Shown here: positions 1 through 64,000 of the stretch, one piece after another
How the letters are laid out: each line of letters begins with the position of its first letter
How positions within the stretch are numbered: the first letter of the stretch is position 1
DNA from: Pedobacter indicus
GTDB lineage: Bacteria > Bacteroidota > Bacteroidia > Sphingobacteriales > Sphingobacteriaceae
Reading direction: 5' to 3'
Assembly (NCBI RefSeq): GCF_003449035.1
Contig: NZ_QRGB01000001.1
Span: 2,604,001-2,668,000, forward strand
Length of the DNA: 64,000 bases
Position numbers and translations under genes: made by a program
Notes under the pieces: generated by a model
What the model saw: the letters and a program-made list of their open reading frames with translations, nothing else
Told to the model about the DNA's origin: nothing
Database searches by the model: none

Positions 1-29
1 GATAGATTTATATTCTAATCATCATAACT

Positions 30-638
30 ATGATTGCTGTTTTGACGGGTGACATCGTAAATTCATCCAAAATTGATATTAATGAATGGCTACCTCTGCT
101 AAAAAAAAGTCTTTCACAATTTGGCGAAACGCCTGCCGATTGGGATATTTATCGTGGGGACAGTTTTCAACTAAAAATAAACAAACCTGAAGGAGCCCTT
201 CAAGTCGCTCTAGCTATCAAAGCATCTATTAAAACAATTAAAGATCTTGATATTAGAATATCGATCGGGTTTGGCGATATTAACCACTCCGCAAAGCGCG
301 TCACGGAATCCAACGGCAGTGCATTTATCTATTCGGGAGAAAAGTTTGAAACCTTAAAAAAGGACAAGATAAACCTGGCAGTCAAAAGTGATAGGCAAGA
401 TTTCGATTCCGATATCAACATGTTCCTGCGCTTGGCTCTGCTTATCATGGATCACTGGACTGAAAATTCAGCCGAAATCGTCAGCTTAGCTCTCAAATAT
501 CCAGAAAAATCACAAGCGGAGTTGGGTGAGTTGATCGGTATTAAACAGAACACCGTCAGTACGCGACTTAAGCGATCGGCTTTTGAAGAAATACTCGCAA
601 TGGACGCTTTATTTCGCGATAAACTAAAGAGACTGTAA
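30..638 (+). CDS. SatD family protein
   Basis: 202-residue soluble protein resembling the SatD family, named after the Streptococcus sat operon linked to acid tolerance; its biochemical role is unknown to me. The N-terminus (MIAVLTGDIVNSS) and the segment around residues 40-48 (IYRGDSFQL) are the typical family signature. The last 60 residues look like a helix-turn-helix (SQAELGELIGIKQNTVSTRL, about residues 155-175), so it may bind nucleic acid. Its TAA stop overlaps the ATG of the next gene by one base, so the two are surely cotranscribed and probably act together. Only 29 bases precede it in the window, so its promoter and any earlier operon genes cannot be judged. Confidence 0.75.
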   Translation: MIAVLTGDIVNSSKIDINEWLPLLKKSLSQFGETPADWDIYRGDSFQLKINKPEGALQVALAIKASIKTIKDLDIRISIGFGDINHSAKRVTESNGSAFIYSGEKFETLKKDKINLAVKSDRQDFDSDINMFLRLALLIMDHWTENSAEIVSLALKYPEKSQAELGELIGIKQNTVSTRLKRSAFEEILAMDALFRDKLKRL

Positions 639-1366
639 TGATCGTATTATTAAAACTGCTATTCGCGCACCTTTTGGGGGACTTTATCCTGCAACCAACC
701 AAATGGGCCAAAGCCAAAGAGCAATTGAAAATCAAAGCATACCAGCTATATATCCACATCGCGATCCATTTTGCATTGGTGATGCTCTTCATGTGGAACT
801 GGAATTTCTGGCCGTGGGCACTGATTATCGCCAGCAGTCACCTGATCATCGATAGCCTAAAGATCTATCTACAAACAAAGAAAAATGCGAGACTGCTGTT
901 TTTCATCGATCAGTTATTACACCTTTTGGTAATTTTAACGATCTGGGTTCTCTATAGACAAGACGTCTTGGCTTGGTTTCAAACTGTCGACCAGACCACC
1001 TTTACTCAAGTTATGCTTTGGACGCTCACCTTTGTTTTTTTAACAAAACCCTTGTCGATCGCCGTTCGGATTTTCATCTCAAAATGGACGCCTGATACAG
1101 CAAATAAAGAAGATGACTCCTTAGAAAGCGCAGGCGAATATATAGGCTACCTAGAGCGTTTACTGATCTTCTTATTTATCGTAATCGATCACTGGGAAGG
1201 TGTTGGTTTTCTTTTGGCTGCGAAATCTATTTTCCGCTTCGGCGACCTTACTGCTTCCAAAGACCGCAAGTTGACAGAATATGTCCTCATCGGAACGCTC
1301 GTAAGCTTCGGCAGCGCTATCGCCGCTTCGCTTCTATTCAAATATGGTCTAGCTTTAATCAGCTAA
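638..1366 (+). CDS. DUF3307 domain membrane protein
   Basis: 242-residue integral membrane protein. The N-terminus (LLKLLFAHLLGDFILQPTKWA) matches the DUF3307 signature, including the conserved HLLGDFxLQ motif, and further hydrophobic helices follow at about residues 40-65, 85-105, 120-140, 170-195 and 215-240. DUF3307 proteins are frequently paired with SatD-like proteins, and here the two genes share one base (TAATG). Function is unknown; a membrane partner of the SatD-like protein is an inference from the pairing only. It ends 12 bp before the convergent end of the amylase gene. Confidence 0.75.
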   Translation: MIVLLKLLFAHLLGDFILQPTKWAKAKEQLKIKAYQLYIHIAIHFALVMLFMWNWNFWPWALIIASSHLIIDSLKIYLQTKKNARLLFFIDQLLHLLVILTIWVLYRQDVLAWFQTVDQTTFTQVMLWTLTFVFLTKPLSIAVRIFISKWTPDTANKEDDSLESAGEYIGYLERLLIFLFIVIDHWEGVGFLLAAKSIFRFGDLTASKDRKLTEYVLIGTLVSFGSAIAASLLFKYGLALIS

Positions 1367-1378
1367 GAAAGGCAATCG

Positions 1379-3283
1379 TCAGTTCAATGGATGATTGCTA
1401 TAGATATGATATTCGCCAGCTTTTAATATGGTTTCTAATTTATCCTCCTGAAGTATAATTTCATCCCCATTCACATAGTCTGTCCAGCTACCCGATTTTA
1501 TCGGAATGACAATCGTCTGTTCCGTGACATCGAAATTACCGATAACCCAAACTTCATTTTCGCCTTGCTTCAAATGGATTGTTTTTACAGCACCAGAAAC
1601 CTCATATTCCACGACGTCCGTACCAAATATCGGATTATTGATTTTCATTCGAATGTATTTAGCAAAAGCTTCCTTTAGCTTATTGCGATCCTCATTCTTT
1701 AAGTAATTCCAGAGAACTGGTTTCTCACCGGTGCGACCGTTCTGATCAATTGACACATCGTAGCCTACCTCACCAAATTGCCATATCATTTTCGGGCCTG
1801 GTGCTGCCATTAAAAATGCAACCACCATTTCCTGTCGTTCAAGCGCAGTTTTCAAATTCTTCACGTCATAACTCCCCGCTGAATTCCCCCATTGCAAGTT
1901 TTTATACATCATGCGTTCTTCGTCATGGCTTTCCATATAGCTTATCAAATGATCAGCTACCGGCAAGCCCCGGTTTGAATAAAACATACGTGACAAATCT
2001 GAATTTTGAACCCAGCCCATTGTTGCTTCATTAAAAGCATAATTCATATTATTCCACAACATCATGCCCTCTGCAGCCAAAGCACTTTCTTCCTCATCCA
2101 CAGCAAAATGCTCCAATATAACGTAGAAGCCATCGTCATCGAGCGACTTGATATAATCGTTATAGTTTTTCCAGATAGCGATCCGACTCGCGTCAAACGC
2201 TGACCAGGCTCCGACACCTCCATCTCCCGTTCCCGAATCTTTCTGCGTAAAGCCTTTCGAAAGATCAAAACGGAAACCATCAATTCGATACTCCTCCATC
2301 CAAAATTTGATCACATTTTTTACAAAAAACCTGGTATCAGCACTCTCATGATCGAAATCATAACCTACATTAAAGGGATGCTTGGGAACAGAGTTAAACC
2401 ATGGATTCTCATCTGTAGGCGCCTTCTTCTGTTCATCAAAGTACAGCTGCACCATGGGCGACTGACCGAATGAATGATTTAATACCATATCCATAATCAC
2501 CGCAATCCCAGCTTCATGGCACTGATCAATAAAGTACTTTAACTGATTAGCCGAACCATAATACTTATCCACCGCAAAATAAAAAGACGGATTGTATCCC
2601 CAGCTTAAATTTCCTTCAAATTCATTAACAGGCATGAGCTCTACTGCATTCACGCCCAAACTTTTCAAATAGCTGATCGTATCAGCCAATACTTTGTAGG
2701 TATTCTTTTCCAGAAAATCCCGGACTAACAACTCATAGATCACCAAATCATTCTTAGCCGGACGGTTAAAATTAGTAAGCTTCCATGAATATGGTTCCAC
2801 TTTCATCTGAAGTACACTGACAATTCCATTGGCTTTTCCATCGGGGTAGCTAATATCACCGGGATAACGTTGGCTATCTATATATGGGTCATTTTGTGGG
2901 TCAAGTATCTTTTTCGCATAAGGGTCTGCAATGCGAATTTCACCGTCCACCAGATATTGATAGGTATATTCGTCGGAATCATCCAATCCATTCACCTGAA
3001 TCCACCACCGTTTACCATCCGGAGTCCGGTTCATCAAGCTGTTTTCACTTGCCGTCCAATTATTAAAATCGCCCAATAGGTGCACCTCGTCCTTACCCGG
3101 TGCAAACAAATTGAACAAGACTGCAGACTCATCCAGAATATTAGCTCCATCTACCATGCCTTCAGGCAATTCCTTTTCTTTCGAATCTGGCTGACCGGTA
3201 TCCTGAGCGGGTAAATCTTTTTTCTTGCAAGCCGTACCCACCAGAAACAGAAGAACCGAAAATAATAGTAAGAATTTTTTCAT
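1379..3283 (-). CDS. GH13 alpha-amylase family lipoprotein
   Basis: 634-residue glycoside hydrolase of family GH13, expected to cut alpha-1,4 bonds of starch or maltodextrin outside the cytoplasm. A lipoprotein signal ends in the lipobox LVGTAC (Cys19). An early-set/CBM48-like domain covers roughly residues 50-140 and the (beta/alpha)8 barrel follows. The GH13 catalytic residues are visible: Asp340 in GFRFDLSK, Glu391 in VILEHF and Asp454 in MESHDEE. The residues after Cys19 are KKKD, not the acidic surface-export signal common in Bacteroidota, so periplasmic placement is possible. The frame is open from a TTG two codons upstream, but that would overlap the upstream stop; the ATG at 3283 leaves a 2-bp gap and starts the signal peptide cleanly. 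Last gene of the maltose operon. Confidence 0.88.
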   Translation of the reverse strand: MKKFLLLFSVLLFLVGTACKKKDLPAQDTGQPDSKEKELPEGMVDGANILDESAVLFNLFAPGKDEVHLLGDFNNWTASENSLMNRTPDGKRWWIQVNGLDDSDEYTYQYLVDGEIRIADPYAKKILDPQNDPYIDSQRYPGDISYPDGKANGIVSVLQMKVEPYSWKLTNFNRPAKNDLVIYELLVRDFLEKNTYKVLADTISYLKSLGVNAVELMPVNEFEGNLSWGYNPSFYFAVDKYYGSANQLKYFIDQCHEAGIAVIMDMVLNHSFGQSPMVQLYFDEQKKAPTDENPWFNSVPKHPFNVGYDFDHESADTRFFVKNVIKFWMEEYRIDGFRFDLSKGFTQKDSGTGDGGVGAWSAFDASRIAIWKNYNDYIKSLDDDGFYVILEHFAVDEEESALAAEGMMLWNNMNYAFNEATMGWVQNSDLSRMFYSNRGLPVADHLISYMESHDEERMMYKNLQWGNSAGSYDVKNLKTALERQEMVVAFLMAAPGPKMIWQFGEVGYDVSIDQNGRTGEKPVLWNYLKNEDRNKLKEAFAKYIRMKINNPIFGTDVVEYEVSGAVKTIHLKQGENEVWVIGNFDVTEQTIVIPIKSGSWTDYVNGDEIILQEDKLETILKAGEYHIYSNHPLN

Positions 3284-3285
3284 AA

Positions 3286-4647
3286 TCAATTCGATTTAAA
3301 AGCGGCACGCTCGTCCTTCACAAATAAAACCGAGATCGCTGCTATCACCATGGCAACGCCCGCCAATATAATTGCATAAATCGCCTCCCCATCGAAAAAC
3401 TGCTTTACCATCCAGCCGCCGAAAAATCCATTCACAATTTGTGGAAAGGTGATAAAAAAGTTAAACAAGCCCATATAAACCCCCATTTTATAAGGAGGCA
3501 GAGAGTCCGCAAGAATCGCGTAAGGCATCGCGAGAATACTTCCCCATGCAAAACCGATACCGATCATGGAAAAAACAAGCAAGTTTGGATCATCTATAAA
3601 GAAAATAGATATTAACCCAATTCCTCCCGCCGTAAGAGAAATCGCATGTGTTCGTTTCCTGCCAAATTTCCGTGCAATCAGTGGTAGCGACAAAGCGAAC
3701 AAAGCAGAAACTCCATTGTATATACCAAACAGAACACCTACCCAGTTAGCCGCATCTGCATATGTAGACGATGATGTATCTGAAGCATTTAAACCGTAGA
3801 CATGCTGCGCAATCGCTGGTGTTGAGAACACCCACATAGAAAACAGCGCAAACCAAGAGAAAAACTGAACTAAACCCAACTGTTTCATGGCTGTGGGCAT
3901 AGCAAGAAAGTCACTGATAATATTCTTCAAGCCTTTGTTTCGTTCCTCTTCTTTTTCAATGCCCGGATGAAAAGCCGATAGCTCCTTATCCGTATATTCT
4001 TTTGTTGTAAATACAGTCCGCCCCAGCGCCAATACCATCACAGCAGCACCGACATAAAATGAAAAAACCACATTATCCGGAATATGTCCTTCACTCGCTG
4101 TTTTTTCCACACCCATGTATTCAGCTAATAGATAAGGTAAAGCGGAACCTAATACCGCACCAATTCCAATTAAACAAGTCTGGATTGAAAAACCCTGACT
4201 GCGTTGCTGGCTAGATAGGTTGTCCGCAACGAGCGCCCGAAATGGCTCCATCGCCACGTTGAACGAGGCATCCATGATCATGAGCATTCCAGCACCAATC
4301 ATCAGCGGCGGAATGGCTATGGTAAAGAGTTGACCAGCATTGGGCATTAAAACCAAGGCAATCGCAGCAAACAATGCACCAGCCAATATATAAGGTCTCC
4401 GCCGACCAAGGCCTGTCCAAGTCCGATCGCTGTAATGGCCAACCAGAGGTTGTACGATCATCCCTGTTAGAGGCGCAGCAAGCCAAAAAAGAGACAAATG
4501 TTCAATATCGGCACCATAGGCCTGTAGAATCCGAGAAGCATTTCCATTTTGAAGAGCAAAGCCAAACTGAATTCCAAGGAATCCGAAACTCATATTCCAG
4601 ATCTGCCAGAATGATAAAGTTGGTTTTGTAATTGGCTGCTTATTCAT
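3286..4647 (-). CDS. MFS sugar transporter (maltose/maltodextrin type)
   Basis: 453-residue, about 12-helix major facilitator protein of the type seen beside GH65 phosphorylases (SLC45/sucrose-maltose-like). The loop between helices 2 and 3 carries the MFS signature (GHYSDRTWTGLGRRRPY, about residues 74-90). It most likely carries maltose or short maltodextrins across the inner membrane to the cytoplasmic phosphorylase. It lies between the GH65 gene (20-bp gap) and the GH13 gene (2-bp gap), so it is part of the same minus-strand operon. The substrate is inferred from the operon; the sequence alone would not separate maltose from sucrose. Confidence 0.85.
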   Translation of the reverse strand: MNKQPITKPTLSFWQIWNMSFGFLGIQFGFALQNGNASRILQAYGADIEHLSLFWLAAPLTGMIVQPLVGHYSDRTWTGLGRRRPYILAGALFAAIALVLMPNAGQLFTIAIPPLMIGAGMLMIMDASFNVAMEPFRALVADNLSSQQRSQGFSIQTCLIGIGAVLGSALPYLLAEYMGVEKTASEGHIPDNVVFSFYVGAAVMVLALGRTVFTTKEYTDKELSAFHPGIEKEEERNKGLKNIISDFLAMPTAMKQLGLVQFFSWFALFSMWVFSTPAIAQHVYGLNASDTSSSTYADAANWVGVLFGIYNGVSALFALSLPLIARKFGRKRTHAISLTAGGIGLISIFFIDDPNLLVFSMIGIGFAWGSILAMPYAILADSLPPYKMGVYMGLFNFFITFPQIVNGFFGGWMVKQFFDGEAIYAIILAGVAMVIAAISVLFVKDERAAFKSN

Positions 4648-4667
4648 TTTCGTGGTCGCTTAGGTTC

Positions 4668-7013
4668 TTAATATGCTATTTTTTCTTCATTTCCAGATTT
4701 TTTATTTGGAATTTCAATCTTGCATGAAGCACGAACCGTATAAGTGTCATCGAATAGCCCAATTAACAAATCTGCGTCGGCAGATTTGTTTGATACTTGA
4801 ACGCTGTTTTCAGAAATTTCAATTTGGAGTACGATACCACGAAAGTTCATCATAAATGAATAACACTCCCATTGCTTAGGCACGATAGGCGAAAAGCTCA
4901 ACAGATCATTTCGCACCCTCATACCTGCAAAGCCTTCAACTACACTCATCCAGCTCCCAGCCATTGATGTAATATGCAAACCATCTTCCGTATCATTATT
5001 GTAGTCATCCAAATCCAATCTGGCGGTACGCAAATAAAGTTCGTAGGCTTGCTCTCCCCGGTTTAACTTTGCCGCCAAAACAGCATGCACACAGGGGGAC
5101 AAGGAACTTTCGTGAACCGTACGACTTTCATAAAAGTCAAAATTCCGGCGCAGTGTCTCCAAATCAAACTTCTCTTCAAAAAAGTATAGTCCCTGCAATA
5201 CATCAGCTTGCTTAATGAAAACCGAACGTAGTATCCGGTCCCAACTCCATTTCTGATTTAACGGGCGGTGCTTAGGATCCAAATCTTTTACCAACACCTG
5301 TTCTTTATCCAAAAAGCCATCTTGTTGTAGAAAAACACCTAAGACTTTATCTTCCGGGAAATACATCTGCCGAATGATCGACTTCCAACGATCAATTTCT
5401 TTGTCAGCTTTAAAATTCGTTCTCGTTAATACATCTTGGTAATCTTCATTCCAGCTCACTTCTATTTCCCTCAGAACGTCGATCGTAAAATTCAAACACC
5501 ATACAGCAATGGTATTCGTATACCAGTTATTATTAACATTATTCTCATATTCATTCGGCCCCGTTACCCCTAAAATCACATAAGCCTGCTTCTCTTCGCT
5601 CCAGTTTACCCGCTGTGACCAGAATCTGGCAATAGCGATCAATACATCAATGCCATAATCAGCCAAATACCTTCTATCTCCTGTATAGGTCACATAATTG
5701 TATATCGCATAAGCAACAGAACCGTTTCGGTGGATTTCCTCAAAAGTAATCTCCCATTCATTGTGACACTCTTCTCCATTCATTGTCACCATCGGATACA
5801 AAGCTGCACCGTCTGAAAACCCCAACTTCTCTCCGTTCTCAATTGCCTTTTCTAAATGACGGTAACGATAAAGCAATAAGTTTTTTGCAACCCGGGCTTC
5901 CGCTGTTCGTAAATAATAAGGTATGCAATAGGCTTCTGTATCCCAGTGAGTCGCCCCGCCATACTTTTCCCCTGTAAAACCTTTCGGACCAATATTTAAG
6001 CGCTCATCCTCACCTGTATAGGTTTGATTGAGATGAAATATATTAAAACGGATTGCCTGTTGCGCAGACACATCACCTTTGATAATCAGGTCACTTTCAT
6101 TCCATTTCTTTTTCCAGGCATCTTGATGCTCCTGCAATAAGTCTACATAACTACGCTTTTTCATCGTAGAGATATTGACTTTCGATTCATTAAGTAGACA
6201 AGTTTTTGCTATGTCCATTGAACTAATGAGACTCACATATTTATAGATAGTCAATTTCTCATTTGTTTGTACTTCTACTTTCTGCTTATAACCCACATAT
6301 TGATCCCGGTTTATTGCCTGCTGTCCCCCTTCTAACTGCTGCCCATCTAAATGTGCCGAATAATAAAAACCCACACAAACTTCAAAGCCAGTCTTCTTGG
6401 TCCGCATGGTTAGAAACTGACTGCCATCATCTTCCCGTTGCTCCACTTCTTCCCAGAAATGTTCCTCATAGTTTGCATCAGCATTTCTGACGTCTCCATC
6501 CAAACCCAGGTGAAACTCAATGTCTCCATCAAAGTTCAACGGGGTTATTGAATACTGAATCACGCCCATGCGATTATTAGCCATACTACAAAAACGTTGA
6601 GCGTGGATTTCAACTTGTTTCCCTGAAGGGAGCTCAACTATCACCCTACGCTCCAAATACCCCTCACGCATATGCAAAATGCGTTTAAACATCAAAATCT
6701 TACAATCCGCCAAGTTCAAACGTTCCCCATCGATCCAACTATCTATCTCTATCCAGTTGACAGCATTGAGAACTTTAGCAAAATATTCAGGGTAGCCGTT
6801 TTTCCACCAACCAACTTTCGTTTTATCCGGATAATAGACCCCTGCCACATAGTTCCCCTGCAAGCTTTCACCGGAATAATATTCTTCAAAATTTCCCCGC
6901 TGCCCAAATCGGCCATTCCCTAAACTAAATATACTCTCGGAAACCTTATTGAATTCAGCGTGAAACCCTTCTTCAATGATGTTCCATTCATCACCTTTTA
7001 AATACTTTTTCAT
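4668..7013 (-). CDS. GH65 maltose phosphorylase
   Basis: 781-residue cytoplasmic glycoside hydrolase family 65 enzyme. Maltose phosphorylase splits maltose with inorganic phosphate into beta-D-glucose 1-phosphate and glucose. The catalytic-acid region reads HNEWEITFEEIHRNG (about residues 418-431, catalytic Glu 425 or 426), the form typical of maltose phosphorylases rather than trehalose or kojibiose phosphorylases. A phosphate-site motif HESSLSP lies near residue 640. The length matches the family (750-790). Its ATG shares one base with the TAA stop of pgmB, the enzyme that consumes its product, which strongly supports the assignment. Confidence 0.93.
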   Translation of the reverse strand: MKKYLKGDEWNIIEEGFHAEFNKVSESIFSLGNGRFGQRGNFEEYYSGESLQGNYVAGVYYPDKTKVGWWKNGYPEYFAKVLNAVNWIEIDSWIDGERLNLADCKILMFKRILHMREGYLERRVIVELPSGKQVEIHAQRFCSMANNRMGVIQYSITPLNFDGDIEFHLGLDGDVRNADANYEEHFWEEVEQREDDGSQFLTMRTKKTGFEVCVGFYYSAHLDGQQLEGGQQAINRDQYVGYKQKVEVQTNEKLTIYKYVSLISSMDIAKTCLLNESKVNISTMKKRSYVDLLQEHQDAWKKKWNESDLIIKGDVSAQQAIRFNIFHLNQTYTGEDERLNIGPKGFTGEKYGGATHWDTEAYCIPYYLRTAEARVAKNLLLYRYRHLEKAIENGEKLGFSDGAALYPMVTMNGEECHNEWEITFEEIHRNGSVAYAIYNYVTYTGDRRYLADYGIDVLIAIARFWSQRVNWSEEKQAYVILGVTGPNEYENNVNNNWYTNTIAVWCLNFTIDVLREIEVSWNEDYQDVLTRTNFKADKEIDRWKSIIRQMYFPEDKVLGVFLQQDGFLDKEQVLVKDLDPKHRPLNQKWSWDRILRSVFIKQADVLQGLYFFEEKFDLETLRRNFDFYESRTVHESSLSPCVHAVLAAKLNRGEQAYELYLRTARLDLDDYNNDTEDGLHITSMAGSWMSVVEGFAGMRVRNDLLSFSPIVPKQWECYSFMMNFRGIVLQIEISENSVQVSNKSADADLLIGLFDDTYTVRASCKIEIPNKKSGNEEKIAY

Positions 7014-7717
7014 TACTTATAGTCTCTTACCCAATTGCCGTTTTCTTTTAAAATGGAGCATAATTTCTTCACATTCAATTCATATAGTCCGCCGACTACC
7101 TCGCATGCCTCCCTTAAGTCCTCAACTTTCCCGACACCGATGACCATCATACCCGCCCTTAAAGCTGCTTCTACTCCTGCCCGAGCATCTTCAAATACCA
7201 CACAGCGAGAAGGCTCTACAGATAGTAACTCGGCTGCTTTCAGAAATACAGTCGGATCAGGCTTAGATTTCGATACCAACGTCCCATCTACCACAACATC
7301 GAAATAATTCCTTACTCCTGTTTTTGCTAGTAAAATCTCCGCATTTTTACTTGCTGAACCCACAGCAAGAAGGTAACTTGAGCTTCTCAGTTCTTTCAAA
7401 AACTCCGTTACACCTGGAAGGAGCTGTTCTGAATCCATGGAAGCAATCATTTCCTTATACCATTGGTTCTTTAATTCTGCTAAACGTTCAATTTCCTCCT
7501 CACTCTTTTGTGAGCCGGCCCAGCTCAGAATCATCTTTAACGAAGATATCCGATTAACACCCTTCAGATGCTCATTATCCTCTTTACTAAAATCAAAACC
7601 CAGACTCTGCGCCAGTTTTTTCCAAGCCCGGTAATGATAAATAGCCGTATCAACTAGCACACCATCCAGATCAAAAATACAGGCTTTAATTTTATGGGAA
7701 CGTTCCCGATGTCTCAT
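7013..7717 (-). CDS. pgmB: Beta-phosphoglucomutase
   Basis: 234-residue HAD-superfamily phosphomutase that turns beta-glucose 1-phosphate into glucose 6-phosphate. The HAD nucleophile motif is FDLDGVLVDT (Asp16 and Asp18), the cap domain follows, and a second HAD motif (VGSASKN) and the acidic motif (VFEDARAGVEAA) are present. The frame is also open from a GTG at 7765, but that start lies inside an intergenic hairpin and would add 16 untypical residues; I prefer the ATG at 7717. Odd point: the codons for residues 3-8 (HRERSH) contain a 12-bp palindrome matching the LacI-type operator of this locus. It overlaps the maltose phosphorylase gene by one base. Confidence 0.9.
   Translation of the reverse strand: MRHRERSHKIKACIFDLDGVLVDTAIYHYRAWKKLAQSLGFDFSKEDNEHLKGVNRISSLKMILSWAGSQKSEEEIERLAELKNQWYKEMIASMDSEQLLPGVTEFLKELRSSSYLLAVGSASKNAEILLAKTGVRNYFDVVVDGTLVSKSKPDPTVFLKAAELLSVEPSRCVVFEDARAGVEAALRAGMMVIGVGKVEDLREACEVVGGLYELNVKKLCSILKENGNWVRDYK
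7696..7707. promoter_or_regulatory. Internal LacI-type operator within pgmB
   Basis: Perfect 12-bp palindrome GGGAACGTTCCC in the first codons of pgmB. Over 16 bp it matches 14 positions of the palindrome at the susC promoter. The exact repeat of such a rare sequence within one regulon suggests a second binding site for the LacI-family regulator encoded at 13668-14678, acting as a roadblock or as a DNA-looping partner. The regulator-operator link is inferred. Confidence 0.65.
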
Positions 7718-7738
7718 AAAAAATTTTGTGAAAATTAT

Positions 7739-7767
7739 AGGTACTTCAGGAAAATCCCGAAGCACCT
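7739..7767 (-). other. Intergenic RNA hairpin between susE-like gene and pgmB
   Basis: On the minus strand the transcript can form a 12-bp stem with a 5-base loop; all 12 positions pair if two G-U wobbles are allowed (arms 7756-7767 and 7739-7750). It begins 9 bases after the susE-like stop and ends 21 bases before the pgmB ATG. No U-tract directly follows, so it is more likely an RNA-processing, stability or partial-attenuation element than a full terminator. Confidence 0.6.
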
Positions 7768-7776
7768 ATAAAGAGA

Positions 7777-8769
7777 TTAATTTTTCTTGATCTCCGCTTT
7801 GTATCCGCTTGGATCCATGTGTAAGTTAATCGTGTAATTACCAGCATCTGCTATGGCAATATTACTTCCACCCTGAGTCAAATTGCCTTCCGTTCCACCC
7901 ATATTGATGGCCCAATCATCGTTTGCTCTGAACTTCATCTCTCCTGCAGTAAGATTGGTTGTTATGGTCCAGGTATAACTACCCTTTCCACCAACAAATG
8001 TCATATCGGTATCCGCATCCCAACCGCCTGCCGTTGCATCGCCAATAATACCCCACTTCGTTTTTAAGATTTCATAAGTCAGTGCCTCTTTATCGATCCG
8101 CAACCTGTAAAAACCATCCTCATCAACTGTTAAGTTATTATCGCCTTCTTCGGCAGTCAATTTTCCATCGCCCGCATCTCCAAGGCCACCTTCCCAGCCA
8201 TCTTGCGTCGGCAAGAACTTAAATCCTCCGTCAGCCGCTACCAGATAGACAAAGATTTCAAATTTATCTTTACTCACGTCGTCCTCACCGGTTTGATACA
8301 TCTTCATCGGAATCGCTGCAGATGGTTCCCATCCCGCTCCGGTTGATCCGCCCACCAGGAAAAACACCGGGTCACCCTCAACGAAGGTAATAGCTTTCGT
8401 TTTTTCTACATTACCGCCTGCCGCTGAATAACTTACTTTAATCAAGTGTTCGCCCAACCACGCTTCATCAACAGGAACAGCTATTTCGTGACTTAAAATA
8501 TATTTATTTTCTGCATTGTCTATCGTTTCTGAATAAAGACTCTCTCCACCTTCTGGGGGTACAATTGAAAGCGTCAGGTTACTGATATTGTTCGCTACAA
8601 GATCGACTTTCAACGTAGAACCTAAAAGTGCAGAACCCGGTGTCGTTCCACTGATCGACACGATAGACTCATCGATTCCATGCTCTACTTTCTTGCATGA
8701 AGCCAAGGTGATTATCCCTACAAAAACCAGGATAAGCAAGCTGTTAATCGTTAAATATGTTCGTTTCAT
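7777..8769 (-). CDS. SusE/SusF-like starch-binding lipoprotein
   Basis: 330-residue lipoprotein with signal peptide and lipobox (LASC, Cys about residue 25). An N-terminal SusE-type immunoglobulin-like segment (about residues 30-130) is followed by two repeated carbohydrate-binding modules of the SusE/SusF kind, about 130-235 and 236-330; the second contains WGIIGDATAGGWDADTDM, the usual start of these starch-binding modules. It would sit on the outer membrane and hold maltodextrins near the SusCD transporter. It lies 12 bp after susD in the operon. Shorter than Bacteroides SusE/SusF (about 390-490 residues), because it has fewer modules. Confidence 0.85.
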   Translation of the reverse strand: MKRTYLTINSLLILVFVGIITLASCKKVEHGIDESIVSISGTTPGSALLGSTLKVDLVANNISNLTLSIVPPEGGESLYSETIDNAENKYILSHEIAVPVDEAWLGEHLIKVSYSAAGGNVEKTKAITFVEGDPVFFLVGGSTGAGWEPSAAIPMKMYQTGEDDVSKDKFEIFVYLVAADGGFKFLPTQDGWEGGLGDAGDGKLTAEEGDNNLTVDEDGFYRLRIDKEALTYEILKTKWGIIGDATAGGWDADTDMTFVGGKGSYTWTITTNLTAGEMKFRANDDWAINMGGTEGNLTQGGSNIAIADAGNYTINLHMDPSGYKAEIKKN

Positions 8770-8781
8770 CGTTAATCTGTT

Positions 8782-10338
8782 TTAGTTATATCCGGGATTT
8801 TGGTCCAAGTTTTCGTTTGTGTTGATCGCATCCTGCGGAATAGGGAATATCCTTTTGTAGGTTTCACCAGTATTCGCGGGTTTAAATAGCATAGCATCTT
8901 CCCAATGCCCGAAGCGGATCATATCTGTACGTCTGGTTACTTCAAAAGTTAACTCAAGTGCTCTCTCCTTATAAATCGCGTCCAAGGTCAAGTTCGATGC
9001 CGTATATAATTTACTTGCATCTCCCGGGAAACCCCTTTTTCGCAATTCGTTGACTAAATCGACTGCCTCAGTTACCGATCCTGCACCACCTCTCAAAATA
9101 GCCTCCGCTTTCATCAGGTAAACGTCTGCTAATCGATAAACTACCACGTCGTTTCCAGCGTTATTGCTTACCTGATCTTTATCCGGGTAATATTTTACAT
9201 TTCTTGCTCCCGCCAAACGTCCTATATTGTCATCGCCACCAATGTCAAAATCTGACCCTGGTAATAAAGCATATGCATAGGGATCGAGGATAACATTAAC
9301 ACCGTTGAACACAAGAGGCTGGCCGGTAGCGTCATATTGCTGACCAGACAACCACTGCTGCGTGCGGTAATCCTCTTCATCAAACAAATCGAAATAGGCC
9401 GGTTGGGCACTCCAACCATTCCAGGTATTCACACTCAATCCATAGGTTAACCGGTGACCATAATGCAGTACTTTATTAAAAAGTTGATTACCCGTTGCCC
9501 GAGCCGGATCAAAAGGTATTGAGAAGATTGGCTCCGTATTCGAAGGACCGTTATCAGGCATAAATTGAGCTAAATAATCACCCTCCAAGGTATATTGTCC
9601 TGACTCAATAACCGCATCAGCATGCTCGACAACTTTATCCCACTGCGCGGTACCTGTATATACTTGCGCGTTCAGATAAAGCTTAGCCAATAAACTATGC
9701 GCCATCCATTTGGTTGGCCGTGCATAAGTCTGTTCAGACTTCTCCTCACTTAGATATTGGAGATTTTCTTCAAGCTCAGTTGCTATAAAATTGAAAATAT
9801 CAGCTCTGCTTTGAGTTTCAGGCAAATCAGCACGATCATCAAATGTAGTAACCAACGGAAGATTTCCATACGCATCCATCATCAGATAGTAATACCAGGC
9901 TCTCATCGTTTTAATTTCAGCCATGGTCTGCGTTTTCAATTCTGATTCTTCCGTTTGTTCAAATATGCTCAAGATACGGTTACATGTACCAATCGCGTTA
10001 AAGCCCCAGTTCCAGGCATTTCTGACCACTTCATGCGATGTAGACCAGGTATGGAAATGCATATCGCGCCATTTTCCGCCATCAAACCAGTCACCCCCAC
10101 GGGTCGGGATTACGACTTCGTCAGAACCAGCCGTTTGCAGATCAAAGTAGTCACCAAAATAACCTCTTGCGGCCGTATAAACCGGCCCGGTCAATGCAAC
10201 AAACTGTGCTGGTGTTTTTGGAAAATTATCCTCTGTATATGCAGAGTACATTTTATCGTCAAACTTGGTACACGACTGACTAAAGGCCAGAAGCAACCCA
10301 GCTGTCAATAAACTAAATTTCTTTATGTAGGTTTTCAT
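8782..10338 (-). CDS. SusD-like (RagB/SusD) substrate-binding lipoprotein
   Basis: 518-residue outer-membrane lipoprotein with lipobox FSQSC (Cys23) followed by TKFDDK, an acidic stretch compatible with surface export. It carries the RagB/SusD fold: helical TPR-like N-terminal half (TMAEIKTMRAWYYYLMMDAYG about residues 138-158) and the conserved C-terminal region (AVDLVNELRKRGF, ERALELTFEVTRRTDMIRFG). SusD proteins form the hinged lid on SusC and capture the oligosaccharide. Its place 18 bp after susC and before the starch-binding lipoprotein fits maltodextrin as substrate. Confidence 0.93.
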   Translation of the reverse strand: MKTYIKKFSLLTAGLLLAFSQSCTKFDDKMYSAYTEDNFPKTPAQFVALTGPVYTAARGYFGDYFDLQTAGSDEVVIPTRGGDWFDGGKWRDMHFHTWSTSHEVVRNAWNWGFNAIGTCNRILSIFEQTEESELKTQTMAEIKTMRAWYYYLMMDAYGNLPLVTTFDDRADLPETQSRADIFNFIATELEENLQYLSEEKSEQTYARPTKWMAHSLLAKLYLNAQVYTGTAQWDKVVEHADAVIESGQYTLEGDYLAQFMPDNGPSNTEPIFSIPFDPARATGNQLFNKVLHYGHRLTYGLSVNTWNGWSAQPAYFDLFDEEDYRTQQWLSGQQYDATGQPLVFNGVNVILDPYAYALLPGSDFDIGGDDNIGRLAGARNVKYYPDKDQVSNNAGNDVVVYRLADVYLMKAEAILRGGAGSVTEAVDLVNELRKRGFPGDASKLYTASNLTLDAIYKERALELTFEVTRRTDMIRFGHWEDAMLFKPANTGETYKRIFPIPQDAINTNENLDQNPGYN

Positions 10339-10356
10339 TTTCTATCCGTTTTATAA

Positions 10357-13338
10357 TTAAAAATTCACGTTAATTCCCAACAAGAATGATCTCGTTTTTG
10401 GATAGTAATTCCGATCGTCAATACCCGGAGCCAAACCATTAAGATTCACTTCAGGGTCGACTCCCGTATAATCTGTAATGGTAAACAAGTTCTGTCCGGT
10501 CACATAAATTCTTGCACTGTTAAAGAATCTCCAATTACTTACGTCAAACGTATAGCCCAAGGTTGCATTCTCTAAGCGAAGGAATGAGCCATCTTCTAAG
10601 AATCTGCTTGATGCAATTGTCGGCGTTTCGAAAATGCCGTCCTCAACCGCATCTTTTGAAATATTGGTGATTCCCGCTTGCGGCAATCTTGACAGATCCG
10701 CACGAGTAGCATTGAAGATTTTATTTCCATACACACCACGGAAGAAGAAACCCAAATCAAATTGCTTATAGCTAAATGAGTTGTTCCATCCATACGTAAA
10801 CTTCGGAAGCGCATAACCCATAACCTGGTAATCATCACGAGCGGTAATCTGATCTGCAGTTACCAATTCACCTCCAGCGTTCTGGTAGATTGTTTTCCGG
10901 GCTTCTTCATCATAACCAATGTACTTAGCCGTGTAGAATGTTCCAACCGGCTGACCCGGTAAAACAATGGCTACCGTCTGCCCAGTCCAGCCTTCCAAAC
11001 CGATTGATCCTTCATAACGCTCCGAGACACTTAGGTTCCCAATGTTACTGGACAAATTACCAACCCGGTTTTGGTTGTGGGCAAAATTCACCGACGTATT
11101 CCATGTGAAATCCTCCTGCTCAATAGCCAAGGCACTTAAAGCGACCTCCACCCCTTTATTTGTCATCGTAGCTCCATTCGCTAGTAAACGATCATGTTGA
11201 TAAGGCGGCGTTGGTACCGAATACTCATAAAGCAAATCTTCAGTCTCTTTATTATAATACTCTACCGTACCACTCAATCGACCGTTCAAAAATGCAAAGT
11301 CTAAACCGATGTTCAACATCGACGTAGTTTCCCATTTCAAATCCGGGTTCGGATTCTGATTAACACCATAACTATTCAGCCATTCGCCGTTGTACATAAA
11401 CTGACCACCTTGTTGTCCGAAAATGGTGATTGATTTATACGGGTCGATATTCTGATTACCAGATACACCGTAACCCGCCCGCAACTTCAAATCACTCAAA
11501 ACATCCTGATTTTGCAAGAACGCTTCTTCGCTAATACGCCAAGCTGCAGATACTGATGGGAACGTAGCCCAACGATTATTCGCACCAAATTTCGAAGAAC
11601 CGTCACGACGAACCGTCGCGTTGATCATGTATTTTCCATTATAGTTGTATCCGATACGTCCGTAAAAGGAAATCAGTAAAGACTCTAATTTCCAAGGATA
11701 ATCACCAAAATGTCGATAGCCAACAGGGGGCGTAGCCGCATCCGGATTGTTCGCACCAAGGTCATCTGACAAGAAACCGGTTGTCATCAAGCGTACACCA
11801 TCATTATCAACCGTTTTCTGATAAGAATAACCCACCATTGCATCAAAACTATGCTCGTTAATTGTCTTATTATAGTTTAAGAACGACTCTAAGATTTGGT
11901 CGATATCTTTTAGGTTTTCACGTTCCGCATATCCTAAACCTAAAGCTCTCGAGTCAAAATCCGTCGTATGCATATAGTAGTTCTTATCACTATTCTGACG
12001 TTGGTACGAACCAATATTCGTCCATGTCAGATCTTCCAGAATATCCAATTCAGCCTTTACTGTTGCCAACAAGATGTTTCTGCTCCGATCCTCGTCCCGT
12101 TGGTTCAACATCGCCACCGGGTTCATATAACCCGTTCTACCGGGAACCTGAAAATAGCCTCCATACTGCGCGTAAAACGGATCATCTGTCATAATCGGAG
12201 ATACAGGCACAAAGCGCGCAGCACCGTTAAAAATCCCATAATCCACATGGTTCGAACTGATCACACTGTTACTTACGTTCAAAGACAGGCGTAACCTGTC
12301 GTCAAAAGCGTTCTGATCAACCCCCAAGCGAGCGACAATACGCTCAATTTCACTACGCTTAACAATGCCTTCATTCTTAAAATAGTTAACAGATGCATTA
12401 TAACGAGTTCCCTCACTACCGCCGGTTAATGAAACGTTATGATTATGAGAAACACCAGTCCGTGTAATCGCATCCTGCCAATCTGTTTTAGCGCCTGCTT
12501 CACTTTCCGATACCGACAAACCATTATCCACTAAAAACTGTGTGTATTCATCAGCACTCAAAACATTCACCCGGTTCGACACATTTTCTGTTGCTGCATA
12601 ACCGCTATAGGACAATACAGGCTTACCCGCCTTGCCTCGCTTGGTAGTAACGAAAATAACGCCGTTAGCCGCACGGGAACCGTAAATAGCAGTCGATGAT
12701 GCATCTTTCATCACATCCATCGAAACAATATCATCCGGCGATACCAGGTCGATATTTGCTCCCGGAACACCATCAATAACATAGAAAGGTGCTGTTGAAG
12801 CAGTCAATGAAGACGGGCCACGCAGTTGGATAGTCGCCCCAGCTGTTGGGTCACCTCCCGACCGGGTAATGGTCAATCCCGGTACCTTACCTTGCAGCAA
12901 CTGATCCGGTGTCGCTACAACACCTTTATTAAAGTCTTTCGGCGTAACACTACTTACCGATCCCGTTAGGTCGCTTTTCCTTTGTGTACCATAACCGACA
13001 ACGACAACCTCACTTAAAGATTCAGCTGAGGGTACCAGCTCCACGTCAAGCTGTGTATTCGCGGTTACATTCACACTTCTTTGCAATTCTTCATAACCGA
13101 TAAAGTTGAATGATAATGTTTGCGTTCCAAGAGGCACACCCGTAAGTGTATAAACACCGTCTGAATTTGTCGACGTGCCGATGGTTGTTCCTTGAACGCT
13201 AATCGTTACCCCGGGAAGAGGCTGCCGATTTTCATCTAATACTTGCCCGCTTACCTGTCCATTCTGAGCATATAAGCTTAGCGAACAAATAAAAAGAACA
13301 AATAAAAGAAACGTCTTTTTTAAGTAGATTCTTTTCAT
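10357..13338 (-). CDS. SusC-like TonB-dependent outer-membrane transporter
   Basis: 993-residue TonB-linked outer-membrane protein of the SusC/RagA family. After a signal peptide (cleavage near SLYAQ, residue 25) comes a carboxypeptidase-regulatory-like domain (GQVSGQVLDENRQPLPGVTI, residues 27-110), then the SusC signature and TonB plug (VVVVGYGTQRKSDLTGSV, about residues 111-128), and a long 22-strand barrel ending in an aromatic-rich C-terminus (LLGINVNF). It imports maltodextrins with SusD, powered by TonB. It is the first gene of the operon, and a consensus promoter with an embedded operator lies 55-86 bp upstream of its ATG. Confidence 0.94.
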   Translation of the reverse strand: MKRIYLKKTFLLFVLFICSLSLYAQNGQVSGQVLDENRQPLPGVTISVQGTTIGTSTNSDGVYTLTGVPLGTQTLSFNFIGYEELQRSVNVTANTQLDVELVPSAESLSEVVVVGYGTQRKSDLTGSVSSVTPKDFNKGVVATPDQLLQGKVPGLTITRSGGDPTAGATIQLRGPSSLTASTAPFYVIDGVPGANIDLVSPDDIVSMDVMKDASSTAIYGSRAANGVIFVTTKRGKAGKPVLSYSGYAATENVSNRVNVLSADEYTQFLVDNGLSVSESEAGAKTDWQDAITRTGVSHNHNVSLTGGSEGTRYNASVNYFKNEGIVKRSEIERIVARLGVDQNAFDDRLRLSLNVSNSVISSNHVDYGIFNGAARFVPVSPIMTDDPFYAQYGGYFQVPGRTGYMNPVAMLNQRDEDRSRNILLATVKAELDILEDLTWTNIGSYQRQNSDKNYYMHTTDFDSRALGLGYAERENLKDIDQILESFLNYNKTINEHSFDAMVGYSYQKTVDNDGVRLMTTGFLSDDLGANNPDAATPPVGYRHFGDYPWKLESLLISFYGRIGYNYNGKYMINATVRRDGSSKFGANNRWATFPSVSAAWRISEEAFLQNQDVLSDLKLRAGYGVSGNQNIDPYKSITIFGQQGGQFMYNGEWLNSYGVNQNPNPDLKWETTSMLNIGLDFAFLNGRLSGTVEYYNKETEDLLYEYSVPTPPYQHDRLLANGATMTNKGVEVALSALAIEQEDFTWNTSVNFAHNQNRVGNLSSNIGNLSVSERYEGSIGLEGWTGQTVAIVLPGQPVGTFYTAKYIGYDEEARKTIYQNAGGELVTADQITARDDYQVMGYALPKFTYGWNNSFSYKQFDLGFFFRGVYGNKIFNATRADLSRLPQAGITNISKDAVEDGIFETPTIASSRFLEDGSFLRLENATLGYTFDVSNWRFFNSARIYVTGQNLFTITDYTGVDPEVNLNGLAPGIDDRNYYPKTRSFLLGINVNF

Positions 13339-13392
13339 ATGATATTTGGTTAATAGGGTTTATAATGAGCGTTTATAATCGCACATTGAAAA

Positions 13393-13423
13393 CAAATATA
13401 CTCGGGAACGTTCCCGAAACAAA
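13393..13423 (-). promoter_or_regulatory. susC operon promoter (Bacteroidota type)
   Basis: On the minus strand a -33 element TTTG (13423-13420), a 19-base spacer and a -7 element TATATTTG (13400-13393) match the Bacteroidetes consensus TTTG-N19-TAnnTTTG exactly. Transcription would start near 13386, giving a leader of about 48 bases before the susC ATG. Confidence 0.8.
13402..13417. promoter_or_regulatory. LacI-type operator in the susC promoter spacer
   Basis: Perfect 16-bp palindrome TCGGGAACGTTCCCGA with a central CG, the usual form of LacI-family operators. It occupies nearly the whole spacer between the -33 and -7 elements of the susC promoter, so bound repressor would exclude RNA polymerase. 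The LacI-family gene next to it is the obvious candidate ligand; this assignment is inferred. Confidence 0.75.
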
Positions 13424-13667
13424 ATCAAAAACAGAGAAAGTTATTCACAATTTAAAAGCAAATAGCTTCTGTTTAATTGTGTAAAATTAACACTAAGCCG
13501 AAATAACGACGACAAGAAAAAGAGTGATTAAACAATTAAAGAGCACGAAAAACAAGCTAACTTAAAAACGGATATAGAATAAGTACAGAACAATAAGCTT
13601 AGAAATAAAATGTTAATAACTTTCTTAAAAGACCATCAAAAAATCAGATTAATAAAGCAAAAACACT

Positions 13668-14678
13668 CTATCCGAGTGTAGATTTCCGAAAAACAAGTTC
13701 AGATTTCAGTTCGATTGTCTCATTCCCTTCTTCATCACCCGAACCATTAATTCTTCGGAAAAGAAGCTTGGCTGCTTCTTCTCCCATTGCGTACGATGGT
13801 TGCAGAATAGTCGACAGTGCCGGATTCAAAAGAGGTGCTATTTCTAAACTTGAAAACGATATTATTTTCAGTTCTTCGCCAATGCGGATATCAAGATCAT
13901 GACACACATAATAGCTCGCCAGAGCGAGTCGCTCGACCGATGCAAAAACACCATCAGGTTTAATTGACTTAAAAATATTTTTTAAAAGAGCTTGATTTTC
14001 TTCCATGCGGTTGGTACAATCGATCACCAAATCCTCTTGGTAACGGATACCTGCATCCTTCAATGCATCTAGATAACCCCGCATACGTTTTTTCCCAATA
14101 GAGAGTAATTTATTGACCACCAAATAAGCAATCTTTCTGCAGCCCTGTTCAATCAGATGCTTGGTCGCTTCATAACTGCTCTCATAATCATTTGTTGTAA
14201 CCTTCGAGCTATCGATATCTTCGTAGATTCTGTCGAAAAAGACAATCGGCAAATTACGCTGCCGTATATGGTGCATATAACTATGATCATTCGCTTCCCC
14301 TGTTACAGACATCACAATGCCGTCTACCCTACCACTCTGCAAACTTGTTATAAACTCAATTTCCTTCTGAAAGTCATCGTTCGTCAGGTAAATCAGAATA
14401 TGATAACCGTTCTCTCTGGCTACTCGTTCAATTCCGTTAATTGCTCTCGAAAAAAAGTTATTTGCAATTTCGGGAACGATCACGGCGATGGTCTTAGTTT
14501 TCTTTTCCCTCAGGTTACTAGCTAAATGGTTTGGCTGGTAATTAAGTTCCCTAGCCATGGAAAGGATACGCTCCTTCGTTTGCGGATTAATGTCACTATT
14601 TCCGCGAAAAGCACGGGATACAGTAGACGTTGAGAGGTTCAGTTTTTCTGCTAGTTGTTTAATATTAATTGGTTCCAT
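13668..14678 (-). CDS. LacI-family transcriptional regulator of the maltose locus
   Basis: 336-residue regulator with an N-terminal LacI helix-turn-helix (INIKQLAEKLNLSTSTVSRAFRG, about residues 4-26), hinge, and a periplasmic-binding-protein-like sugar-binding domain starting at TKTIAVIVPEIANNFF (about residue 61). The usual LacI length is 330-340. The frame is open to 14744, but an ATG at 14678 right before the helix-turn-helix gives the normal length; a -7-like box (TACTTTTG, 14730-14723 on this strand) lies between the two candidate starts and also favours 14678. It is transcribed in the same direction as the susC operon, 329 bp upstream, and most likely represses it in the absence of maltose or maltodextrin. 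Confidence 0.88.
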   Translation of the reverse strand: MEPINIKQLAEKLNLSTSTVSRAFRGNSDINPQTKERILSMARELNYQPNHLASNLREKKTKTIAVIVPEIANNFFSRAINGIERVARENGYHILIYLTNDDFQKEIEFITSLQSGRVDGIVMSVTGEANDHSYMHHIRQRNLPIVFFDRIYEDIDSSKVTTNDYESSYEATKHLIEQGCRKIAYLVVNKLLSIGKKRMRGYLDALKDAGIRYQEDLVIDCTNRMEENQALLKNIFKSIKPDGVFASVERLALASYYVCHDLDIRIGEELKIISFSSLEIAPLLNPALSTILQPSYAMGEEAAKLLFRRINGSGDEEGNETIELKSELVFRKSTLG

Positions 14679-14770
14679 TTCTTCACCTGCAAGGAAGCTT
14701 TTTACTTCCGTTAGTTCAATGTCAAAAGTAAAACAAAAACCCATTCGATACCCAAAACTTGGAAAAAATA

Positions 14771-14800
14771 TTGATTTTACCCTGTTTTTTCGTATTTTTG
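14771..14800 (+). promoter_or_regulatory. Promoter for the GNAT-racemase-pdxH operon
   Basis: TTG (14771-14773), 19-base spacer and TATTTTTG (14793-14800) match the Bacteroidota promoter consensus apart from the first T of the -33 box. The start of transcription would fall near 14807, about 80 bases before the GNAT ATG. The leader holds a short hairpin, TCTCCG/CGGAGA, at 14862-14875. Confidence 0.6.
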
Positions 14801-14888
14801 CAATAATTCTATTACAAATGGAGTCCCATTAACAAAATCAACAAACCTGGGATTTTTGCATTCTCCGTCCGGAGAGAAAACATATAAA

Positions 14889-15338
14889 ATGATTGAAATA
14901 AAAGAATTTAATAAAAACAATCAGTTACCTACATCAGAAAAAAAACAAATCATATCGTTTCTTTTTAAGAGTCTGGAGCAGTATGGCGACCCAGAAAGCT
15001 CGATCGAAAAAGCGATCAACTATGCACTTGGTGAACACGGAAGTATTGGCGGCCATGTTATTACTGCAAGCCTGGACAATGAACTGTGCGGCGCAGTAGT
15101 GATCAATAAAACAGGTATGGATGAATACATTCCAGCTAATATTTTAGTCTACATTGCCACAGAAAAAGCTCAAAGAGGAAAAGGGATTGGAAAAGCACTG
15201 ATGCAAAAGGCGATCGATGTCACGGTAGGCGATATTGCCTTACATGTCGAACCTGACAATCCTGCAAAGAAGCTGTACGAAAAACTCGGCTTTACTAACA
15301 AATACCTCGAAATGAGACTTATAAAGGAGGACAAATAA
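14889..15338 (+). CDS. GNAT family N-acetyltransferase
   Basis: 149-residue acetyl-CoA-dependent N-acetyltransferase. The acetyl-CoA binding loop is visible as AQRGKGIGKALMQKA (about residues 110-124), preceded by the strand NILVYIATE and followed by the usual C-terminal motif (HVEPDNPAKKLYEKLGF). A TTG 11 codons upstream is in frame, but the ATG at 14889 starts the normal fold. Its TAA stop overlaps the ATG of the racemase-like gene by one base, so an amino-acid substrate shared with that enzyme is plausible. The acceptor substrate cannot be told from the sequence. Confidence 0.85.
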   Translation: MIEIKEFNKNNQLPTSEKKQIISFLFKSLEQYGDPESSIEKAINYALGEHGSIGGHVITASLDNELCGAVVINKTGMDEYIPANILVYIATEKAQRGKGIGKALMQKAIDVTVGDIALHVEPDNPAKKLYEKLGFTNKYLEMRLIKEDK

Positions 15339-16444
15339 TGGCCTTTATTACTTTAAACAAGAAAAAACTCCGCTATAACTACGACCAGCTTCAAAAATTA
15401 TTTAAGCGAAATAACATTGAATGGTCGGTCGTAGCCAAAATGCTTTGCGGGAACGAAAAATACCTAAAAGAGGTAATCAACCTTGGTGTTAAGCAGGTAT
15501 GTGATTCGCGTCTTACCAATTTGGAAATGATCAAGAAAATCGACCCCAAAATTGAGACCATCTATATCAAACCACCCGCAAAAGCCAATGTAGTTCGTAT
15601 TGTCGAATCTGCAGATATCAGCTTTAATACGGAGTATGAAACCATCAAACTGCTTTCATTAACAGCGAAAGAGCTTGGCAAGGTTCATAAAATTGTAGTG
15701 ATGATTGAACTAGGTGAACTGCGTGAAGGCGTTATGCGCGAACAGTTCATTGAGTTCTATTCAAAAATATTCAAGCTTCCCAACATCGAGGTTATCGGTA
15801 TTGGAACAAATCTTACCTGTATGTATGGCGTATTGCCTAATCAGGATAAACTTATCCAACTATGTCTTTACAAGGAGTTGGTCGAGGCCAAATTTAACCG
15901 AAAGATACCCTATGTATCCGGCGGCACCTCAGTAACCATCCCTTTAATCAAGAAAGGGATCCTGCCGAAAGGGATCAATCACTTTCGCGTTGGCGAAACG
16001 CTGTACTTTGGAACCGATGTCTATCACAATGAAGTCTTCGATTTTATGCACAATGATGTTTTTAAACTTTGTGCTGAAATTATTGAACTAACAGAAAAAC
16101 CATCGGTACCGACTGGCGAATTTGGTGTCAACCTGACAGGCGACACACCAACCTTCGATCAAAGCAACCTCGGTAATAAATCTTATCGTGCCATAGTCGA
16201 TGTTGGCCTGCTCGATATTGAAGTAAACCACCTCGACCCGATCGACAAGTCCATGGAGATCGCTGGTGCCAGTTCAGACATGATTGTCATAGACCTCGGA
16301 GCAAATGAACAATCACTCAAGGTCGGTGACCTGATTGAATTCAAGGTAGACTATATGGGGCTGTTACGGCTTATGAACTCGAATTATGTTGACAAGAAAT
16401 TCGAGGAAGAGATCAAGGTATTTCAGCTTGCTCATCAGAATTAG
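15338..16444 (+). CDS. Alanine/ornithine racemase family PLP-dependent enzyme
   Basis: 368-residue fold-type III PLP enzyme of the alanine/ornithine racemase (YhfX-like) family. The PLP lysine is Lys34 in WSVVAKMLCGN. The barrel carries a GGTSVT segment (about residue 193) and a RVGETLYFGTD motif (about residue 217) typical of this group, and a short beta domain ends the protein. It would interconvert D- and L-forms of an amino acid; the exact substrate is not determined. A strong Shine-Dalgarno sequence (AAAGGAGG, 15323-15330) lies 7 bases before its ATG, inside the GNAT gene, unusual in this phylum. The PLP-making pdxH gene follows 47 bp downstream. Confidence 0.8.
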   Translation: MAFITLNKKKLRYNYDQLQKLFKRNNIEWSVVAKMLCGNEKYLKEVINLGVKQVCDSRLTNLEMIKKIDPKIETIYIKPPAKANVVRIVESADISFNTEYETIKLLSLTAKELGKVHKIVVMIELGELREGVMREQFIEFYSKIFKLPNIEVIGIGTNLTCMYGVLPNQDKLIQLCLYKELVEAKFNRKIPYVSGGTSVTIPLIKKGILPKGINHFRVGETLYFGTDVYHNEVFDFMHNDVFKLCAEIIELTEKPSVPTGEFGVNLTGDTPTFDQSNLGNKSYRAIVDVGLLDIEVNHLDPIDKSMEIAGASSDMIVIDLGANEQSLKVGDLIEFKVDYMGLLRLMNSNYVDKKFEEEIKVFQLAHQN

Positions 16445-16491
16445 AATTAGAAAAGCTATTTTTGATAGCAATTTCTAAATCCATTTCTAAC

Positions 16492-17163
16492 ATGAAAAAA
16501 CCAGACGATGGCAAGTCGACCGACATTTCACAACTCCATAACATCCGCACGGATTATAAAAAAATGGAACTTAGTGAAGCAGAAGTCGATCAAGACCCTA
16601 TAAAACAATTCATTACATGGTTCAACGAGGCACTCCATTCAGAAGTTATGGAACCCAATGCCATGACCTTAGCGACAGCTACCGCCGACGGACAACCCAA
16701 TGCCAGAACGGTCTTACTAAAGCATATTGATGATCGCGGCTTTGTATTCTTTACCAATTACGACAGTAAAAAAGGTCAGGAAATCGCAGAAAACAACAAA
16801 GTCTCTCTCCTCTTCTTTTGGCCAGAACTTGAGCGGCAGGTACGCATTTTAGGGACAGCCCAGAAAGTTTCTTTTGAAGAATCTGAAACCTACTTTCATT
16901 CTCGCCCCCGTGGCAGCCAGCTTGGCGCTTTAGCGTCACACCAAAGCGCGCGAATAGAAAGCAGAAGCGTTATTGAAAAGAAATTAGCGGAACTAGAAGA
17001 GCAATACAAAGATTCCGAGATCCCACTTGCGGATTTTTGGGGAGGATACTGTGTAAAACCTCTACAACTCGAATTCTGGCAGGGCGGTTCGAACAGGCTA
17101 CATGACAGAATTGTCTACAAATATGACACCTCTAAATGGGAAATTTTTCGCATTTCACCCTAA
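16492..17163 (+). CDS. pdxH: Pyridoxamine/pyridoxine 5'-phosphate oxidase
   Basis: 223-residue FMN enzyme that makes pyridoxal 5'-phosphate from pyridoxamine or pyridoxine phosphate. Family motifs are plain: AMTLATATADGQPNARTVLLK, FFTNYDSKKGQE, SRPRGSQLGALASHQS and the C-terminal FWQGGSNRLHDR (about residues 198-209). A TTG ten codons upstream is also in frame, but the ATG at 16492 gives the usual length (about 210-220). It follows the PLP-dependent racemase-like gene, so the cofactor enzyme and a user of the cofactor probably share a transcript. Confidence 0.95.
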   Translation: MKKPDDGKSTDISQLHNIRTDYKKMELSEAEVDQDPIKQFITWFNEALHSEVMEPNAMTLATATADGQPNARTVLLKHIDDRGFVFFTNYDSKKGQEIAENNKVSLLFFWPELERQVRILGTAQKVSFEESETYFHSRPRGSQLGALASHQSARIESRSVIEKKLAELEEQYKDSEIPLADFWGGYCVKPLQLEFWQGGSNRLHDRIVYKYDTSKWEIFRISP

Positions 17164-17294
17164 TCATTGATAAATATGCCATCATTTTACATTTTTATTG
17201 TAATATAATCAATACAATAGTAGCTTGGCCTATGCCAACGTTGTAATTAGGCATCATATTTGTTAATCTCTGGTTAGGTTTATAATTGGTTAGT
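17164..17294 (+). other. 131-base region between pdxH and its terminator (long 3' UTR or small RNA)
   Basis: No open frame of note. It is AT-rich and holds short pairings: TTGGC/GCCAA around a four-base loop and GCCTA/TAGGC farther apart, within about 17220-17255. A strong terminator closes the region. It could be a long 3' UTR of pdxH or an independent small RNA; I cannot decide which. Confidence 0.35.
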
Positions 17295-17336
17295 AAAGGT
17301 TCCCATTCTCCCCGTTTGGGAGCCTTTCTTTTTTTT
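17295..17336 (+). terminator. Rho-independent terminator
   Basis: An 11-bp stem (AAAGGTTCCCA paired with TGGGAGCCTTT, one G-U wobble) with an 11-base loop, followed by CTTTTTTTT. It ends transcription from the pdxH side and isolates it from the AGCS gene, which starts 130 bp later. Confidence 0.88.
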
Positions 17337-17466
17337 ATCTATCGATCAAATCTTATTTATTCAAGATTTTTGCCTTATTTCTTTTCGTAGCTCATCTATT
17401 TTTACTTACTTTAAATATCTTGATAATTAAAACTCATCATTAAATTTTCGTATAGTTATTTGTAAA

Positions 17467-18885
17467 ATGGACGAAGTAATAGGTAAAATCAACGAAATTG
17501 TATGGAGCAACGCCTTAGTTATATTATGCTTGGGAGCCGGGGTATATTTTTCTTTTACAACTAATTTTTTGCAGATCCGGTACCTTAAGGAAATGATTCG
17601 TTTACTTTTTTCAGGTAAATCTTCAAAAAAAGGTGTAACCTCTTTTCAGGCATTTGCCATTGCTATTTCAGGAAGAGTCGGAACAGGAAATATCGCAGGT
17701 GTGGCTATCGCTATCGCAATGGGGGGTCCGGGTGCTATCTTTTGGATGTGGATAATCGCCTTCTTAGGCAGCGCATCCGCTTTTATAGAAGCCACGCTGG
17801 GACAACTGTATAAACAGGTTAACAACGGACAGTATAGAGGCGGCCCAGCATTTTATATCGAAAAAGGCCTAGGAATAAGATGGTATGCGATGCTGTTTGC
17901 TATTGTAACGATTATCAGTACAGCCGTGTTTTTACCAGGCGTTCAAAGTAACAGTATCGCACTTAGTATGAATAATGCTTTCGACTTTCCTGTCGAGTTC
18001 ACAGGAATTGCTATTGTTCTTTTTTTGGCATTGATCATTTTTGGTGGCGTGAAGCGCATAGGAAAGGTTGCAGAAGTTATTGTGCCCTTTATGGCTGCCG
18101 CATATATTCTCATGTCAGTTGTTATTATAGCCATGAATATCCAACAAATCCCCGATGTACTCGCACTTATTTTTAGGTCAGCATTCAAATTAGAGCCCGC
18201 TACCGCAGGGGTATTCGGGATGGCGATTGCATGGGGTGTAAAACGCGGTATCTATTCAAACGAAGCAGGGCAAGGGACAGCTCCTCACGCTGCGTCTGCC
18301 GCAGAAGTTAGTCACCCCGTAAAGCAAGGTCTGGTACAGGCGTTTTCCGTGTATGTAGATACATTATTTGTCTGCACTGCAACTGCGTTTATGATTCTTT
18401 TTACTGGCCAATATAATATTGTTGATCCTGAGGGAGGATTCTTGATTGAAAACATACCGAATGTGTCTATCGGTGCTGAATACACACAACATGCTGTTAG
18501 TCACCATTTTCCGAGACTAGGAAGTGCTTTTATAGCGATTTCATTATTGTTTTTTGCGTTTACTACCATCATGGCTTATTATTACATAGCAGAAACAAAT
18601 TTGAGCTATCTCAATAAGAGAAATAGACGTTGGCTAGTTTGGCTGTTAAGGGGTTTTCTTTTGGCTGCTACTTATTATGGATCCATTAAAACCGCTAAGG
18701 CAGCATGGACGCTTGGCGATATCGGGGTTGGGCTAATGGCCTGGTTAAATGTTATTGCACTCTTACTTCTGAGGAAACCTGCAATGAACTTATGGAGAGA
18801 TTATCAACGGCAGCGAAAAGAAGGGAAGGATCCGGTTTACAAAGCAGATGACCATAAGGATATCAAAAATACCAGCGAGTGGTAG
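17467..18885 (+). CDS. Sodium:alanine/glycine symporter (AGCS family)
   Basis: 472-residue inner-membrane protein with about 10-11 helices. The AGCS signatures are present: SFQAFAIAISGRVGTGNIAGVA (about residues 59-80) and GVKRGIYSNEAGQGTAPHAAS (about residues 257-277). It should import alanine or glycine with sodium. The neighbouring racemase-like gene could use such an amino acid, but the terminator between them argues against one transcript. It ends 17 bp from the convergent DUF389 gene. Confidence 0.9.
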   Translation: MDEVIGKINEIVWSNALVILCLGAGVYFSFTTNFLQIRYLKEMIRLLFSGKSSKKGVTSFQAFAIAISGRVGTGNIAGVAIAIAMGGPGAIFWMWIIAFLGSASAFIEATLGQLYKQVNNGQYRGGPAFYIEKGLGIRWYAMLFAIVTIISTAVFLPGVQSNSIALSMNNAFDFPVEFTGIAIVLFLALIIFGGVKRIGKVAEVIVPFMAAAYILMSVVIIAMNIQQIPDVLALIFRSAFKLEPATAGVFGMAIAWGVKRGIYSNEAGQGTAPHAASAAEVSHPVKQGLVQAFSVYVDTLFVCTATAFMILFTGQYNIVDPEGGFLIENIPNVSIGAEYTQHAVSHHFPRLGSAFIAISLLFFAFTTIMAYYYIAETNLSYLNKRNRRWLVWLLRGFLLAATYYGSIKTAKAAWTLGDIGVGLMAWLNVIALLLLRKPAMNLWRDYQRQRKEGKDPVYKADDHKDIKNTSEW

Positions 18886-18902
18886 ATATTAACTCAAAAA
18901 TC

Positions 18903-20204
18903 TTAATTGGCAACAAATAGTTGTATTGAATCTGCTTTTAAACGGGTAGCCAGCCATGACTTTAATTTTGCTTGATCAGTTTCAGTTAATGGTTCAGTAG
19001 CCGTATCCACAACGACAAGATAATAAGGGGTTGTAAGCGAGTCCGTAAAAAACAATTGCTCTCCGACTGAACAAGCGACAATTTGTGGAAAAAGTGCGCT
19101 GATCTCATGAAAGACTGCTCGTGCCAATTCATTATTGTTCGAAATACTGTCTAATTTTGCCTGATTATTTGCTAAGTCTAATCGAAGGCGATTTAACTCT
19201 GTGATGGTTTTATCCTGAATAGAAGTTCTCAATTCCGTGTCACCGATTTCAAAACCAAGTCGAATTTCCAGATTCGTTCCTTTTAAGCCATAGAAAGCCA
19301 ATTTGTCTTGCATTTCTTCTTTTTCACTATCAGTAATGGCTTTTCCACCATACACGAGCGAGATTTTCTTAGCTGCCGGATTAATGTCAGACTGAAGCAA
19401 ATAATCACCCTCTATAAACGATTCGTTGTTAATAAAAGACGTGGCATTCTGATTGTAATTTTCTTGCTGAACCATGATGTAACCAAAATAAATGCTAGGG
19501 ATCATGGTCATTAGAGCAATAACAGTAACCCATCTATTTGCTTTGATTTTTTGTTTTTCATCTGTATAAGTGATGACAGGAAACTTTAGAAGCCGAACTG
19601 TTATTAGTGTAGCCGCCCCAATAAATACCGTGTTAATGGTAAATAAATAAAAAGCTCCTAAAAAATAACTCCAATTGGCTGTTGCCAGCCCATAACCTGC
19701 CGTACAAAGTGGCGGCATTAATGCAGTTGCGATGGCAACTCCCGGAATAATATTTCCTTTGATTTTACTGGACATGGCTATTATTCCCGCTAACCCACCA
19801 AATAACGCAATTAAAACATCGTATATGTTGGGCTGAGTTCTAGCCAAAAGCTCAGAATGAGCCTCATTTATGGGAGTAATTAGGAAATAGAGTGTAGAAG
19901 TAACAAGTCCTGAAGCAACAGCAAAACCAAAATTAGAACCTGATTTCTTTAACAAGGTAAAGTCATAGGTTGCAAGACTATAGCCCATCCCAATAATCGG
20001 ACCCATAAGGGGTGATATTAACATGGCTCCAATAATCACTGCTGTCGAATTTACGTTCAATCCTACACAAGCGATAAAAATTGCAAATATTAATATCCAA
20101 AGATTAGTACCTTTGAAAACTATCCCGCTTTCCATTACGCTGTGGATCACTTCGTAATCCTCTTGCTCTGAACGGATATCAAACCTACGAAACAACTTGT
20201 TCAT
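18903..20204 (-). CDS. DUF389 domain membrane protein
   Basis: 433-residue membrane protein of the DUF389 (TIGR00341) family. Hydrophobic helices with the family signature GLNVNSTAVIIGAMLISPLMGPI (about residues 47-70) and GVAIATALMPPLCTAGYGLA (about 156-175) fill residues 35-250; the last 180 residues are a soluble, probably periplasmic or cytoplasmic domain. Function is not known. Its ATG shares one base with the stop of nhaA, so it is cotranscribed with a sodium/proton antiporter, which hints at a role in ion balance. Confidence 0.85.
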   Translation of the reverse strand: MNKLFRRFDIRSEQEDYEVIHSVMESGIVFKGTNLWILIFAIFIACVGLNVNSTAVIIGAMLISPLMGPIIGMGYSLATYDFTLLKKSGSNFGFAVASGLVTSTLYFLITPINEAHSELLARTQPNIYDVLIALFGGLAGIIAMSSKIKGNIIPGVAIATALMPPLCTAGYGLATANWSYFLGAFYLFTINTVFIGAATLITVRLLKFPVITYTDEKQKIKANRWVTVIALMTMIPSIYFGYIMVQQENYNQNATSFINNESFIEGDYLLQSDINPAAKKISLVYGGKAITDSEKEEMQDKLAFYGLKGTNLEIRLGFEIGDTELRTSIQDKTITELNRLRLDLANNQAKLDSISNNNELARAVFHEISALFPQIVACSVGEQLFFTDSLTTPYYLVVVDTATEPLTETDQAKLKSWLATRLKADSIQLFVAN

Positions 20205-21382
20205 TATGATAAACTTTGTTTTCGTCCGGTCATTTTCAACAATATAAACCCAATTCCCCCTGACAAAACCGAAGCAGTTAAAATTGCAAATTTAGCAATC
20301 GATATTAAATCAGGGTCAGCAAAAGACAGTAAGGCGATAAATATAGACATCGTAAAACCAATACCGGCCAACAGACCAACTCCAACTATATGTATCCATT
20401 TAGCGCCTTGAGGCAGCTGGCATATCTTGCCCTTAACAGAAAGCCACGATAACAATAGTATTCCAACAGGTTTGCCGATGATTAAACCGAGTATAATTCC
20501 CATACCAAGACTTGAAAAAATACCTTCGATCATACCAGCCTCAAAACGAATATTGGTGTTCGCCAATGCAAAAACAGGAATTATAAGGAAGTTTACGGGT
20601 TTAGTTAATATATGCTCCAATTTTTCTAGTGGTGATTCGATAGCATCTGGTGTCGTTGGAAGCGTCAAAGCTGTCAACACGCCAGCTATAGTGGCATGAA
20701 TACCTGAATGGTGAACGAAATACCAAATAAATACGCCTGGGATCAAATAAAAGACGATACTTTTAACCCCAAAATAATTGAAAAGAACCAAAAGTAATAA
20801 TATTGCTCCTGCGTAGGCTAGGTAAGTAAAATCTAAATCAGAAGAATAGAATAAAGCGATAACCAAAATCGCTAATAAGTCGTCAACAATGGCCAATGCT
20901 GCTAAAAATATTTTTAATGATGCGGGAACAGTCTTGCCAAGCATTGTTATCACTGCCAAAGCGAATGCAATATCTGTAGCCATCGGTATTCCCCACCCGT
21001 TGGCAGTGGGAGTATCATTATTAAGAAACATGTAAATCGCCGCAGGTATCAACGCCCCGCCAAGAGCACAAATAATTGGTAGAGCAGCTTTCTTAGGTGA
21101 GGCTAATTCTCCTTCAACTAATTCTCGTTTAATCTCAAGACCAACCAAAAGGAAAAATATTGCCATTAACCCATCATTTATCCACAATGCAAGTGAATAT
21201 TCTAAATGGACAGACTCAGTATTGAAACCAATCTGGGTCTCAAGCAAGTTATTAAACCCGATACCTAAGGGCGTATTGGCAATAATTAATGAGATAACAA
21301 CACAGAAGAAAAGAATGATTCCCCCTGCTGATTCGTGCTTTAAAAAATTAGGAAATGCCTTTAAGTTGATCACTTGTTTCAT
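20204..21382 (-). CDS. nhaA: Na+/H+ antiporter NhaA
   Basis: 392-residue inner-membrane antiporter that exports sodium in exchange for protons. The family motifs are clear: WINDGLMAIFFLLVGLEIKRE (about residues 67-87), PMATDIAFALAV with Asp137, and the paired aspartates Asp167-Asp168 in ALAIVDDLLAI, the equivalents of the ion-binding pair in E. coli NhaA. The C-terminus (GIGFTMSIFIALLSF) also fits. A perfect -7-type box TATATTTG (21394-21387 on this strand) lies only 4 bases before the ATG with no matching -33 box, so a leaderless transcript is possible but unproven. Confidence 0.94.
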   Translation of the reverse strand: MKQVINLKAFPNFLKHESAGGIILFFCVVISLIIANTPLGIGFNNLLETQIGFNTESVHLEYSLALWINDGLMAIFFLLVGLEIKRELVEGELASPKKAALPIICALGGALIPAAIYMFLNNDTPTANGWGIPMATDIAFALAVITMLGKTVPASLKIFLAALAIVDDLLAILVIALFYSSDLDFTYLAYAGAILLLLVLFNYFGVKSIVFYLIPGVFIWYFVHHSGIHATIAGVLTALTLPTTPDAIESPLEKLEHILTKPVNFLIIPVFALANTNIRFEAGMIEGIFSSLGMGIILGLIIGKPVGILLLSWLSVKGKICQLPQGAKWIHIVGVGLLAGIGFTMSIFIALLSFADPDLISIAKFAILTASVLSGGIGFILLKMTGRKQSLS

Positions 21383-21417
21383 CTAACAAATATATCAAAA
21401 TAAGGTTAATTATTTTA

Positions 21418-21816
21418 TTAAAACTTGACTATCGGAAGTATAGGAATTAAACCAGACTCAGATGTTGTATTGAAAAAAACACCAAATATCACACCTCCTA
21501 TCAGATAACAAATCGCGTCTATATAGTCTGCAGTAAATGCTGGATTCCAAAGTGGAAACAAAACTTCACAAACCATGGATACAACAAAAACCACCATTAA
21601 TATCTGATACCAGGAGAAAACATATTGAGCGTCTTTTTCAAATAGGTAGCGGCGTTCAAAAAGCATTAGTTGAAGTAATATCGGCAAAAACAAAAGTGGA
21701 TCAAGATAGGAATCGACAACCTGTATCTGAATATTTAGTATCTTTTGGAGAACCTGATGGATGACCGCAATGCTTAAAGCTATAAGAAACCACCATCGCA
21801 GAAACATTTCTTTCAT
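21418..21816 (-). CDS. Small four-helix membrane protein
   Basis: 132-residue membrane protein with four hydrophobic helices (about residues 5-25, 38-52, 68-88, 98-118). The motif YLDPLLFLPILLQLMLFERRYLF resembles a family of small Bacteroidota proteins sometimes labelled magnesium citrate secondary transporter, a label with little support. The frame is open to an ATG at 21879, but that would overlap the upstream gene by 55 bases; the ATG at 21816, preceded by TATAGGA, follows the upstream stop by 8 bases and starts right before the first helix. Function unknown. Confidence 0.65.
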   Translation of the reverse strand: MKEMFLRWWFLIALSIAVIHQVLQKILNIQIQVVDSYLDPLLFLPILLQLMLFERRYLFEKDAQYVFSWYQILMVVFVVSMVCEVLFPLWNPAFTADYIDAICYLIGGVIFGVFFNTTSESGLIPILPIVKF

Positions 21817-21824
21817 TCCTATAA

Positions 21825-22043
21825 TCACAGCGCAATTAGGAAAATTATTAATAAAACCACAATTAAAACAGGGGAACATAAAACTACTAAAAGAACTACC
21901 GGTATTTTGGCTATACTCTTCAAGACTTGGATCGCCCAGTGATCATTCGGATTTGGCATAAGCCACCCTGCAAACCGACCAACAGCACCCTTAACCATTT
22001 TTGTCACTTCCTTAAAAACAGATTGATTTTCTTCGTTACCCAT
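21825..22043 (-). CDS. Small single-pass membrane protein
   Basis: 72-residue protein. The first 45 residues are polar and slightly basic; the last 25 (IPVVLLVVLCSPVLIVVLLIIFLIAL) form one C-terminal hydrophobic helix, as in tail-anchored proteins. The upstream in-frame GTG at 22088 would overlap the previous gene's control space and adds an unlikely N-terminus, so I use the ATG at 22043. It sits in a run of same-strand genes of unknown function. I do not recognise the family. Confidence 0.55.
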   Translation of the reverse strand: MGNEENQSVFKEVTKMVKGAVGRFAGWLMPNPNDHWAIQVLKSIAKIPVVLLVVLCSPVLIVVLLIIFLIAL

Positions 22044-22094
22044 AAAGTGCAAAGTTAAGATGGCGGCACCTATATTACAACTTACCATACAATC

Positions 22095-23063
22095 TTACAG
22101 GTTCCAAAAACAGATTTTTCCTAAAAGATCGACAGTAACCAATTGAGACTCATCCGCCGTTATGTCCATACCGCTTGGAGTCCCTCTATGCTTTGAGTAG
22201 GTTTTGATTAACCTACCCGACCATTTATTCCATTCGCGAATAGACTTATCCAAACCAAGAGTATATATAGATTTATTGCTTGTTAAACCAAAAAGAACTT
22301 CCAAGCTTAAAGGGATATTGACAATACTGTCTTGCTGTGGAACATAAATTGGCCAATTGGGATGAGACCTCGTGTAAATTATGCTGTCTTCTCTCGTATC
22401 ATAGAAAGCAAATTCTTTTCCGCCCATGATCAAAACGTTTCTGTTATCATCCACGTCAGCGATTTTACCACTAATTTGACTTTGTTTGATGTTGTTTGTT
22501 CTATAGTTCCAAGAAATAAGTTTACCCAGTCCATCAAAATAAATGTCGCCGTTATCCGCTATGTATTTTGGGGACATTCCCTTTAAGTCATCAGGTGTGT
22601 CCAACTTCCTAAAATCATTATTCGTGTCCCATACATAGTGGTTACCTTTAAAGTCGAACGTAGCTAAGATACCATTTTGTGTATTGAAGCAGATTTGATA
22701 AGCCCAAGTTTCCCTTATCGGTAATTTATCGATAACCGCTCCGTTGAGCACATTGATGATTACAATACCAGAATTTAAGGTAGCTGCATAAAGCTCATTT
22801 TTTTCGGCATGATAAGCTAAGTCGTAGATTTCATCACCAATCGCAGCTATTTGTTTTTTGTTATTGTTTTCATTAACGAGCTGATATATTTTCCCGTCGA
22901 AAGTGGAAACAAAAACCGTGTCACGACCTGCTTTGAAAATAACATCGGTGTAAGCTATCGGGTTTATACTCGTGACTTTATGTTTTTTAACCGTAACCTT
23001 TTGCTTACAATTGGTAAGAAGCACACAAAGAGACAATAGTAAAATAATTTTATGTAGTTTCAT
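22095..23063 (-). CDS. WD40-like beta-propeller lipoprotein
   Basis: 322-residue exported protein. The signal peptide MKLHKIILLLSLCVLLTNC ends in a lipobox with Cys19. The rest is made of repeated beta-rich blades with WD-type endings (YVWDTNND, IREWNKWSGR, GKICFWNL), so it is probably a seven-bladed propeller at the periplasmic face of a membrane. An upstream in-frame start at 23123 would run into the previous gene; the ATG at 23063 lies 5 bases after that gene's stop. Binding partner unknown. Confidence 0.7.
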   Translation of the reverse strand: MKLHKIILLLSLCVLLTNCKQKVTVKKHKVTSINPIAYTDVIFKAGRDTVFVSTFDGKIYQLVNENNNKKQIAAIGDEIYDLAYHAEKNELYAATLNSGIVIINVLNGAVIDKLPIRETWAYQICFNTQNGILATFDFKGNHYVWDTNNDFRKLDTPDDLKGMSPKYIADNGDIYFDGLGKLISWNYRTNNIKQSQISGKIADVDDNRNVLIMGGKEFAFYDTREDSIIYTRSHPNWPIYVPQQDSIVNIPLSLEVLFGLTSNKSIYTLGLDKSIREWNKWSGRLIKTYSKHRGTPSGMDITADESQLVTVDLLGKICFWNL

Positions 23064-23068
23064 TCGTA

Positions 23069-23563
23069 TTATTTGCTTTCGATTAAACTTTGATTCTTCC
23101 CATTGTCTGAAACATCCATCCAAATATTCATGTCGGAAGTGCCTAGATTGATTTGATTGCCATTTTTACCCCACATTTTTAGGTTAGCTGCACCTTGGGG
23201 TTCAGCCATAAATAACACGCGCTGGGAAATTTTCGAATCTAGGGTTAGAAACACATTCCCATAAGAGTCATCAGTTACATAACCTCCCCTTTCTTGCCCC
23301 TCGTGATCATAAAGCATCACGCCAGAGACACCCGAGTTATCGCCTCTATAAAACCTGTAACCAAACGATTGTGCCGGTGGAAGATGCGTTCCAATAATAA
23401 TGCGTTCCACACCAATAGAGTCAGTTACAATGAGTCCTCTGACTTTTAAGACTTCATTTGACAAATCGACCTCAACATGATTGTTTTTTACTATATATAT
23501 TACCAGACCTCCGGTAACCAGCATGTTAAAAAATAGGAGAATGCATAACGTTCTATTCTTCAT
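23069..23563 (-). CDS. Membrane-anchored hypothetical protein
   Basis: 164-residue protein with one N-terminal hydrophobic helix (residues 6-25) and a beta-rich outer domain containing VRGLIVTDSIGVERIIIGT, GVMLYDHEGQERGGYVTDD and VFLTLDSK. These short phrases remind me of a Bacteroidota family of unknown function. It lies 4-5 bases from both neighbours, so it is part of the same operon as the DUF7010-like and propeller genes. Confidence 0.6.
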   Translation of the reverse strand: MKNRTLCILLFFNMLVTGGLVIYIVKNNHVEVDLSNEVLKVRGLIVTDSIGVERIIIGTHLPPAQSFGYRFYRGDNSGVSGVMLYDHEGQERGGYVTDDSYGNVFLTLDSKISQRVLFMAEPQGAANLKMWGKNGNQINLGTSDMNIWMDVSDNGKNQSLIESK

Positions 23564-23567
23564 TTTT

Positions 23568-24110
23568 TTATTTTTTCAGTCTTATAAAAATAGATATCGC
23601 TAAAATAAATAGAGATATCGATGTGAACAGTGGAATTAGCCAACTCATTGTTGAGTCAAAGAATAAGGCTATAATAAATGAACCTGTTGAAATTAATATT
23701 GATGCGACAGCGTATCCCGCCTCATCGTAAAACCATGCATAGGGAAACAAGTGTGCACCGGTAATAATAGCATATACAAGTATAAAGTGATCAGGGTACT
23801 TTGTTAACACAAAAAATAGTATTGGAAAATAAACAAGTTGTGCAAAATTCAACCATAGACCCAAAGGCTGAAGTGGGTTGTTTTTTATTTTCCAATTGGT
23901 TTTAAAAGCTTTAGATAAACAAAATGCCAAGGGAAGCATCGCTGAAGCGAGGATAAAGGTAAAAACACTTTTGTTATACGAAGAAAACTCTTGAAGCCAA
24001 ATCAACACTATTATCAGCCACAATATCCCAGCAGAAACGATAAAGTCAATTCCATTTTTTGCTTGTATCTGAATTTCAAATTTTAGTTTATCTAAGCATC
24101 GTTGTTCCAT
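23568..24110 (-). CDS. DUF7010-like membrane protein
   Basis: 180-residue membrane protein with about five to six helices. The pattern QAKNGIDFIVSAGILWLII near the N-terminus and GAHLFPYAWFYDEAGYA near residue 120 resemble the DUF7010 family; this is from memory and not certain. It is the first gene of a minus-strand run that continues to 21418 with gaps of 4, 5, 51 and 8 bases. Function unknown. Confidence 0.55.
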   Translation of the reverse strand: MEQRCLDKLKFEIQIQAKNGIDFIVSAGILWLIIVLIWLQEFSSYNKSVFTFILASAMLPLAFCLSKAFKTNWKIKNNPLQPLGLWLNFAQLVYFPILFFVLTKYPDHFILVYAIITGAHLFPYAWFYDEAGYAVASILISTGSFIIALFFDSTMSWLIPLFTSISLFILAISIFIRLKK

Positions 24111-24137
24111 GTAAATATTAGAGTGTGATTAGATGAA

Positions 24138-24170
24138 AAATATGCTTACGGAGAGTCCATAAGCATATTT
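24138..24170 (-). terminator. Rho-independent terminator after mscS-like gene
   Basis: Perfect 11-bp stem (AAATATGCTTA and TAAGCATATTT on the plus strand, 24138-24148 and 24160-24170) with an 11-base loop. Read on the minus strand it is followed by further T residues (24137-24136), giving a five-T run. It lies 122 bp past the mscS stop and 28 bp upstream of the next minus-strand gene, separating the two units. Confidence 0.75.
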
Positions 24171-24291
24171 ATGGAAACAAGCTGCCAAAGATACAAAAAT
24201 GACAATATAATCCTTCTGATACCTCAGAAAAGGAGCATGACTTTAAATGCAAAAAAAAACGAAAAACTTCGCTGGCGGATAACGAGAATAG

Positions 24292-25143
24292 TTAAGGCGT
24301 GTTTTGACGAACATAAACATCTTGTTGCGGGAACGGAATTTCAATTCCTGCACTATCAAGAGCCTCCTTACAATCAATAATCAATTGCTCATTCATGGTC
24401 CAAAAGTGCTCGTTAGACGTTGTTACCCTAATCGACAAATTTACCGCACTATCGCCAAGACTTGTTACGACTACTTGAGGCGCGGGATCTTTAAAAGCAT
24501 ATTCATTTTTACTTATTACCTCCAATAAAACATCCTTTGCCTGTCCCAAATTAGCACTGTAGGAAACACCAATATCAAACCATGTCCTGCGTGTTCCTAA
24601 GTTCGTATAATTGGTTATACTGCTGTTAGACAGCTCGCCATTTGGAACGACAATCAATTGATTTTGGGGCGTAGTAAGTTTTGTATTAAAAATGTCGATT
24701 TCTTGCACGGTTCCAGATACACCCGAATCAGCAGAAATATAATCACCTATCTTAAAAGGCTTGAGCAACAAAATGAGTACCCCTCCAGCAAAATTTGCCA
24801 GCGACCCTTGTAGAGCCAGCCCCACAGCTAAACCCGCTGCACCGATTATGGCTACAAACGCAGAAGTTTGCACACCAAGCTGCGTCACCACGATAATAAA
24901 CAAAAGTATATTTAACCCCCAATTAATTAAATTTAATAGAAAACGCTGGAGAGAAATTTCCATATGTCGTTTCTCAAAGGTTTTTGCGGCAACTCGATTA
25001 ATAAACTTGATAATCCAAGCACCTATTATATATATTAGCAATGCAGAAATAATTGCGGTGATAATCCGTGGAGCCCAGGAAATTGCAGAAGATAAAAAAT
25101 CGTTCCAATGTTGTTCCATGCCATTTAGTTTTAAATTGTCCAT
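24292..25143 (-). CDS. Small-conductance mechanosensitive channel (MscS family)
   Basis: 283-residue inner-membrane channel, nearly the length of E. coli MscS (286). Three N-terminal helices are followed by the pore helix with the Ala/Gly pattern (AAGLAVGLALQGSLANFAGG, about residues 101-120) and the cytoplasmic beta domain (IGDYISADSGVSGTVQEI, VPNGELSNSSITNY). Such channels release solutes when osmotic pressure drops. It is flanked by an own terminator and a 366-bp gap, so it looks monocistronic. Other osmotic-balance genes (nhaA, BCCT) are close by. Confidence 0.92.
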   Translation of the reverse strand: MDNLKLNGMEQHWNDFLSSAISWAPRIITAIISALLIYIIGAWIIKFINRVAAKTFEKRHMEISLQRFLLNLINWGLNILLFIIVVTQLGVQTSAFVAIIGAAGLAVGLALQGSLANFAGGVLILLLKPFKIGDYISADSGVSGTVQEIDIFNTKLTTPQNQLIVVPNGELSNSSITNYTNLGTRRTWFDIGVSYSANLGQAKDVLLEVISKNEYAFKDPAPQVVVTSLGDSAVNLSIRVTTSNEHFWTMNEQLIIDCKEALDSAGIEIPFPQQDVYVRQNTP

Positions 25144-25425
25144 TGTTTTGAGTTGTTTAAATCAAGAAATATCTATCTTTATCAATATATAAAAGCGCCA
25201 GCCACGATGCGCTTTCTTTAGTCCGGCACACGATTTACGGAAAGATTTATAGAAAAAACCGTAAAAAAACCGAGCTATTTCTAATATAATAAAAGAATAT
25301 TTAACTACAACTTTTAAAGTTCAATAAACTTTAGTTTCACAAATCCATTCACTATTTTACAATTTTAGATGACTAATTAACTTTTGGCAAACGGTTTCGT
25401 CTCTTTTTTGGTTTATGGTTTATTA
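25144..25425. other. Divergent intergenic region, no gene seen
   Basis: AT-rich space between the divergent mscS and uspA genes, part of a 366-bp gap. I see no open frame, no long repeat and no RNA motif. The uspA promoter lies at its right end; I find no clear minus-strand promoter for mscS. Confidence 0.5.
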
Positions 25426-25457
25426 CTTGTCAATTCCGTTAAGGCTTTGTATTTTTG
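25426..25457 (+). promoter_or_regulatory. Promoter for the universal stress gene
   Basis: CTTG (25426-25429), a 20-base spacer and TATTTTTG (25450-25457) closely match the Bacteroidota promoter consensus. The start of transcription would lie near 25464, leaving a leader of about 46 bases before the ATG at 25510. Confidence 0.6.
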
Positions 25458-25509
25458 TCAGTATCGTAAAATACTAGCAATATAACTTTTTAAAAAAAGA
25501 GAATAAGAT

Positions 25510-26355
25510 ATGAATCAGACTATTTTGTCACTAACAGACTTTTCCAAAAATTCGCTCATAGCTACACGTTATAGTCTAGAATTAGCTCGTAAAATGCAGG
25601 CTCGTGTCCATATTCTCCATGCTTATCGCCCGTTTACCTCTGCTTTCCAGAGTTCCTCTGCCAACCAGAAAGATGAGCAACAAGCTAAAATTAATGCAGA
25701 AAAAGAGTTATCCGAATTTATAGATAAGTTGGGAACGAACTTGAACATACCAGTAACATCAAGTGTCACCCAAAATAACCTCGTCGAGGCGGTCAACCAT
25801 TACATCCAAAAAGAAAATATATGCCTAGTCGTTATGGGGGCTCATGGAGCATCTGGAGCTCGACTGGATTTACTAGGCAATAACACTTACGACGTTGCTA
25901 GGGATGTGTCACGTCCTTTATTGATTGTCCCCGAGCAAACCAGCTCTTTTAAGTTGGAAAATATCGTCTTCTTTACTGACTATCAACAGGGCGATATCAA
26001 GAGCCTCAAAAGCTTTAACGAGTTGTTTGATGGAGTACTTGCCTCTTGCACACTTGTTCATATACATGAAGGAAAGGATACGCCAACGGATGACGACCTG
26101 TTGACTCTAACACAATGGAAGACTACATTGGAAAAAGAAGTGGGAATAAATAGTTTATCTGCGGAAATAATGCACGTTCCTGAAAACATAGAATCTATTA
26201 ATCAGATTTCGAGCCGTCTGAAGGCCGATATGATATTGATTACCCTAATCGACTCTCGTCCTTTTTTTGAAAAGCTTCTGCATAAAAGTCTGGCGAAAGC
26301 GATTATTCTCAATGCCCAGACTCCTGTTCTGCTCACTTCAGAAGACACAGAATGA
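25510..26355 (+). CDS. Universal stress protein, tandem UspA domains
   Basis: 281-residue protein with two UspA domains: residues 1-140 end in VVMGAHGASGARLDLLGNNTYDVARDVSRPLLIVP, which contains the ATP-binding G-x2-G-x9-G(S/T)-like segment, while the second domain (150-281) is degenerate and lacks that loop (ITLIDSRPFFEKLLHKSLAKAI). Usp proteins help survival under starvation, osmotic or oxidative stress. It stands alone between the mscS and BCCT genes, both on the other strand, and ends 14 bp from the convergent BCCT gene. Confidence 0.85.
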   Translation: MNQTILSLTDFSKNSLIATRYSLELARKMQARVHILHAYRPFTSAFQSSSANQKDEQQAKINAEKELSEFIDKLGTNLNIPVTSSVTQNNLVEAVNHYIQKENICLVVMGAHGASGARLDLLGNNTYDVARDVSRPLLIVPEQTSSFKLENIVFFTDYQQGDIKSLKSFNELFDGVLASCTLVHIHEGKDTPTDDDLLTLTQWKTTLEKEVGINSLSAEIMHVPENIESINQISSRLKADMILITLIDSRPFFEKLLHKSLAKAIILNAQTPVLLTSEDTE

Positions 26356-26369
26356 CATTCCGCTCCTCC

Positions 26370-28385
26370 TTACCTTAACCTTTGGTGAGCATCCCTGCTA
26401 ATAAACATTCTATTACGCTCTTCGGAAACCATTTCGAGGAATCGTTCATAGTGTTTCAACACATCGGATATCAATTCTTTTTTTGTAAAAAGCTGAACAT
26501 CGTATCCTTCTCGATCATCCCCAAAATAAGACTCTGGAAAAAAAACGTGGCGTTCCTCTATATCAGGCAGATTACCTTCATCAAGTAAATAGTTTGCTAT
26601 TATTCTTGATTCATTTTTTATACCGTAGACAAAGTTGTTCACAATATCATATGGAACTTCAATCTCCACCCTGTGTGGATTCTCCTTAAAGTTCACCATG
26701 GCTTCAATATTATTTTCAGCAAGCTCTTTCTGCAGCTCAGAAAATGCATCTTTTACTATCGTGTCTATAAACTTATCAATAGATTCCTTATCATTGAAGG
26801 AGATGATCTGCTTCAAGCGTTCCTTCCACGAATCACCAGACCAAGGAACGGTTGTTTCCGAAAAAGCCCGTTCATAATAATCCCTATCAATGGAAAGAGC
26901 TTTAACCAAACTAACGATGAACAGCAACATAATAACTGAGAACGGCAAAGCTGTTATCAACGTCATGCTCTGTAAAGCATTAAGTCCCCCTGCATTCAGC
27001 AGCATCAGTGCAAGCGTGGCAAGCAAAATACCCCATCCAATCGTTTGCCACTTAGGAGAAATTCTGGCATTTTTTGTAGCAATACTGTTCATTACGAACA
27101 TACCAGAATCAGCAGAGGTGACAAAAAACACGATGATGATTGCAATAACCAAAAAACTTACTATTTCGGTTAAAGGCAAGTATTCCAAAAAACGAAACAT
27201 CAAGGCATCCGGACTGGTAGCGAGCTGACTCAACGCCCCATTGGCAACGTTCAGGTCGAACCATATCGCGCTATTCCCGAAAACAGACATCCAGATAAAG
27301 TTAAATAAGGTCGGTATGATTAAAACTGCCGCTACGAACTCTCGTATTGTCCGTCCCTTAGAGATCTTAGCAATAAATAACCCCACATAAGGTGACCAAG
27401 AAATCCACCACGCCCAATATAGTATCGTCCAGTCGTAAAACCAAGATTGTGTATTCGAGTCGTACACATGGGTATTAAACGTGAGGCTGAAAAACTCATT
27501 GATATATATCCCGATGCCCTCCGTGAAGCTTCCTATCAAATAAACGGTGGGCCCCAGAACTAAGACAAATAATAGAAGCACAACAACCCCTACGATATTT
27601 ATACCACTTAGAAGCTTTACTCCTTTATCCACTCCACTCACAGCCGATATAATAGAAAGTGATACCAATACCACGACAATCACTACCTGATAAATAAAGT
27701 TGCTATCGGGTAGAACACCCAGTGTTTCCAGCCCTGAGTTGACCTGAACAACACCAAAACCCAACGTTGTCGTAATACCAAAAAATGTACTACAAAGAGC
27801 GAAAACATCGATAGTATTACCCCAGGGTCCTTTGATCTTATCTTTCAGCAAAGGATAAAAACAGCTCCGTAAAGAAAGTGGCAACCGGTATCGGTATGCA
27901 AAATATGCCAGAGACAGCCCCACAACACCATAGATTGCCCAAGCATGAATTCCCCAGTGGAAAAAAGTATACAGCTGTGCATCTTTGGCACGCTGGGTAG
28001 CCGTATTGTCAGAAAACACTTCATTGGAATAATGCTGCATGGGTTCGGCGACACTAAAATACATCAGTCCAATACCCATCCCCGCAGCAAATAGCATGGA
28101 TATCCATGAAAAAAAAGAGTAATCAGGCCTACTATTATTTTTCCCTAGTCGGATATTGCCGTATCTGCTGAACATAAGATAGATCAAAAACAGAACAAAG
28201 ATCGTTACAGACCAGACATAAACATAATTTAGATTGACGAAGATGAAGTCTTTGATGATATTGAGAAGACTCTCTGTGAATTGAGGAAAAATAGCAGACA
28301 ACAAACAAATGCCCAAAATGAAAATCAAACTGGGAATTACAACTGCTCCGCTTAACGTGGTCCTTACCCTTGAAAATTTTATCAT
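26370..28385 (-). CDS. BCCT family transporter (choline/glycine betaine)
   Basis: 671-residue inner-membrane transporter with 12 helices and the BCCT signature WAWWISWSPYVGLFIAKISKGRTIREF near residues 322-348. It should import betaine, choline or carnitine as osmoprotectant. The soluble C-terminal tail is about 165 residues, close to the long regulatory tail of BetT-type choline transporters, so choline is a fair guess. It is preceded by a 525-bp gap shared with the divergent sigma factor gene. No choline-oxidising genes are in the window. Confidence 0.88.
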   Translation of the reverse strand: MIKFSRVRTTLSGAVVIPSLIFILGICLLSAIFPQFTESLLNIIKDFIFVNLNYVYVWSVTIFVLFLIYLMFSRYGNIRLGKNNSRPDYSFFSWISMLFAAGMGIGLMYFSVAEPMQHYSNEVFSDNTATQRAKDAQLYTFFHWGIHAWAIYGVVGLSLAYFAYRYRLPLSLRSCFYPLLKDKIKGPWGNTIDVFALCSTFFGITTTLGFGVVQVNSGLETLGVLPDSNFIYQVVIVVVLVSLSIISAVSGVDKGVKLLSGINIVGVVVLLLFVLVLGPTVYLIGSFTEGIGIYINEFFSLTFNTHVYDSNTQSWFYDWTILYWAWWISWSPYVGLFIAKISKGRTIREFVAAVLIIPTLFNFIWMSVFGNSAIWFDLNVANGALSQLATSPDALMFRFLEYLPLTEIVSFLVIAIIIVFFVTSADSGMFVMNSIATKNARISPKWQTIGWGILLATLALMLLNAGGLNALQSMTLITALPFSVIMLLFIVSLVKALSIDRDYYERAFSETTVPWSGDSWKERLKQIISFNDKESIDKFIDTIVKDAFSELQKELAENNIEAMVNFKENPHRVEIEVPYDIVNNFVYGIKNESRIIANYLLDEGNLPDIEERHVFFPESYFGDDREGYDVQLFTKKELISDVLKHYERFLEMVSEERNRMFISRDAHQRLR

Positions 28386-28910
28386 GTTTTCTTCATTGTC
28401 TCTTCCGCAGCCAAAATAGTCGGAAACATCCTCAAAATAAAATTAAAACGAAAAAGTCTAAAACGTGATTTCCCAAACCATTTACGCATGGATCCCAAAT
28501 TAATAAAATAGTATAAATTTACATAGAACAGATAACGATTTCTTTATAGCGCTATCGGGAGCAATGGTTTCACAATTGATAAAGCGTTCATTTCTCGAAC
28601 TTACACCAGATTAAGCAATGTCGACCCTTAACAAGTGCACAAAATCAACGCGACCACAATGAAAAACAAAAATCACCTTCGGGTACCTTGGTAAGACCCT
28701 TGTAAAGGGTATTTAGCAATTAATAATCTATTAATTCCCTGTTGCTCTCGTATAAATCGACGAAAATAGGGATATATCAGCAAATAATTCAGTAAAAATT
28801 CCCCTATGAATCCGAACAAGGTCTTGAGAGAATTTAAATAAAATAAATAACTAGCTTAGACCGAACACCAGCTGTAACAAATCTTGCTTTGCTCGCTCTA
28901 ATTGGAAAGA
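28386..28910. other. Divergent intergenic region between BCCT and sigma factor genes
   Basis: 525 bp without a supported gene. It holds one compact inverted repeat, ACCCTT-GTA-AAGGGT at 28696-28710, and is otherwise AT-rich. I find no exact TTTG-N19-TAnnTTTG promoter on either strand, which would fit control by an alternative sigma factor such as the one encoded just downstream, though this is only a possibility. Confidence 0.45.
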
Positions 28911-29408
28911 ATGGATAATAAGGAAGCACTATTTCAGGAACTCTTCGAAAAAAACTCGGAAAGGATTTTCCATTTATGCTACGGATATACCGGAAGTAGT
29001 GATTTGGCTAATGATCTGATGCAGGAGACTTTTATCAAGGTATGGCAAAATCTGGATAGTTTTAGGAATCAGTCCCAAATATCGACCTGGATCTACCGGA
29101 TCGCCATCAATACCTGTTTGTCGCACCTGCGTGTCGAAAAAAAGAAAATTGCCGATGAACTGAACGAACATATCATCCAGACGGTAGCTGATACGGTCTC
29201 TGAGAAAGAGGAACAGGTTGAACAATTGTATAAATGCATCGCTCAACTCGAAGAGAATGAAAGAATTATTATCACCATGGTGTTAGATGAAATACCTTAT
29301 CCTGAAATAGCGGAAATTTCAGGTATATCCGAAGGAAACTTGCGTGTGAAAATACATCGCATCAAAGCGAAATTGACACAACTATATAATCGATATGAAA
29401 GATTTTGA
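28911..29408 (+). CDS. RNA polymerase ECF-type sigma factor
   Basis: 165-residue group IV (ECF) sigma-70 factor. Region 2 includes DLMQETFIKVWQNLDSF (about residues 36-52) and region 4 has the helix-turn-helix IPYPEIAEISGISEGNLRVKIHRIK (about residues 129-153). The frame is open from a TTG three codons earlier, but the ATG at 28911 is the better start. The last 14 bases overlap the following membrane protein gene, the classic arrangement of an ECF factor with its anti-sigma factor. The target genes are unknown. Confidence 0.9.
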   Translation: MDNKEALFQELFEKNSERIFHLCYGYTGSSDLANDLMQETFIKVWQNLDSFRNQSQISTWIYRIAINTCLSHLRVEKKKIADELNEHIIQTVADTVSEKEEQVEQLYKCIAQLEENERIIITMVLDEIPYPEIAEISGISEGNLRVKIHRIKAKLTQLYNRYERF

Positions 29409-29982
29409 TGAGTTAAAGAAGCTGTGGAAAGTGCAGCAAACCGAGCCGGTTCATATTGAAGGTGTTTGCAAAAAAATTGCACAACAGAAACGTAAGTATG
29501 AAAATCGCTTACTGCTGCAAACAATTATTGTGGCATTGGCATTTGTAGCCATATTTTCCATTTGGATCACAGCTACATTTGTGACCTGGACCTCTCACCT
29601 GGCGATGATCATCGTTATCGCATGCCTTGTATTCTACTTGCGAATACAGATCGTCGACTACCTGCGTATTAACAAGTCGAGTTCACTCTTAAAAAAACCA
29701 AAAGAATTTATACAGGACCTGAGGGATTATAAAACATCCCGATTTAAATTAAATACAAAGACCTATCAAACCTATGTCATCTTAATCAGTGTTGCGCTCG
29801 GACTCTTTGCTTTTGAGATGTATTTTGTTCTACCCTTTTGGGAATTGCTCATCTACATCGCTGTCAGCATCATGTGGGTTATACTTTGTCAATTCGTATT
29901 TATGAAACACTATAATAACAAAGAATCGCAACGATTGCAGGAAATTATTGACAATTTGGAAAGGGTTTGCGAACAATTTTGA
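29395..29982 (+). CDS. Membrane protein, candidate anti-sigma factor
   Basis: 195-residue protein with a charged N-terminal cytoplasmic part (about 45 residues) and four hydrophobic helices (about 40-60, 65-85, 125-145, 150-170). It overlaps the ECF sigma gene by 14 bases, so it is probably translationally coupled and may hold the sigma factor at the membrane. The usual zinc anti-sigma motif (HxxxCxxC) is absent, so the anti-sigma role rests on gene order alone. Confidence 0.6.
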   Translation: MKDFDELKKLWKVQQTEPVHIEGVCKKIAQQKRKYENRLLLQTIIVALAFVAIFSIWITATFVTWTSHLAMIIVIACLVFYLRIQIVDYLRINKSSSLLKKPKEFIQDLRDYKTSRFKLNTKTYQTYVILISVALGLFAFEMYFVLPFWELLIYIAVSIMWVILCQFVFMKHYNNKESQRLQEIIDNLERVCEQF

Positions 29983-29991
29983 AAAAACTAT

Positions 29992-30022
29992 TTTGCAAAT
30001 CCAATAATGGATTGTATATTTG
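29992..30022 (+). promoter_or_regulatory. Promoter of the methionine operon
   Basis: TTTG (29992-29995), exactly 19 bases, then TATATTTG (30015-30022): a perfect match to the Bacteroidota promoter consensus. Transcription would begin near 30029, about 40 bases before the SAM riboswitch. Confidence 0.8.
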
Positions 30023-30065
30023 CAATGTGCCTTGTTAAAAGGACATGATCATTACTCTCTAAGAG

Positions 30066-30178
30066 TCTTGGTTTATAAAGAAGTGGCGAGAGACTGGCTC
30101 GATGAACCACTGGCAACCATCTGAAAGGAAAAGGTGCCAAATCCTGTCCCGAATTAACGGGAAAATATAAATTTATAA
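30066..30178 (+). ncRNA. SAM-I (S-box) riboswitch
   Basis: The sequence and pairing pattern match the S-box family. P1 pairs TTTATA (30072-30077) with TATAAA (30166-30171). P2 pairs GTGG and CGAG with CTCG and CCAC. P3 lies around GGCAACC and GGTGCC, including the conserved core AAGGTGCCAAATCC. P4 is TCCCG-AATTAA-CGGGA. It precedes metY, metX and a homoserine dehydrogenase, exactly the genes S-boxes control: when S-adenosylmethionine is plentiful it binds and lowers expression. No intrinsic terminator follows directly, so control through access to the downstream start codon is more likely than transcription termination. Confidence 0.93.
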
Positions 30179-30181
30179 GAC

Positions 30182-30310
30182 ATGAAAACAAAGAACATTT
30201 CTACCCTACACATGCCAAGCCATTATGCGTTTCGGCTATACTCTGTAACCGTCGGATCTACCTACCGAATGTGCAGCCCATCTACTATTTTCCAAGGTTA
30301 TTGTTGTTAA
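30182..30310 (+). CDS. 42-residue ORF just after the SAM riboswitch (candidate leader peptide)
   Basis: The ATG lies 10 bases past the 3' strand of riboswitch stem P1. The frame runs 42 codons to TAA (begins MKTKNISTLH, ends IFQGYCC). It contains three Met and three Cys codons, in line with a link to sulfur amino-acid supply, but it is not a simple Met-run attenuator. It is separated by 115 bases from metY. It could be a translated leader that links riboswitch state to expression of the genes downstream, or chance. I do not recognise homologues with certainty. Confidence 0.45.
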   Translation: MKTKNISTLHMPSHYAFRLYSVTVGSTYRMCSPSTIFQGYCC

Positions 30311-32779
<2,469 letters not shown>

Positions 32780-33970
32780 ATGGAAAAAAAATTACGATTA
32801 GGTATCTTCGGATTTGGAGTGGTAGGTCAAGGTCTTTATGATATCATCAAGACCAAACGACTTAATATTGAAGTTAAAAAATTTGTAATCAAGCATCCGG
32901 ACAAAAAGAGGAGCCTCCCCGCAGAGCTTTTCCACACCGACCCGGATGAAATCTTAGAGGATACGGAAATTGATACAGTAATTGAACTGATTGATGATGC
33001 AGACGTAGCTTACAACATTGTTTCCAAGGCATTACGAAACGGGAAAAATGTAGTCTCTGCCAATAAAAAAATGATTGCCAATCACTTGGAAGAATTGGTG
33101 GCTCTGCAACACGAGTATGGAACTTCATTATTATACGAGGGTGCAGTTTGTGGAAGTATTCCGATTATCAGAAACCTGGAAGAGTATTACGATAATGAAC
33201 TGCTGCATTCTATAAGTGGTATTTTCAACGGCTCATCAAATTATATTCTTTCGAAAATATTCAATGAAAACCTTTCATACAAAGTTGCACTAAAACAGGC
33301 GCAAGATTTAGGGTTTGCGGAGTCAGACCCGACTTTAGATGTGGGTGGCTTTGATGCAAAGTTTAAATTGAGCATTGTTGCGTCACATGCTTATGGGTTA
33401 TTTATAAACCCCGATAAAATATTAAACATTGGCATAGATGGTTTATCTGAAGCAGATGTTCGGTTTGCGAAGGAAAAAAACCTGAAAATCAAACTTGTAC
33501 CTACTGCAAGGAAAATAAATGACCACCAGGTGATACTTTATGTAATGCCGAAATTTGTCAATTCAGAAAGCATACTTTACCAGGTTGAAAATGAATACAA
33601 TGGCGTATTGGTACAAGCGGCTTTCGCCGACCAACAGTTCTTCTACGGGAAGGGCGCGGGTGGTCACCCAACGGGTTCGGCAGTATTATCTGATATCGCA
33701 GCGCTACGCTATGACTATCGTTACGAATACAAGAAGCACCTAACAAAAGTACCTTCAGATGAAGAAGTATATACAACGAACTGGAACTTGAAAGTTTATC
33801 TCCGGTATAAGGATGAGAGCATCATAGACCAGTTGGGCTTTCAGGAAATTCATGAACGCTATGCATCGGAAGACCTCAAGTACATAATCGGGACTATCAA
33901 TCTTCATAAACTAATTGAACACAGGAACCTCCTAAAAGGGGACGATGTTTATATTGTAGAAAAGAGTTAA
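32780..33970 (+). CDS. Homoserine dehydrogenase
   Basis: 396-residue NAD(P)-dependent enzyme making homoserine from aspartate semialdehyde, which feeds MetX. The Rossmann motif GIFGFGVVGQGL is at residues 8-19; VVSANKKMIA and the catalytic region GAVCGSIPIIRNLEEYYDN, FNGSSNYILSKI, LGFAESDPTLDVGGFDAKFKL fit the family. The gene starts directly after the metX stop. A C-terminal segment of about 60 residues beyond the catalytic core may be a degenerate regulatory domain. Its end is one base from the stop of the convergent gene. Confidence 0.92.
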   Translation: MEKKLRLGIFGFGVVGQGLYDIIKTKRLNIEVKKFVIKHPDKKRSLPAELFHTDPDEILEDTEIDTVIELIDDADVAYNIVSKALRNGKNVVSANKKMIANHLEELVALQHEYGTSLLYEGAVCGSIPIIRNLEEYYDNELLHSISGIFNGSSNYILSKIFNENLSYKVALKQAQDLGFAESDPTLDVGGFDAKFKLSIVASHAYGLFINPDKILNIGIDGLSEADVRFAKEKNLKIKLVPTARKINDHQVILYVMPKFVNSESILYQVENEYNGVLVQAAFADQQFFYGKGAGGHPTGSAVLSDIAALRYDYRYEYKKHLTKVPSDEEVYTTNWNLKVYLRYKDESIIDQLGFQEIHERYASEDLKYIIGTINLHKLIEHRNLLKGDDVYIVEKS

Positions 33971-33971
33971 A

Positions 33972-34550
33972 CTAGAACGAATAGCTTTTTGCATCTTTCA
34001 GAATAGCGACTGCATCCGAATGGGAGGTGCTGTCTTCAAACGCAGGTAATACAGACGGGTTTTCGGGATAGGAAGCTCCATCATAAGAGAGCTTCCGCAT
34101 TCCGCTATTCGAGTTGATTACGAGGTCATGCCAGCCGTTGGTCTTCGATTCTAATATATAGAACGGCGCCCGGCTTACAGAGAACAAGGAAATAACCTCG
34201 CCATCGTGCCCCAAGAGATAGTAGGTACAGCCGCCTGACCCGCAGAAGTAATCATTCGTAAAGCCGACAAAATATTCGAGATTTCCATCATTATCTAGAT
34301 CGTATGCGTCTAACTGATAGTTGCGTTGTTCGCTCTTGAGAAAATCCAGATCGTCTTTTAATATTGAGTTGGTGAGCCATTGAGCTATTTGTGCTGTATC
34401 AGCTTCTCCATAGCGCAATTGGACGCGTTCAGGAGCTTGTATAACAGTATCCGCAGTGGTTTCTGTGGTTTCCGCATTATTTTGGTCGCTTTGTTGACAG
34501 GAAGTAGTTAATAAAATAGTTAAACAGCTAAAAATAATCAGGTTTCTCAT
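33972..34550 (-). CDS. Putative lipoprotein
   Basis: 192-residue exported protein. The signal peptide ends in LLTTSC (Cys18), and a low-complexity Thr/Glu linker follows. A globular domain contains LDAYDLDNDGNLEYFVGFTNDYFCGSGG, an Asp-rich loop like the calcium-binding loops of FG-GAP/EF-hand-like repeats, with a Cys pair (CGSGGC) that may form a disulfide. It is convergent with the methionine operon and upstream of a small basic-protein gene in the opposite order. Function unknown. Confidence 0.6.
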   Translation of the reverse strand: MRNLIIFSCLTILLTTSCQQSDQNNAETTETTADTVIQAPERVQLRYGEADTAQIAQWLTNSILKDDLDFLKSEQRNYQLDAYDLDNDGNLEYFVGFTNDYFCGSGGCTYYLLGHDGEVISLFSVSRAPFYILESKTNGWHDLVINSNSGMRKLSYDGASYPENPSVLPAFEDSTSHSDAVAILKDAKSYSF

Positions 34551-34577
34551 TTTGTATGTGTATCTATTCGGGTTTAG

Positions 34578-34760
34578 TTAATTCTTTTTTTTCTTTTTTG
34601 GCACCTTCGCCCCCTCTTCTCTAGCTTCGGACAGACCAATCGCGACTGCCTGTTTTTTTGATGTTACTTTTTTACCGCTACCGGTTCTTAGTTCTCCTTT
34701 TTTCATTTCGTGCATAGCCTCTTCGACTTTCTCACTTGCTTTTTTTGAATACTTTGCCAT
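34578..34760 (-). CDS. Small basic protein, DUF6496-like
   Basis: 60-residue, lysine-rich protein starting MAKYSKKASEKVEEAM and containing GKKVTSKKQAVAIGLSEAR, a phrase typical of the DUF6496 family of small proteins sometimes linked to stress. It ends in a run of lysines and could bind nucleic acid; this is a guess. The ATG at 34760 has a strong Shine-Dalgarno sequence (GGAGGTGA) directly upstream, which overrides the in-frame GTG at 34766 and is unusual in this phylum. Confidence 0.75.
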   Translation of the reverse strand: MAKYSKKASEKVEEAMHEMKKGELRTGSGKKVTSKKQAVAIGLSEAREEGAKVPKKKKKN

Positions 34761-34852
34761 ATTCACCTCCTTTTTGATTAAGGAATTAACATCGAATAGG
34801 GCTATAATGTTTATTTATTCTTACATTTACAAACTAAATATACCGATTAAAA

Positions 34853-35674
34853 ATGCAACAGTACCTTGATTTAATGCGTAAGGTGTATGAAACCGGCACA
34901 GAGAAGTTGGATCGCACCGGAACTGGAACAAAAAGTATTTTTGGACATCAGATGCGCTTTAATCTCAAAGAGGGTTTTCCTCTTGTCACAACTAAAAGAC
35001 TCCATTTACGATCAATTATCCATGAACTGGTATGGTTTCTGCAAGGTGATACGAACATACAATATTTAAAGGACAATAAAGTAAGTATCTGGGATGAATG
35101 GGCGGACGAGAACGGCAACCTTGGCCCGGTCTATGGTGCCCAATGGCGTTCATGGCCAAGCCCGAACGGAGAAAGTATTGATCAGATCAGTCAGGTAATC
35201 GATCAGCTAAATAACAACCCCGATTCCCGACGTATCATTGTATCTGCGTGGAATGTATCGGAGATTAGCAAAATGGCCCTTCCGCCCTGCCATGCGTTTT
35301 TTCAATTTTATGTAGCGCCGGCTGATGCTAGTAAGGGGCAATCCAAACCTCAGTTGTCTTGTCAGCTCTATCAGCGGAGTGCGGATATTTTCCTAGGTGT
35401 CCCATTTAACATCGCCTCATATGCTTTATTGACCATGATGGTGGCCCAGGTTTGTGATATGGAAGCGGCTGACTTTGTACATACGCTGGGTGATGCGCAC
35501 CTATATAGCAACCATATGGAACAAGCGGCATTGCAGTTAGAAAGAACACCCTATCCGCTACCGCAGATGAAGATTAACCCTGATGTAAGAGATATCTTTG
35601 AATTTAAATTTGAGGATTTTGAGCTGATGGACTATCAATACCATCCACACATTAAAGCACCGGTGGCCGTGTAA
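34853..35674 (+). CDS. thyA: Thymidylate synthase
   Basis: 273-residue enzyme that methylates dUMP to dTMP with methylene-tetrahydrofolate. The nucleophile is Cys146 in [43 protein letters not shown] and [18 protein letters not shown] are family motifs. A few extra residues at DASKGQSK explain the length above the usual 264. Dihydrofolate reductase, which recycles its by-product, follows 28 bp later. Confidence 0.97.
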
Positions 35675-35702
35675 CCGGTATCCGTGTAAATAAAATGAAA
35701 CC

Positions 35703-36194
35703 ATGATTTCGATAATTGTAGCAGCAGCACAGAACAATGCCATTGGAAAAAACAATGAATTACTTTGGCATATGCCCGCAGACCTAAAATACTTTAAGGA
35801 TAAAACAACCGGACACGCTGTTATAATGGGAAGAAAGACTTATGAGTCTGTAGGAAAACCGCTGCCTAATAGAAGAAACATCGTTATTACACGCAAAAAA
35901 GATTATCAGAAAGAAGGTATCGAAGTTTGCCATTCACTGCAAGATGCACTCGCACTCTGCGATCCGGATGATGAAAACTTTATTGTAGGCGGTGCTGAAG
36001 TCTACAGTGAGGCGATGGCTGTTAGTGATCGGATTTACTTTACTCTGATCTATGATGAGTTCGAAGCAGATGCTTTTTTCCCACCTATACTACCTGATTT
36101 TTGGCAGTTAACCTCCGAGTCGCTCCACGAAGCGGATGATAAAAACCCCTACGATTATAACTTCATGGTCTACGAGCGTAAGAAGAAATTTTGA
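35703..36194 (+). CDS. folA: Dihydrofolate reductase
   Basis: 163-residue NADPH enzyme that reduces dihydrofolate to tetrahydrofolate. Motifs: IVAAAQNNAIGKNNELLWHMPADLKYFK at the N-terminus (with the substrate-binding Asp26 region), GHAVIMGRKTYESVG, RRNIVITR and VGGAEVYSEAM. Usual length is about 160. It is next to thyA, so the pair forms the thymidylate cycle and was probably transcribed together. Confidence 0.97.
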   Translation: MISIIVAAAQNNAIGKNNELLWHMPADLKYFKDKTTGHAVIMGRKTYESVGKPLPNRRNIVITRKKDYQKEGIEVCHSLQDALALCDPDDENFIVGGAEVYSEAMAVSDRIYFTLIYDEFEADAFFPPILPDFWQLTSESLHEADDKNPYDYNFMVYERKKKF

Positions 36195-36233
36195 CAATAC
36201 AAAAATAAACACCATCATTATTCAAAATTTTCA

Positions 36234-36241
36234 TAGATTTG
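36234..36241 (+). promoter_or_regulatory. -7 box upstream of secDF
   Basis: TAGATTTG matches TAnnTTTG and lies 51 bases before the secDF ATG. A good -33 box at the right distance is missing, so the call is moderate. Confidence 0.4.
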
Positions 36242-36292
36242 CCGACTTAACAAAAACTATACAATTAGAAATAAATTTTACAAATAAGAACA

Positions 36293-39200
36293 ATGCAAGG
36301 GAAAGGTATTATTAAATTTTTTATCGTTGTGGTTGCGCTCGCGTGCCTGTATTCGATATCATTTACATTCGTTACGCGAAGTGTAGAAAAGGATGCGGCC
36401 GCCTATGCGCAGGGTGATTTGGAGAAAGAAAGAGCTTACCTGGATTCGATGGCTAATGAGCCTGTGTATAACTTAGGCTTCGCTCAGTACACGTATCAGG
36501 ATGCCAAAGAACGTGAACTAGCTTTGGGGCTTGATCTCAGAGGCGGCATGAACGTGACTATGGAAATCTCCTTGCAAGAGCTGATTCTGAACCTAGCGGG
36601 CAATCCGGAAGATGAGAATTTTAACCAAGCGTTGAAAAATGCAAATGAACGTAGCAAACAGAGTCAGACCGAATATGTGACACTTTTTGGTGAGGAATTC
36701 AAGAAATTGAGCCCGAACACGTCTCTTGCGTCATTCTTTGCGACAAAAGAAAATGTTGGGTCTATCAATGCGCAGTCTAGTGACTCGGAGGTGCTTGGCT
36801 TCTTAAGAACACAAAGCGAAAGCGCGATTGACCGCTCCTACAATATCTTACGTACACGTATTGATAAATTTGGGGTAGCATCTCCAAATATTCAGAAGCA
36901 ACAGGGTACAAATCGTATCTTAATTGAACTCCCTGGTGTAACTGACGAGGAAAGGGTACGCAGTCTCTTGCAAGGTTCAGCTAAATTAGAGTTCTGGGAA
37001 ACCTATGATAACCTAGAGATCTACCCTCTTCTTGAGAATGTAAACCAGACACTTGCAGCACGCGCGAAAACAAAAACGCCTACGCCGACCGCAGCAGCTA
37101 CAGACACAACGACTGTAGAAGAAGGAACCGGAGCCAACCAAGGTGAATTGGCTGCTATTACAGGTGGACAGCGCGATTCAGTTGCGCAAGATAGTGCAGA
37201 TCAGCAACTTGCTGCGCAAAATAACCCGCTTTTCAATATCATGCAGCCTTCAATCTACATCGGCCAGAATCAACAACCTATGTTGAGGCCAGGTGCTGTT
37301 GTCGGCTATGTTGAATTAAAGGACACAGCTAAAGTAAATGATTTCTTAAGGGATTCTGTTATCCAATCCATCATTCCGGCTAATGTTAAGTTAGCTTGGT
37401 CTGTAAAACCAATTAGTAAGGAAGACAGACGCCTCGAGCTTTACGCGTTGAAGCCTTCTACTTCTGATGGACAAGCTGCTTTGGCGGGAAGCGTTATTGC
37501 AGATGCCCGTGCTGATTTTGACATGAACGGTAACCCACAGGTTACGATGACCATGAATACGGAAGGCGCGCGCGAGTGGAGACGAATCACAGCGGCGGCT
37601 TCAGCTGATCCGAATAATAAAAAATCAATTGCTATTGTTCTCGATAATGTGGTGTATTCAGCTCCTACGGTTCAGGATGAAATTGCTGGAGGTAATTCTT
37701 CAATTTCGGGTAACTTCCAGATTGAAGATACACAGGATTTGGCGAATGTTTTGAAAGCTGGCCGTTTACCGGCTCCTGCTAAAATCGTGGAAGAAGCGAT
37801 CATCGGACCGACTCTTGGGCAAGCAGCGATTGACGCTGGTATCAACTCATCGGTGATTGGACTGGTAGTTGTCCTTGTTTTCATGGTGGTTTATTACAAC
37901 CGTGCAGGTTGGGTTGCGAACGTTGCTGTTTTGGTGAACGTGTTCTTTATCATGGGGATATTAGCATCCATCGGGGCCGTCCTCACCTTACCGGGTATTG
38001 CAGGTATCGTTTTAACAATGGGTACCGCAGTTGATGCCAACGTACTGATTTATGAACGTATACGGGAAGAATTGAGGCTGGGCAAATCGATCAGACAGTC
38101 GATTGCAGACGGTTACAAACATGCGATGCCTTCGATTCTCGACTCTCAGATTACAACTTTCTTGGTTGGTATTATCCTGTTTATATTTGGTTCCGGACCG
38201 ATTGCTGGTTTCGCTACGACGTTGATGATCGGTATTATTACCTCTTTGTTCACATCAATTTTCATCTCGAGGATCATTTTTGAATGGATGCTAGAGAAAG
38301 ACTGGAAAATTACTGTTTCAAACAAATGGAGTGCAAACACACTTGTCGGAGCAAATTTCCAATTTATTAAGAACAGAAAAAGATATTATATCATTTCAAT
38401 CGTAGTAATAGCCATTAGTTTAGTATCAATATTCACCAAAGGCTTTAACCTAGGAGTTGATTTCAAAGGTGGGCGGACTTACGTGGTTGAGTTTGCACAA
38501 CCGGTCAATCTTGAAGAGGTTCGTTCAAATCTGAACACAGCGTTTGGTGAGGATACAGAGGTGAAAACCTTTGGTAGTGACGAACACCTTCGGATTACAA
38601 CTGGCTATTTGGTTGGTGAAACAAGTGATCAGGCAGATGCTGAAGTACTCGCTAAATTAAACGAGGGCTTGGATCAATTGGGCGGAGTTGAATACGATAT
38701 CGTAAGCTCTCAGAAAGTGGGACCAACGATCGCCAATGATATTAAAACATCAGCGATCTATGCCTCGATCTTTGCGATTATCGGTATCGGGCTTTATATT
38801 TTGATACGTTTCCGGAAATGGCAATACAGTTTGAGCTCTGCTATTTCTATAGCGCACGATGCAATTATTCTATTGGGTATATTCTCAGTCTTTGATGGTT
38901 TATTACCTTTCGCACTAGACATGAATCAGCATTTTATTGCAGCGATGCTTACGGTAATTGGTTATTCTATAAATGACACGGTAGTTGTATTCGATAGGCT
39001 ACGTGAGTACCTGGGCATTCCGAGTAACCGACAAAAACCTCCCGCAGAGATCATTAACAATGCCATCAACAGTACCTTGAGCAGAACGATTATTACTTCA
39101 TTAACGGTAATCTTCGTAATGGCTGTGCTATTCGTATTCGGTGGTGAAGTTATTCGGGCGTTCTCTTTTGCTATCCTTATCGGTATCATGCTGGGAACAT

Positions 39201-39304
39201 ACTCTTCGATTTTCATTGCGGCACCAATGGTGTTAGATTTGACGAAAGAGGAAGATGAAAATAAAAAGGTTGTCCCTTCAACTCCAAAAGTTGCGAAAGC
39301 TTAA
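36293..39304 (+). CDS. secDF: Protein translocase subunit SecDF (fused)
   Basis: 1003-residue inner-membrane protein joining SecD and SecF, which pulls exported proteins through SecYEG using the proton gradient. The SecD half has one N-terminal helix, the motif LGLDLRGGMNVTMEI (about residue 78), a large periplasmic domain with a variable Pro/Thr-rich and Gln-rich insert (about 255-320), and five helices to about residue 665. The SecF half begins about residue 697 with FNLGVDFKGGRTYVVEF and has its own helices ending near residue 985. The fusion is normal in Bacteroidota. A terminator follows. Confidence 0.95.
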   Translation: MQGKGIIKFFIVVVALACLYSISFTFVTRSVEKDAAAYAQGDLEKERAYLDSMANEPVYNLGFAQYTYQDAKERELALGLDLRGGMNVTMEISLQELILNLAGNPEDENFNQALKNANERSKQSQTEYVTLFGEEFKKLSPNTSLASFFATKENVGSINAQSSDSEVLGFLRTQSESAIDRSYNILRTRIDKFGVASPNIQKQQGTNRILIELPGVTDEERVRSLLQGSAKLEFWETYDNLEIYPLLENVNQTLAARAKTKTPTPTAAATDTTTVEEGTGANQGELAAITGGQRDSVAQDSADQQLAAQNNPLFNIMQPSIYIGQNQQPMLRPGAVVGYVELKDTAKVNDFLRDSVIQSIIPANVKLAWSVKPISKEDRRLELYALKPSTSDGQAALAGSVIADARADFDMNGNPQVTMTMNTEGAREWRRITAAASADPNNKKSIAIVLDNVVYSAPTVQDEIAGGNSSISGNFQIEDTQDLANVLKAGRLPAPAKIVEEAIIGPTLGQAAIDAGINSSVIGLVVVLVFMVVYYNRAGWVANVAVLVNVFFIMGILASIGAVLTLPGIAGIVLTMGTAVDANVLIYERIREELRLGKSIRQSIADGYKHAMPSILDSQITTFLVGIILFIFGSGPIAGFATTLMIGIITSLFTSIFISRIIFEWMLEKDWKITVSNKWSANTLVGANFQFIKNRKRYYIISIVVIAISLVSIFTKGFNLGVDFKGGRTYVVEFAQPVNLEEVRSNLNTAFGEDTEVKTFGSDEHLRITTGYLVGETSDQADAEVLAKLNEGLDQLGGVEYDIVSSQKVGPTIANDIKTSAIYASIFAIIGIGLYILIRFRKWQYSLSSAISIAHDAIILLGIFSVFDGLLPFALDMNQHFIAAMLTVIGYSINDTVVVFDRLREYLGIPSNRQKPPAEIINNAINSTLSRTIITSLTVIFVMAVLFVFGGEVIRAFSFAILIGIMLGTYSSIFIAAPMVLDLTKEEDENKKVVPSTPKVAKA

Positions 39305-39330
39305 ACTTTGAAGAAGTAAATTAAGATAAA

Positions 39331-39362
39331 AAGAGGATAGTCAAACTGCTATCCTCTTTTTT
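39331..39362 (+). terminator. Rho-independent terminator after secDF
   Basis: Perfect 10-bp stem AAGAGGATAG/CTATCCTCTT with an 8-base loop, followed by TTTT at 39359-39362. It closes the secDF unit. Confidence 0.88.
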
Positions 39363-39419
39363 GTTTTCGAAAAAGCTTAGTTTTTTATCTAATAAAGAGT
39401 GGATTTATTAAAAAACAAT

Positions 39420-39450
39420 TATATTTGTCATACTAATTATTGGTATGCAA
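39420..39450 (+). promoter_or_regulatory. Promoter -7 box and inverted repeat at the marR start
   Basis: TATATTTG (39420-39427) is a perfect -7 box, and an inverted repeat CATAC-N9-GTATG (39429-39433/39443-39447), flanked by TTG and CAA, runs over the transcription start into the ATG. This is a likely site of autoregulation by the MarR protein; no -33 box is evident. Confidence 0.45.
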
Positions 39451-39891
39451 GAAGAAGCTTTTAATCGATACTCATTATTATTGGATTGTACGGCCAGACG
39501 GGTCAAACAATACGCGCAGTTCCAATTTAATCAGGGTAATTATGGTGTGACGGTGGATCAATGGATTGTTTTGAAAAACTTAAATGAGTCGGATAATATT
39601 ACTCAGAAGGAGTTGGCAAAACTATGTGGAAAAGATCAACCAACATTAACACGGATTATTGATTTATTGGTAAAAAAGGAATATGTTAACCGGGTAATTC
39701 ATAAACAGGATAGACGATCGTTTATCGTCAGGCTGACGGATCTCGGGAAAAGGAAGGTTAAGGAGATGTCACCTTACGTGAAAGATATAAGAATGAAAGC
39801 GTGGGAAAATTTGGGAGAAAGTGACTTTAAACATTTACAGCGTATATTAAATACTATTTATAACAATTTAGAACTAAAAGATAATGATTAA
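39445..39891 (+). CDS. MarR family transcriptional regulator
   Basis: 148-residue winged-helix regulator. The DNA-binding domain includes ITQKELAKLCGKDQPTLTRIIDLLVKKEYVNR (about residues 52-83) and the wing DRRSFIVRLTDLGK, all typical MarR features. It overlaps the ferredoxin reductase gene by 8 bases, so it heads an operon with reductase, ferredoxin and HMG-CoA-lyase-like genes and probably controls it. The ligand is unknown; MarR proteins often sense aromatic or CoA-linked compounds. Confidence 0.87.
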   Translation: MQEEAFNRYSLLLDCTARRVKQYAQFQFNQGNYGVTVDQWIVLKNLNESDNITQKELAKLCGKDQPTLTRIIDLLVKKEYVNRVIHKQDRRSFIVRLTDLGKRKVKEMSPYVKDIRMKAWENLGESDFKHLQRILNTIYNNLELKDND

Positions 39892-40888
39892 TACGGATAT
39901 CTGCATCATTGGGGCTGGACCCGTCGGACTATTTGCTGTTTTTGAAGCTGGTCTACTAAAAATGCGCTGTCATTTGATTGATGCGCTTCCTCAGATTGGC
40001 GGACAATTGTCAGAAATATATCCTCATAAACCGATTTATGACATCCCTGGCTACCCTACCGTGAAAGCTCAGGAATTGATTGATAATCAGTTAAAACAAA
40101 TCGAGCCCTTCCATCCTACTTTTACATTGGGTGAACGCGTTGAAACATTAAACAAACTGGAAGATGGATCCTTTGAACTTATTAGTAATGAAGGAACAGT
40201 GATCCGCAGTAAAGTAATTGTCATTGCTGCTGGTCTCGGTTCGTTTGAACCGAGAAAACCTGCTGTACAGGGATTGGAAGATTTCGAGGGCAAAGGTGTT
40301 AGCTACATGGTGAAAAATCCGGAAAGTTTCAGAGATCAGCGTGTCGTATTGGCCGGTGGTGGTGACTCTGCGTTGGACTGGACGATCTTTTTGGCGGATA
40401 TAGCGAAGGAAGTGACTTTAATACATCGTAGTGATAGTTTTAGAGGAGCTCCGGACTCAGCGCAAAAGGTATTTAATCTTGCTAATGAAGGGCGTATTCG
40501 ACTTTTATTACAAAGTAATTTAAGCTCGGTTCACGGAAACGGTCGTATCAGCAAAATCGGTGTCACTGATAAAAGTAAGGTAGAAAGCTTTATTGAAGCG
40601 GATTCATTGATTCCACTTTTTGGCCTGAGTCCAAAATTAGGACCTATTGCTGACTGGGGACTAAATATTGATAAGTCTGCGATCGAGGTAGATACGTTTG
40701 ACTATAGTACGAACGTTGACGGAATTTTCGCAATCGGAGATATTAATACTTACCCTGGTAAATTGAAGTTGATTCTTTGTGGCTACCACGAAGCGGCATT
40801 AATGGCGCAAAGTGCCTTTAAATATGTTTTCCCTGATCAAAAATTAAGTTTTAAATATACAACCGTTAACGGTATTAACGAATTCTAA
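39884..40888 (+). CDS. Ferredoxin-NAD(P) reductase, thioredoxin-reductase type
   Basis: 334-residue flavoprotein with two dinucleotide folds: FAD site CIIGAGPVGLFAVFEAG (residues 7-23), NAD(P) site VVLAGGGDSALDW (about 155-167), and the C-terminal FAD motif GIFAIGDIN (about 280). The redox-active CxxC pair of true thioredoxin reductases is absent, which marks it as the ferredoxin-NADP reductase type found in Bacteroidota and Firmicutes. It is followed 18 bp later by a 2Fe-2S ferredoxin, its likely partner. Overlaps marR by 8 bases. Confidence 0.87.
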   Translation: MINTDICIIGAGPVGLFAVFEAGLLKMRCHLIDALPQIGGQLSEIYPHKPIYDIPGYPTVKAQELIDNQLKQIEPFHPTFTLGERVETLNKLEDGSFELISNEGTVIRSKVIVIAAGLGSFEPRKPAVQGLEDFEGKGVSYMVKNPESFRDQRVVLAGGGDSALDWTIFLADIAKEVTLIHRSDSFRGAPDSAQKVFNLANEGRIRLLLQSNLSSVHGNGRISKIGVTDKSKVESFIEADSLIPLFGLSPKLGPIADWGLNIDKSAIEVDTFDYSTNVDGIFAIGDINTYPGKLKLILCGYHEAALMAQSAFKYVFPDQKLSFKYTTVNGINEF

Positions 40889-40906
40889 AATTTTTGTTGC
40901 TAAAAA

Positions 40907-41233
40907 ATGCAAGACGATTTAATTACGATTACGGTCGAAGATCAAGAAGGAACTGTTCGAGACCTGGAAATTCCAACGGATATAAGTCTGAGCTTGATGG
41001 AGGTTCTCAAAGCTTCTGACTATGATATTCTTGCTACGTGTGGAGGAATGGCCTTATGTGCTACTTGCCACATTCAGGTGCAAGATGATTTTGAATTGCC
41101 TGAACCCAACAATGACGAAGCAGATATGCTCGACACGCTTCATAACGCAGAATACAATAGCCGACTGTCTTGTCAACTGAGAGTATCTCCGGAACTCAAC
41201 GGAATGAAAATAAAGATTATTGGAGCTGAATAA
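40907..41233 (+). CDS. 2Fe-2S ferredoxin (adrenodoxin type)
   Basis: 108-residue electron carrier with the [2Fe-2S] cysteines Cys45, Cys51, Cys54 (TCGGMALCATCH) and Cys89 (LSCQLR). The spacing C-x5-C-x2-C-x34-C fits adrenodoxin-like ferredoxins. It presumably takes electrons from the reductase encoded just before it. The electron acceptor is not obvious: no P450 or oxygenase is encoded here. Its TAA overlaps the next ATG by one base. Confidence 0.9.
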   Translation: MQDDLITITVEDQEGTVRDLEIPTDISLSLMEVLKASDYDILATCGGMALCATCHIQVQDDFELPEPNNDEADMLDTLHNAEYNSRLSCQLRVSPELNGMKIKIIGAE

Positions 41234-42087
41234 TGCTTAAGATTACTGAATGTCCACGCGATGCAATGCAAGGGATCAAAAACTTTATCCCAACTGATGT
41301 CAAAGCTACTTACATCAATTTGCTGCTCAAGGTGGGCTTCAGTCGGATCGATTTTGGCAGCTTTGTTTCTCACAAGGCAATGCCGCAAATGCGTGATAGT
41401 GCTGAACTTGTTAAGAAATTAGATATCGATTCATCGAGATCCAGCCTATTGGCAATCGTCGCTAATGTCAGAGGTGCACAGGAAGCTGCAGAATTTGACG
41501 AAATATCGATTATAGGTTTTCCCTTTTCAATTTCGGAAACCTTTCAGATCAAAAATACGAACAGTACAATTACCGAATCGTTAAAACGCGTTGGGGAGAT
41601 TAGCGCCCTTTGCAGAAAGAAGAACAAGACTCCATTGATTTATTTATCGATGGGGTTTGGAAACCCTTATGGAGATAACTGGAGCGCCGATGTTGTTTCA
41701 GAATATACGGTACAACTGGAGGATCTAGGCATCCATGAATTTGTTCTTGCAGACACAGTAGGAATCTCAACACCCGAAAAAATAAGACAGCTGTACCCGC
41801 AACTAAAAAAGGAGTTCTCTGATTGCAGTTGGGGAATTCATTTACACAGCAGACCGGAAGATGCTTTCGAAAAAGCGACAGCAGCAATCGAAGTAGGATG
41901 TGACCGAATAGATACCGCGATACGAGGCTTTGGAGGCTGCCCAATGGCGAGCGATGACCTTACCGGCAATCTAGCTACCGAAACTTTATTAAAGGCCTTA
42001 GAGACCGCCGAAACTCCTTATGAAAAAATCAATAAAGATTACTGGTTAGAAGCGATCGATTACAGCAATCAAGTATTTATGACGTAA
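41233..42087 (+). CDS. Hydroxymethylglutaryl-CoA lyase-like aldolase
   Basis: 284-residue TIM-barrel enzyme of the HMGL-like family. It begins ITECPRDAMQGIKNFIP, a form of the divalent-metal site (normally xECPRDGxQ), and has GIHLHSRPEDA and the cysteine-bearing loop GFGGCPMASDDLTGNLATE (about residues 234-252), in which the usual form is GGCPYA. HMG-CoA lyase splits HMG-CoA into acetoacetate and acetyl-CoA in leucine breakdown. No other leucine-degradation genes are visible, so the substrate may differ. Confidence 0.85.
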   Translation: MLKITECPRDAMQGIKNFIPTDVKATYINLLLKVGFSRIDFGSFVSHKAMPQMRDSAELVKKLDIDSSRSSLLAIVANVRGAQEAAEFDEISIIGFPFSISETFQIKNTNSTITESLKRVGEISALCRKKNKTPLIYLSMGFGNPYGDNWSADVVSEYTVQLEDLGIHEFVLADTVGISTPEKIRQLYPQLKKEFSDCSWGIHLHSRPEDAFEKATAAIEVGCDRIDTAIRGFGGCPMASDDLTGNLATETLLKALETAETPYEKINKDYWLEAIDYSNQVFMT

Positions 42088-42108
42088 CGATCCGAAATAT
42101 TAAGAAAT

Positions 42109-42139
42109 AAAAAGGAGGCATTTTTGATGCCTCCTTTTT
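42109..42139. terminator. Bidirectional terminator
   Basis: A 13-bp perfect stem, AAAAAGGAGGCAT/ATGCCTCCTTTTT, with a 5-base loop. It carries a T-run on both strands, so it can end both the plus-strand HMGL operon and the convergent minus-strand rplT operon. Confidence 0.88.
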
Positions 42140-42162
42140 AAAATAGATAGATTGGATTCAAT

Positions 42163-42507
42163 TTATTTTACTGCGTCTACAACTGCTTTAAAAGCCTCTG
42201 GTTGATTCATTGCCAAATCAGCTAAAACCTTACGGTTTAAGCCTATATTATTTTTTGACAACTTACCCATCAACTGAGAATAAGAAACTCCGTGTTGACG
42301 AGCACCTGCATTGATACGCTGAATCCATAATGCTCTGAACTCTCTCTTCTTGGTCTTACGATCGCGGTATGCGTATTGTAAACCTTTTTCAACTGTATTT
42401 TTGGCAATGGTGTAAACCTTACCTCTTGATCCGTAATAGCCTTTAGCTAATTTTAAGATCTTTTTTCTTCTTCTTCTCGAAGCTACTGCGTTAACCGAAC
42501 GTGGCAT
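42163..42507 (-). CDS. rplT: 50S ribosomal protein L20
   Basis: 114-residue ribosomal protein that binds 23S rRNA early in large-subunit assembly. The whole sequence matches the family ([44 protein letters not shown]). Last gene in the conserved thrS-infC-rpmI-rplT order. The 79-base gap from rpmI has no clear structure. Confidence 0.98.
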
Positions 42508-42586
42508 AATTAATTTGTTTTTTGGTAACAGGCGACGTGTTTCCCAACGTACTTACAACCCAATACCTGGTTATTAAATTTTGTTA

Positions 42587-42787
42587 TTACTTTCCAATGT
42601 TTAGCATTCGTTTTACGTTGCCCATATCTCCGTCAGCTACTAAGCTGGTTTGACGTAGGCTACGTTTACGCTTTGTCGACTTCTTAGTTAAGATGTGACT
42701 CATGAATGCATTCTTTCTTGCAATTTTACCGGTTCCAGTAAGCTTAAAACGCTTTTTTGCACTGGAAGTGGTTTTCATTTTTGGCAT
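42587..42787 (-). CDS. rpmI: 50S ribosomal protein L35
   Basis: 66-residue basic ribosomal protein ([21 protein letters not shown]). Its place between infC and rplT is conserved across bacteria. The 67-base gap upstream may hold control elements but I see no firm structure. Confidence 0.97.
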
Positions 42788-42854
42788 AATTCTATTTATT
42801 TTATCTATCTATTTTATCTTTAACCTATAAGCTCTGACGAGCATCAGGCATTTA

Positions 42855-43424
42855 TTATTTTTTTCCTGTTCCTTTTGGAGCTACTGTGATAAACATTCGT
42901 TTACCCTCTAGCTTTGGAAGCAATTCAACTTTTCCGTAATCCTCGAGAGCTTGTGCAAAGCGTAACAATAAAATTTCTCCTTGCTCCTTATACACAATTG
43001 CACGTCCTTTAAAATGAACATAAGCACGTACCTTTTCTCCTGACTCTAAAAACTTCTGCGCATGTTTTAACTTAAATTCAAAATCATGATCATTCGTATT
43101 AGGACCGAAGCGTATCTCTTTTATCACCGTTTGTTTTGCATTGGATTTAATTTCCTTAAGCTTCTTCTTTTGTTCGTAAACGAACTTGCTGTAATCGATT
43201 ATTTTACAAACGGGCGGATTGGCATTGGGAGAAATTTCAACCAAGTCTAAATCCAACTCATCAGCCATTGCAATGGCTTGTCGAGTCGGATAAATTCCTT
43301 GCTCTACATTGTCTCCAACCAACCGAACTTCAGTAGCTCTTATATGGTTATTAATTCTATGATCGGGTTCTTTCTTTTTAAAAGGTGGCCGAGGGCCCCT
43401 AGATCCTGGTCTTTTTAATGCCAA
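42855..43424 (-). CDS. infC: Translation initiation factor IF-3 (UUG start)
   Basis: 189-residue factor that binds the 30S subunit and checks the start codon. N-domain motifs: [50 protein letters not shown]-domain from about residue 95 ([18 protein letters not shown]). The only reasonable start is TTG at 43424, 12 bases after the thrS stop; no in-frame ATG or GTG lies upstream before that stop, and the first internal Met comes after conserved residues. A rare start codon is expected for infC because IF-3 represses its own translation from such codons (E. coli uses AUU). Confidence 0.95.
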
Positions 43425-43436
43425 ATTTTTTAATTT

Positions 43437-45362
43437 TTAAACGGTTATTTCTTTTGTTAATTGTTCGCTAAACGCTTCTATGCTCATGGTTCCTATATCA
43501 CCTACTCCGTGTTTTCTTACTGAAAGTTCCCCACTCTCAACTTCCTTCTCTCCTATTACCAACATATAAGGGATCTTTTTGATTTCAGCATCACGAATTT
43601 TTCTTCCCACCTTCTCATCTCGCAAGTCAATTAAGCCGCGAATATCGGAATTATTGAGAGATTCTAAAAGTTTTTTTGCATATTCTTCGTATTTTTCCGA
43701 GACAGGAAGGATTATAAACTGCTCAGGAGCAAGCCATAACGGAAAGTTACCGGCACAGTGTTCGATCAACACAGCAACGAACCGCTCGAGTGAACCGAAG
43801 GGTGCACGGTGTATCATTACCGGTCGGTGTTTTGCATTATCGCTACCCGTATACTCAAGCTCGAAACGCTCCGGAAGGTTATAGTCAACCTGAATGGTTC
43901 CCAACTGCCATTTTCTTCCCAATGCATCTTTAACCATGAAATCCAGTTTTGGCCCATAGAATGCCGCTTCCCCGGTTTCAATCACGGTTTGTAATCCTTT
44001 TTCCTCCGTTGCCTCGATAATCGCCTGTTCTGCCAATTTCCAATTTTCATCAGAACCAATGTACTTTTCGGTATTTTCAGGATCTCTTAAAGATATTTGA
44101 GCTGTGTAGTCGTCAAAACCTAAAGCTCCAAATACATAAAGCACAAGGTCTATTACCTTTTTAAACTCTTCTTTCACCTGATCAGGACGACAGAAAAGGT
44201 GTGCATCATCTTGTGTAAATCCTCGTACTCGGGTCAAACCGTGCAACTCGCCACTCTGTTCGTAGCGGTAAACTGTACCAAACTCAGCAAAGCGAACGGG
44301 TAAATCTTTATAAGAACGAGGCTTTGTCTTGTAAATTTCACAGTGGTGCGGGCAGTTCATCGGCTTCAAAAGGAACTCCTCACCTTCTTGAGGAGTTTTA
44401 ATCGGCTGAAATGAATCCGCACCGTATTTTTCATAGTGTCCAGAAGTGACATACAGGTCTTTATGGCCGATATGAGGGGTCACCACAGGCTCGTAACCCG
44501 ACTTAATTTGGGCTCTCTGCAAAAAGTCAATTAATTTCTGACGCAAAGCCGCCCCTTTAGGCAACCACAGTGGTAGCCCCATCCCTACTTTTTCAGAGAA
44601 AGCAAAAAGTTCAAGCTCTTTACCAAGTTTTCGATGGTCTCGTTTTTTTGCCTCTTCAATCATCTGCAGGTATGCTGTAAGTTCACCCTGCTTTGGAAAA
44701 CTCACCCCGTAAATACGGGTCAGCTGTTTTCTGGTGTCATCACCTCGCCAATAAGCACCGGCAACATTCGTTAATTTAATTGCCTTAATTAAGCCTGTAT
44801 GAGGAATATGTGGTCCACGACATAAATCGGTAAAATTACCTTGCGTATAGAATGTAATACTCCCATCTTCCAACCCACTAATCAAGTCTAGCTTATACTC
44901 GTCGTCTTTCTCGGTAAAGTACTTTTCTGCATCTACTTTGCTTATGGATTCACGAATGTACTCAGACTTCGTTCGCGCTAACTCTAGCATTTTCTTTTCG
45001 ATCTTTGGAAGTTCATCCGAAGAAAACTCGCGATCGCCGAAATCTACGTCATAATAGAAACCTGTTTCAATTGATGGTCCAATACCGAATTTGGTTCCTG
45101 GATACAAAGCCTCTAATGCTTCCGCCAATAAGTGAGCAGATGAATGCCAAAAGGTTGATTTACCTTTTTCGTCGTTCCAAGTCAATAGTTTAACGGTTGC
45201 GTCAGCCTCAATAGGTCTACTTGAATCCCAAACTTCGCCATTTACTTCCGCAGCTAATACATTACGAGCTAAACCCTCTGAGATAGATAAGGCTATTTGA
45301 TGAGCAGTAATTCCTTTCGGGAACTCTTTTACAGTCCCGTCAGGAAGAGTTATTTTAATCAT
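43437..45362 (-). CDS. thrS: Threonyl-tRNA synthetase
   Basis: 641-residue class II synthetase. An N-terminal TGS domain (residues 1-62), editing domain with [11 protein letters not shown] (about 73-83), catalytic core with [10 protein letters not shown] (zinc-site Cys and His) and [17 protein letters not shown], and C-terminal anticodon-binding domain (from about 540). Heads the thrS-infC-rpmI-rplT operon. A -7-type box TATCTTTG (45400-45393 on this strand) lies 31 bases before the ATG. Confidence 0.97.
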
Positions 45363-45392
45363 TTACGAATATGATTTTAGATTTTTATGACA

Positions 45393-45400
45393 CAAAGATA
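45393..45400 (-). promoter_or_regulatory. -7 box upstream of thrS
   Basis: TATCTTTG on the minus strand matches TAnnTTTG 31 bases before the thrS ATG. The nearest TTG for a -33 box is 16 bases farther upstream, shorter than the usual 19. Confidence 0.4.
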
Positions 45401-45410
45401 CGAAAAATGA

Positions 45411-46316
45411 TTAACTCAACTTTTCTCCGACCATTTCAAGAAGCTTTTTACTTTTAATAATGCCTTCTTCCTCACTCAAGTTACCACCTTCATACTCAAT
45501 TCCGACCCAACCTTTGTAGCGAGCATCTTTAACCATCTGCATCATTCTCATGTAGTCAATCTTACTTTCATAGCCTTCCGCATTAAAATCATGAGTTTTC
45601 GCACTCACTCCTTTTGCAAACGGCATCAGATCTTCTACACCTTGGTAACGATCATATTCGTAAAAGTTACCAAAATCTGGTAGAGAACCACAGTTCTTCA
45701 TATTTACTTCTTTCAGAATACTGCTTAGCCATTGACCATCGGAAGACAAACCTCCGTGGTTTTCTACAATCACATTAATCTTATAGTCTTTTGCAAAGGT
45801 ACTAAGCTTAGCAAGGCTGTCGACAGCAGCACTCTTCATCTCTTCAGGTGTTCCTTTACCGGCAGCATTTACACGAATTGATTTACATCCTAAGAAATTA
45901 GCCGCTTCTACCCATTTGTAATGGTTTTCTACAGCTTTGTTCCTGACATCCGCATTAACATCTGCCATGTTCCCTTCGCCGTCTATCATGATCAACACAT
46001 TCGTAACCCCATTGTCTTTTGCACGCTGATTTAACTCTGTCAAATAAGTCTTATCTTCTGCTTTATCCTTAAAAAATTGGTTTACGTACTCAACCCCGTA
46101 GATACCAAACTTTTTTGCTGCTGTTTCGGGGAACTGCATATTAGTCAATTTGCCATCAAAAAGTGTACGATGCAATGACCACTCAGCTAATGAAATCTTA
46201 AAAAACATCTTCTTTTTAGCAGCAAAACTGCCTAATGGAAGTGAAGGCAATACGGTTAAACCTAGTGCTCCGATACCTAACTGTTTCAAAAATTCTCTTC
46301 TGTTATTGTTTTCCAT
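45411..46316 (-). CDS. Tat-exported TIM-barrel protein (sugar phosphate isomerase/epimerase family)
   Basis: 301-residue protein with a twin-arginine signal (NNRREFLKQLGIGALGL, residues 3-19) and an AP-endonuclease-2-like (beta/alpha)8 barrel. Metal-binding candidates are visible in VIVENHGG (about 180-187), SLPDFGNF (about 212-219), AKTHDFN and GIEYEGG. Homologues in Bacteroidota are annotated xylose-isomerase-like or sugar phosphate isomerase/epimerase, with the true substrate unknown. No closely linked sugar genes. Gap of 33 bp to the next gene. Confidence 0.8.
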   Translation of the reverse strand: MENNNRREFLKQLGIGALGLTVLPSLPLGSFAAKKKMFFKISLAEWSLHRTLFDGKLTNMQFPETAAKKFGIYGVEYVNQFFKDKAEDKTYLTELNQRAKDNGVTNVLIMIDGEGNMADVNADVRNKAVENHYKWVEAANFLGCKSIRVNAAGKGTPEEMKSAAVDSLAKLSTFAKDYKINVIVENHGGLSSDGQWLSSILKEVNMKNCGSLPDFGNFYEYDRYQGVEDLMPFAKGVSAKTHDFNAEGYESKIDYMRMMQMVKDARYKGWVGIEYEGGNLSEEEGIIKSKKLLEMVGEKLS

Positions 46317-46349
46317 GGTGATGTATTTAATTATTATATTCTAGCTAAT

Positions 46350-47090
46350 TTATATGTTAGCCCAACCATGCGCTAAAACATCTGCTATATGCATGGTTTT
46401 GATGGGTAAATTATGTTTATCTATGTATGCTTGCAAATTCAATAGGCATGAGACATCTGTCGATATAATATAGTCTGCGTCCATTTCTAGAGCGTTGTGA
46501 ACTTTTTGCTCGGCCATAGCGGAAGATATCGAATCAAATTTAACGGCAAAAGTACCTCCGAACCCACAACAAACATCTGTGTCTCTCATTTCAACCAACT
46601 CGAGACCGTCTACCTTAGACAGCAACTGTCTCGGCTCTTCTTTAATGTGACAGTCCCGTAAACCCGAACAGGAATCATGATAGACCGCTCTGCCCTCGAG
46701 TTCCGCTCCAAAATAATCCTTTTTTAAAACGTTGATGAGGTAGTCTGACAATTCGTAAATATTACTTTGGATGTTGCGACATTTATTATGCACCATGGTA
46801 TTGGTAAACAATGCATTATAACCGTTCTTAACCATTCCTGTACAGGACGCAGAAGGTGAGACAATCGATCTGTTTTCAGTAAAATCATTCAGAAATTTTG
46901 TTCCGACACCTTTTGCTTCATCAAAGAAGCCAGCATTATAGGCAGGTTGACCGCAACAAGTTTGTTCAGGATTATAAATCACTTCGCAACCAGCTCTTTC
47001 TAAAACTTTAATGGTATTAAAAGCCGTCTGCGGATACAATTGATCAATAAAACAAGGAATGAAAACTTCTACAGTATTGTTTTTTGTCAT
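46350..47090 (-). CDS. LutA/YkgE-like (Fe-S) oxidoreductase subunit
   Basis: 246-residue protein with two cysteine-rich CCG domains: PEQTCCGQPAYNAG (about residues 36-49) with CIDQLYP before it, and DSCSGLRD with DVCCGFGGTFAVK (about 150-185). These bind a noncanonical 4Fe-4S cluster or connect subunits in LutABC lactate oxidation and related enzymes. The frame is open from 47168, but that start would overlap the MFS gene; the ATG at 47090 (MTKNNTVEVFIPCF) gives the family length. lutB and lutC are not in this window, so lactate use is not assured. Confidence 0.82.
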   Translation of the reverse strand: MTKNNTVEVFIPCFIDQLYPQTAFNTIKVLERAGCEVIYNPEQTCCGQPAYNAGFFDEAKGVGTKFLNDFTENRSIVSPSASCTGMVKNGYNALFTNTMVHNKCRNIQSNIYELSDYLINVLKKDYFGAELEGRAVYHDSCSGLRDCHIKEEPRQLLSKVDGLELVEMRDTDVCCGFGGTFAVKFDSISSAMAEQKVHNALEMDADYIISTDVSCLLNLQAYIDKHNLPIKTMHIADVLAHGWANI

Positions 47091-47145
47091 ATAAAACAAA
47101 GTTAGAATAATAATCAATATCCAATAATAAACATGATCCGAAAAT

Positions 47146-48456
47146 TTAGTTTGCTTTCTGCAAAACACTTACTTTAGGTACACGGAGCAGAAAAAGGAAC
47201 CCTAAGGCAAAGAAAATAGCAAGGAATAAAGCTGAGGTGCGGATATTGCCAGTTAATTCTTCAACGAAGCCAAACGTAAATAAACCTATTACAATCGCTA
47301 TTTTCTCTGTGACGTCATAAAAACTGAAAAATGAGGTGGTATCTTCTGTCTGCTCAGGGATGAGCTTTGAAAAGGTAGATCTTGAAATTGATTGCGTACC
47401 TCCCATAACTAGACCAACCAGGATCGCCAGTATATAAAACTGAACCTCATTATTGATAACGAATGCTGATAAGCATACAACAATCCATAAAAGGACAACA
47501 AGCATGAGAACTTTGATATTCCCAATGATACGTACCATCCAAGACATCAGATAAGCACCGGCAATTGCCACGAGCTGGATGGCTAAAATTGTGGCGATAA
47601 GCTTTGATGCACCTAAACCAAGCACCTTTTCACCAAATGCAGCAGAGACCAACATGATGGTTTGAACCCCCATCGCATAAAAGAAAAAGGCCGTAAGAAA
47701 ACGCTTGAGAACTGGTATGTTTTTAATCGATATCCAAACCTTCTTCAGTTCGATAAAACCCTTTTTTAAAACCTCCCTTTTGAAGTCCTTTTGATGCTTC
47801 AATGAATCCGGGAGCACACGAAATGATACCTGAGAAAACAATACCCACCATAAGCCCACAAGAAGAAAAGAAAATCTTGCAGGAAAGGACCCATCGGTTA
47901 TACCGAACCATTCTGGTTTTATTACAAATATAAAGCAGATAATTTGAAGGATAACGCTACCAACATAGCCATAAGCAAAGCCCTTTGCACTAACCTGGTC
48001 TTGCTTGTCAACTGTAGCGATCTCAGGCAAATAGGAATTATTAAACAACACGCCCCCTATATAACCCATCGCCGCCAAAGAAGAGCAGATTATTCCCAGC
48101 TCTAAGGTTTCATACTTAAAAAAATACAAAGCCATACAAGCAAAAGCACCCAGGTACGTAAACAGCTTCATCAATTGTTTCCGATTGCCCCGGTAATCTG
48201 CAATCGACGACAAAACAGGTAGTATCAGAACCATTATTAAATAGGAAAAAGCAAGAGAATAATTAGCTAGTGCAGTATTGATGAAAGTGAAACCAAAAAA
48301 ATCAACGCGATCACCATGTTCCTCGGTGGTCGTGATAATCGTATAGTATGCTGGGAATATGGTTGACGTAATGACTAAATTGTACGCAGAATTGGCCCAA
48401 TCGAACATTGCCCACCCGCGGATTATCGACTTATTATTTTTGGTAATACTTTCCAT
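47146..48456 (-). CDS. UMF1-type MFS transporter
   Basis: 436-residue membrane protein with 12 helices, similar to the UMF1/Atg22-like branch of the major facilitator superfamily. The N-terminal WAMFDWANSAYNLVITST and the motif SIADYRGNRKQLMK are typical, as is GGTQSISRSTFSKLIPE at about residue 360. Substrate unknown; amino acids or peptides are suggested for the family. The start overlaps the end of recQ by 23 bases, so both are probably cotranscribed. Confidence 0.8.
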   Translation of the reverse strand: MESITKNNKSIIRGWAMFDWANSAYNLVITSTIFPAYYTIITTTEEHGDRVDFFGFTFINTALANYSLAFSYLIMVLILPVLSSIADYRGNRKQLMKLFTYLGAFACMALYFFKYETLELGIICSSLAAMGYIGGVLFNNSYLPEIATVDKQDQVSAKGFAYGYVGSVILQIICFIFVIKPEWFGITDGSFPARFSFLLVGLWWVLFSQVSFRVLPDSLKHQKDFKREVLKKGFIELKKVWISIKNIPVLKRFLTAFFFYAMGVQTIMLVSAAFGEKVLGLGASKLIATILAIQLVAIAGAYLMSWMVRIIGNIKVLMLVVLLWIVVCLSAFVINNEVQFYILAILVGLVMGGTQSISRSTFSKLIPEQTEDTTSFFSFYDVTEKIAIVIGLFTFGFVEELTGNIRTSALFLAIFFALGFLFLLRVPKVSVLQKAN

Positions 48457-50335
48457 TATTCATTTTAATTTCGCCAGAGTCGATAAGCTTACGTATAAAA
48501 CTAAGTTTCATTTTATCACTGCCATTATCTATTCCGTCAACCAGTTCATCGAGTGTCAAAGGTCCATCTACCAGCAAATTGGTTATCTCGACATATATTT
48601 TTCCTTCTAGCTCTTCATCGCTTCCGGCACTCCGCTTCAAAATACATACATCGCAGATCAGACAATCGGGAGATTCGTTTTCTCCAAAGTAAGCCAACAA
48701 TTTCCGACTCCGACATTCGTCATTCTCTAAGTAGTTGAATATTGATTTCAATTGTGCTTCAGCGATACGCTTCCTCTCTACAATATACTGATGATCAACC
48801 GTTAAGTGTTTTGTATCACTTCTGGGACGCATAAATTGAAGCTGTGGACTATCTTTTTGTTTTAAATAGGTCAGCACGCCCATATCATTCATTTTCTGCA
48901 AAAGAGAATAGACATGTTGAGTCGGAAGGTTCAGTTTTCGTGCAACATCTGTCTCTCTTATATCAACAAAGTGATCAAATGCAGGACCATAAGTACGGAG
49001 GATAAACTTAATAACCGAATCCATATTGGCATGTTCAACCTGAAAGCGATATAATTCGGTTGCGTCCACTTCGAAACTGATCCTAGAAGGCAGAAACACA
49101 TTTTCGGTGACGCTGATCCATTCATCTCGTTCCAGAAACTTCAATGACGCCATCGTTTTAATAACATTGAGCGTGTAACGCTTACAAAAGTCTCCGATAT
49201 CAAAATCAAAAACGACACCCTCGCCTGCCCCATAGGCTAATTGAAAATAATTACCTAATTGAAAATAGGTTTGAGCAACTTCTTGGACACTGGGAAAACT
49301 TTGTTCAAAATTAGATTTCAGCTTCAATTTGTCGGCTTCATTGTAAAGGAGTACGGCGTAAGACTTATTTCCATCTCGCCCCGCTCGTCCGGCTTCTTGA
49401 AAATAGGCTTCAAGATGTTCGGGTATATCTAGATGTACTACCAAGCGTACATTAGGCTTATCAATTCCCATCCCGAAGGCATTTGTAGAGACGATAATTT
49501 GAGTCTCATTTTTCATCCAAGCATCTTGTTTCCGGTTCCTTTCATTCGTGCCTAACCCTGCATGATAATAGTCGGCATTGATGCCGTTCATAATCAAAAA
49601 TCTGGCAATCTCTTTGGTTTCACGGCGACTTCGAACATAGACAATCCCAGAGCCCGGCGTACGATTAATAATCCTTAGCAAGCGTTGCATCTTGTTTTCC
49701 TCAAACAGAGCCATATATGCCAAGTTATCACGAAAAAAACTCCTCTTAAGCACATGGCTATGCTGAGGGTCGAAGTCGAGCTTTTCTTGAATATCTTCGA
49801 CAACTCTTTCAACAGCCGTCGCCGTCAGTGCAAGTACAGGAACTCCCGGATGCAATGTCCTTAAGATTTTTATATCAAGATAAGCAGGACGGAAATCATA
49901 GCCCCACTGTGAAATACAGTGTGCCTCGTCGATAGCAAACAAAGATATGTTCATATGCTTGATACGCTCCTGAACAAGTTCATTTCGCAGTCTTTCAGGA
50001 GACAGGTACAGGAACTTGATATCGCCGAAAATGCAGTTATCTAGCGCTATATCGACTTCCTTCTTACCCATACCGGAAAAGATAGCGATCGCTTTGATGC
50101 CTTTTGCTTTCAGGCTTTCAACTTGATCTTTCATCAACGCTATTAACGGGCTGACTACAATACATATTCCAGGTCGGATAAGTGTAGGCACTTGAAAACA
50201 AATGGATTTACCACCTCCGGTGGGCATCAACGCCAGCGTATCCCTCCCTTCAATTACTGAATTAATGACGTCCTCTTGAAGTGGACGAAAAGAGGAATAC
50301 CCCCAATGTTTCTGTAAAACCTCATGAATGGTCAT
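48434..50335 (-). CDS. recQ: ATP-dependent DNA helicase RecQ
   Basis: 633-residue 3'-5' DNA helicase. Walker A is PTGGGKS (residues 38-44), the DEAH box is Asp136-His139, motif VI is QEAGRAGRDG, and the RecQ-C-terminal zinc site is at CRSRKLLAYFGE and CLICDVC (about residues 513-540), followed by a winged-helix domain. The HRDC domain of full-length RecQ (about 730 residues) seems missing, as is common for the shorter RecQ copy of Bacteroidota. ComEC lies next to it with a 24-bp gap. It may act in recombination after DNA uptake; this is inferred. Confidence 0.93.
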   Translation of the reverse strand: MTIHEVLQKHWGYSSFRPLQEDVINSVIEGRDTLALMPTGGGKSICFQVPTLIRPGICIVVSPLIALMKDQVESLKAKGIKAIAIFSGMGKKEVDIALDNCIFGDIKFLYLSPERLRNELVQERIKHMNISLFAIDEAHCISQWGYDFRPAYLDIKILRTLHPGVPVLALTATAVERVVEDIQEKLDFDPQHSHVLKRSFFRDNLAYMALFEENKMQRLLRIINRTPGSGIVYVRSRRETKEIARFLIMNGINADYYHAGLGTNERNRKQDAWMKNETQIIVSTNAFGMGIDKPNVRLVVHLDIPEHLEAYFQEAGRAGRDGNKSYAVLLYNEADKLKLKSNFEQSFPSVQEVAQTYFQLGNYFQLAYGAGEGVVFDFDIGDFCKRYTLNVIKTMASLKFLERDEWISVTENVFLPSRISFEVDATELYRFQVEHANMDSVIKFILRTYGPAFDHFVDIRETDVARKLNLPTQHVYSLLQKMNDMGVLTYLKQKDSPQLQFMRPRSDTKHLTVDHQYIVERKRIAEAQLKSIFNYLENDECRSRKLLAYFGENESPDCLICDVCILKRSAGSDEELEGKIYVEITNLLVDGPLTLDELVDGIDNGSDKMKLSFIRKLIDSGEIKMNNGKYYQK

Positions 50336-50359
50336 AGCTATGAAGCATACGTTAAAGAC

Positions 50360-52465
50360 TCACCAAACATAGTGAAAATTATCCTTTAGAACATACACGG
50401 GAATCTTCATTTTTTCAGCCTCGACTTTCATCTTTTGGATATACCACCATGCATTGCTTCCATCTAAAATCATCTGATCGAACGTCATAATGTCTTGCAT
50501 TTCACTTATACTGTGCAGTGAATTGTTTTTTACAATGAAAAGGTCTACAGCAATGTTACCTTGCAACTCCATCGGGCGATCGAAGACAAACAGGGTCTTG
50601 TTTCCCAACTGAATAAAATGTTCGTAAACCAAAAAATCCTCGTTTAGAAACGTATCAACATGATGGATAAAATTAGGAGGTTTAGCCAACGCTAAAAAAC
50701 TTGGCTTAACTGAATATTCGAAAGTCGAATCATGCTCGTCTTTAAAGTTCGTATACAAATAGGCGTTCTCCCTTTGGAATATACCTATCGCAGTATTCTT
50801 GCCCACATTATAAATCTTAATTTGGTTAAGGTGTCTTTCTGAATACTTTTGCAACGATCGATCTAGTCCTAAGAGAATCAAACCGATAAATATTAAATAG
50901 ATTGCCGTTTTCTTTTTATGAAAAACGAAAAAACTTGCGGCTAAAACGACTAGATACAAGACCAAAAAATGCCAGGATTCAGTCCACCGAAGATTTAAAC
51001 TGGAATATGGCAACTCCCCAAAATAGACCAAGACTTCTTTTGTGATTTTAATAGTTGCTTCAAGAAATTGAGCCAGAAACAGCTGAAGCCCGCCTGATGG
51101 TAAAAGAAGAACGAGGATGCCGATATATAGAATTAAGGTAGCTGGCAATAGAATAAAAAGGTTTGCTGGCAAAAAATAAACAGGAAAAAAATAAAAATAA
51201 TAAGTGACTAAAGGAAAGGTTGCTAGTTGCGCGGCAAGAGAAATTGAGATATATGACCACAACGTTTTAAGTATTGGATTGGAGAAACCCGGTGCTAAAT
51301 AAAACTTGGGGTAAAAATACACGATACCAAGTACAGACAAATACGAAAGTTGAAAACCAATATCTGATAAGAACCGCGGATTATACATTAAAAGAATAAA
51401 TGCTGAAAAAGCGATGGTGTTGTATATTTGGTTTTGCCGAACCATACTCAGTGCTAAAATCCCTAAGCTAAGCATAATGGAGGCTCGGAGCACCGAAGGT
51501 GATAAGCCCGTTATAAGTGCATACAGCCAAATTAACGCAATGAGTATAACAGCCTTTAGCCAGATCCATTTAGACTTTCTATTCCAAAGCAATAAGAATG
51601 AAAACACGGAAAATATGATGCCTACGTGAAGGCCTGAAACAGAGAGAACGTGGATCGTTCCAGTTGTCGAAAAGGTATTCAATAAATCACGATCCAAATC
51701 GCTACGGTAACCTAACACGAGTGTTGATGCAATAGCATGTACATCCTTTTCAACCAGGATGCTTTCTAACTTCGCTACCATATTTTCCCTCAGACCAAGA
51801 GCAAAATCAATTAAATCATCACCTTGATTTTCACCAATCTTTTTTACTTGTTTATGTGTTAAATAACTTTGATGCCAGATTTCCCGACCGGCCATGTACT
51901 GTTTATAATTGAATTCATTTGGATTAAAACTGGGCTTGAGTTCATTGAAGTCAGCTTCAATAAGCAGTTGATCGCCATAATAGTAGATTTGCTCCAGATC
52001 ATTTAAAGAATCACGTTGGATGCTGAGTAAAAGCCTCCCCTTGCGTGCTGAGATCAGACTGTCAGTGACGGAATGTGTGACTTGTACTGGGAAGCGAATG
52101 GTTTTTTCTGTAATTCTAGGTTCATCGGCAACAAAACCTATAAGTGCATCCGTCGGATCGTGGCTAAAGTGACCGCGTTGAATCAACGGGTCTGGATGCC
52201 ACATACGCGCCCAACCCAGTGCAAATAAGAAAATATAAAATAGAACACTCAGCGTCGGATAATTTCTAAACTTACGGAGCTTAGTTATACCGATCATCAA
52301 GAAAAAAAGAGCGATTGATAAGCCAGCTATTATACAAACTAAATAGAAAACATGAACTTGAGGTCGAATCCAATGCCCCATACCTATCCCTGCAATCAAT
52401 GCAAAAACAAATCGGACAAAAGGCCATGCAGCAAAATTGATATTGTTTTCTTTCAACCCTTGCAT
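50360..52465 (-). CDS. comEC: ComEC/Rec2 competence DNA channel
   Basis: 701-residue inner-membrane protein of the ComEC/Rec2 family, the channel for single-stranded DNA in natural transformation. It has an N-terminal DUF4131 region with beta-rich domain (about 30-200) and a helical Competence domain whose signature GTIHVLSVSGLHVGIIF lies near residues 260-276, and ITGLSPSVLRASIMLSLG. The C-terminal metallo-beta-lactamase domain of many ComEC proteins is not evident; only a short domain follows the last helices (about 535-701). Overlap and gaps of 3 and 24 bp connect it to the HhH-barrel and recQ genes. Confidence 0.9.
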   Translation of the reverse strand: MQGLKENNINFAAWPFVRFVFALIAGIGMGHWIRPQVHVFYLVCIIAGLSIALFFLMIGITKLRKFRNYPTLSVLFYIFLFALGWARMWHPDPLIQRGHFSHDPTDALIGFVADEPRITEKTIRFPVQVTHSVTDSLISARKGRLLLSIQRDSLNDLEQIYYYGDQLLIEADFNELKPSFNPNEFNYKQYMAGREIWHQSYLTHKQVKKIGENQGDDLIDFALGLRENMVAKLESILVEKDVHAIASTLVLGYRSDLDRDLLNTFSTTGTIHVLSVSGLHVGIIFSVFSFLLLWNRKSKWIWLKAVILIALIWLYALITGLSPSVLRASIMLSLGILALSMVRQNQIYNTIAFSAFILLMYNPRFLSDIGFQLSYLSVLGIVYFYPKFYLAPGFSNPILKTLWSYISISLAAQLATFPLVTYYFYFFPVYFLPANLFILLPATLILYIGILVLLLPSGGLQLFLAQFLEATIKITKEVLVYFGELPYSSLNLRWTESWHFLVLYLVVLAASFFVFHKKKTAIYLIFIGLILLGLDRSLQKYSERHLNQIKIYNVGKNTAIGIFQRENAYLYTNFKDEHDSTFEYSVKPSFLALAKPPNFIHHVDTFLNEDFLVYEHFIQLGNKTLFVFDRPMELQGNIAVDLFIVKNNSLHSISEMQDIMTFDQMILDGSNAWWYIQKMKVEAEKMKIPVYVLKDNFHYVW

Positions 52466-52468
52466 TAT

Positions 52469-54514
52469 CTAAATTTGAAAACGTAGTTGTAATCGGATAT
52501 CGGAGCGAGTGCGGCCTTCTATATAATTAAGACCTGAACCGATCCCCTCGTCTTTATATAGTGAACTCGCATACCGCGCCCAAAAATTGATCTTACGACT
52601 CAGACGGTAGCGCAGATTGATATAAAAACGAAGACCCTCACCATAGTAAGGAATTGAAGAATGTGCGTATAAAACATTGTTCTCGAAGACATAGTGCCTT
52701 GAATTGTAACTGTCTGTTTTAAACGCAGCCAAACGAACGTTCCCACTAACGGGATTTCCCATGGGCTTATAAATCAAGTCATGATAGAAGAGCCAACCGC
52801 TTTCGGTACCACTATTCCCTTTTTTATAAGTAATCAGTTCTGCTCGATTTCGAAAGCTTATATTGTCGTTAACTTTATAGCTTCCCTGGAGCCGTATTTG
52901 GTGACGAACTACATTGGCTATCTCGTTCACCACGTTTGTGCTGGATAAATTTTCTTGTTTGTTCCGATAACGATAGCGGATGGAAAATATATTTGACCGA
53001 ATCGGAGCATATGATATTTGAGTAAATAGATCGTAACCATCTGAAGGTGCATCTACCCGATACTTAATCCAGGGGAATCTAAAATAGTCAGCATAAGCCA
53101 CCCACTCTACTCTGCGATTGGGATTCCATATTAATCCGGAATAAAATCCGTTTTCATTTGTAGCATTTGTGTTTTCGGAAAATGGACTGCTCAAAAACCC
53201 ATGAAAGTCTTTTTGGTAATTTCGATAGAGAGCCACAAAGGATAACTGATCTGAGAGGCCAGCAATAGCACCATTTAAAAAACCAAAACTGCGATATGAG
53301 TTTGCGGCTCCCTCACCAAATAGGTAAAGATTTTTATATGTATACTGGTAGTAGATGCTGGCACTTTCCAGCGAGCGGCCACGGAAGCTGAATTGATTGT
53401 ATAATTGTTCATTAGGTGAACGAGGCTTGTTAAAATTAGTGCTTAAAAAAGTTCCTCCAATATTTAAATGAGATGAGCTATACTTCATGTTAGCTCCGTA
53501 AATAAATTGATTGACAGACTCTCTGTTTTTTATTTCCGCCGGTGTCCGATGATATCCTGATAAATTAAGGGAACTGAACGCACTTGAATCACTTGTCAAG
53601 GTTCCATCAAGAGACCGATAAGAAACGAAAGGAGAAAGCTCGATCTTACCAAACTGCAATGTCGTCGCCAAGCCACGTAAGTAATCTGCCTCATTGGTCG
53701 ATGTATGAGGTCTAATGCCTGTCCCATTCCGAGCGACATGATGTACGAGAGCGCCTTTTCCAAAGCTGTAGGAGTTCCAAATATTCAATCCCTGTCCAAA
53801 AGCTAATGAATAATCACCGATTACGAGCTTCTTTAAATATCCGACATCCTGAATGAGAATACTTCCAGAATAGTAATCGAATCCCCGACTTTGAGTACCT
53901 GTGAAAAACTCTTCGCCAGGATCTTTCTCCATATTGACAGCAAGTTGAAATTTGTTATTGATCCGAAACCGGTACCTCAACAATAAATGATCGGGCGTAC
54001 CTAGGTATCTAGACCTATCCTCATCTTTGATAGAATACCCTCTCTGTGTTTCAACGACCCTTCCATAGCGAAGCATTAAATCATGTTTTTTTTTTGCTGA
54101 ATTTGAACGTAACCGCTTTTTTTCTGTCGATATTCGAATAAACGGCAGAAGCCATTGCCGACTGATCTCATCTAGAGAACTGATCGACTGTAATTCGTAA
54201 ATAGAAACGAAGTTTCCACTTTCATTCCGATGATCTAAAATTTCTTGAATTTGAAGATCTGAAAGAAAGATGAGATTCTTCAGGTCTTCATAACTAGCCG
54301 TGTTTAAGTCAATTGGATTTCTAAGGTAATAATTGAGCAATTCTTCTATTTCAGAAAGATCCAGCTCACTTTCTTCGTCGGTTGTTATGCTTTCCAATAG
54401 ATTTTCAAAAATCGAAAGGTTAATTTGTTGAGTATCGCGATCTTCTTGCGCATAGGAAAAAGCAGTGCAACAACAGATGGTTATCGAGAGGAAAAAAAAG
54501 CTTCTGAAAAACAT
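52469..54514 (-). CDS. Helix-hairpin-helix protein with a predicted outer-membrane barrel
   Basis: 681-residue exported protein. A signal peptide (residues 1-22) and an acidic linker precede a ComEA-like helix-hairpin-helix region (PIDLNTASYEDLKNL to SGNFVSIYELQSI, about residues 67-112), the fold by which ComEA grips DNA. About 530 residues of alternating beta-strands with many Tyr and Phe follow, ending in RLQLRFQI, an aromatic/hydrophobic tail typical of outer-membrane barrels. An in-frame TTG lies 3 codons upstream, but the ATG at 54514 opens the signal peptide. It lies 3 bases from comEC. A role in DNA uptake is inferred. Confidence 0.75.
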   Translation of the reverse strand: MFFRSFFFLSITICCCTAFSYAQEDRDTQQINLSIFENLLESITTDEESELDLSEIEELLNYYLRNPIDLNTASYEDLKNLIFLSDLQIQEILDHRNESGNFVSIYELQSISSLDEISRQWLLPFIRISTEKKRLRSNSAKKKHDLMLRYGRVVETQRGYSIKDEDRSRYLGTPDHLLLRYRFRINNKFQLAVNMEKDPGEEFFTGTQSRGFDYYSGSILIQDVGYLKKLVIGDYSLAFGQGLNIWNSYSFGKGALVHHVARNGTGIRPHTSTNEADYLRGLATTLQFGKIELSPFVSYRSLDGTLTSDSSAFSSLNLSGYHRTPAEIKNRESVNQFIYGANMKYSSSHLNIGGTFLSTNFNKPRSPNEQLYNQFSFRGRSLESASIYYQYTYKNLYLFGEGAANSYRSFGFLNGAIAGLSDQLSFVALYRNYQKDFHGFLSSPFSENTNATNENGFYSGLIWNPNRRVEWVAYADYFRFPWIKYRVDAPSDGYDLFTQISYAPIRSNIFSIRYRYRNKQENLSSTNVVNEIANVVRHQIRLQGSYKVNDNISFRNRAELITYKKGNSGTESGWLFYHDLIYKPMGNPVSGNVRLAAFKTDSYNSRHYVFENNVLYAHSSIPYYGEGLRFYINLRYRLSRKINFWARYASSLYKDEGIGSGLNYIEGRTRSDIRLQLRFQI

Positions 54515-54525
54515 GGGGATCAAGA

Positions 54526-55344
54526 CTAAAATCTATAATCAATTGATATTTGAGGAGAATAACCTAATTGTGGATGATGAGACGTCGCGATGTCGAAATT
54601 GAACTTTTTAGTTATAACCCCCACCCCTACGTATTGCATAAATGGATTTACAGATATACCGCCGCGTACGGCAAGCCAGCTCATCGGTAAATATTCTGTA
54701 CCAAATGCAAAATCGACTTGTTCGGAATAAGATATCTCGGTCAAAAGGACTACCTGCTGTGTGAATATGTATGATGATCCTAGGCGAAGATGAATGGGTT
54801 GAGAGCTCGGGTTATTTGCAGTTGTCGTCAACCGAAGGTGGCTGGCACTGAGCCCTATGCTTGCCAACTGGCTTAAGGCATACTGTGCACCTACATCGAA
54901 AGAAAAATGATTGCGTTGTAGATCCGTCGCAAGATTTATTAGATGATAATTTGTAGATAATCCGACGGCAAAATCTTTAGACAATGACTTTGCAAGGGTA
55001 AGTCCAGTACTCAATGTCTGGTAAAAATCTTTAAACCGATAATAGTGAACGTAGGTTCCAAAATTAAGGAAACCAGCAGGATAGGCTATTTTACCGGTTA
55101 AACTCTGGGTGTTAGTACTAAAAAAATACTCGCTATAAAGCGCACTCAATACAGGTCGTTCTATGCTTGCAATACCAGCAGGGTTATAACCAATACTGTG
55201 CACACCTTTCGTGACACCTCCGATATTTCCGAGACCCAAGTTTTTCGTGGCAGGAAGAGTCTGCCCCTTGGTTTCAATTGCGCCAAACATCAACAATAAA
55301 ACAAAAACCCTCATCAGTAGACGACGAGCATCATGATCTATCAT
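54526..55344 (-). CDS. PorV/PorQ-like outer-membrane protein
   Basis: 272-residue exported protein of the PorV/PorQ (FadL-fold) type. The N-terminal signature after the signal peptide, GLGNIGGVTKGVHSIGYNPAGIA (about residues 37-59), is the Bacteroidota PorV-type motif, and a barrel of amphipathic strands ends in ISIDYRF. PorV and PorQ serve the type IX secretion system in other species; here it lies beside the HhH barrel and comEC genes, so it may be their partner instead. An in-frame ATG at 55314 would start directly at the signal peptide (MRVFVLLLMFG) and may be the real start. Confidence 0.72.
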   Translation of the reverse strand: MIDHDARRLLMRVFVLLLMFGAIETKGQTLPATKNLGLGNIGGVTKGVHSIGYNPAGIASIERPVLSALYSEYFFSTNTQSLTGKIAYPAGFLNFGTYVHYYRFKDFYQTLSTGLTLAKSLSKDFAVGLSTNYHLINLATDLQRNHFSFDVGAQYALSQLASIGLSASHLRLTTTANNPSSQPIHLRLGSSYIFTQQVVLLTEISYSEQVDFAFGTEYLPMSWLAVRGGISVNPFMQYVGVGVITKKFNFDIATSHHPQLGYSPQISIDYRF

Positions 55345-55444
55345 ATCAACATGAAATACAAATTGTGCCCGAACTTAGCTAAAATTACAATTAGAAAAAA
55401 ATCAGCTTTCCGGAAAGGAAACTATCATGACAATGCCTGAATAC

Positions 55445-55885
55445 TTATTTTTGAAGTTTCGATCTGATTTTCTCCCAAGCAATTCGATCCATTTCAAAAG
55501 TCAGCATATCAGTTGTAAACTCGCCAAGGGGAACCCAACGGAGGGCTTGGATTTCCCCTTCTTCGAAATCAAAAACTTTACTTTTTATTGGAAAATCGAG
55601 TTGTTTATTTGTAAAAACTTGGTAGTAAATGCCGATGACCTGACTTTTGTCAAAGGCAGAAGGAATGACTTCCTCAGTGATATACATCAACTTAGCTGAA
55701 TCTAATTGAAGATTAAATTCTTCTATAAATTCTCTTTTCAAACAGTCAATAACACTTTCACCGAATTCTAGTCCACCACCCGGAAATTTGGAAAATTGTT
55801 GATCATGATATATTTCATCACTAATCAAAATTTGTCCATCGCCGTTAATCAAAATCCCATATACCCGTATATTAAAAAACTCCAT
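55445..55885 (-). CDS. NUDIX hydrolase
   Basis: 146-residue pyrophosphatase. The Nudix box is complete: GGLEFGESVIDCLKREFIEEF (about residues 37-57) contains G-x5-E-x7-RE-x2-EE. The substrate (a nucleoside diphosphate derivative) cannot be named. It lies one base after the CDF transporter gene on the same strand and 100 bp upstream of the PorV-like gene. No homology-based symbol is given. Confidence 0.88.
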   Translation of the reverse strand: MEFFNIRVYGILINGDGQILISDEIYHDQQFSKFPGGGLEFGESVIDCLKREFIEEFNLQLDSAKLMYITEEVIPSAFDKSQVIGIYYQVFTNKQLDFPIKSKVFDFEEGEIQALRWVPLGEFTTDMLTFEMDRIAWEKIRSKLQK

Positions 55886-55886
55886 A

Positions 55887-56876
55887 TTAAATCAAGTTGT
55901 CTTTTTCAAAATGTTTGAGATTACGTGTTAGTAGTTCTACATCCCAGTTCATATCAACTGTTTTTTCAGAAGACCGGATGGGACAGTTCTTCACACTACA
56001 ATAATGGCAACATTGCGGTAAGCAAGGGTCGGCGTGTATGAAAAATTCAGTTTTCAGTTGAACTCGTTCATTAACTAATCGATCAATCTGTGAAACTTCT
56101 TCATGAACCCTATTCAGGTCGAAATAATTTGGTAACGTAATATGACAATCAAGATGCAAATCAGTTCCATATCGTTGTAAACGAAGGTTGTGAATATCAA
56201 TCCATTCATCCTTCCGTTCTTGCTTCAAAACCTCGACAACATCCTTTACTAATTGAACATCGGATTCATCCATTAACCCGCCAACAGATTGCCGCAATAG
56301 CTTATATCCTTGATAAAGAATAAAAACCCCCAATACAAGAGATAGTATCGTATCAATCAAGACAATGCCTGTATTGTACACCAAAAGTAAACCGACAATC
56401 AAACCCAGTGTACTAAGCGCATCCGTTAAAAGATGCTTACCGTCTGCCATCAGTGTTAACGAGTTCAGCTTCTTGCTCTTCAACACCAGATACCTGCCCA
56501 AAAGGAAATTTATAACCGCCGTCACGGCTACAAGTACTAAACCCTCTAATAGATTATCTATCTCGATCGGGAAGAAAAAATTATAGATTGCCTTGCCGAT
56601 AATAAATAAAGCCGCGAGAAAAATCAATCCCCCTTCAAGAAAAACTGAGAAAAACTCTACTTTACCATGACCGTAGGGGTGATTTTTATCTTTTGGCAAC
56701 GAAGAAAGATAAATGCTGTAAAAAGCAAAACTACTCGCAATGACGTTCACAATGCTTTCCAATGCGTCGGTAAAAATTGCATTGGAATGCGTGATGATGT
56801 AAGCTATAAATTTAATAATCATTAAAGCTATAGCGGTAATCAGCGATAAGAGAATGAGGCTTTTTTGATTTTTCAA
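55887..56876 (-). CDS. Cation diffusion facilitator (CDF) transporter with Cys-rich tail
   Basis: 329-residue inner-membrane metal exporter with six helices and a cytoplasmic dimer domain. Transport-site motifs are FTDALESIVNV (helix 2) and HLLTDALSTLG (helix 5); KNHPYGHGKVEFFS between helices 2 and 3 is typical. After the ZT-dimer domain the tail has five cysteines, Cys285, 289, 290, 293 and 298, likely to bind metal. The start is a TTG (56876); an ATG 17 bases upstream is out of frame. Export of Zn, Fe, Mn or Co cannot be separated. Confidence 0.88.
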   Translation of the reverse strand: MKNQKSLILLSLITAIALMIIKFIAYIITHSNAIFTDALESIVNVIASSFAFYSIYLSSLPKDKNHPYGHGKVEFFSVFLEGGLIFLAALFIIGKAIYNFFFPIEIDNLLEGLVLVAVTAVINFLLGRYLVLKSKKLNSLTLMADGKHLLTDALSTLGLIVGLLLVYNTGIVLIDTILSLVLGVFILYQGYKLLRQSVGGLMDESDVQLVKDVVEVLKQERKDEWIDIHNLRLQRYGTDLHLDCHITLPNYFDLNRVHEEVSQIDRLVNERVQLKTEFFIHADPCLPQCCHYCSVKNCPIRSSEKTVDMNWDVELLTRNLKHFEKDNLI

Positions 56877-57017
56877 TTTTTGCTGTTTTTCATCTGACTT
56901 TACAACAAAAATAAAAGAAATGTTTGATTACTACGGTATTCGCATTTTTATAAGCTTATTACTTAAATATTTAAATATTAAAAGGTAAATTCGCTACTTC
57001 ATAATCAACCATATAAA

Positions 57018-58226
57018 ATGAATAGCAGTACAATAGCTTTATCGGACAAAATCAATAACTTATCGGAATCGGCTACCATCAAAATGGCTAAATTGGGTCG
57101 GGAGTTAAAAGCAAAAGGAGTTAATGTAATCAGTCTTAGTTTTGGTGAACCTGACTTTCCAACGCCCGAACATATTAAAGACGCGGCAAAACGGGCGATG
57201 GACGAAAATTACACATATTACACTCCGGTTTCAGGCTACCCCGAACTAAGAGATGCAATTGTCAAAAAGTTAAAAACTGAAAACAACCTGGATTATGACG
57301 CTTCACAGATTGTTGTTTCTACCGGAGCTAAACAAGCACTGGCAAATGCGATTATGTGTCTTGTTAACCCGGGAGATGAGGTTATCATACCAACTCCTTA
57401 TTGGGTTTCGTATTCAGAAATGGTTAAGCTTGCAGATGGGGAATCTGTTTTTATCAATACTTCAATTGAGAGTAATTTCAAGATAACTGCCGAAGAACTT
57501 GAAGCTGCCATTACCCCCAAAACAAAATTATTTATGTTTTCATCGCCTTGTAACCCTACGGGAAGCTTATACAGTCGCGATGAATTAGAGTCTTTAGCAA
57601 AGGTTTTCGAAAAGCATCCTGGTATTTACATCCTGGCAGACGAGATTTACGAGCATATTAACTTTAGCGGAAAACATGAATCTATAGCTCAATTTGATTC
57701 GATTAAAGATCGCGTAATTTTGGTAAATGGTTTTTCAAAAGCGTATGCGATGACTGGCTGGCGTATCGGTTATTTAGCGGCTCACCCAACTATCGCTGCA
57801 GCAACTGACAAATTGCAAGGGCAAATAACATCTGGAACATGCTCAATTACGCAGCGGGCCGCGTTAGCAGCTTATGAAGGTGGGTTAGAAAGTGTAATTG
57901 CTATGCGTGATCAGTTTTTGAAAAGAAGAGATATTGTCTATAATCTATTAAAAGATATTCCAGGAGTAAAAACCAACCTCCCAGAAGGAGCATTTTACTT
58001 CTTCCCTGACATCAGCTCATTCTTCGGAAAACATACTGAAGATGGTGAGGTAATCAATAATTCTGGCGATTTAGCCCTTTACCTATTGAATGTAGGTCAT
58101 GTGGCAACTGTCGGCGGAGACTCGTTCGGAAATAATGATTGTATACGGTTTTCATATGCAGCGTCAGAAGAGAATTTGATAGAAGCTTTGAAAAGAATAA
58201 AAGAGGCATTGGCGAAATTAAAATAA
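57018..58226 (+). CDS. PLP-dependent aminotransferase (class I, aspartate type)
   Basis: 402-residue fold-type I aminotransferase of the I-gamma class (aspartate/prephenate aminotransferase type). The PLP lysine is Lys241 in VNGFSKAYAMTGWRIGYLA; other motifs are VISLSFGEPDFPTPEHIKDAA (residues 37-57), YTPVSGYPELRDAI, SSPCNPTG (about 175-182) and ADEIYEHI. Usual length about 400. Probably makes aspartate from oxaloacetate and glutamate; substrates like phenylalanine or prephenate are possible. It stands alone with a repeat-rich 670-bp region downstream. Confidence 0.92.
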   Translation: MNSSTIALSDKINNLSESATIKMAKLGRELKAKGVNVISLSFGEPDFPTPEHIKDAAKRAMDENYTYYTPVSGYPELRDAIVKKLKTENNLDYDASQIVVSTGAKQALANAIMCLVNPGDEVIIPTPYWVSYSEMVKLADGESVFINTSIESNFKITAEELEAAITPKTKLFMFSSPCNPTGSLYSRDELESLAKVFEKHPGIYILADEIYEHINFSGKHESIAQFDSIKDRVILVNGFSKAYAMTGWRIGYLAAHPTIAAATDKLQGQITSGTCSITQRAALAAYEGGLESVIAMRDQFLKRRDIVYNLLKDIPGVKTNLPEGAFYFFPDISSFFGKHTEDGEVINNSGDLALYLLNVGHVATVGGDSFGNNDCIRFSYAASEENLIEALKRIKEALAKLK

Positions 58227-58301
58227 AATAGACCTCTTAAATCTATAATCTTTTCCTACCTGGTTTTTACTGATATCATGGGCAGTACAAGGCCACAACG
58301 T

Positions 58302-58354
58302 ATATCATAGGCTACGAATGCCATTGGCTCGACGGCGTTCATAGCCCATGATAT
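58302..58354. repeat. Imperfect 21-bp inverted repeat (hairpin)
   Basis: Arms 58302-58322 and 58334-58354 match at 18 of 21 positions with an 11-base loop. The outer 11 bases (ATATCATGGGC) occur a second time in direct orientation at 58273-58283 and are fully complementary to the right arm, so two alternative pairings are possible. It resembles the hairpins of small repeated palindromic elements or MITE ends; I could not check whether it recurs in the genome. Confidence 0.65.
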
Positions 58355-58651
58355 TCATTCTTCCGTGGTTCTGCACCCCTTCCCCACCCACCAAGTGATA
58401 TAAGCGTTTTCTGTTGAGGTCCGTCCGGTAATTCCTGGTCCGGAAACGGTCTCATATTCTATTTTCTCTTGATATGCCATATGATTATACTGTGCATTCG
58501 AATCAAGGGAAAGTACCATCAGTAAACGAAAGAAGTAAAATTCAGATTAACCGTTTGCCATGTATAATTAAATCAACATTTATTAATAAATGTGTATAGC
58601 TACAATAGGGTAAAACAACCTTAAAGAAATATTATTAACTTGTTCGAGAAG

Positions 58652-58734
58652 AACAGTGGTCAAGCAGTCCTTAAACAGTCCTCTAACTGTGGTTAACCTG
58701 TGGCAAAAGGACTGTTTGACCACTGTTTAAGGAC
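58652..58734. repeat. Two overlapping inverted repeats (ACAGT-rich)
   Basis: IR1: 58652-58672 and 58707-58727, 20 of 21 matches, loop 34 bases. IR2: 58667-58679 and 58722-58734, 13 of 13 matches. They share bases, so only one can form at a time. The pentamer ACAGT or ACTGT occurs about six times in 96 bases (58652-58747). The segment ends in GGTTTTT on the plus strand, so one form could act as a terminator for plus-strand transcripts. Confidence 0.7.
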
Positions 58735-58899
58735 GGTTTTTCTACTGTTTATTTAAAATAAGAGTATAATAAGACGAGGAGATTTTATTATTGGTTAATT
58801 TTTGTTCCAAAAATTAAATCGATGTACCGGTCAGATATACTGAAAAAGAAAAGTATAGAATTAGCTTAAGAGTAGTTGTTAAGTATGCAGCTTTTCTGT

Positions 58900-60141
58900 T
58901 TAACTTCTAATTGCTTCTACCGGATCCAAACGTGATGCCATAACTGCGGGTATAATTCCAGCAATCAGCCCGATCATTGTCGACAGCACCAAAGTCAACA
59001 AAACTTTTCCGAAATCAACGACAATCCCCACACCTAAACCAAGTTTAACTAGAAAAGCAAGAAAATAAACGATTCCAAGACCTATCACACCACCCAATAT
59101 ACAGAGCAAGACTGCTTCTATCAAAAATTGAGAAAGAATAAAAAAGTTCTTAGCACCAAGTGATTTTTGTATTCCAATCAATGGAGTCCGCTCTTTAACG
59201 GATACGAACATAATATTCGCTATTCCAAAGCCACCGACAAGAATTGAAAAAATGCCAATGAAAAGTCCAGCGCCATTAATTACTGTAAATAATTGATCCA
59301 GCTGTGCTGTAATAATAGTTGTTTTATTCAAAGAAAAATCATCCTCCTGTTTCGGGCTGAGCCTATGGATAGACCGCATAATTCCTCTTAACTCACTCTC
59401 AGTTTCTTCCAACGGATATGCTGCTGCTGCATTTACTACAATATTTGGATTATGGTTCTCTACATGTACTAAGTTTTTCATAAAGTTCAAAGGCATAACA
59501 ACTACATTGTCCAAAGAAACATCCAGGAGCATGCCTTCGCCTTCGGATTTAAATACACCGATGACATTTACCTTTCGACCCAAAACTGTAATTTGCTTTC
59601 CAATAGGATCCATACTTGGGAAAAGACCCTCTGCAATGGTTGATCCTATCATCGCAATGGGGGTTCCGTTATCTGATTCAGCATTCGTAAAATATCGACC
59701 GGACGAAAATTCAAGATTTCTCATTTTATAGAAATCAAATGAAACTCCGGAAACAGCCGCTCCTTCTACATTATTGCTTCTAAATTTAACAGTGCGATTC
59801 GAAACGGTGACTTCGTAGCATATACCGTCAGCAAGGGTAAGCCTTTCTTGCAATTTTTCAAAATCGTCAATGGTAGGCTCTGGACGGTTTACGTACTTCC
59901 ACCAAGGAAAATCGGGACCTCCATCCCAAGGCCATTTAGATATGTAAAGAGTTTTACTTCCAAGCTTTTCAATGCTGCTTTCCAAATTTGAGCGAAGGGT
60001 ATCTACCGCCGAAAAAACTCCTATGATAGTCATAATTCCGATCGTAATCCCAAGCAACGAAAGCAAAGTACGTGTCTTGTTTCCCTTTAGAGCAGAAAAC
60101 GCGAAACCGAAACTCTCACCTAATAATTTTAAAAACAACAT
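58900..60141 (-). CDS. ABC transporter permease (MacB/FtsX type)
   Basis: 413-residue membrane protein with one N-terminal helix (TRTLLSLLGITIGIMTIIGVFSAVDTL, about 24-50), a large extracytoplasmic MacB-like domain (about 55-275) and three C-terminal FtsX helices (280-410) including GIGFGIANIMFVSVKERTPLIGIQKSLGA-type signature (GGFGIANIMFVSVKERT). No ATP-binding subunit is adjacent in the window, so the permease is an orphan or its ATPase lies elsewhere. Probably exports a peptide or lipid, or moves lipoproteins. It is divergent from queA. Confidence 0.85.
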   Translation of the reverse strand: MLFLKLLGESFGFAFSALKGNKTRTLLSLLGITIGIMTIIGVFSAVDTLRSNLESSIEKLGSKTLYISKWPWDGGPDFPWWKYVNRPEPTIDDFEKLQERLTLADGICYEVTVSNRTVKFRSNNVEGAAVSGVSFDFYKMRNLEFSSGRYFTNAESDNGTPIAMIGSTIAEGLFPSMDPIGKQITVLGRKVNVIGVFKSEGEGMLLDVSLDNVVVMPLNFMKNLVHVENHNPNIVVNAAAAYPLEETESELRGIMRSIHRLSPKQEDDFSLNKTTIITAQLDQLFTVINGAGLFIGIFSILVGGFGIANIMFVSVKERTPLIGIQKSLGAKNFFILSQFLIEAVLLCILGGVIGLGIVYFLAFLVKLGLGVGIVVDFGKVLLTLVLSTMIGLIAGIIPAVMASRLDPVEAIRS

Positions 60142-60248
60142 ATAGGAGTATGACGTTTAAATGATTAAGAAGTTACAGCAATAATTTAAATTTAAACACC
60201 TATATCTAATACGCCAAGTAATTAATAGCATTTGCCATTAAAAAAACG

Positions 60249-60256
60249 TATATTTG
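60249..60256 (+). promoter_or_regulatory. -7 box upstream of queA
   Basis: TATATTTG matches the -7 consensus 45 bases before the queA ATG at 60302. A TTTG lies 14 bases upstream, closer than the usual 19. The box overlaps the TTG at 60254, so translation from there is impossible or unlikely. Confidence 0.5.
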
Positions 60257-60301
60257 CGCGCTGATTTATTTGCAAAAGAATCCTATCATAACATACTATC
60301 T

Positions 60302-61351
60302 ATGAAATTATCTCAATTCAAATTTAATTTACCTCAATCTTTGGTAGCCCTACACCCTTCAGAGAACCGGGACGAAGCTCGCTTAATGGTTTTACATAAA
60401 GATACTGGCAAGATTGAACATAAAATATTTAAGGATGTGATCGATTATTTCGATGAAAAGGACGTCATGATCTTTAACAATACAAAAGTATTTCCCGCGC
60501 GGCTTTATGGAAACAAAGAAAAAACGGGTGCTACTATTGAGGTATTTTTGCTTCGTGAGTTAAACAAAGAATTAAGGCTTTGGGATGTACTAGTAGATCC
60601 AGCACGAAAAATACGTGTAGGCAATAAATTATACTTTGGTGAGGATGATTTGTTAGTTGCTGAAGTTGTCGACAACACAACTTCGAGAGGACGTACAATC
60701 CGCTTTCTTTTTGACGGTACTGACGAAGAATTCAGAAAAAATATTGAAGTTTTAGGTGAGACCCCTTTACCTAAGTATATTAACAGAAAACCAGAGCCTG
60801 AAGATAAGTTTCGCTACCAAACCATATATGCTAAGCATGAAGGTGCCGTAGCAGCGCCTACAGCGGGTCTGCACTTCAGCCGTGAATTAATGAAGAGATT
60901 GGAGCTTAAAGGGGTTGAATTTTCGGAAATCACGTTGCATATTGGGCTTGGGACATTTAGACAGGTAGAGGTGGAAGATTTAACTAAACATAAAATGGAC
61001 TCTGAACAATTCTTCATTGCCGAGCGCGATGCCAATATTGTCAATGAAGCGATTGATAACAAACGAAAGGTTTGCGCGGTAGGAACGACGAGTATGCGGG
61101 CGATTGAATCATCTGTATCTGCAAGTCATCATTTAAAGCCAGCAAGCAATTGGACTAGCAAGTTTATATTCCCTCCTTACGATTTCAGTATCGCTAACAG
61201 TATGATTACTAACTTCCACACGCCAGAATCAACCTTATTGATGATGATATGTGCGTTCGGAGGATATGAAAACGTTATGAACGCCTATGAAGTAGCTGTA
61301 AAAGAAAAATACAAATTTTATAGTTACGGTGATTCGATGTTGATCATCTAA
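60302..61351 (+). CDS. queA: tRNA preQ1(34) S-adenosylmethionine ribosyltransferase-isomerase
   Basis: 349-residue enzyme that moves the ribosyl part of S-adenosylmethionine to preQ1 in the wobble position of tRNA, giving epoxyqueuosine. Motifs: [17 protein letters not shown] at the N-terminus, [38 protein letters not shown] (about 177-197) and [19 protein letters not shown] near the C-terminus. The frame is open from a TTG at 60254, but that lies within the promoter -7 box; the ATG at 60302 gives the normal length. ispD follows 15 bp later. Confidence 0.96.
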
Positions 61352-61366
61352 TTTAGACACTCTTGA

Positions 61367-62056
61367 ATGTCAGACTTCAAGAAATATGTGATTATCGTTA
61401 GTGGCGGAGTTGGCAGCAGAATGAACAACTCGGTCCCAAAACAATTCCTTGAAGTTGGGAAGCTTCCGATTCTAATGCATAGCATTCGTGCATTTGATCA
61501 AGATGATATACGTATCGTATTAGTCCAAAACGACACCTATAGGGAAATGTGGACATCGCTATGCTTAAAACATCGATTCGATGTTCCACATAGTCTAATT
61601 AGTGGAGGTGAAACAAGATTCCATTCGGTAAAAAAAGGTTTGGAGTTTGTCTTTGAAAATGAGGAAGAGTTAGACAATGTTCTGATCTCTATCCATGATG
61701 GTGTCAGACCACTAGTAAGTAAAAAACTAATTAACTCATCATTTGAGGAGGTGATTCAGAAAAAAGCAGTTGTGCCCACTATTGAGAGCAAAGACTCAGT
61801 TCGGATAATTAGTGGTGAAGTTCAGAATAAAGCGATAGAGCGAAAACGAGTTCGGTTGGTTCAGACACCTCAGACTTTTTACGGATCTATGCTTAAGAAG
61901 GCTTATCAAATACCATATAGTACTGATCTTACAGACGATGCATCCGTTATGGAAAAATCCGGATATCCCATCTATTTGATTGATGGCGATATCCGGAATA
62001 TTAAAATAACTTACCCCATCGACCTAGCTATTGCCGAATTGTGGATGGCAGATTAG
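61367..62056 (+). CDS. ispD: 2-C-methyl-D-erythritol 4-phosphate cytidylyltransferase
   Basis: 229-residue enzyme of the MEP isoprenoid pathway; couples CTP with methylerythritol phosphate. The CTP-binding signature is SGGVGSRMNNSVPKQF (about residues 12-27), with ISIHDGVRPLVS (about 107-118) and the C-terminal region TDDASVMEKSGYPIYLIDGDIRNIKIT typical. Cotranscribed with queA. The stop is one base from the stop of the small convergent gene. Confidence 0.93.
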   Translation: MSDFKKYVIIVSGGVGSRMNNSVPKQFLEVGKLPILMHSIRAFDQDDIRIVLVQNDTYREMWTSLCLKHRFDVPHSLISGGETRFHSVKKGLEFVFENEEELDNVLISIHDGVRPLVSKKLINSSFEEVIQKKAVVPTIESKDSVRIISGEVQNKAIERKRVRLVQTPQTFYGSMLKKAYQIPYSTDLTDDASVMEKSGYPIYLIDGDIRNIKITYPIDLAIAELWMAD

Positions 62057-62057
62057 C

Positions 62058-62210
62058 TTAAGCCGCTCCACGGATAATCCTCAACAGAATTGCAATAATA
62101 GCTATCACCAAAAGGATATGAATAATTCCACCAGAGGCATATCCTCCAAAAAAACTAACCGCCCAGATAATTACTAAAATGACGGCGATGATGTACAATA
62201 AGTTTCCCAT
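62058..62210 (-). CDS. Lmo0937-family small membrane protein
   Basis: 50-residue protein starting MGNLLYIIAVILVIIWAVSFF, with two hydrophobic helices (about residues 4-21 and 29-45) and a conserved centre FFGGYASGGIIHILLVIAI. Sequence and length match the Lmo0937 family, small bacterial membrane proteins often induced by stress. The stop is one base away from the ispD stop on the other strand. Function unknown. Confidence 0.88.
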   Translation of the reverse strand: MGNLLYIIAVILVIIWAVSFFGGYASGGIIHILLVIAIIAILLRIIRGAA

Positions 62211-62325
62211 AACTCTCTTTTTAAATTTTTAAATTGATTTCTTTTTATATTATATCTTATAAATAGTAAAGGAAAAATACCCATGGATTGTTTTAACAAA
62301 AGAAAAAATTTTATCGCAAACTGGC

Positions 62326-63090
62326 CTATAAGGAAAGCTTTAACCCATCGTACGCAAGCTTAATCCCATCCGGCAACTCCTTTGAAACTTCAGTATACCT
62401 GCCTAAACGATGACTAATATGGGTAAGGAAAGTATGCTCGGCTCCTACGCGTTCGGCGAATTCAATTGCTTCTTGCAACGTGAAATGAGAGATGTGTTTT
62501 TCTCGTTGCAAAGCATTTATAACAAGTATCTTAGTGCCTTTTATCTTTTCAAACTCTTCATCAGGCACTGTCTTAGCATCTGTAATGTATGTGAAGTCTC
62601 CAAACCGATAACCTAAAACCGGCAACTTAAAGTGCATAACTTCGATGGGTATAATCGCTAGTTTCCCACCGATAGTAAATGGTTGGGAGTTTATTTCATG
62701 AAGATGAACCTGTGGGATTCCTGGATATTTCTGATCGGAGAAAACGTAATGAAACTCTCTTTTTAAAGCATCGATCACCCGTCCTGTTGCGTAAATTGGG
62801 AGAGAACTTTGCTGCTTATAGTTAAAAGCACGGATATCATCTAGTCCAGCAATGTGATCTTTATGTTCGTGAGTGAACAATACGGCATCTAAACGCTGGA
62901 CATTTTCACGCAACATTTGATATCGGAAATCGGGACCAGTATCAATTACAACGTTTAACGATTCATATTCGACCAAAATAGAAGATCGTAAACGCTTGTC
63001 TTTATTATCCGAGGATGAACAAACATGGCAGTTACAAGCTATGACAGGAACACCTTGAGATGTGCCTGTTCCTAAAAAGGTTATGGTCAC
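62326..63090 (-). CDS. MBL-fold metal hydrolase (PhnP-like)
   Basis: 254-residue metallo-beta-lactamase-fold phosphodiesterase. The metal motif THEHKDHIAG is at residues 73-82 (His74, His76, Asp78, His79), with LGTGTSQGVP at the start, a CxCxxC zinc site (Cys19, Cys21, Cys24) as in PhnP, and FLTHISHRLGR (about 222-232). Cyclic ribose phosphate is the PhnP substrate; the real one is not known here. The start codon is GTG (63088-63090), which overlaps the stop of the upstream gene by GTGA. No ATG lies near. Confidence 0.9.
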   Translation of the reverse strand: MTITFLGTGTSQGVPVIACNCHVCSSSDNKDKRLRSSILVEYESLNVVIDTGPDFRYQMLRENVQRLDAVLFTHEHKDHIAGLDDIRAFNYKQQSSLPIYATGRVIDALKREFHYVFSDQKYPGIPQVHLHEINSQPFTIGGKLAIIPIEVMHFKLPVLGYRFGDFTYITDAKTVPDEEFEKIKGTKILVINALQREKHISHFTLQEAIEFAERVGAEHTFLTHISHRLGRYTEVSKELPDGIKLAYDGLKLSL

Positions 63091-63359
63091 AGATCTAATT
63101 TTGTTTGTTTAACCAAATATAAAAACTTCTTTTGTTTATCGTTAAGAGTGATTTCAGAAAAATCAAGACCAGCAACAACCTCTGCAACCGAGTTTATTTT
63201 CATTTCTATATCAGAAAACTTATTTATGACCAATATTTTATTTTTTAAAAGAGTACAAGTGCCCGATTCAAAGTTCCCTTTTTCATAACGAATTTTATAG
63301 TTTTTTATTCGAAGCAGGTCTTCAAGTTTTTGTAGTGTATTGGTGGTATAGGATAGCAT
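63087..63359 (-). CDS. Conserved hypothetical protein
   Basis: 90-residue soluble protein. A helix (LQKLEDLLRIKNYKIRYEKGNF) is followed by beta-strands (SGTCTLLKNKILVINKF) and a C-terminal helix. An in-frame TTG 4 codons upstream is less likely than the ATG at 63359. It lies between the MBL and LolA-like genes in what looks like one operon, as is common in Bacteroidota, but its role is unknown to me. Confidence 0.65.
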   Translation of the reverse strand: MLSYTTNTLQKLEDLLRIKNYKIRYEKGNFESGTCTLLKNKILVINKFSDIEMKINSVAEVVAGLDFSEITLNDKQKKFLYLVKQTKLDL

Positions 63360-63372
63360 AGTTTTCAGCAAA

Positions 63373-64000
63373 TCATCTCAAATCTACGATCTCCAAGTTA
63401 GGGTAATTGTGTTTATAAAACGAAAAAATACCCGACGAAAATTTTCGGTTGGTCTCTATATTCGACAATTTGTAAGTGTATTCGTTACCATTCTTATCAG
63501 ATATCGTAGCGTCATAAATAAAGTTTGTTGTTTTGTTGATGCGCATACGAATCTTAGTTACGTTTTGAGTCTTATCAATAGGCATTAAATCAATCACAAA
63601 CAACGATTGCCCATTTACAGTTTCGCTGCCTTTATCGTCTACCCGATAGCCGTTGTTATAAAACTCAAAGATATTGCTTGGAGAAACTGATTGATCATTT
63701 GGATCTACATTAGTTATCTGAACTTCCCCGATATCTTTCATGATTGCCCATTGAGTTTTACCGTCACTAATGAAAGCTTGTTCACCCGCTTCAATTTTGT
63801 ATTTTTTTGAGCCCGGTTCTAGATATACCCTACCCTTTTCATTATATTCTGCAGTGCCTTGAGTGTGATTGGCACCAACTAATTGGAAATCAGCTTTAAT
63901 TGTATTATAAGAAGAGTATTTTTTACTCACCTGATCTAAAATAGACTGCGCACTATTCTGTGCAAAGGCAACCAGACTTATAAATAAAAGGATAAAAGTA
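63373..64000 (-). CDS. LolA-like outer-membrane lipoprotein carrier (5' end outside the window)
   Basis: At least 208 residues are visible; the frame is open to the right edge, so the start is missing. The visible N-terminal part is a signal peptide (FILLFISLVAFAQ) followed by ILDQVSKKYSSYNTIKADFQL, typical of LolA-like periplasmic chaperones, and beta-strands of the lipid-binding half-barrel (YNEKGRVYLEPGSKKYKIEAGEQAFISDGKTQW). LolA carries lipoproteins from inner to outer membrane. The GTG at 63930 is internal, not the start. In many Bacteroidota ftsK lies upstream. Confidence 0.78.
   Translation of the reverse strand, partial: TFILLFISLVAFAQNSAQSILDQVSKKYSSYNTIKADFQLVGANHTQGTAEYNEKGRVYLEPGSKKYKIEAGEQAFISDGKTQWAIMKDIGEVQITNVDPNDQSVSPSNIFEFYNNGYRVDDKGSETVNGQSLFVIDLMPIDKTQNVTKIRMRINKTTNFIYDATISDKNGNEYTYKLSNIETNRKFSSGIFSFYKHNYPNLEIVDLR

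Follow-up and report, generated by a model that had tools for sequence, protein, structure and literature searches.

How transforming DNA crosses the outer membrane is an open question in the Bacteroidota, a dominant phylum of gut and soil. Only one candidate route in the phylum, that of Riemerella anatipestifer, has genetic support. In other bacteria a type IV pilus and its secretin PilQ bring DNA through the outer membrane and on to ComEC, the task presumed here for the two proteins described below. The genome studied here (G000, 3.47 Mb) contains no match to the secretin domain PF00263, nor do most of its relatives (11 of 60 have one). A 64,000-nucleotide stretch of this genome (the window) encodes ComEC next to two putative outer-membrane proteins, a barrel with a helix-hairpin-helix (HhH) domain, hereafter HhH-barrel, and a PorV-like protein. 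Do these proteins provide the missing passage? We propose, with a probability of about 0.6, that they form an outer-membrane module for the uptake of transforming DNA in Bacteroidota without a pilus secretin. No earlier description of the HhH-barrel was found in the open-access literature searched.

The gene run and its two predicted barrels

The genes for the PorV-like protein, the HhH-barrel, ComEC, and RecQ form a single tight run, separated by gaps of 11, 3, and 24 bases (Table 1). The initial annotation had described an HhH protein with a signal peptide 3 bases upstream of comEC, preceded by a PorV-like gene, with recQ after comEC. The open reading frames, their coordinates, and their order all agree with that description. 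An alternative TTG start at 54523 would extend the HhH-barrel by three residues. The nearest named homologues of this protein are from Parapedobacter and share 46% identity, which marks the genome as Sphingobacteriaceae-like.

Table 1. Features of the comEC gene run, in positions of the window
Feature	Positions	Strand	Basis
PorV-like gene, 261 aa counted from inner ATG at 55311	54526-55344	minus	ORF
HhH-barrel gene, 681 aa from ATG	52469-54514	minus	ORF
Degenerate helix-hairpin-helix pair, residues 54-127	54134-54355	minus	HHH_3, AlphaFold2, conservation, ComEA structure profile matches
Predicted 24-stranded beta-barrel, residues 142-680	52475-54091	minus	AlphaFold2 strand list, conservation, FimD/PapC usher alignment
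comEC, 701 aa, DUF4131 and Competence domains	50360-52465	minus	Pfam, ORF
recQ, end gene of the tight run	48434-50335	minus	ORF, Pfam

The AlphaFold2 model of the HhH-barrel, built with 70 homologues, has a pLDDT of 91.2 and a pTM of 0.87. A signal helix is followed by more helices up to residue 125 and then by the 24 long strands of a membrane barrel, as had been expected of a structure prediction. The strand count is even, and short turns lie on the side of both termini with long loops on the opposite side. As in outer-membrane barrels, this alternation points to periplasmic ends and outer loops, and the HhH domain is predicted to sit on the periplasmic side. Together with signal peptide and barrel, most homologues possess the aromatic C-terminal beta-signal of outer-membrane proteins, mostly ending in F; the last residues of the window protein are RFQI.

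The fold class is clear from the model. The structural neighbours are general barrels, and structure searches returned no closely related solved protein among them. In Foldseek, the top-ranked match is a chain of the Mtr complex. The FimD/PapC ushers align across residues 139-681 (Z 13-14, 360-376 residues, about 4 Å). They equal the HhH-barrel in strand number and the alignment spans the whole barrel, but no sequence or accessory domain is common to both, and the likeness is one of size and fold class only.

The outer loops of such barrels are usually the variable part. In the HhH-barrel family, by contrast, mean conservation is 0.58 in the outer loops, 0.56 in the strands, and 0.43 in the periplasmic turns, and 31 near-invariant positions fall in the predicted outer loops. 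The loops therefore probably fold into a gate or make a conserved entry site. Near-invariant charged residues are also found in the strands (K197, R280, E401, R431, E454, D476, R541, E559, D579, R594, and R629).

The PorV-like protein matches the NCBIfam model NF033709 (PorV_fam) with an E-value of 3.9e-9 and 36.5 bits. As this lies below the cut-off of 90, the protein is called PorV-like only. Its family profile matches PorV 6h3i_F (E 1.5e-8). The AlphaFold2 model (pLDDT 90.5) contains 14 strands, as do FadL-type barrels (PorV/PorQ, FadL superfamily), and superimposes on PorV 8gl6_F with a VIA Z of 30.4 over 252 residues at 2.4 Å. Z values are 26-30 against FadL and 25-26 against BamG. The model clearly has the PorV/FadL fold, which bears out the PorV-like barrel of the initial annotation.

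The PorV entries 6h3i and 8gl6 are part of the type 9 translocon, in which the partner of PorV is SprA. BamG is a FadL-family subunit in the Bacteroidota BAM complex (PMC12611786). The PorV-like protein shares with BamG and with the PorV of type IX secretion a FadL-type barrel of 14 strands and a gene position beside that of a larger barrel. The PorV-like protein is shorter, and its presumed partner is the HhH-barrel rather than SprA or BamA. Since PorV and BamG are both partners of larger machines, we infer by analogy that a complex of the PorV-like protein and the HhH-barrel is plausible. Such a complex would be another case of a FadL/PorV barrel partnering a larger outer-membrane machine.

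Gene order and distribution in Bacteroidota

Gene order was compared in 30 relatives, 24 from the window's family and 6 from other families, and in 80 named loci, partly from the same genomes. Of the 24 family loci, 23 have comEC after the HhH-barrel gene and 20 have the PorV-like gene before it. In the six loci from other families, the PorV-like gene precedes in all and comEC follows in none. Of the named loci, 58 have the PorV-like gene upstream and 46 have comEC downstream, without exception in the orientation of the HhH-barrel gene; for the 31 of other lineages among them, the counts are 30 and 0. This gene order is far beyond chance. The linkage to comEC proposed in the initial annotation is conserved in Sphingobacteriaceae-like loci and limited to them. 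In four Chitinophagales-type loci (L089, L104, L109, and L110), dprA lies a few genes from the pair in divergent orientation (PF02481 in L089, E 4.1e-79). The PorV-like/HhH-barrel pair is an old unit, whereas the comEC link belongs to one family and a weaker dprA link to another order.

A pair kept across the phylum without adjoining comEC could also be an outer-membrane transporter or secretion accessory that does not handle DNA, acting for example on polysaccharide, lipid, or T9SS cargo, and its place beside comEC would then be the historical chance of one family. Some FadL/PorV-type barrels do transport hydrophobic cargo, and others work for T9SS or BAM (PMC12611786). On the other hand, such a transporter does not account for the ComEA-type HhH domain or for dprA near the pair in another order, and the distribution of the barrel also bears on it.

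Homologues of the HhH-barrel were found by a profile scan of genome contigs; a single-sequence scan gave nothing. The profile matches 242 of 296 Bacteroidota genomes, 216 of them below 1e-20, so that roughly three in four sampled genomes match strongly. An apparent second HhH-barrel in locus L096 was rejected as a false match to a metal-transport ATPase. ComEC is present in 288 genomes, and the barrel is tied to it. Among the eight ComEC-less genomes, seven, all of one family, also lack the barrel, the exception being G310 (Fisher p 5e-4). The window's family was sampled with 201 genomes, and all six without ComEC are without the barrel. Three of these stand in genera that otherwise have the barrel (G029 in genus g5, G458 and G503 in g17), two belong to the small-genome genus g6, and one (G496) to g15; G032 (g8) is a further such loss. 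However, the two genes adjoin in this family, so one deletion could take both.

In family f57 of the phylum sample, ComEC is absent from 7 of 7 sampled genomes and none has a strong match to the HhH-barrel. This family seems to have given up the pathway.

HhH-barrel genes with stops or broken frames occur in four genomes (G479, G507, G357, and G486), and G507 also contains a ComEC fragment. Broken copies are expected of a dispensable trait, and these sequences suggest that the trait may decay recurrently.

Genus g15 of the window's family behaves differently from its relatives. ComEC is present in 42 of its 43 genomes and the HhH-barrel in none (examples are loci L165-L167). Thus, ComEC does not always depend on the barrel, a point in favour of a function unrelated to DNA. 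The three g15 genomes tested also lack the Riemerella-type barrel described below, and the CDF and NUDIX neighbours are retained in the genus. The genus may use a third outer-membrane route or employ ComEC otherwise.

A transposon screen in R. anatipestifer identified eight genes essential for transformation, namely comEC, dprA, comF, recA, a DUF1343 gene, and the genes for the HhH protein RS02645, RS04915, and RS04920 (PMC8459023). RA0C_RS04915 lies in the outer membrane and carries a carboxypeptidase-regulatory domain; RS04920, encoded next to it, is a DUF5689 protein (PMC8459023). Like the PorV-like/HhH-barrel pair, these two consist of a large outer-membrane barrel and a partner. Riemerella also resembles the window genome in having ComEC, DprA, and a triple-HhH protein in one organism. 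The pairs differ in that the Riemerella barrel carries the carboxypeptidase-regulatory domain and has the DUF5689 protein as its partner instead of a PorV-type barrel. A sequence relation between the two large barrels was rejected (hhalign probability 0.8%). Genome searches of the window genome detected neither DUF5689 nor an RS04915-type barrel.

A profile for the RS04915 type was based on a barrel/DUF5689 pair in genome G057 (L169:6010-10302), which was identified by domain and adjacency, that is, by layout and not by the Riemerella sequence; 45 of the 296 genomes match this profile strongly (<1e-90), and every one of them belongs to the window's class. The distribution of this type is complementary to that of the HhH-barrel. 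Among 73 genomes of the class, all with ComEC, 24 contain the HhH-barrel only, 39 the RS04915 type only, 6 both, and 4 neither (Fisher p 6e-10, with kinship ignored). On a ComEC tree, however, only three supported independent contrasts are found, and the sign test (p 0.5-1) is not significant. With so few contrasts, kinship explains much of the raw Fisher significance, and the alternation is not independent evidence. Both kinds occur within one family, f25, where G065, G090, G303, and G342 differ from G074, G168, G178, G201, and G319, and where G145 carries both barrels. An alternation of this kind would be expected from functional replacement, but kinship calls for serious caution in reading it.

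The comEC neighbourhoods of barrel-less families f22 and f26 and genus g15 contain no obvious replacement adjoining comEC. Where barrel-less genomes of this kind have the Riemerella-type pair, it is located away from comEC.

The joint loss with comEC and the alternation with the Riemerella-type barrel both speak against a pair that does not handle DNA, which we consider unlikely, though it is the strongest competitor of DNA uptake.

The HhH domain and the likely ComEA counterpart

The initial annotation regarded the HhH region of the barrel as the DNA receptor itself, in effect a ComEA with an outer-membrane barrel attached. Its assignment as a ComEA-like HhH domain is sound. Pfam HHH_3 matches residues 67-117 above the cut-off (E 2.6e-9), and the family profile matches the ComEA structures 8dss (E 1.4e-5) and 8dfk. 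The HhH-barrel and ComEA hence share a related HhH pair.

A role as receptor in place of ComEA is not supported. The curated comEA model TIGR01259 scores 23.8 bits against a cut-off of 152.35. The first hairpin reads F-L-S-P/D-L-Q where ComEA has G-V-G-P, and it is free of glycine in 70 of 70 homologues; the second hairpin has one glycine in 51 of 70. The glycine hairpins (GhG) by which ComEA contacts the DNA backbone are therefore lacking in the HhH-barrel. In addition, the HhH region contains 5 basic and 13 acidic residues, compared with 7 and 9 in a stretch of a Geobacillus ComEA. The loss of glycines and the acidic character make direct DNA binding by this domain doubtful, as judged from sequence. 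ComEA is, moreover, a small periplasmic or inner-membrane-anchored protein and not part of a barrel.

A separate 326-aa protein of the window genome (G000:C1 about 1242496-1243476; L147:1497-2477) has a single N-terminal membrane helix. It contains three HhH motifs, and in one of them the hairpin is the canonical GIGP. Its layout is like that of the Riemerella HhH protein RS02645 (PMC8459023). This inner-membrane protein is likely the better counterpart of ComEA, and its presence, along with the degenerate hairpins, renders a ComEA fused to the barrel improbable. Triple-HhH-like proteins of about 300 residues are also found in relatives, some of which lack ComEC.

A candidate passage for transforming DNA

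In the uptake model, transforming double-stranded DNA would enter the periplasm through the complex of the two barrels, in Bacteroidota that have no type IV pilus secretin. The 24-stranded barrel is predicted to present its conserved outer loops outside and its N-terminal HhH domain in the periplasm. The PorV-like barrel would bind the large barrel as PorV binds SprA and BamG binds BamA. DNA would cross the wide barrel, and the HhH domain would serve as a periplasmic gate or docking site. The separate triple-HhH protein of the inner membrane would then receive the DNA and feed it to the ComEC encoded directly downstream of the barrel.

Several observations are consistent with DNA uptake, including comEC directly downstream, dprA near the pair in four Chitinophagales loci, the absence of the barrel from nearly all ComEC-less genomes, its alternation with the Riemerella-type barrel, the lack of secretin, DUF5689, and RS04915-type barrel in the window genome, the two predicted folds, and the broken barrel copies. 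Others argue against it. Genus g15 keeps ComEC without the barrel, the pair does not adjoin comEC outside the family, and joint loss may reflect single deletions. The alternation loses significance after kinship is considered, the HhH hairpins are degenerate in an acidic region, and no transformable species with the HhH-barrel was identified in this analysis. That the complex moves DNA outward, as in the release of extracellular DNA, is very improbable: the pair is linked to the importer ComEC and lost together with it, and dprA lies nearby in some loci. In favour of outward movement, the barrel is about as large as those of export ushers, and sequence does not reveal direction.

The HhH-barrel is distinct from both ComEA and the Riemerella barrel; should the uptake model hold, it would work as the Riemerella barrel does. 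The distinct DNA-uptake machine of the initial annotation is plausible as a machine, but it would be the second of its kind, because the pilus-less route of RS04915/RS04920 was already published. The chances are evenly balanced that the pair is a second pilus-less channel, acting as the default transformation gate across most Bacteroidota and exchanged for the Riemerella type in Flavobacteriaceae-like lineages. The pair offers two deletable genes per species for testing DNA passage across the outer membrane.

The ComEC protein of the window contains DUF4131 and the Competence domain PF03772 (E 2.8e-52), the domain that marks ComEC/Rec2 proteins. Pfam detects no Lactamase_B in it, and the metallo-beta-lactamase nuclease site, which is not universal in ComEC, is absent. 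Other ComEC proteins that lack this domain have been described (PMC6299819). The metal-site motif SHxDxDH occurs in none of 60 ComECs of the window's class, though the C-terminal domain is kept; the enzyme that degrades one of the two DNA strands must therefore be elsewhere or absent. The recQ gene, directly after comEC here, lies near comEC in 13 of the 80 named loci.
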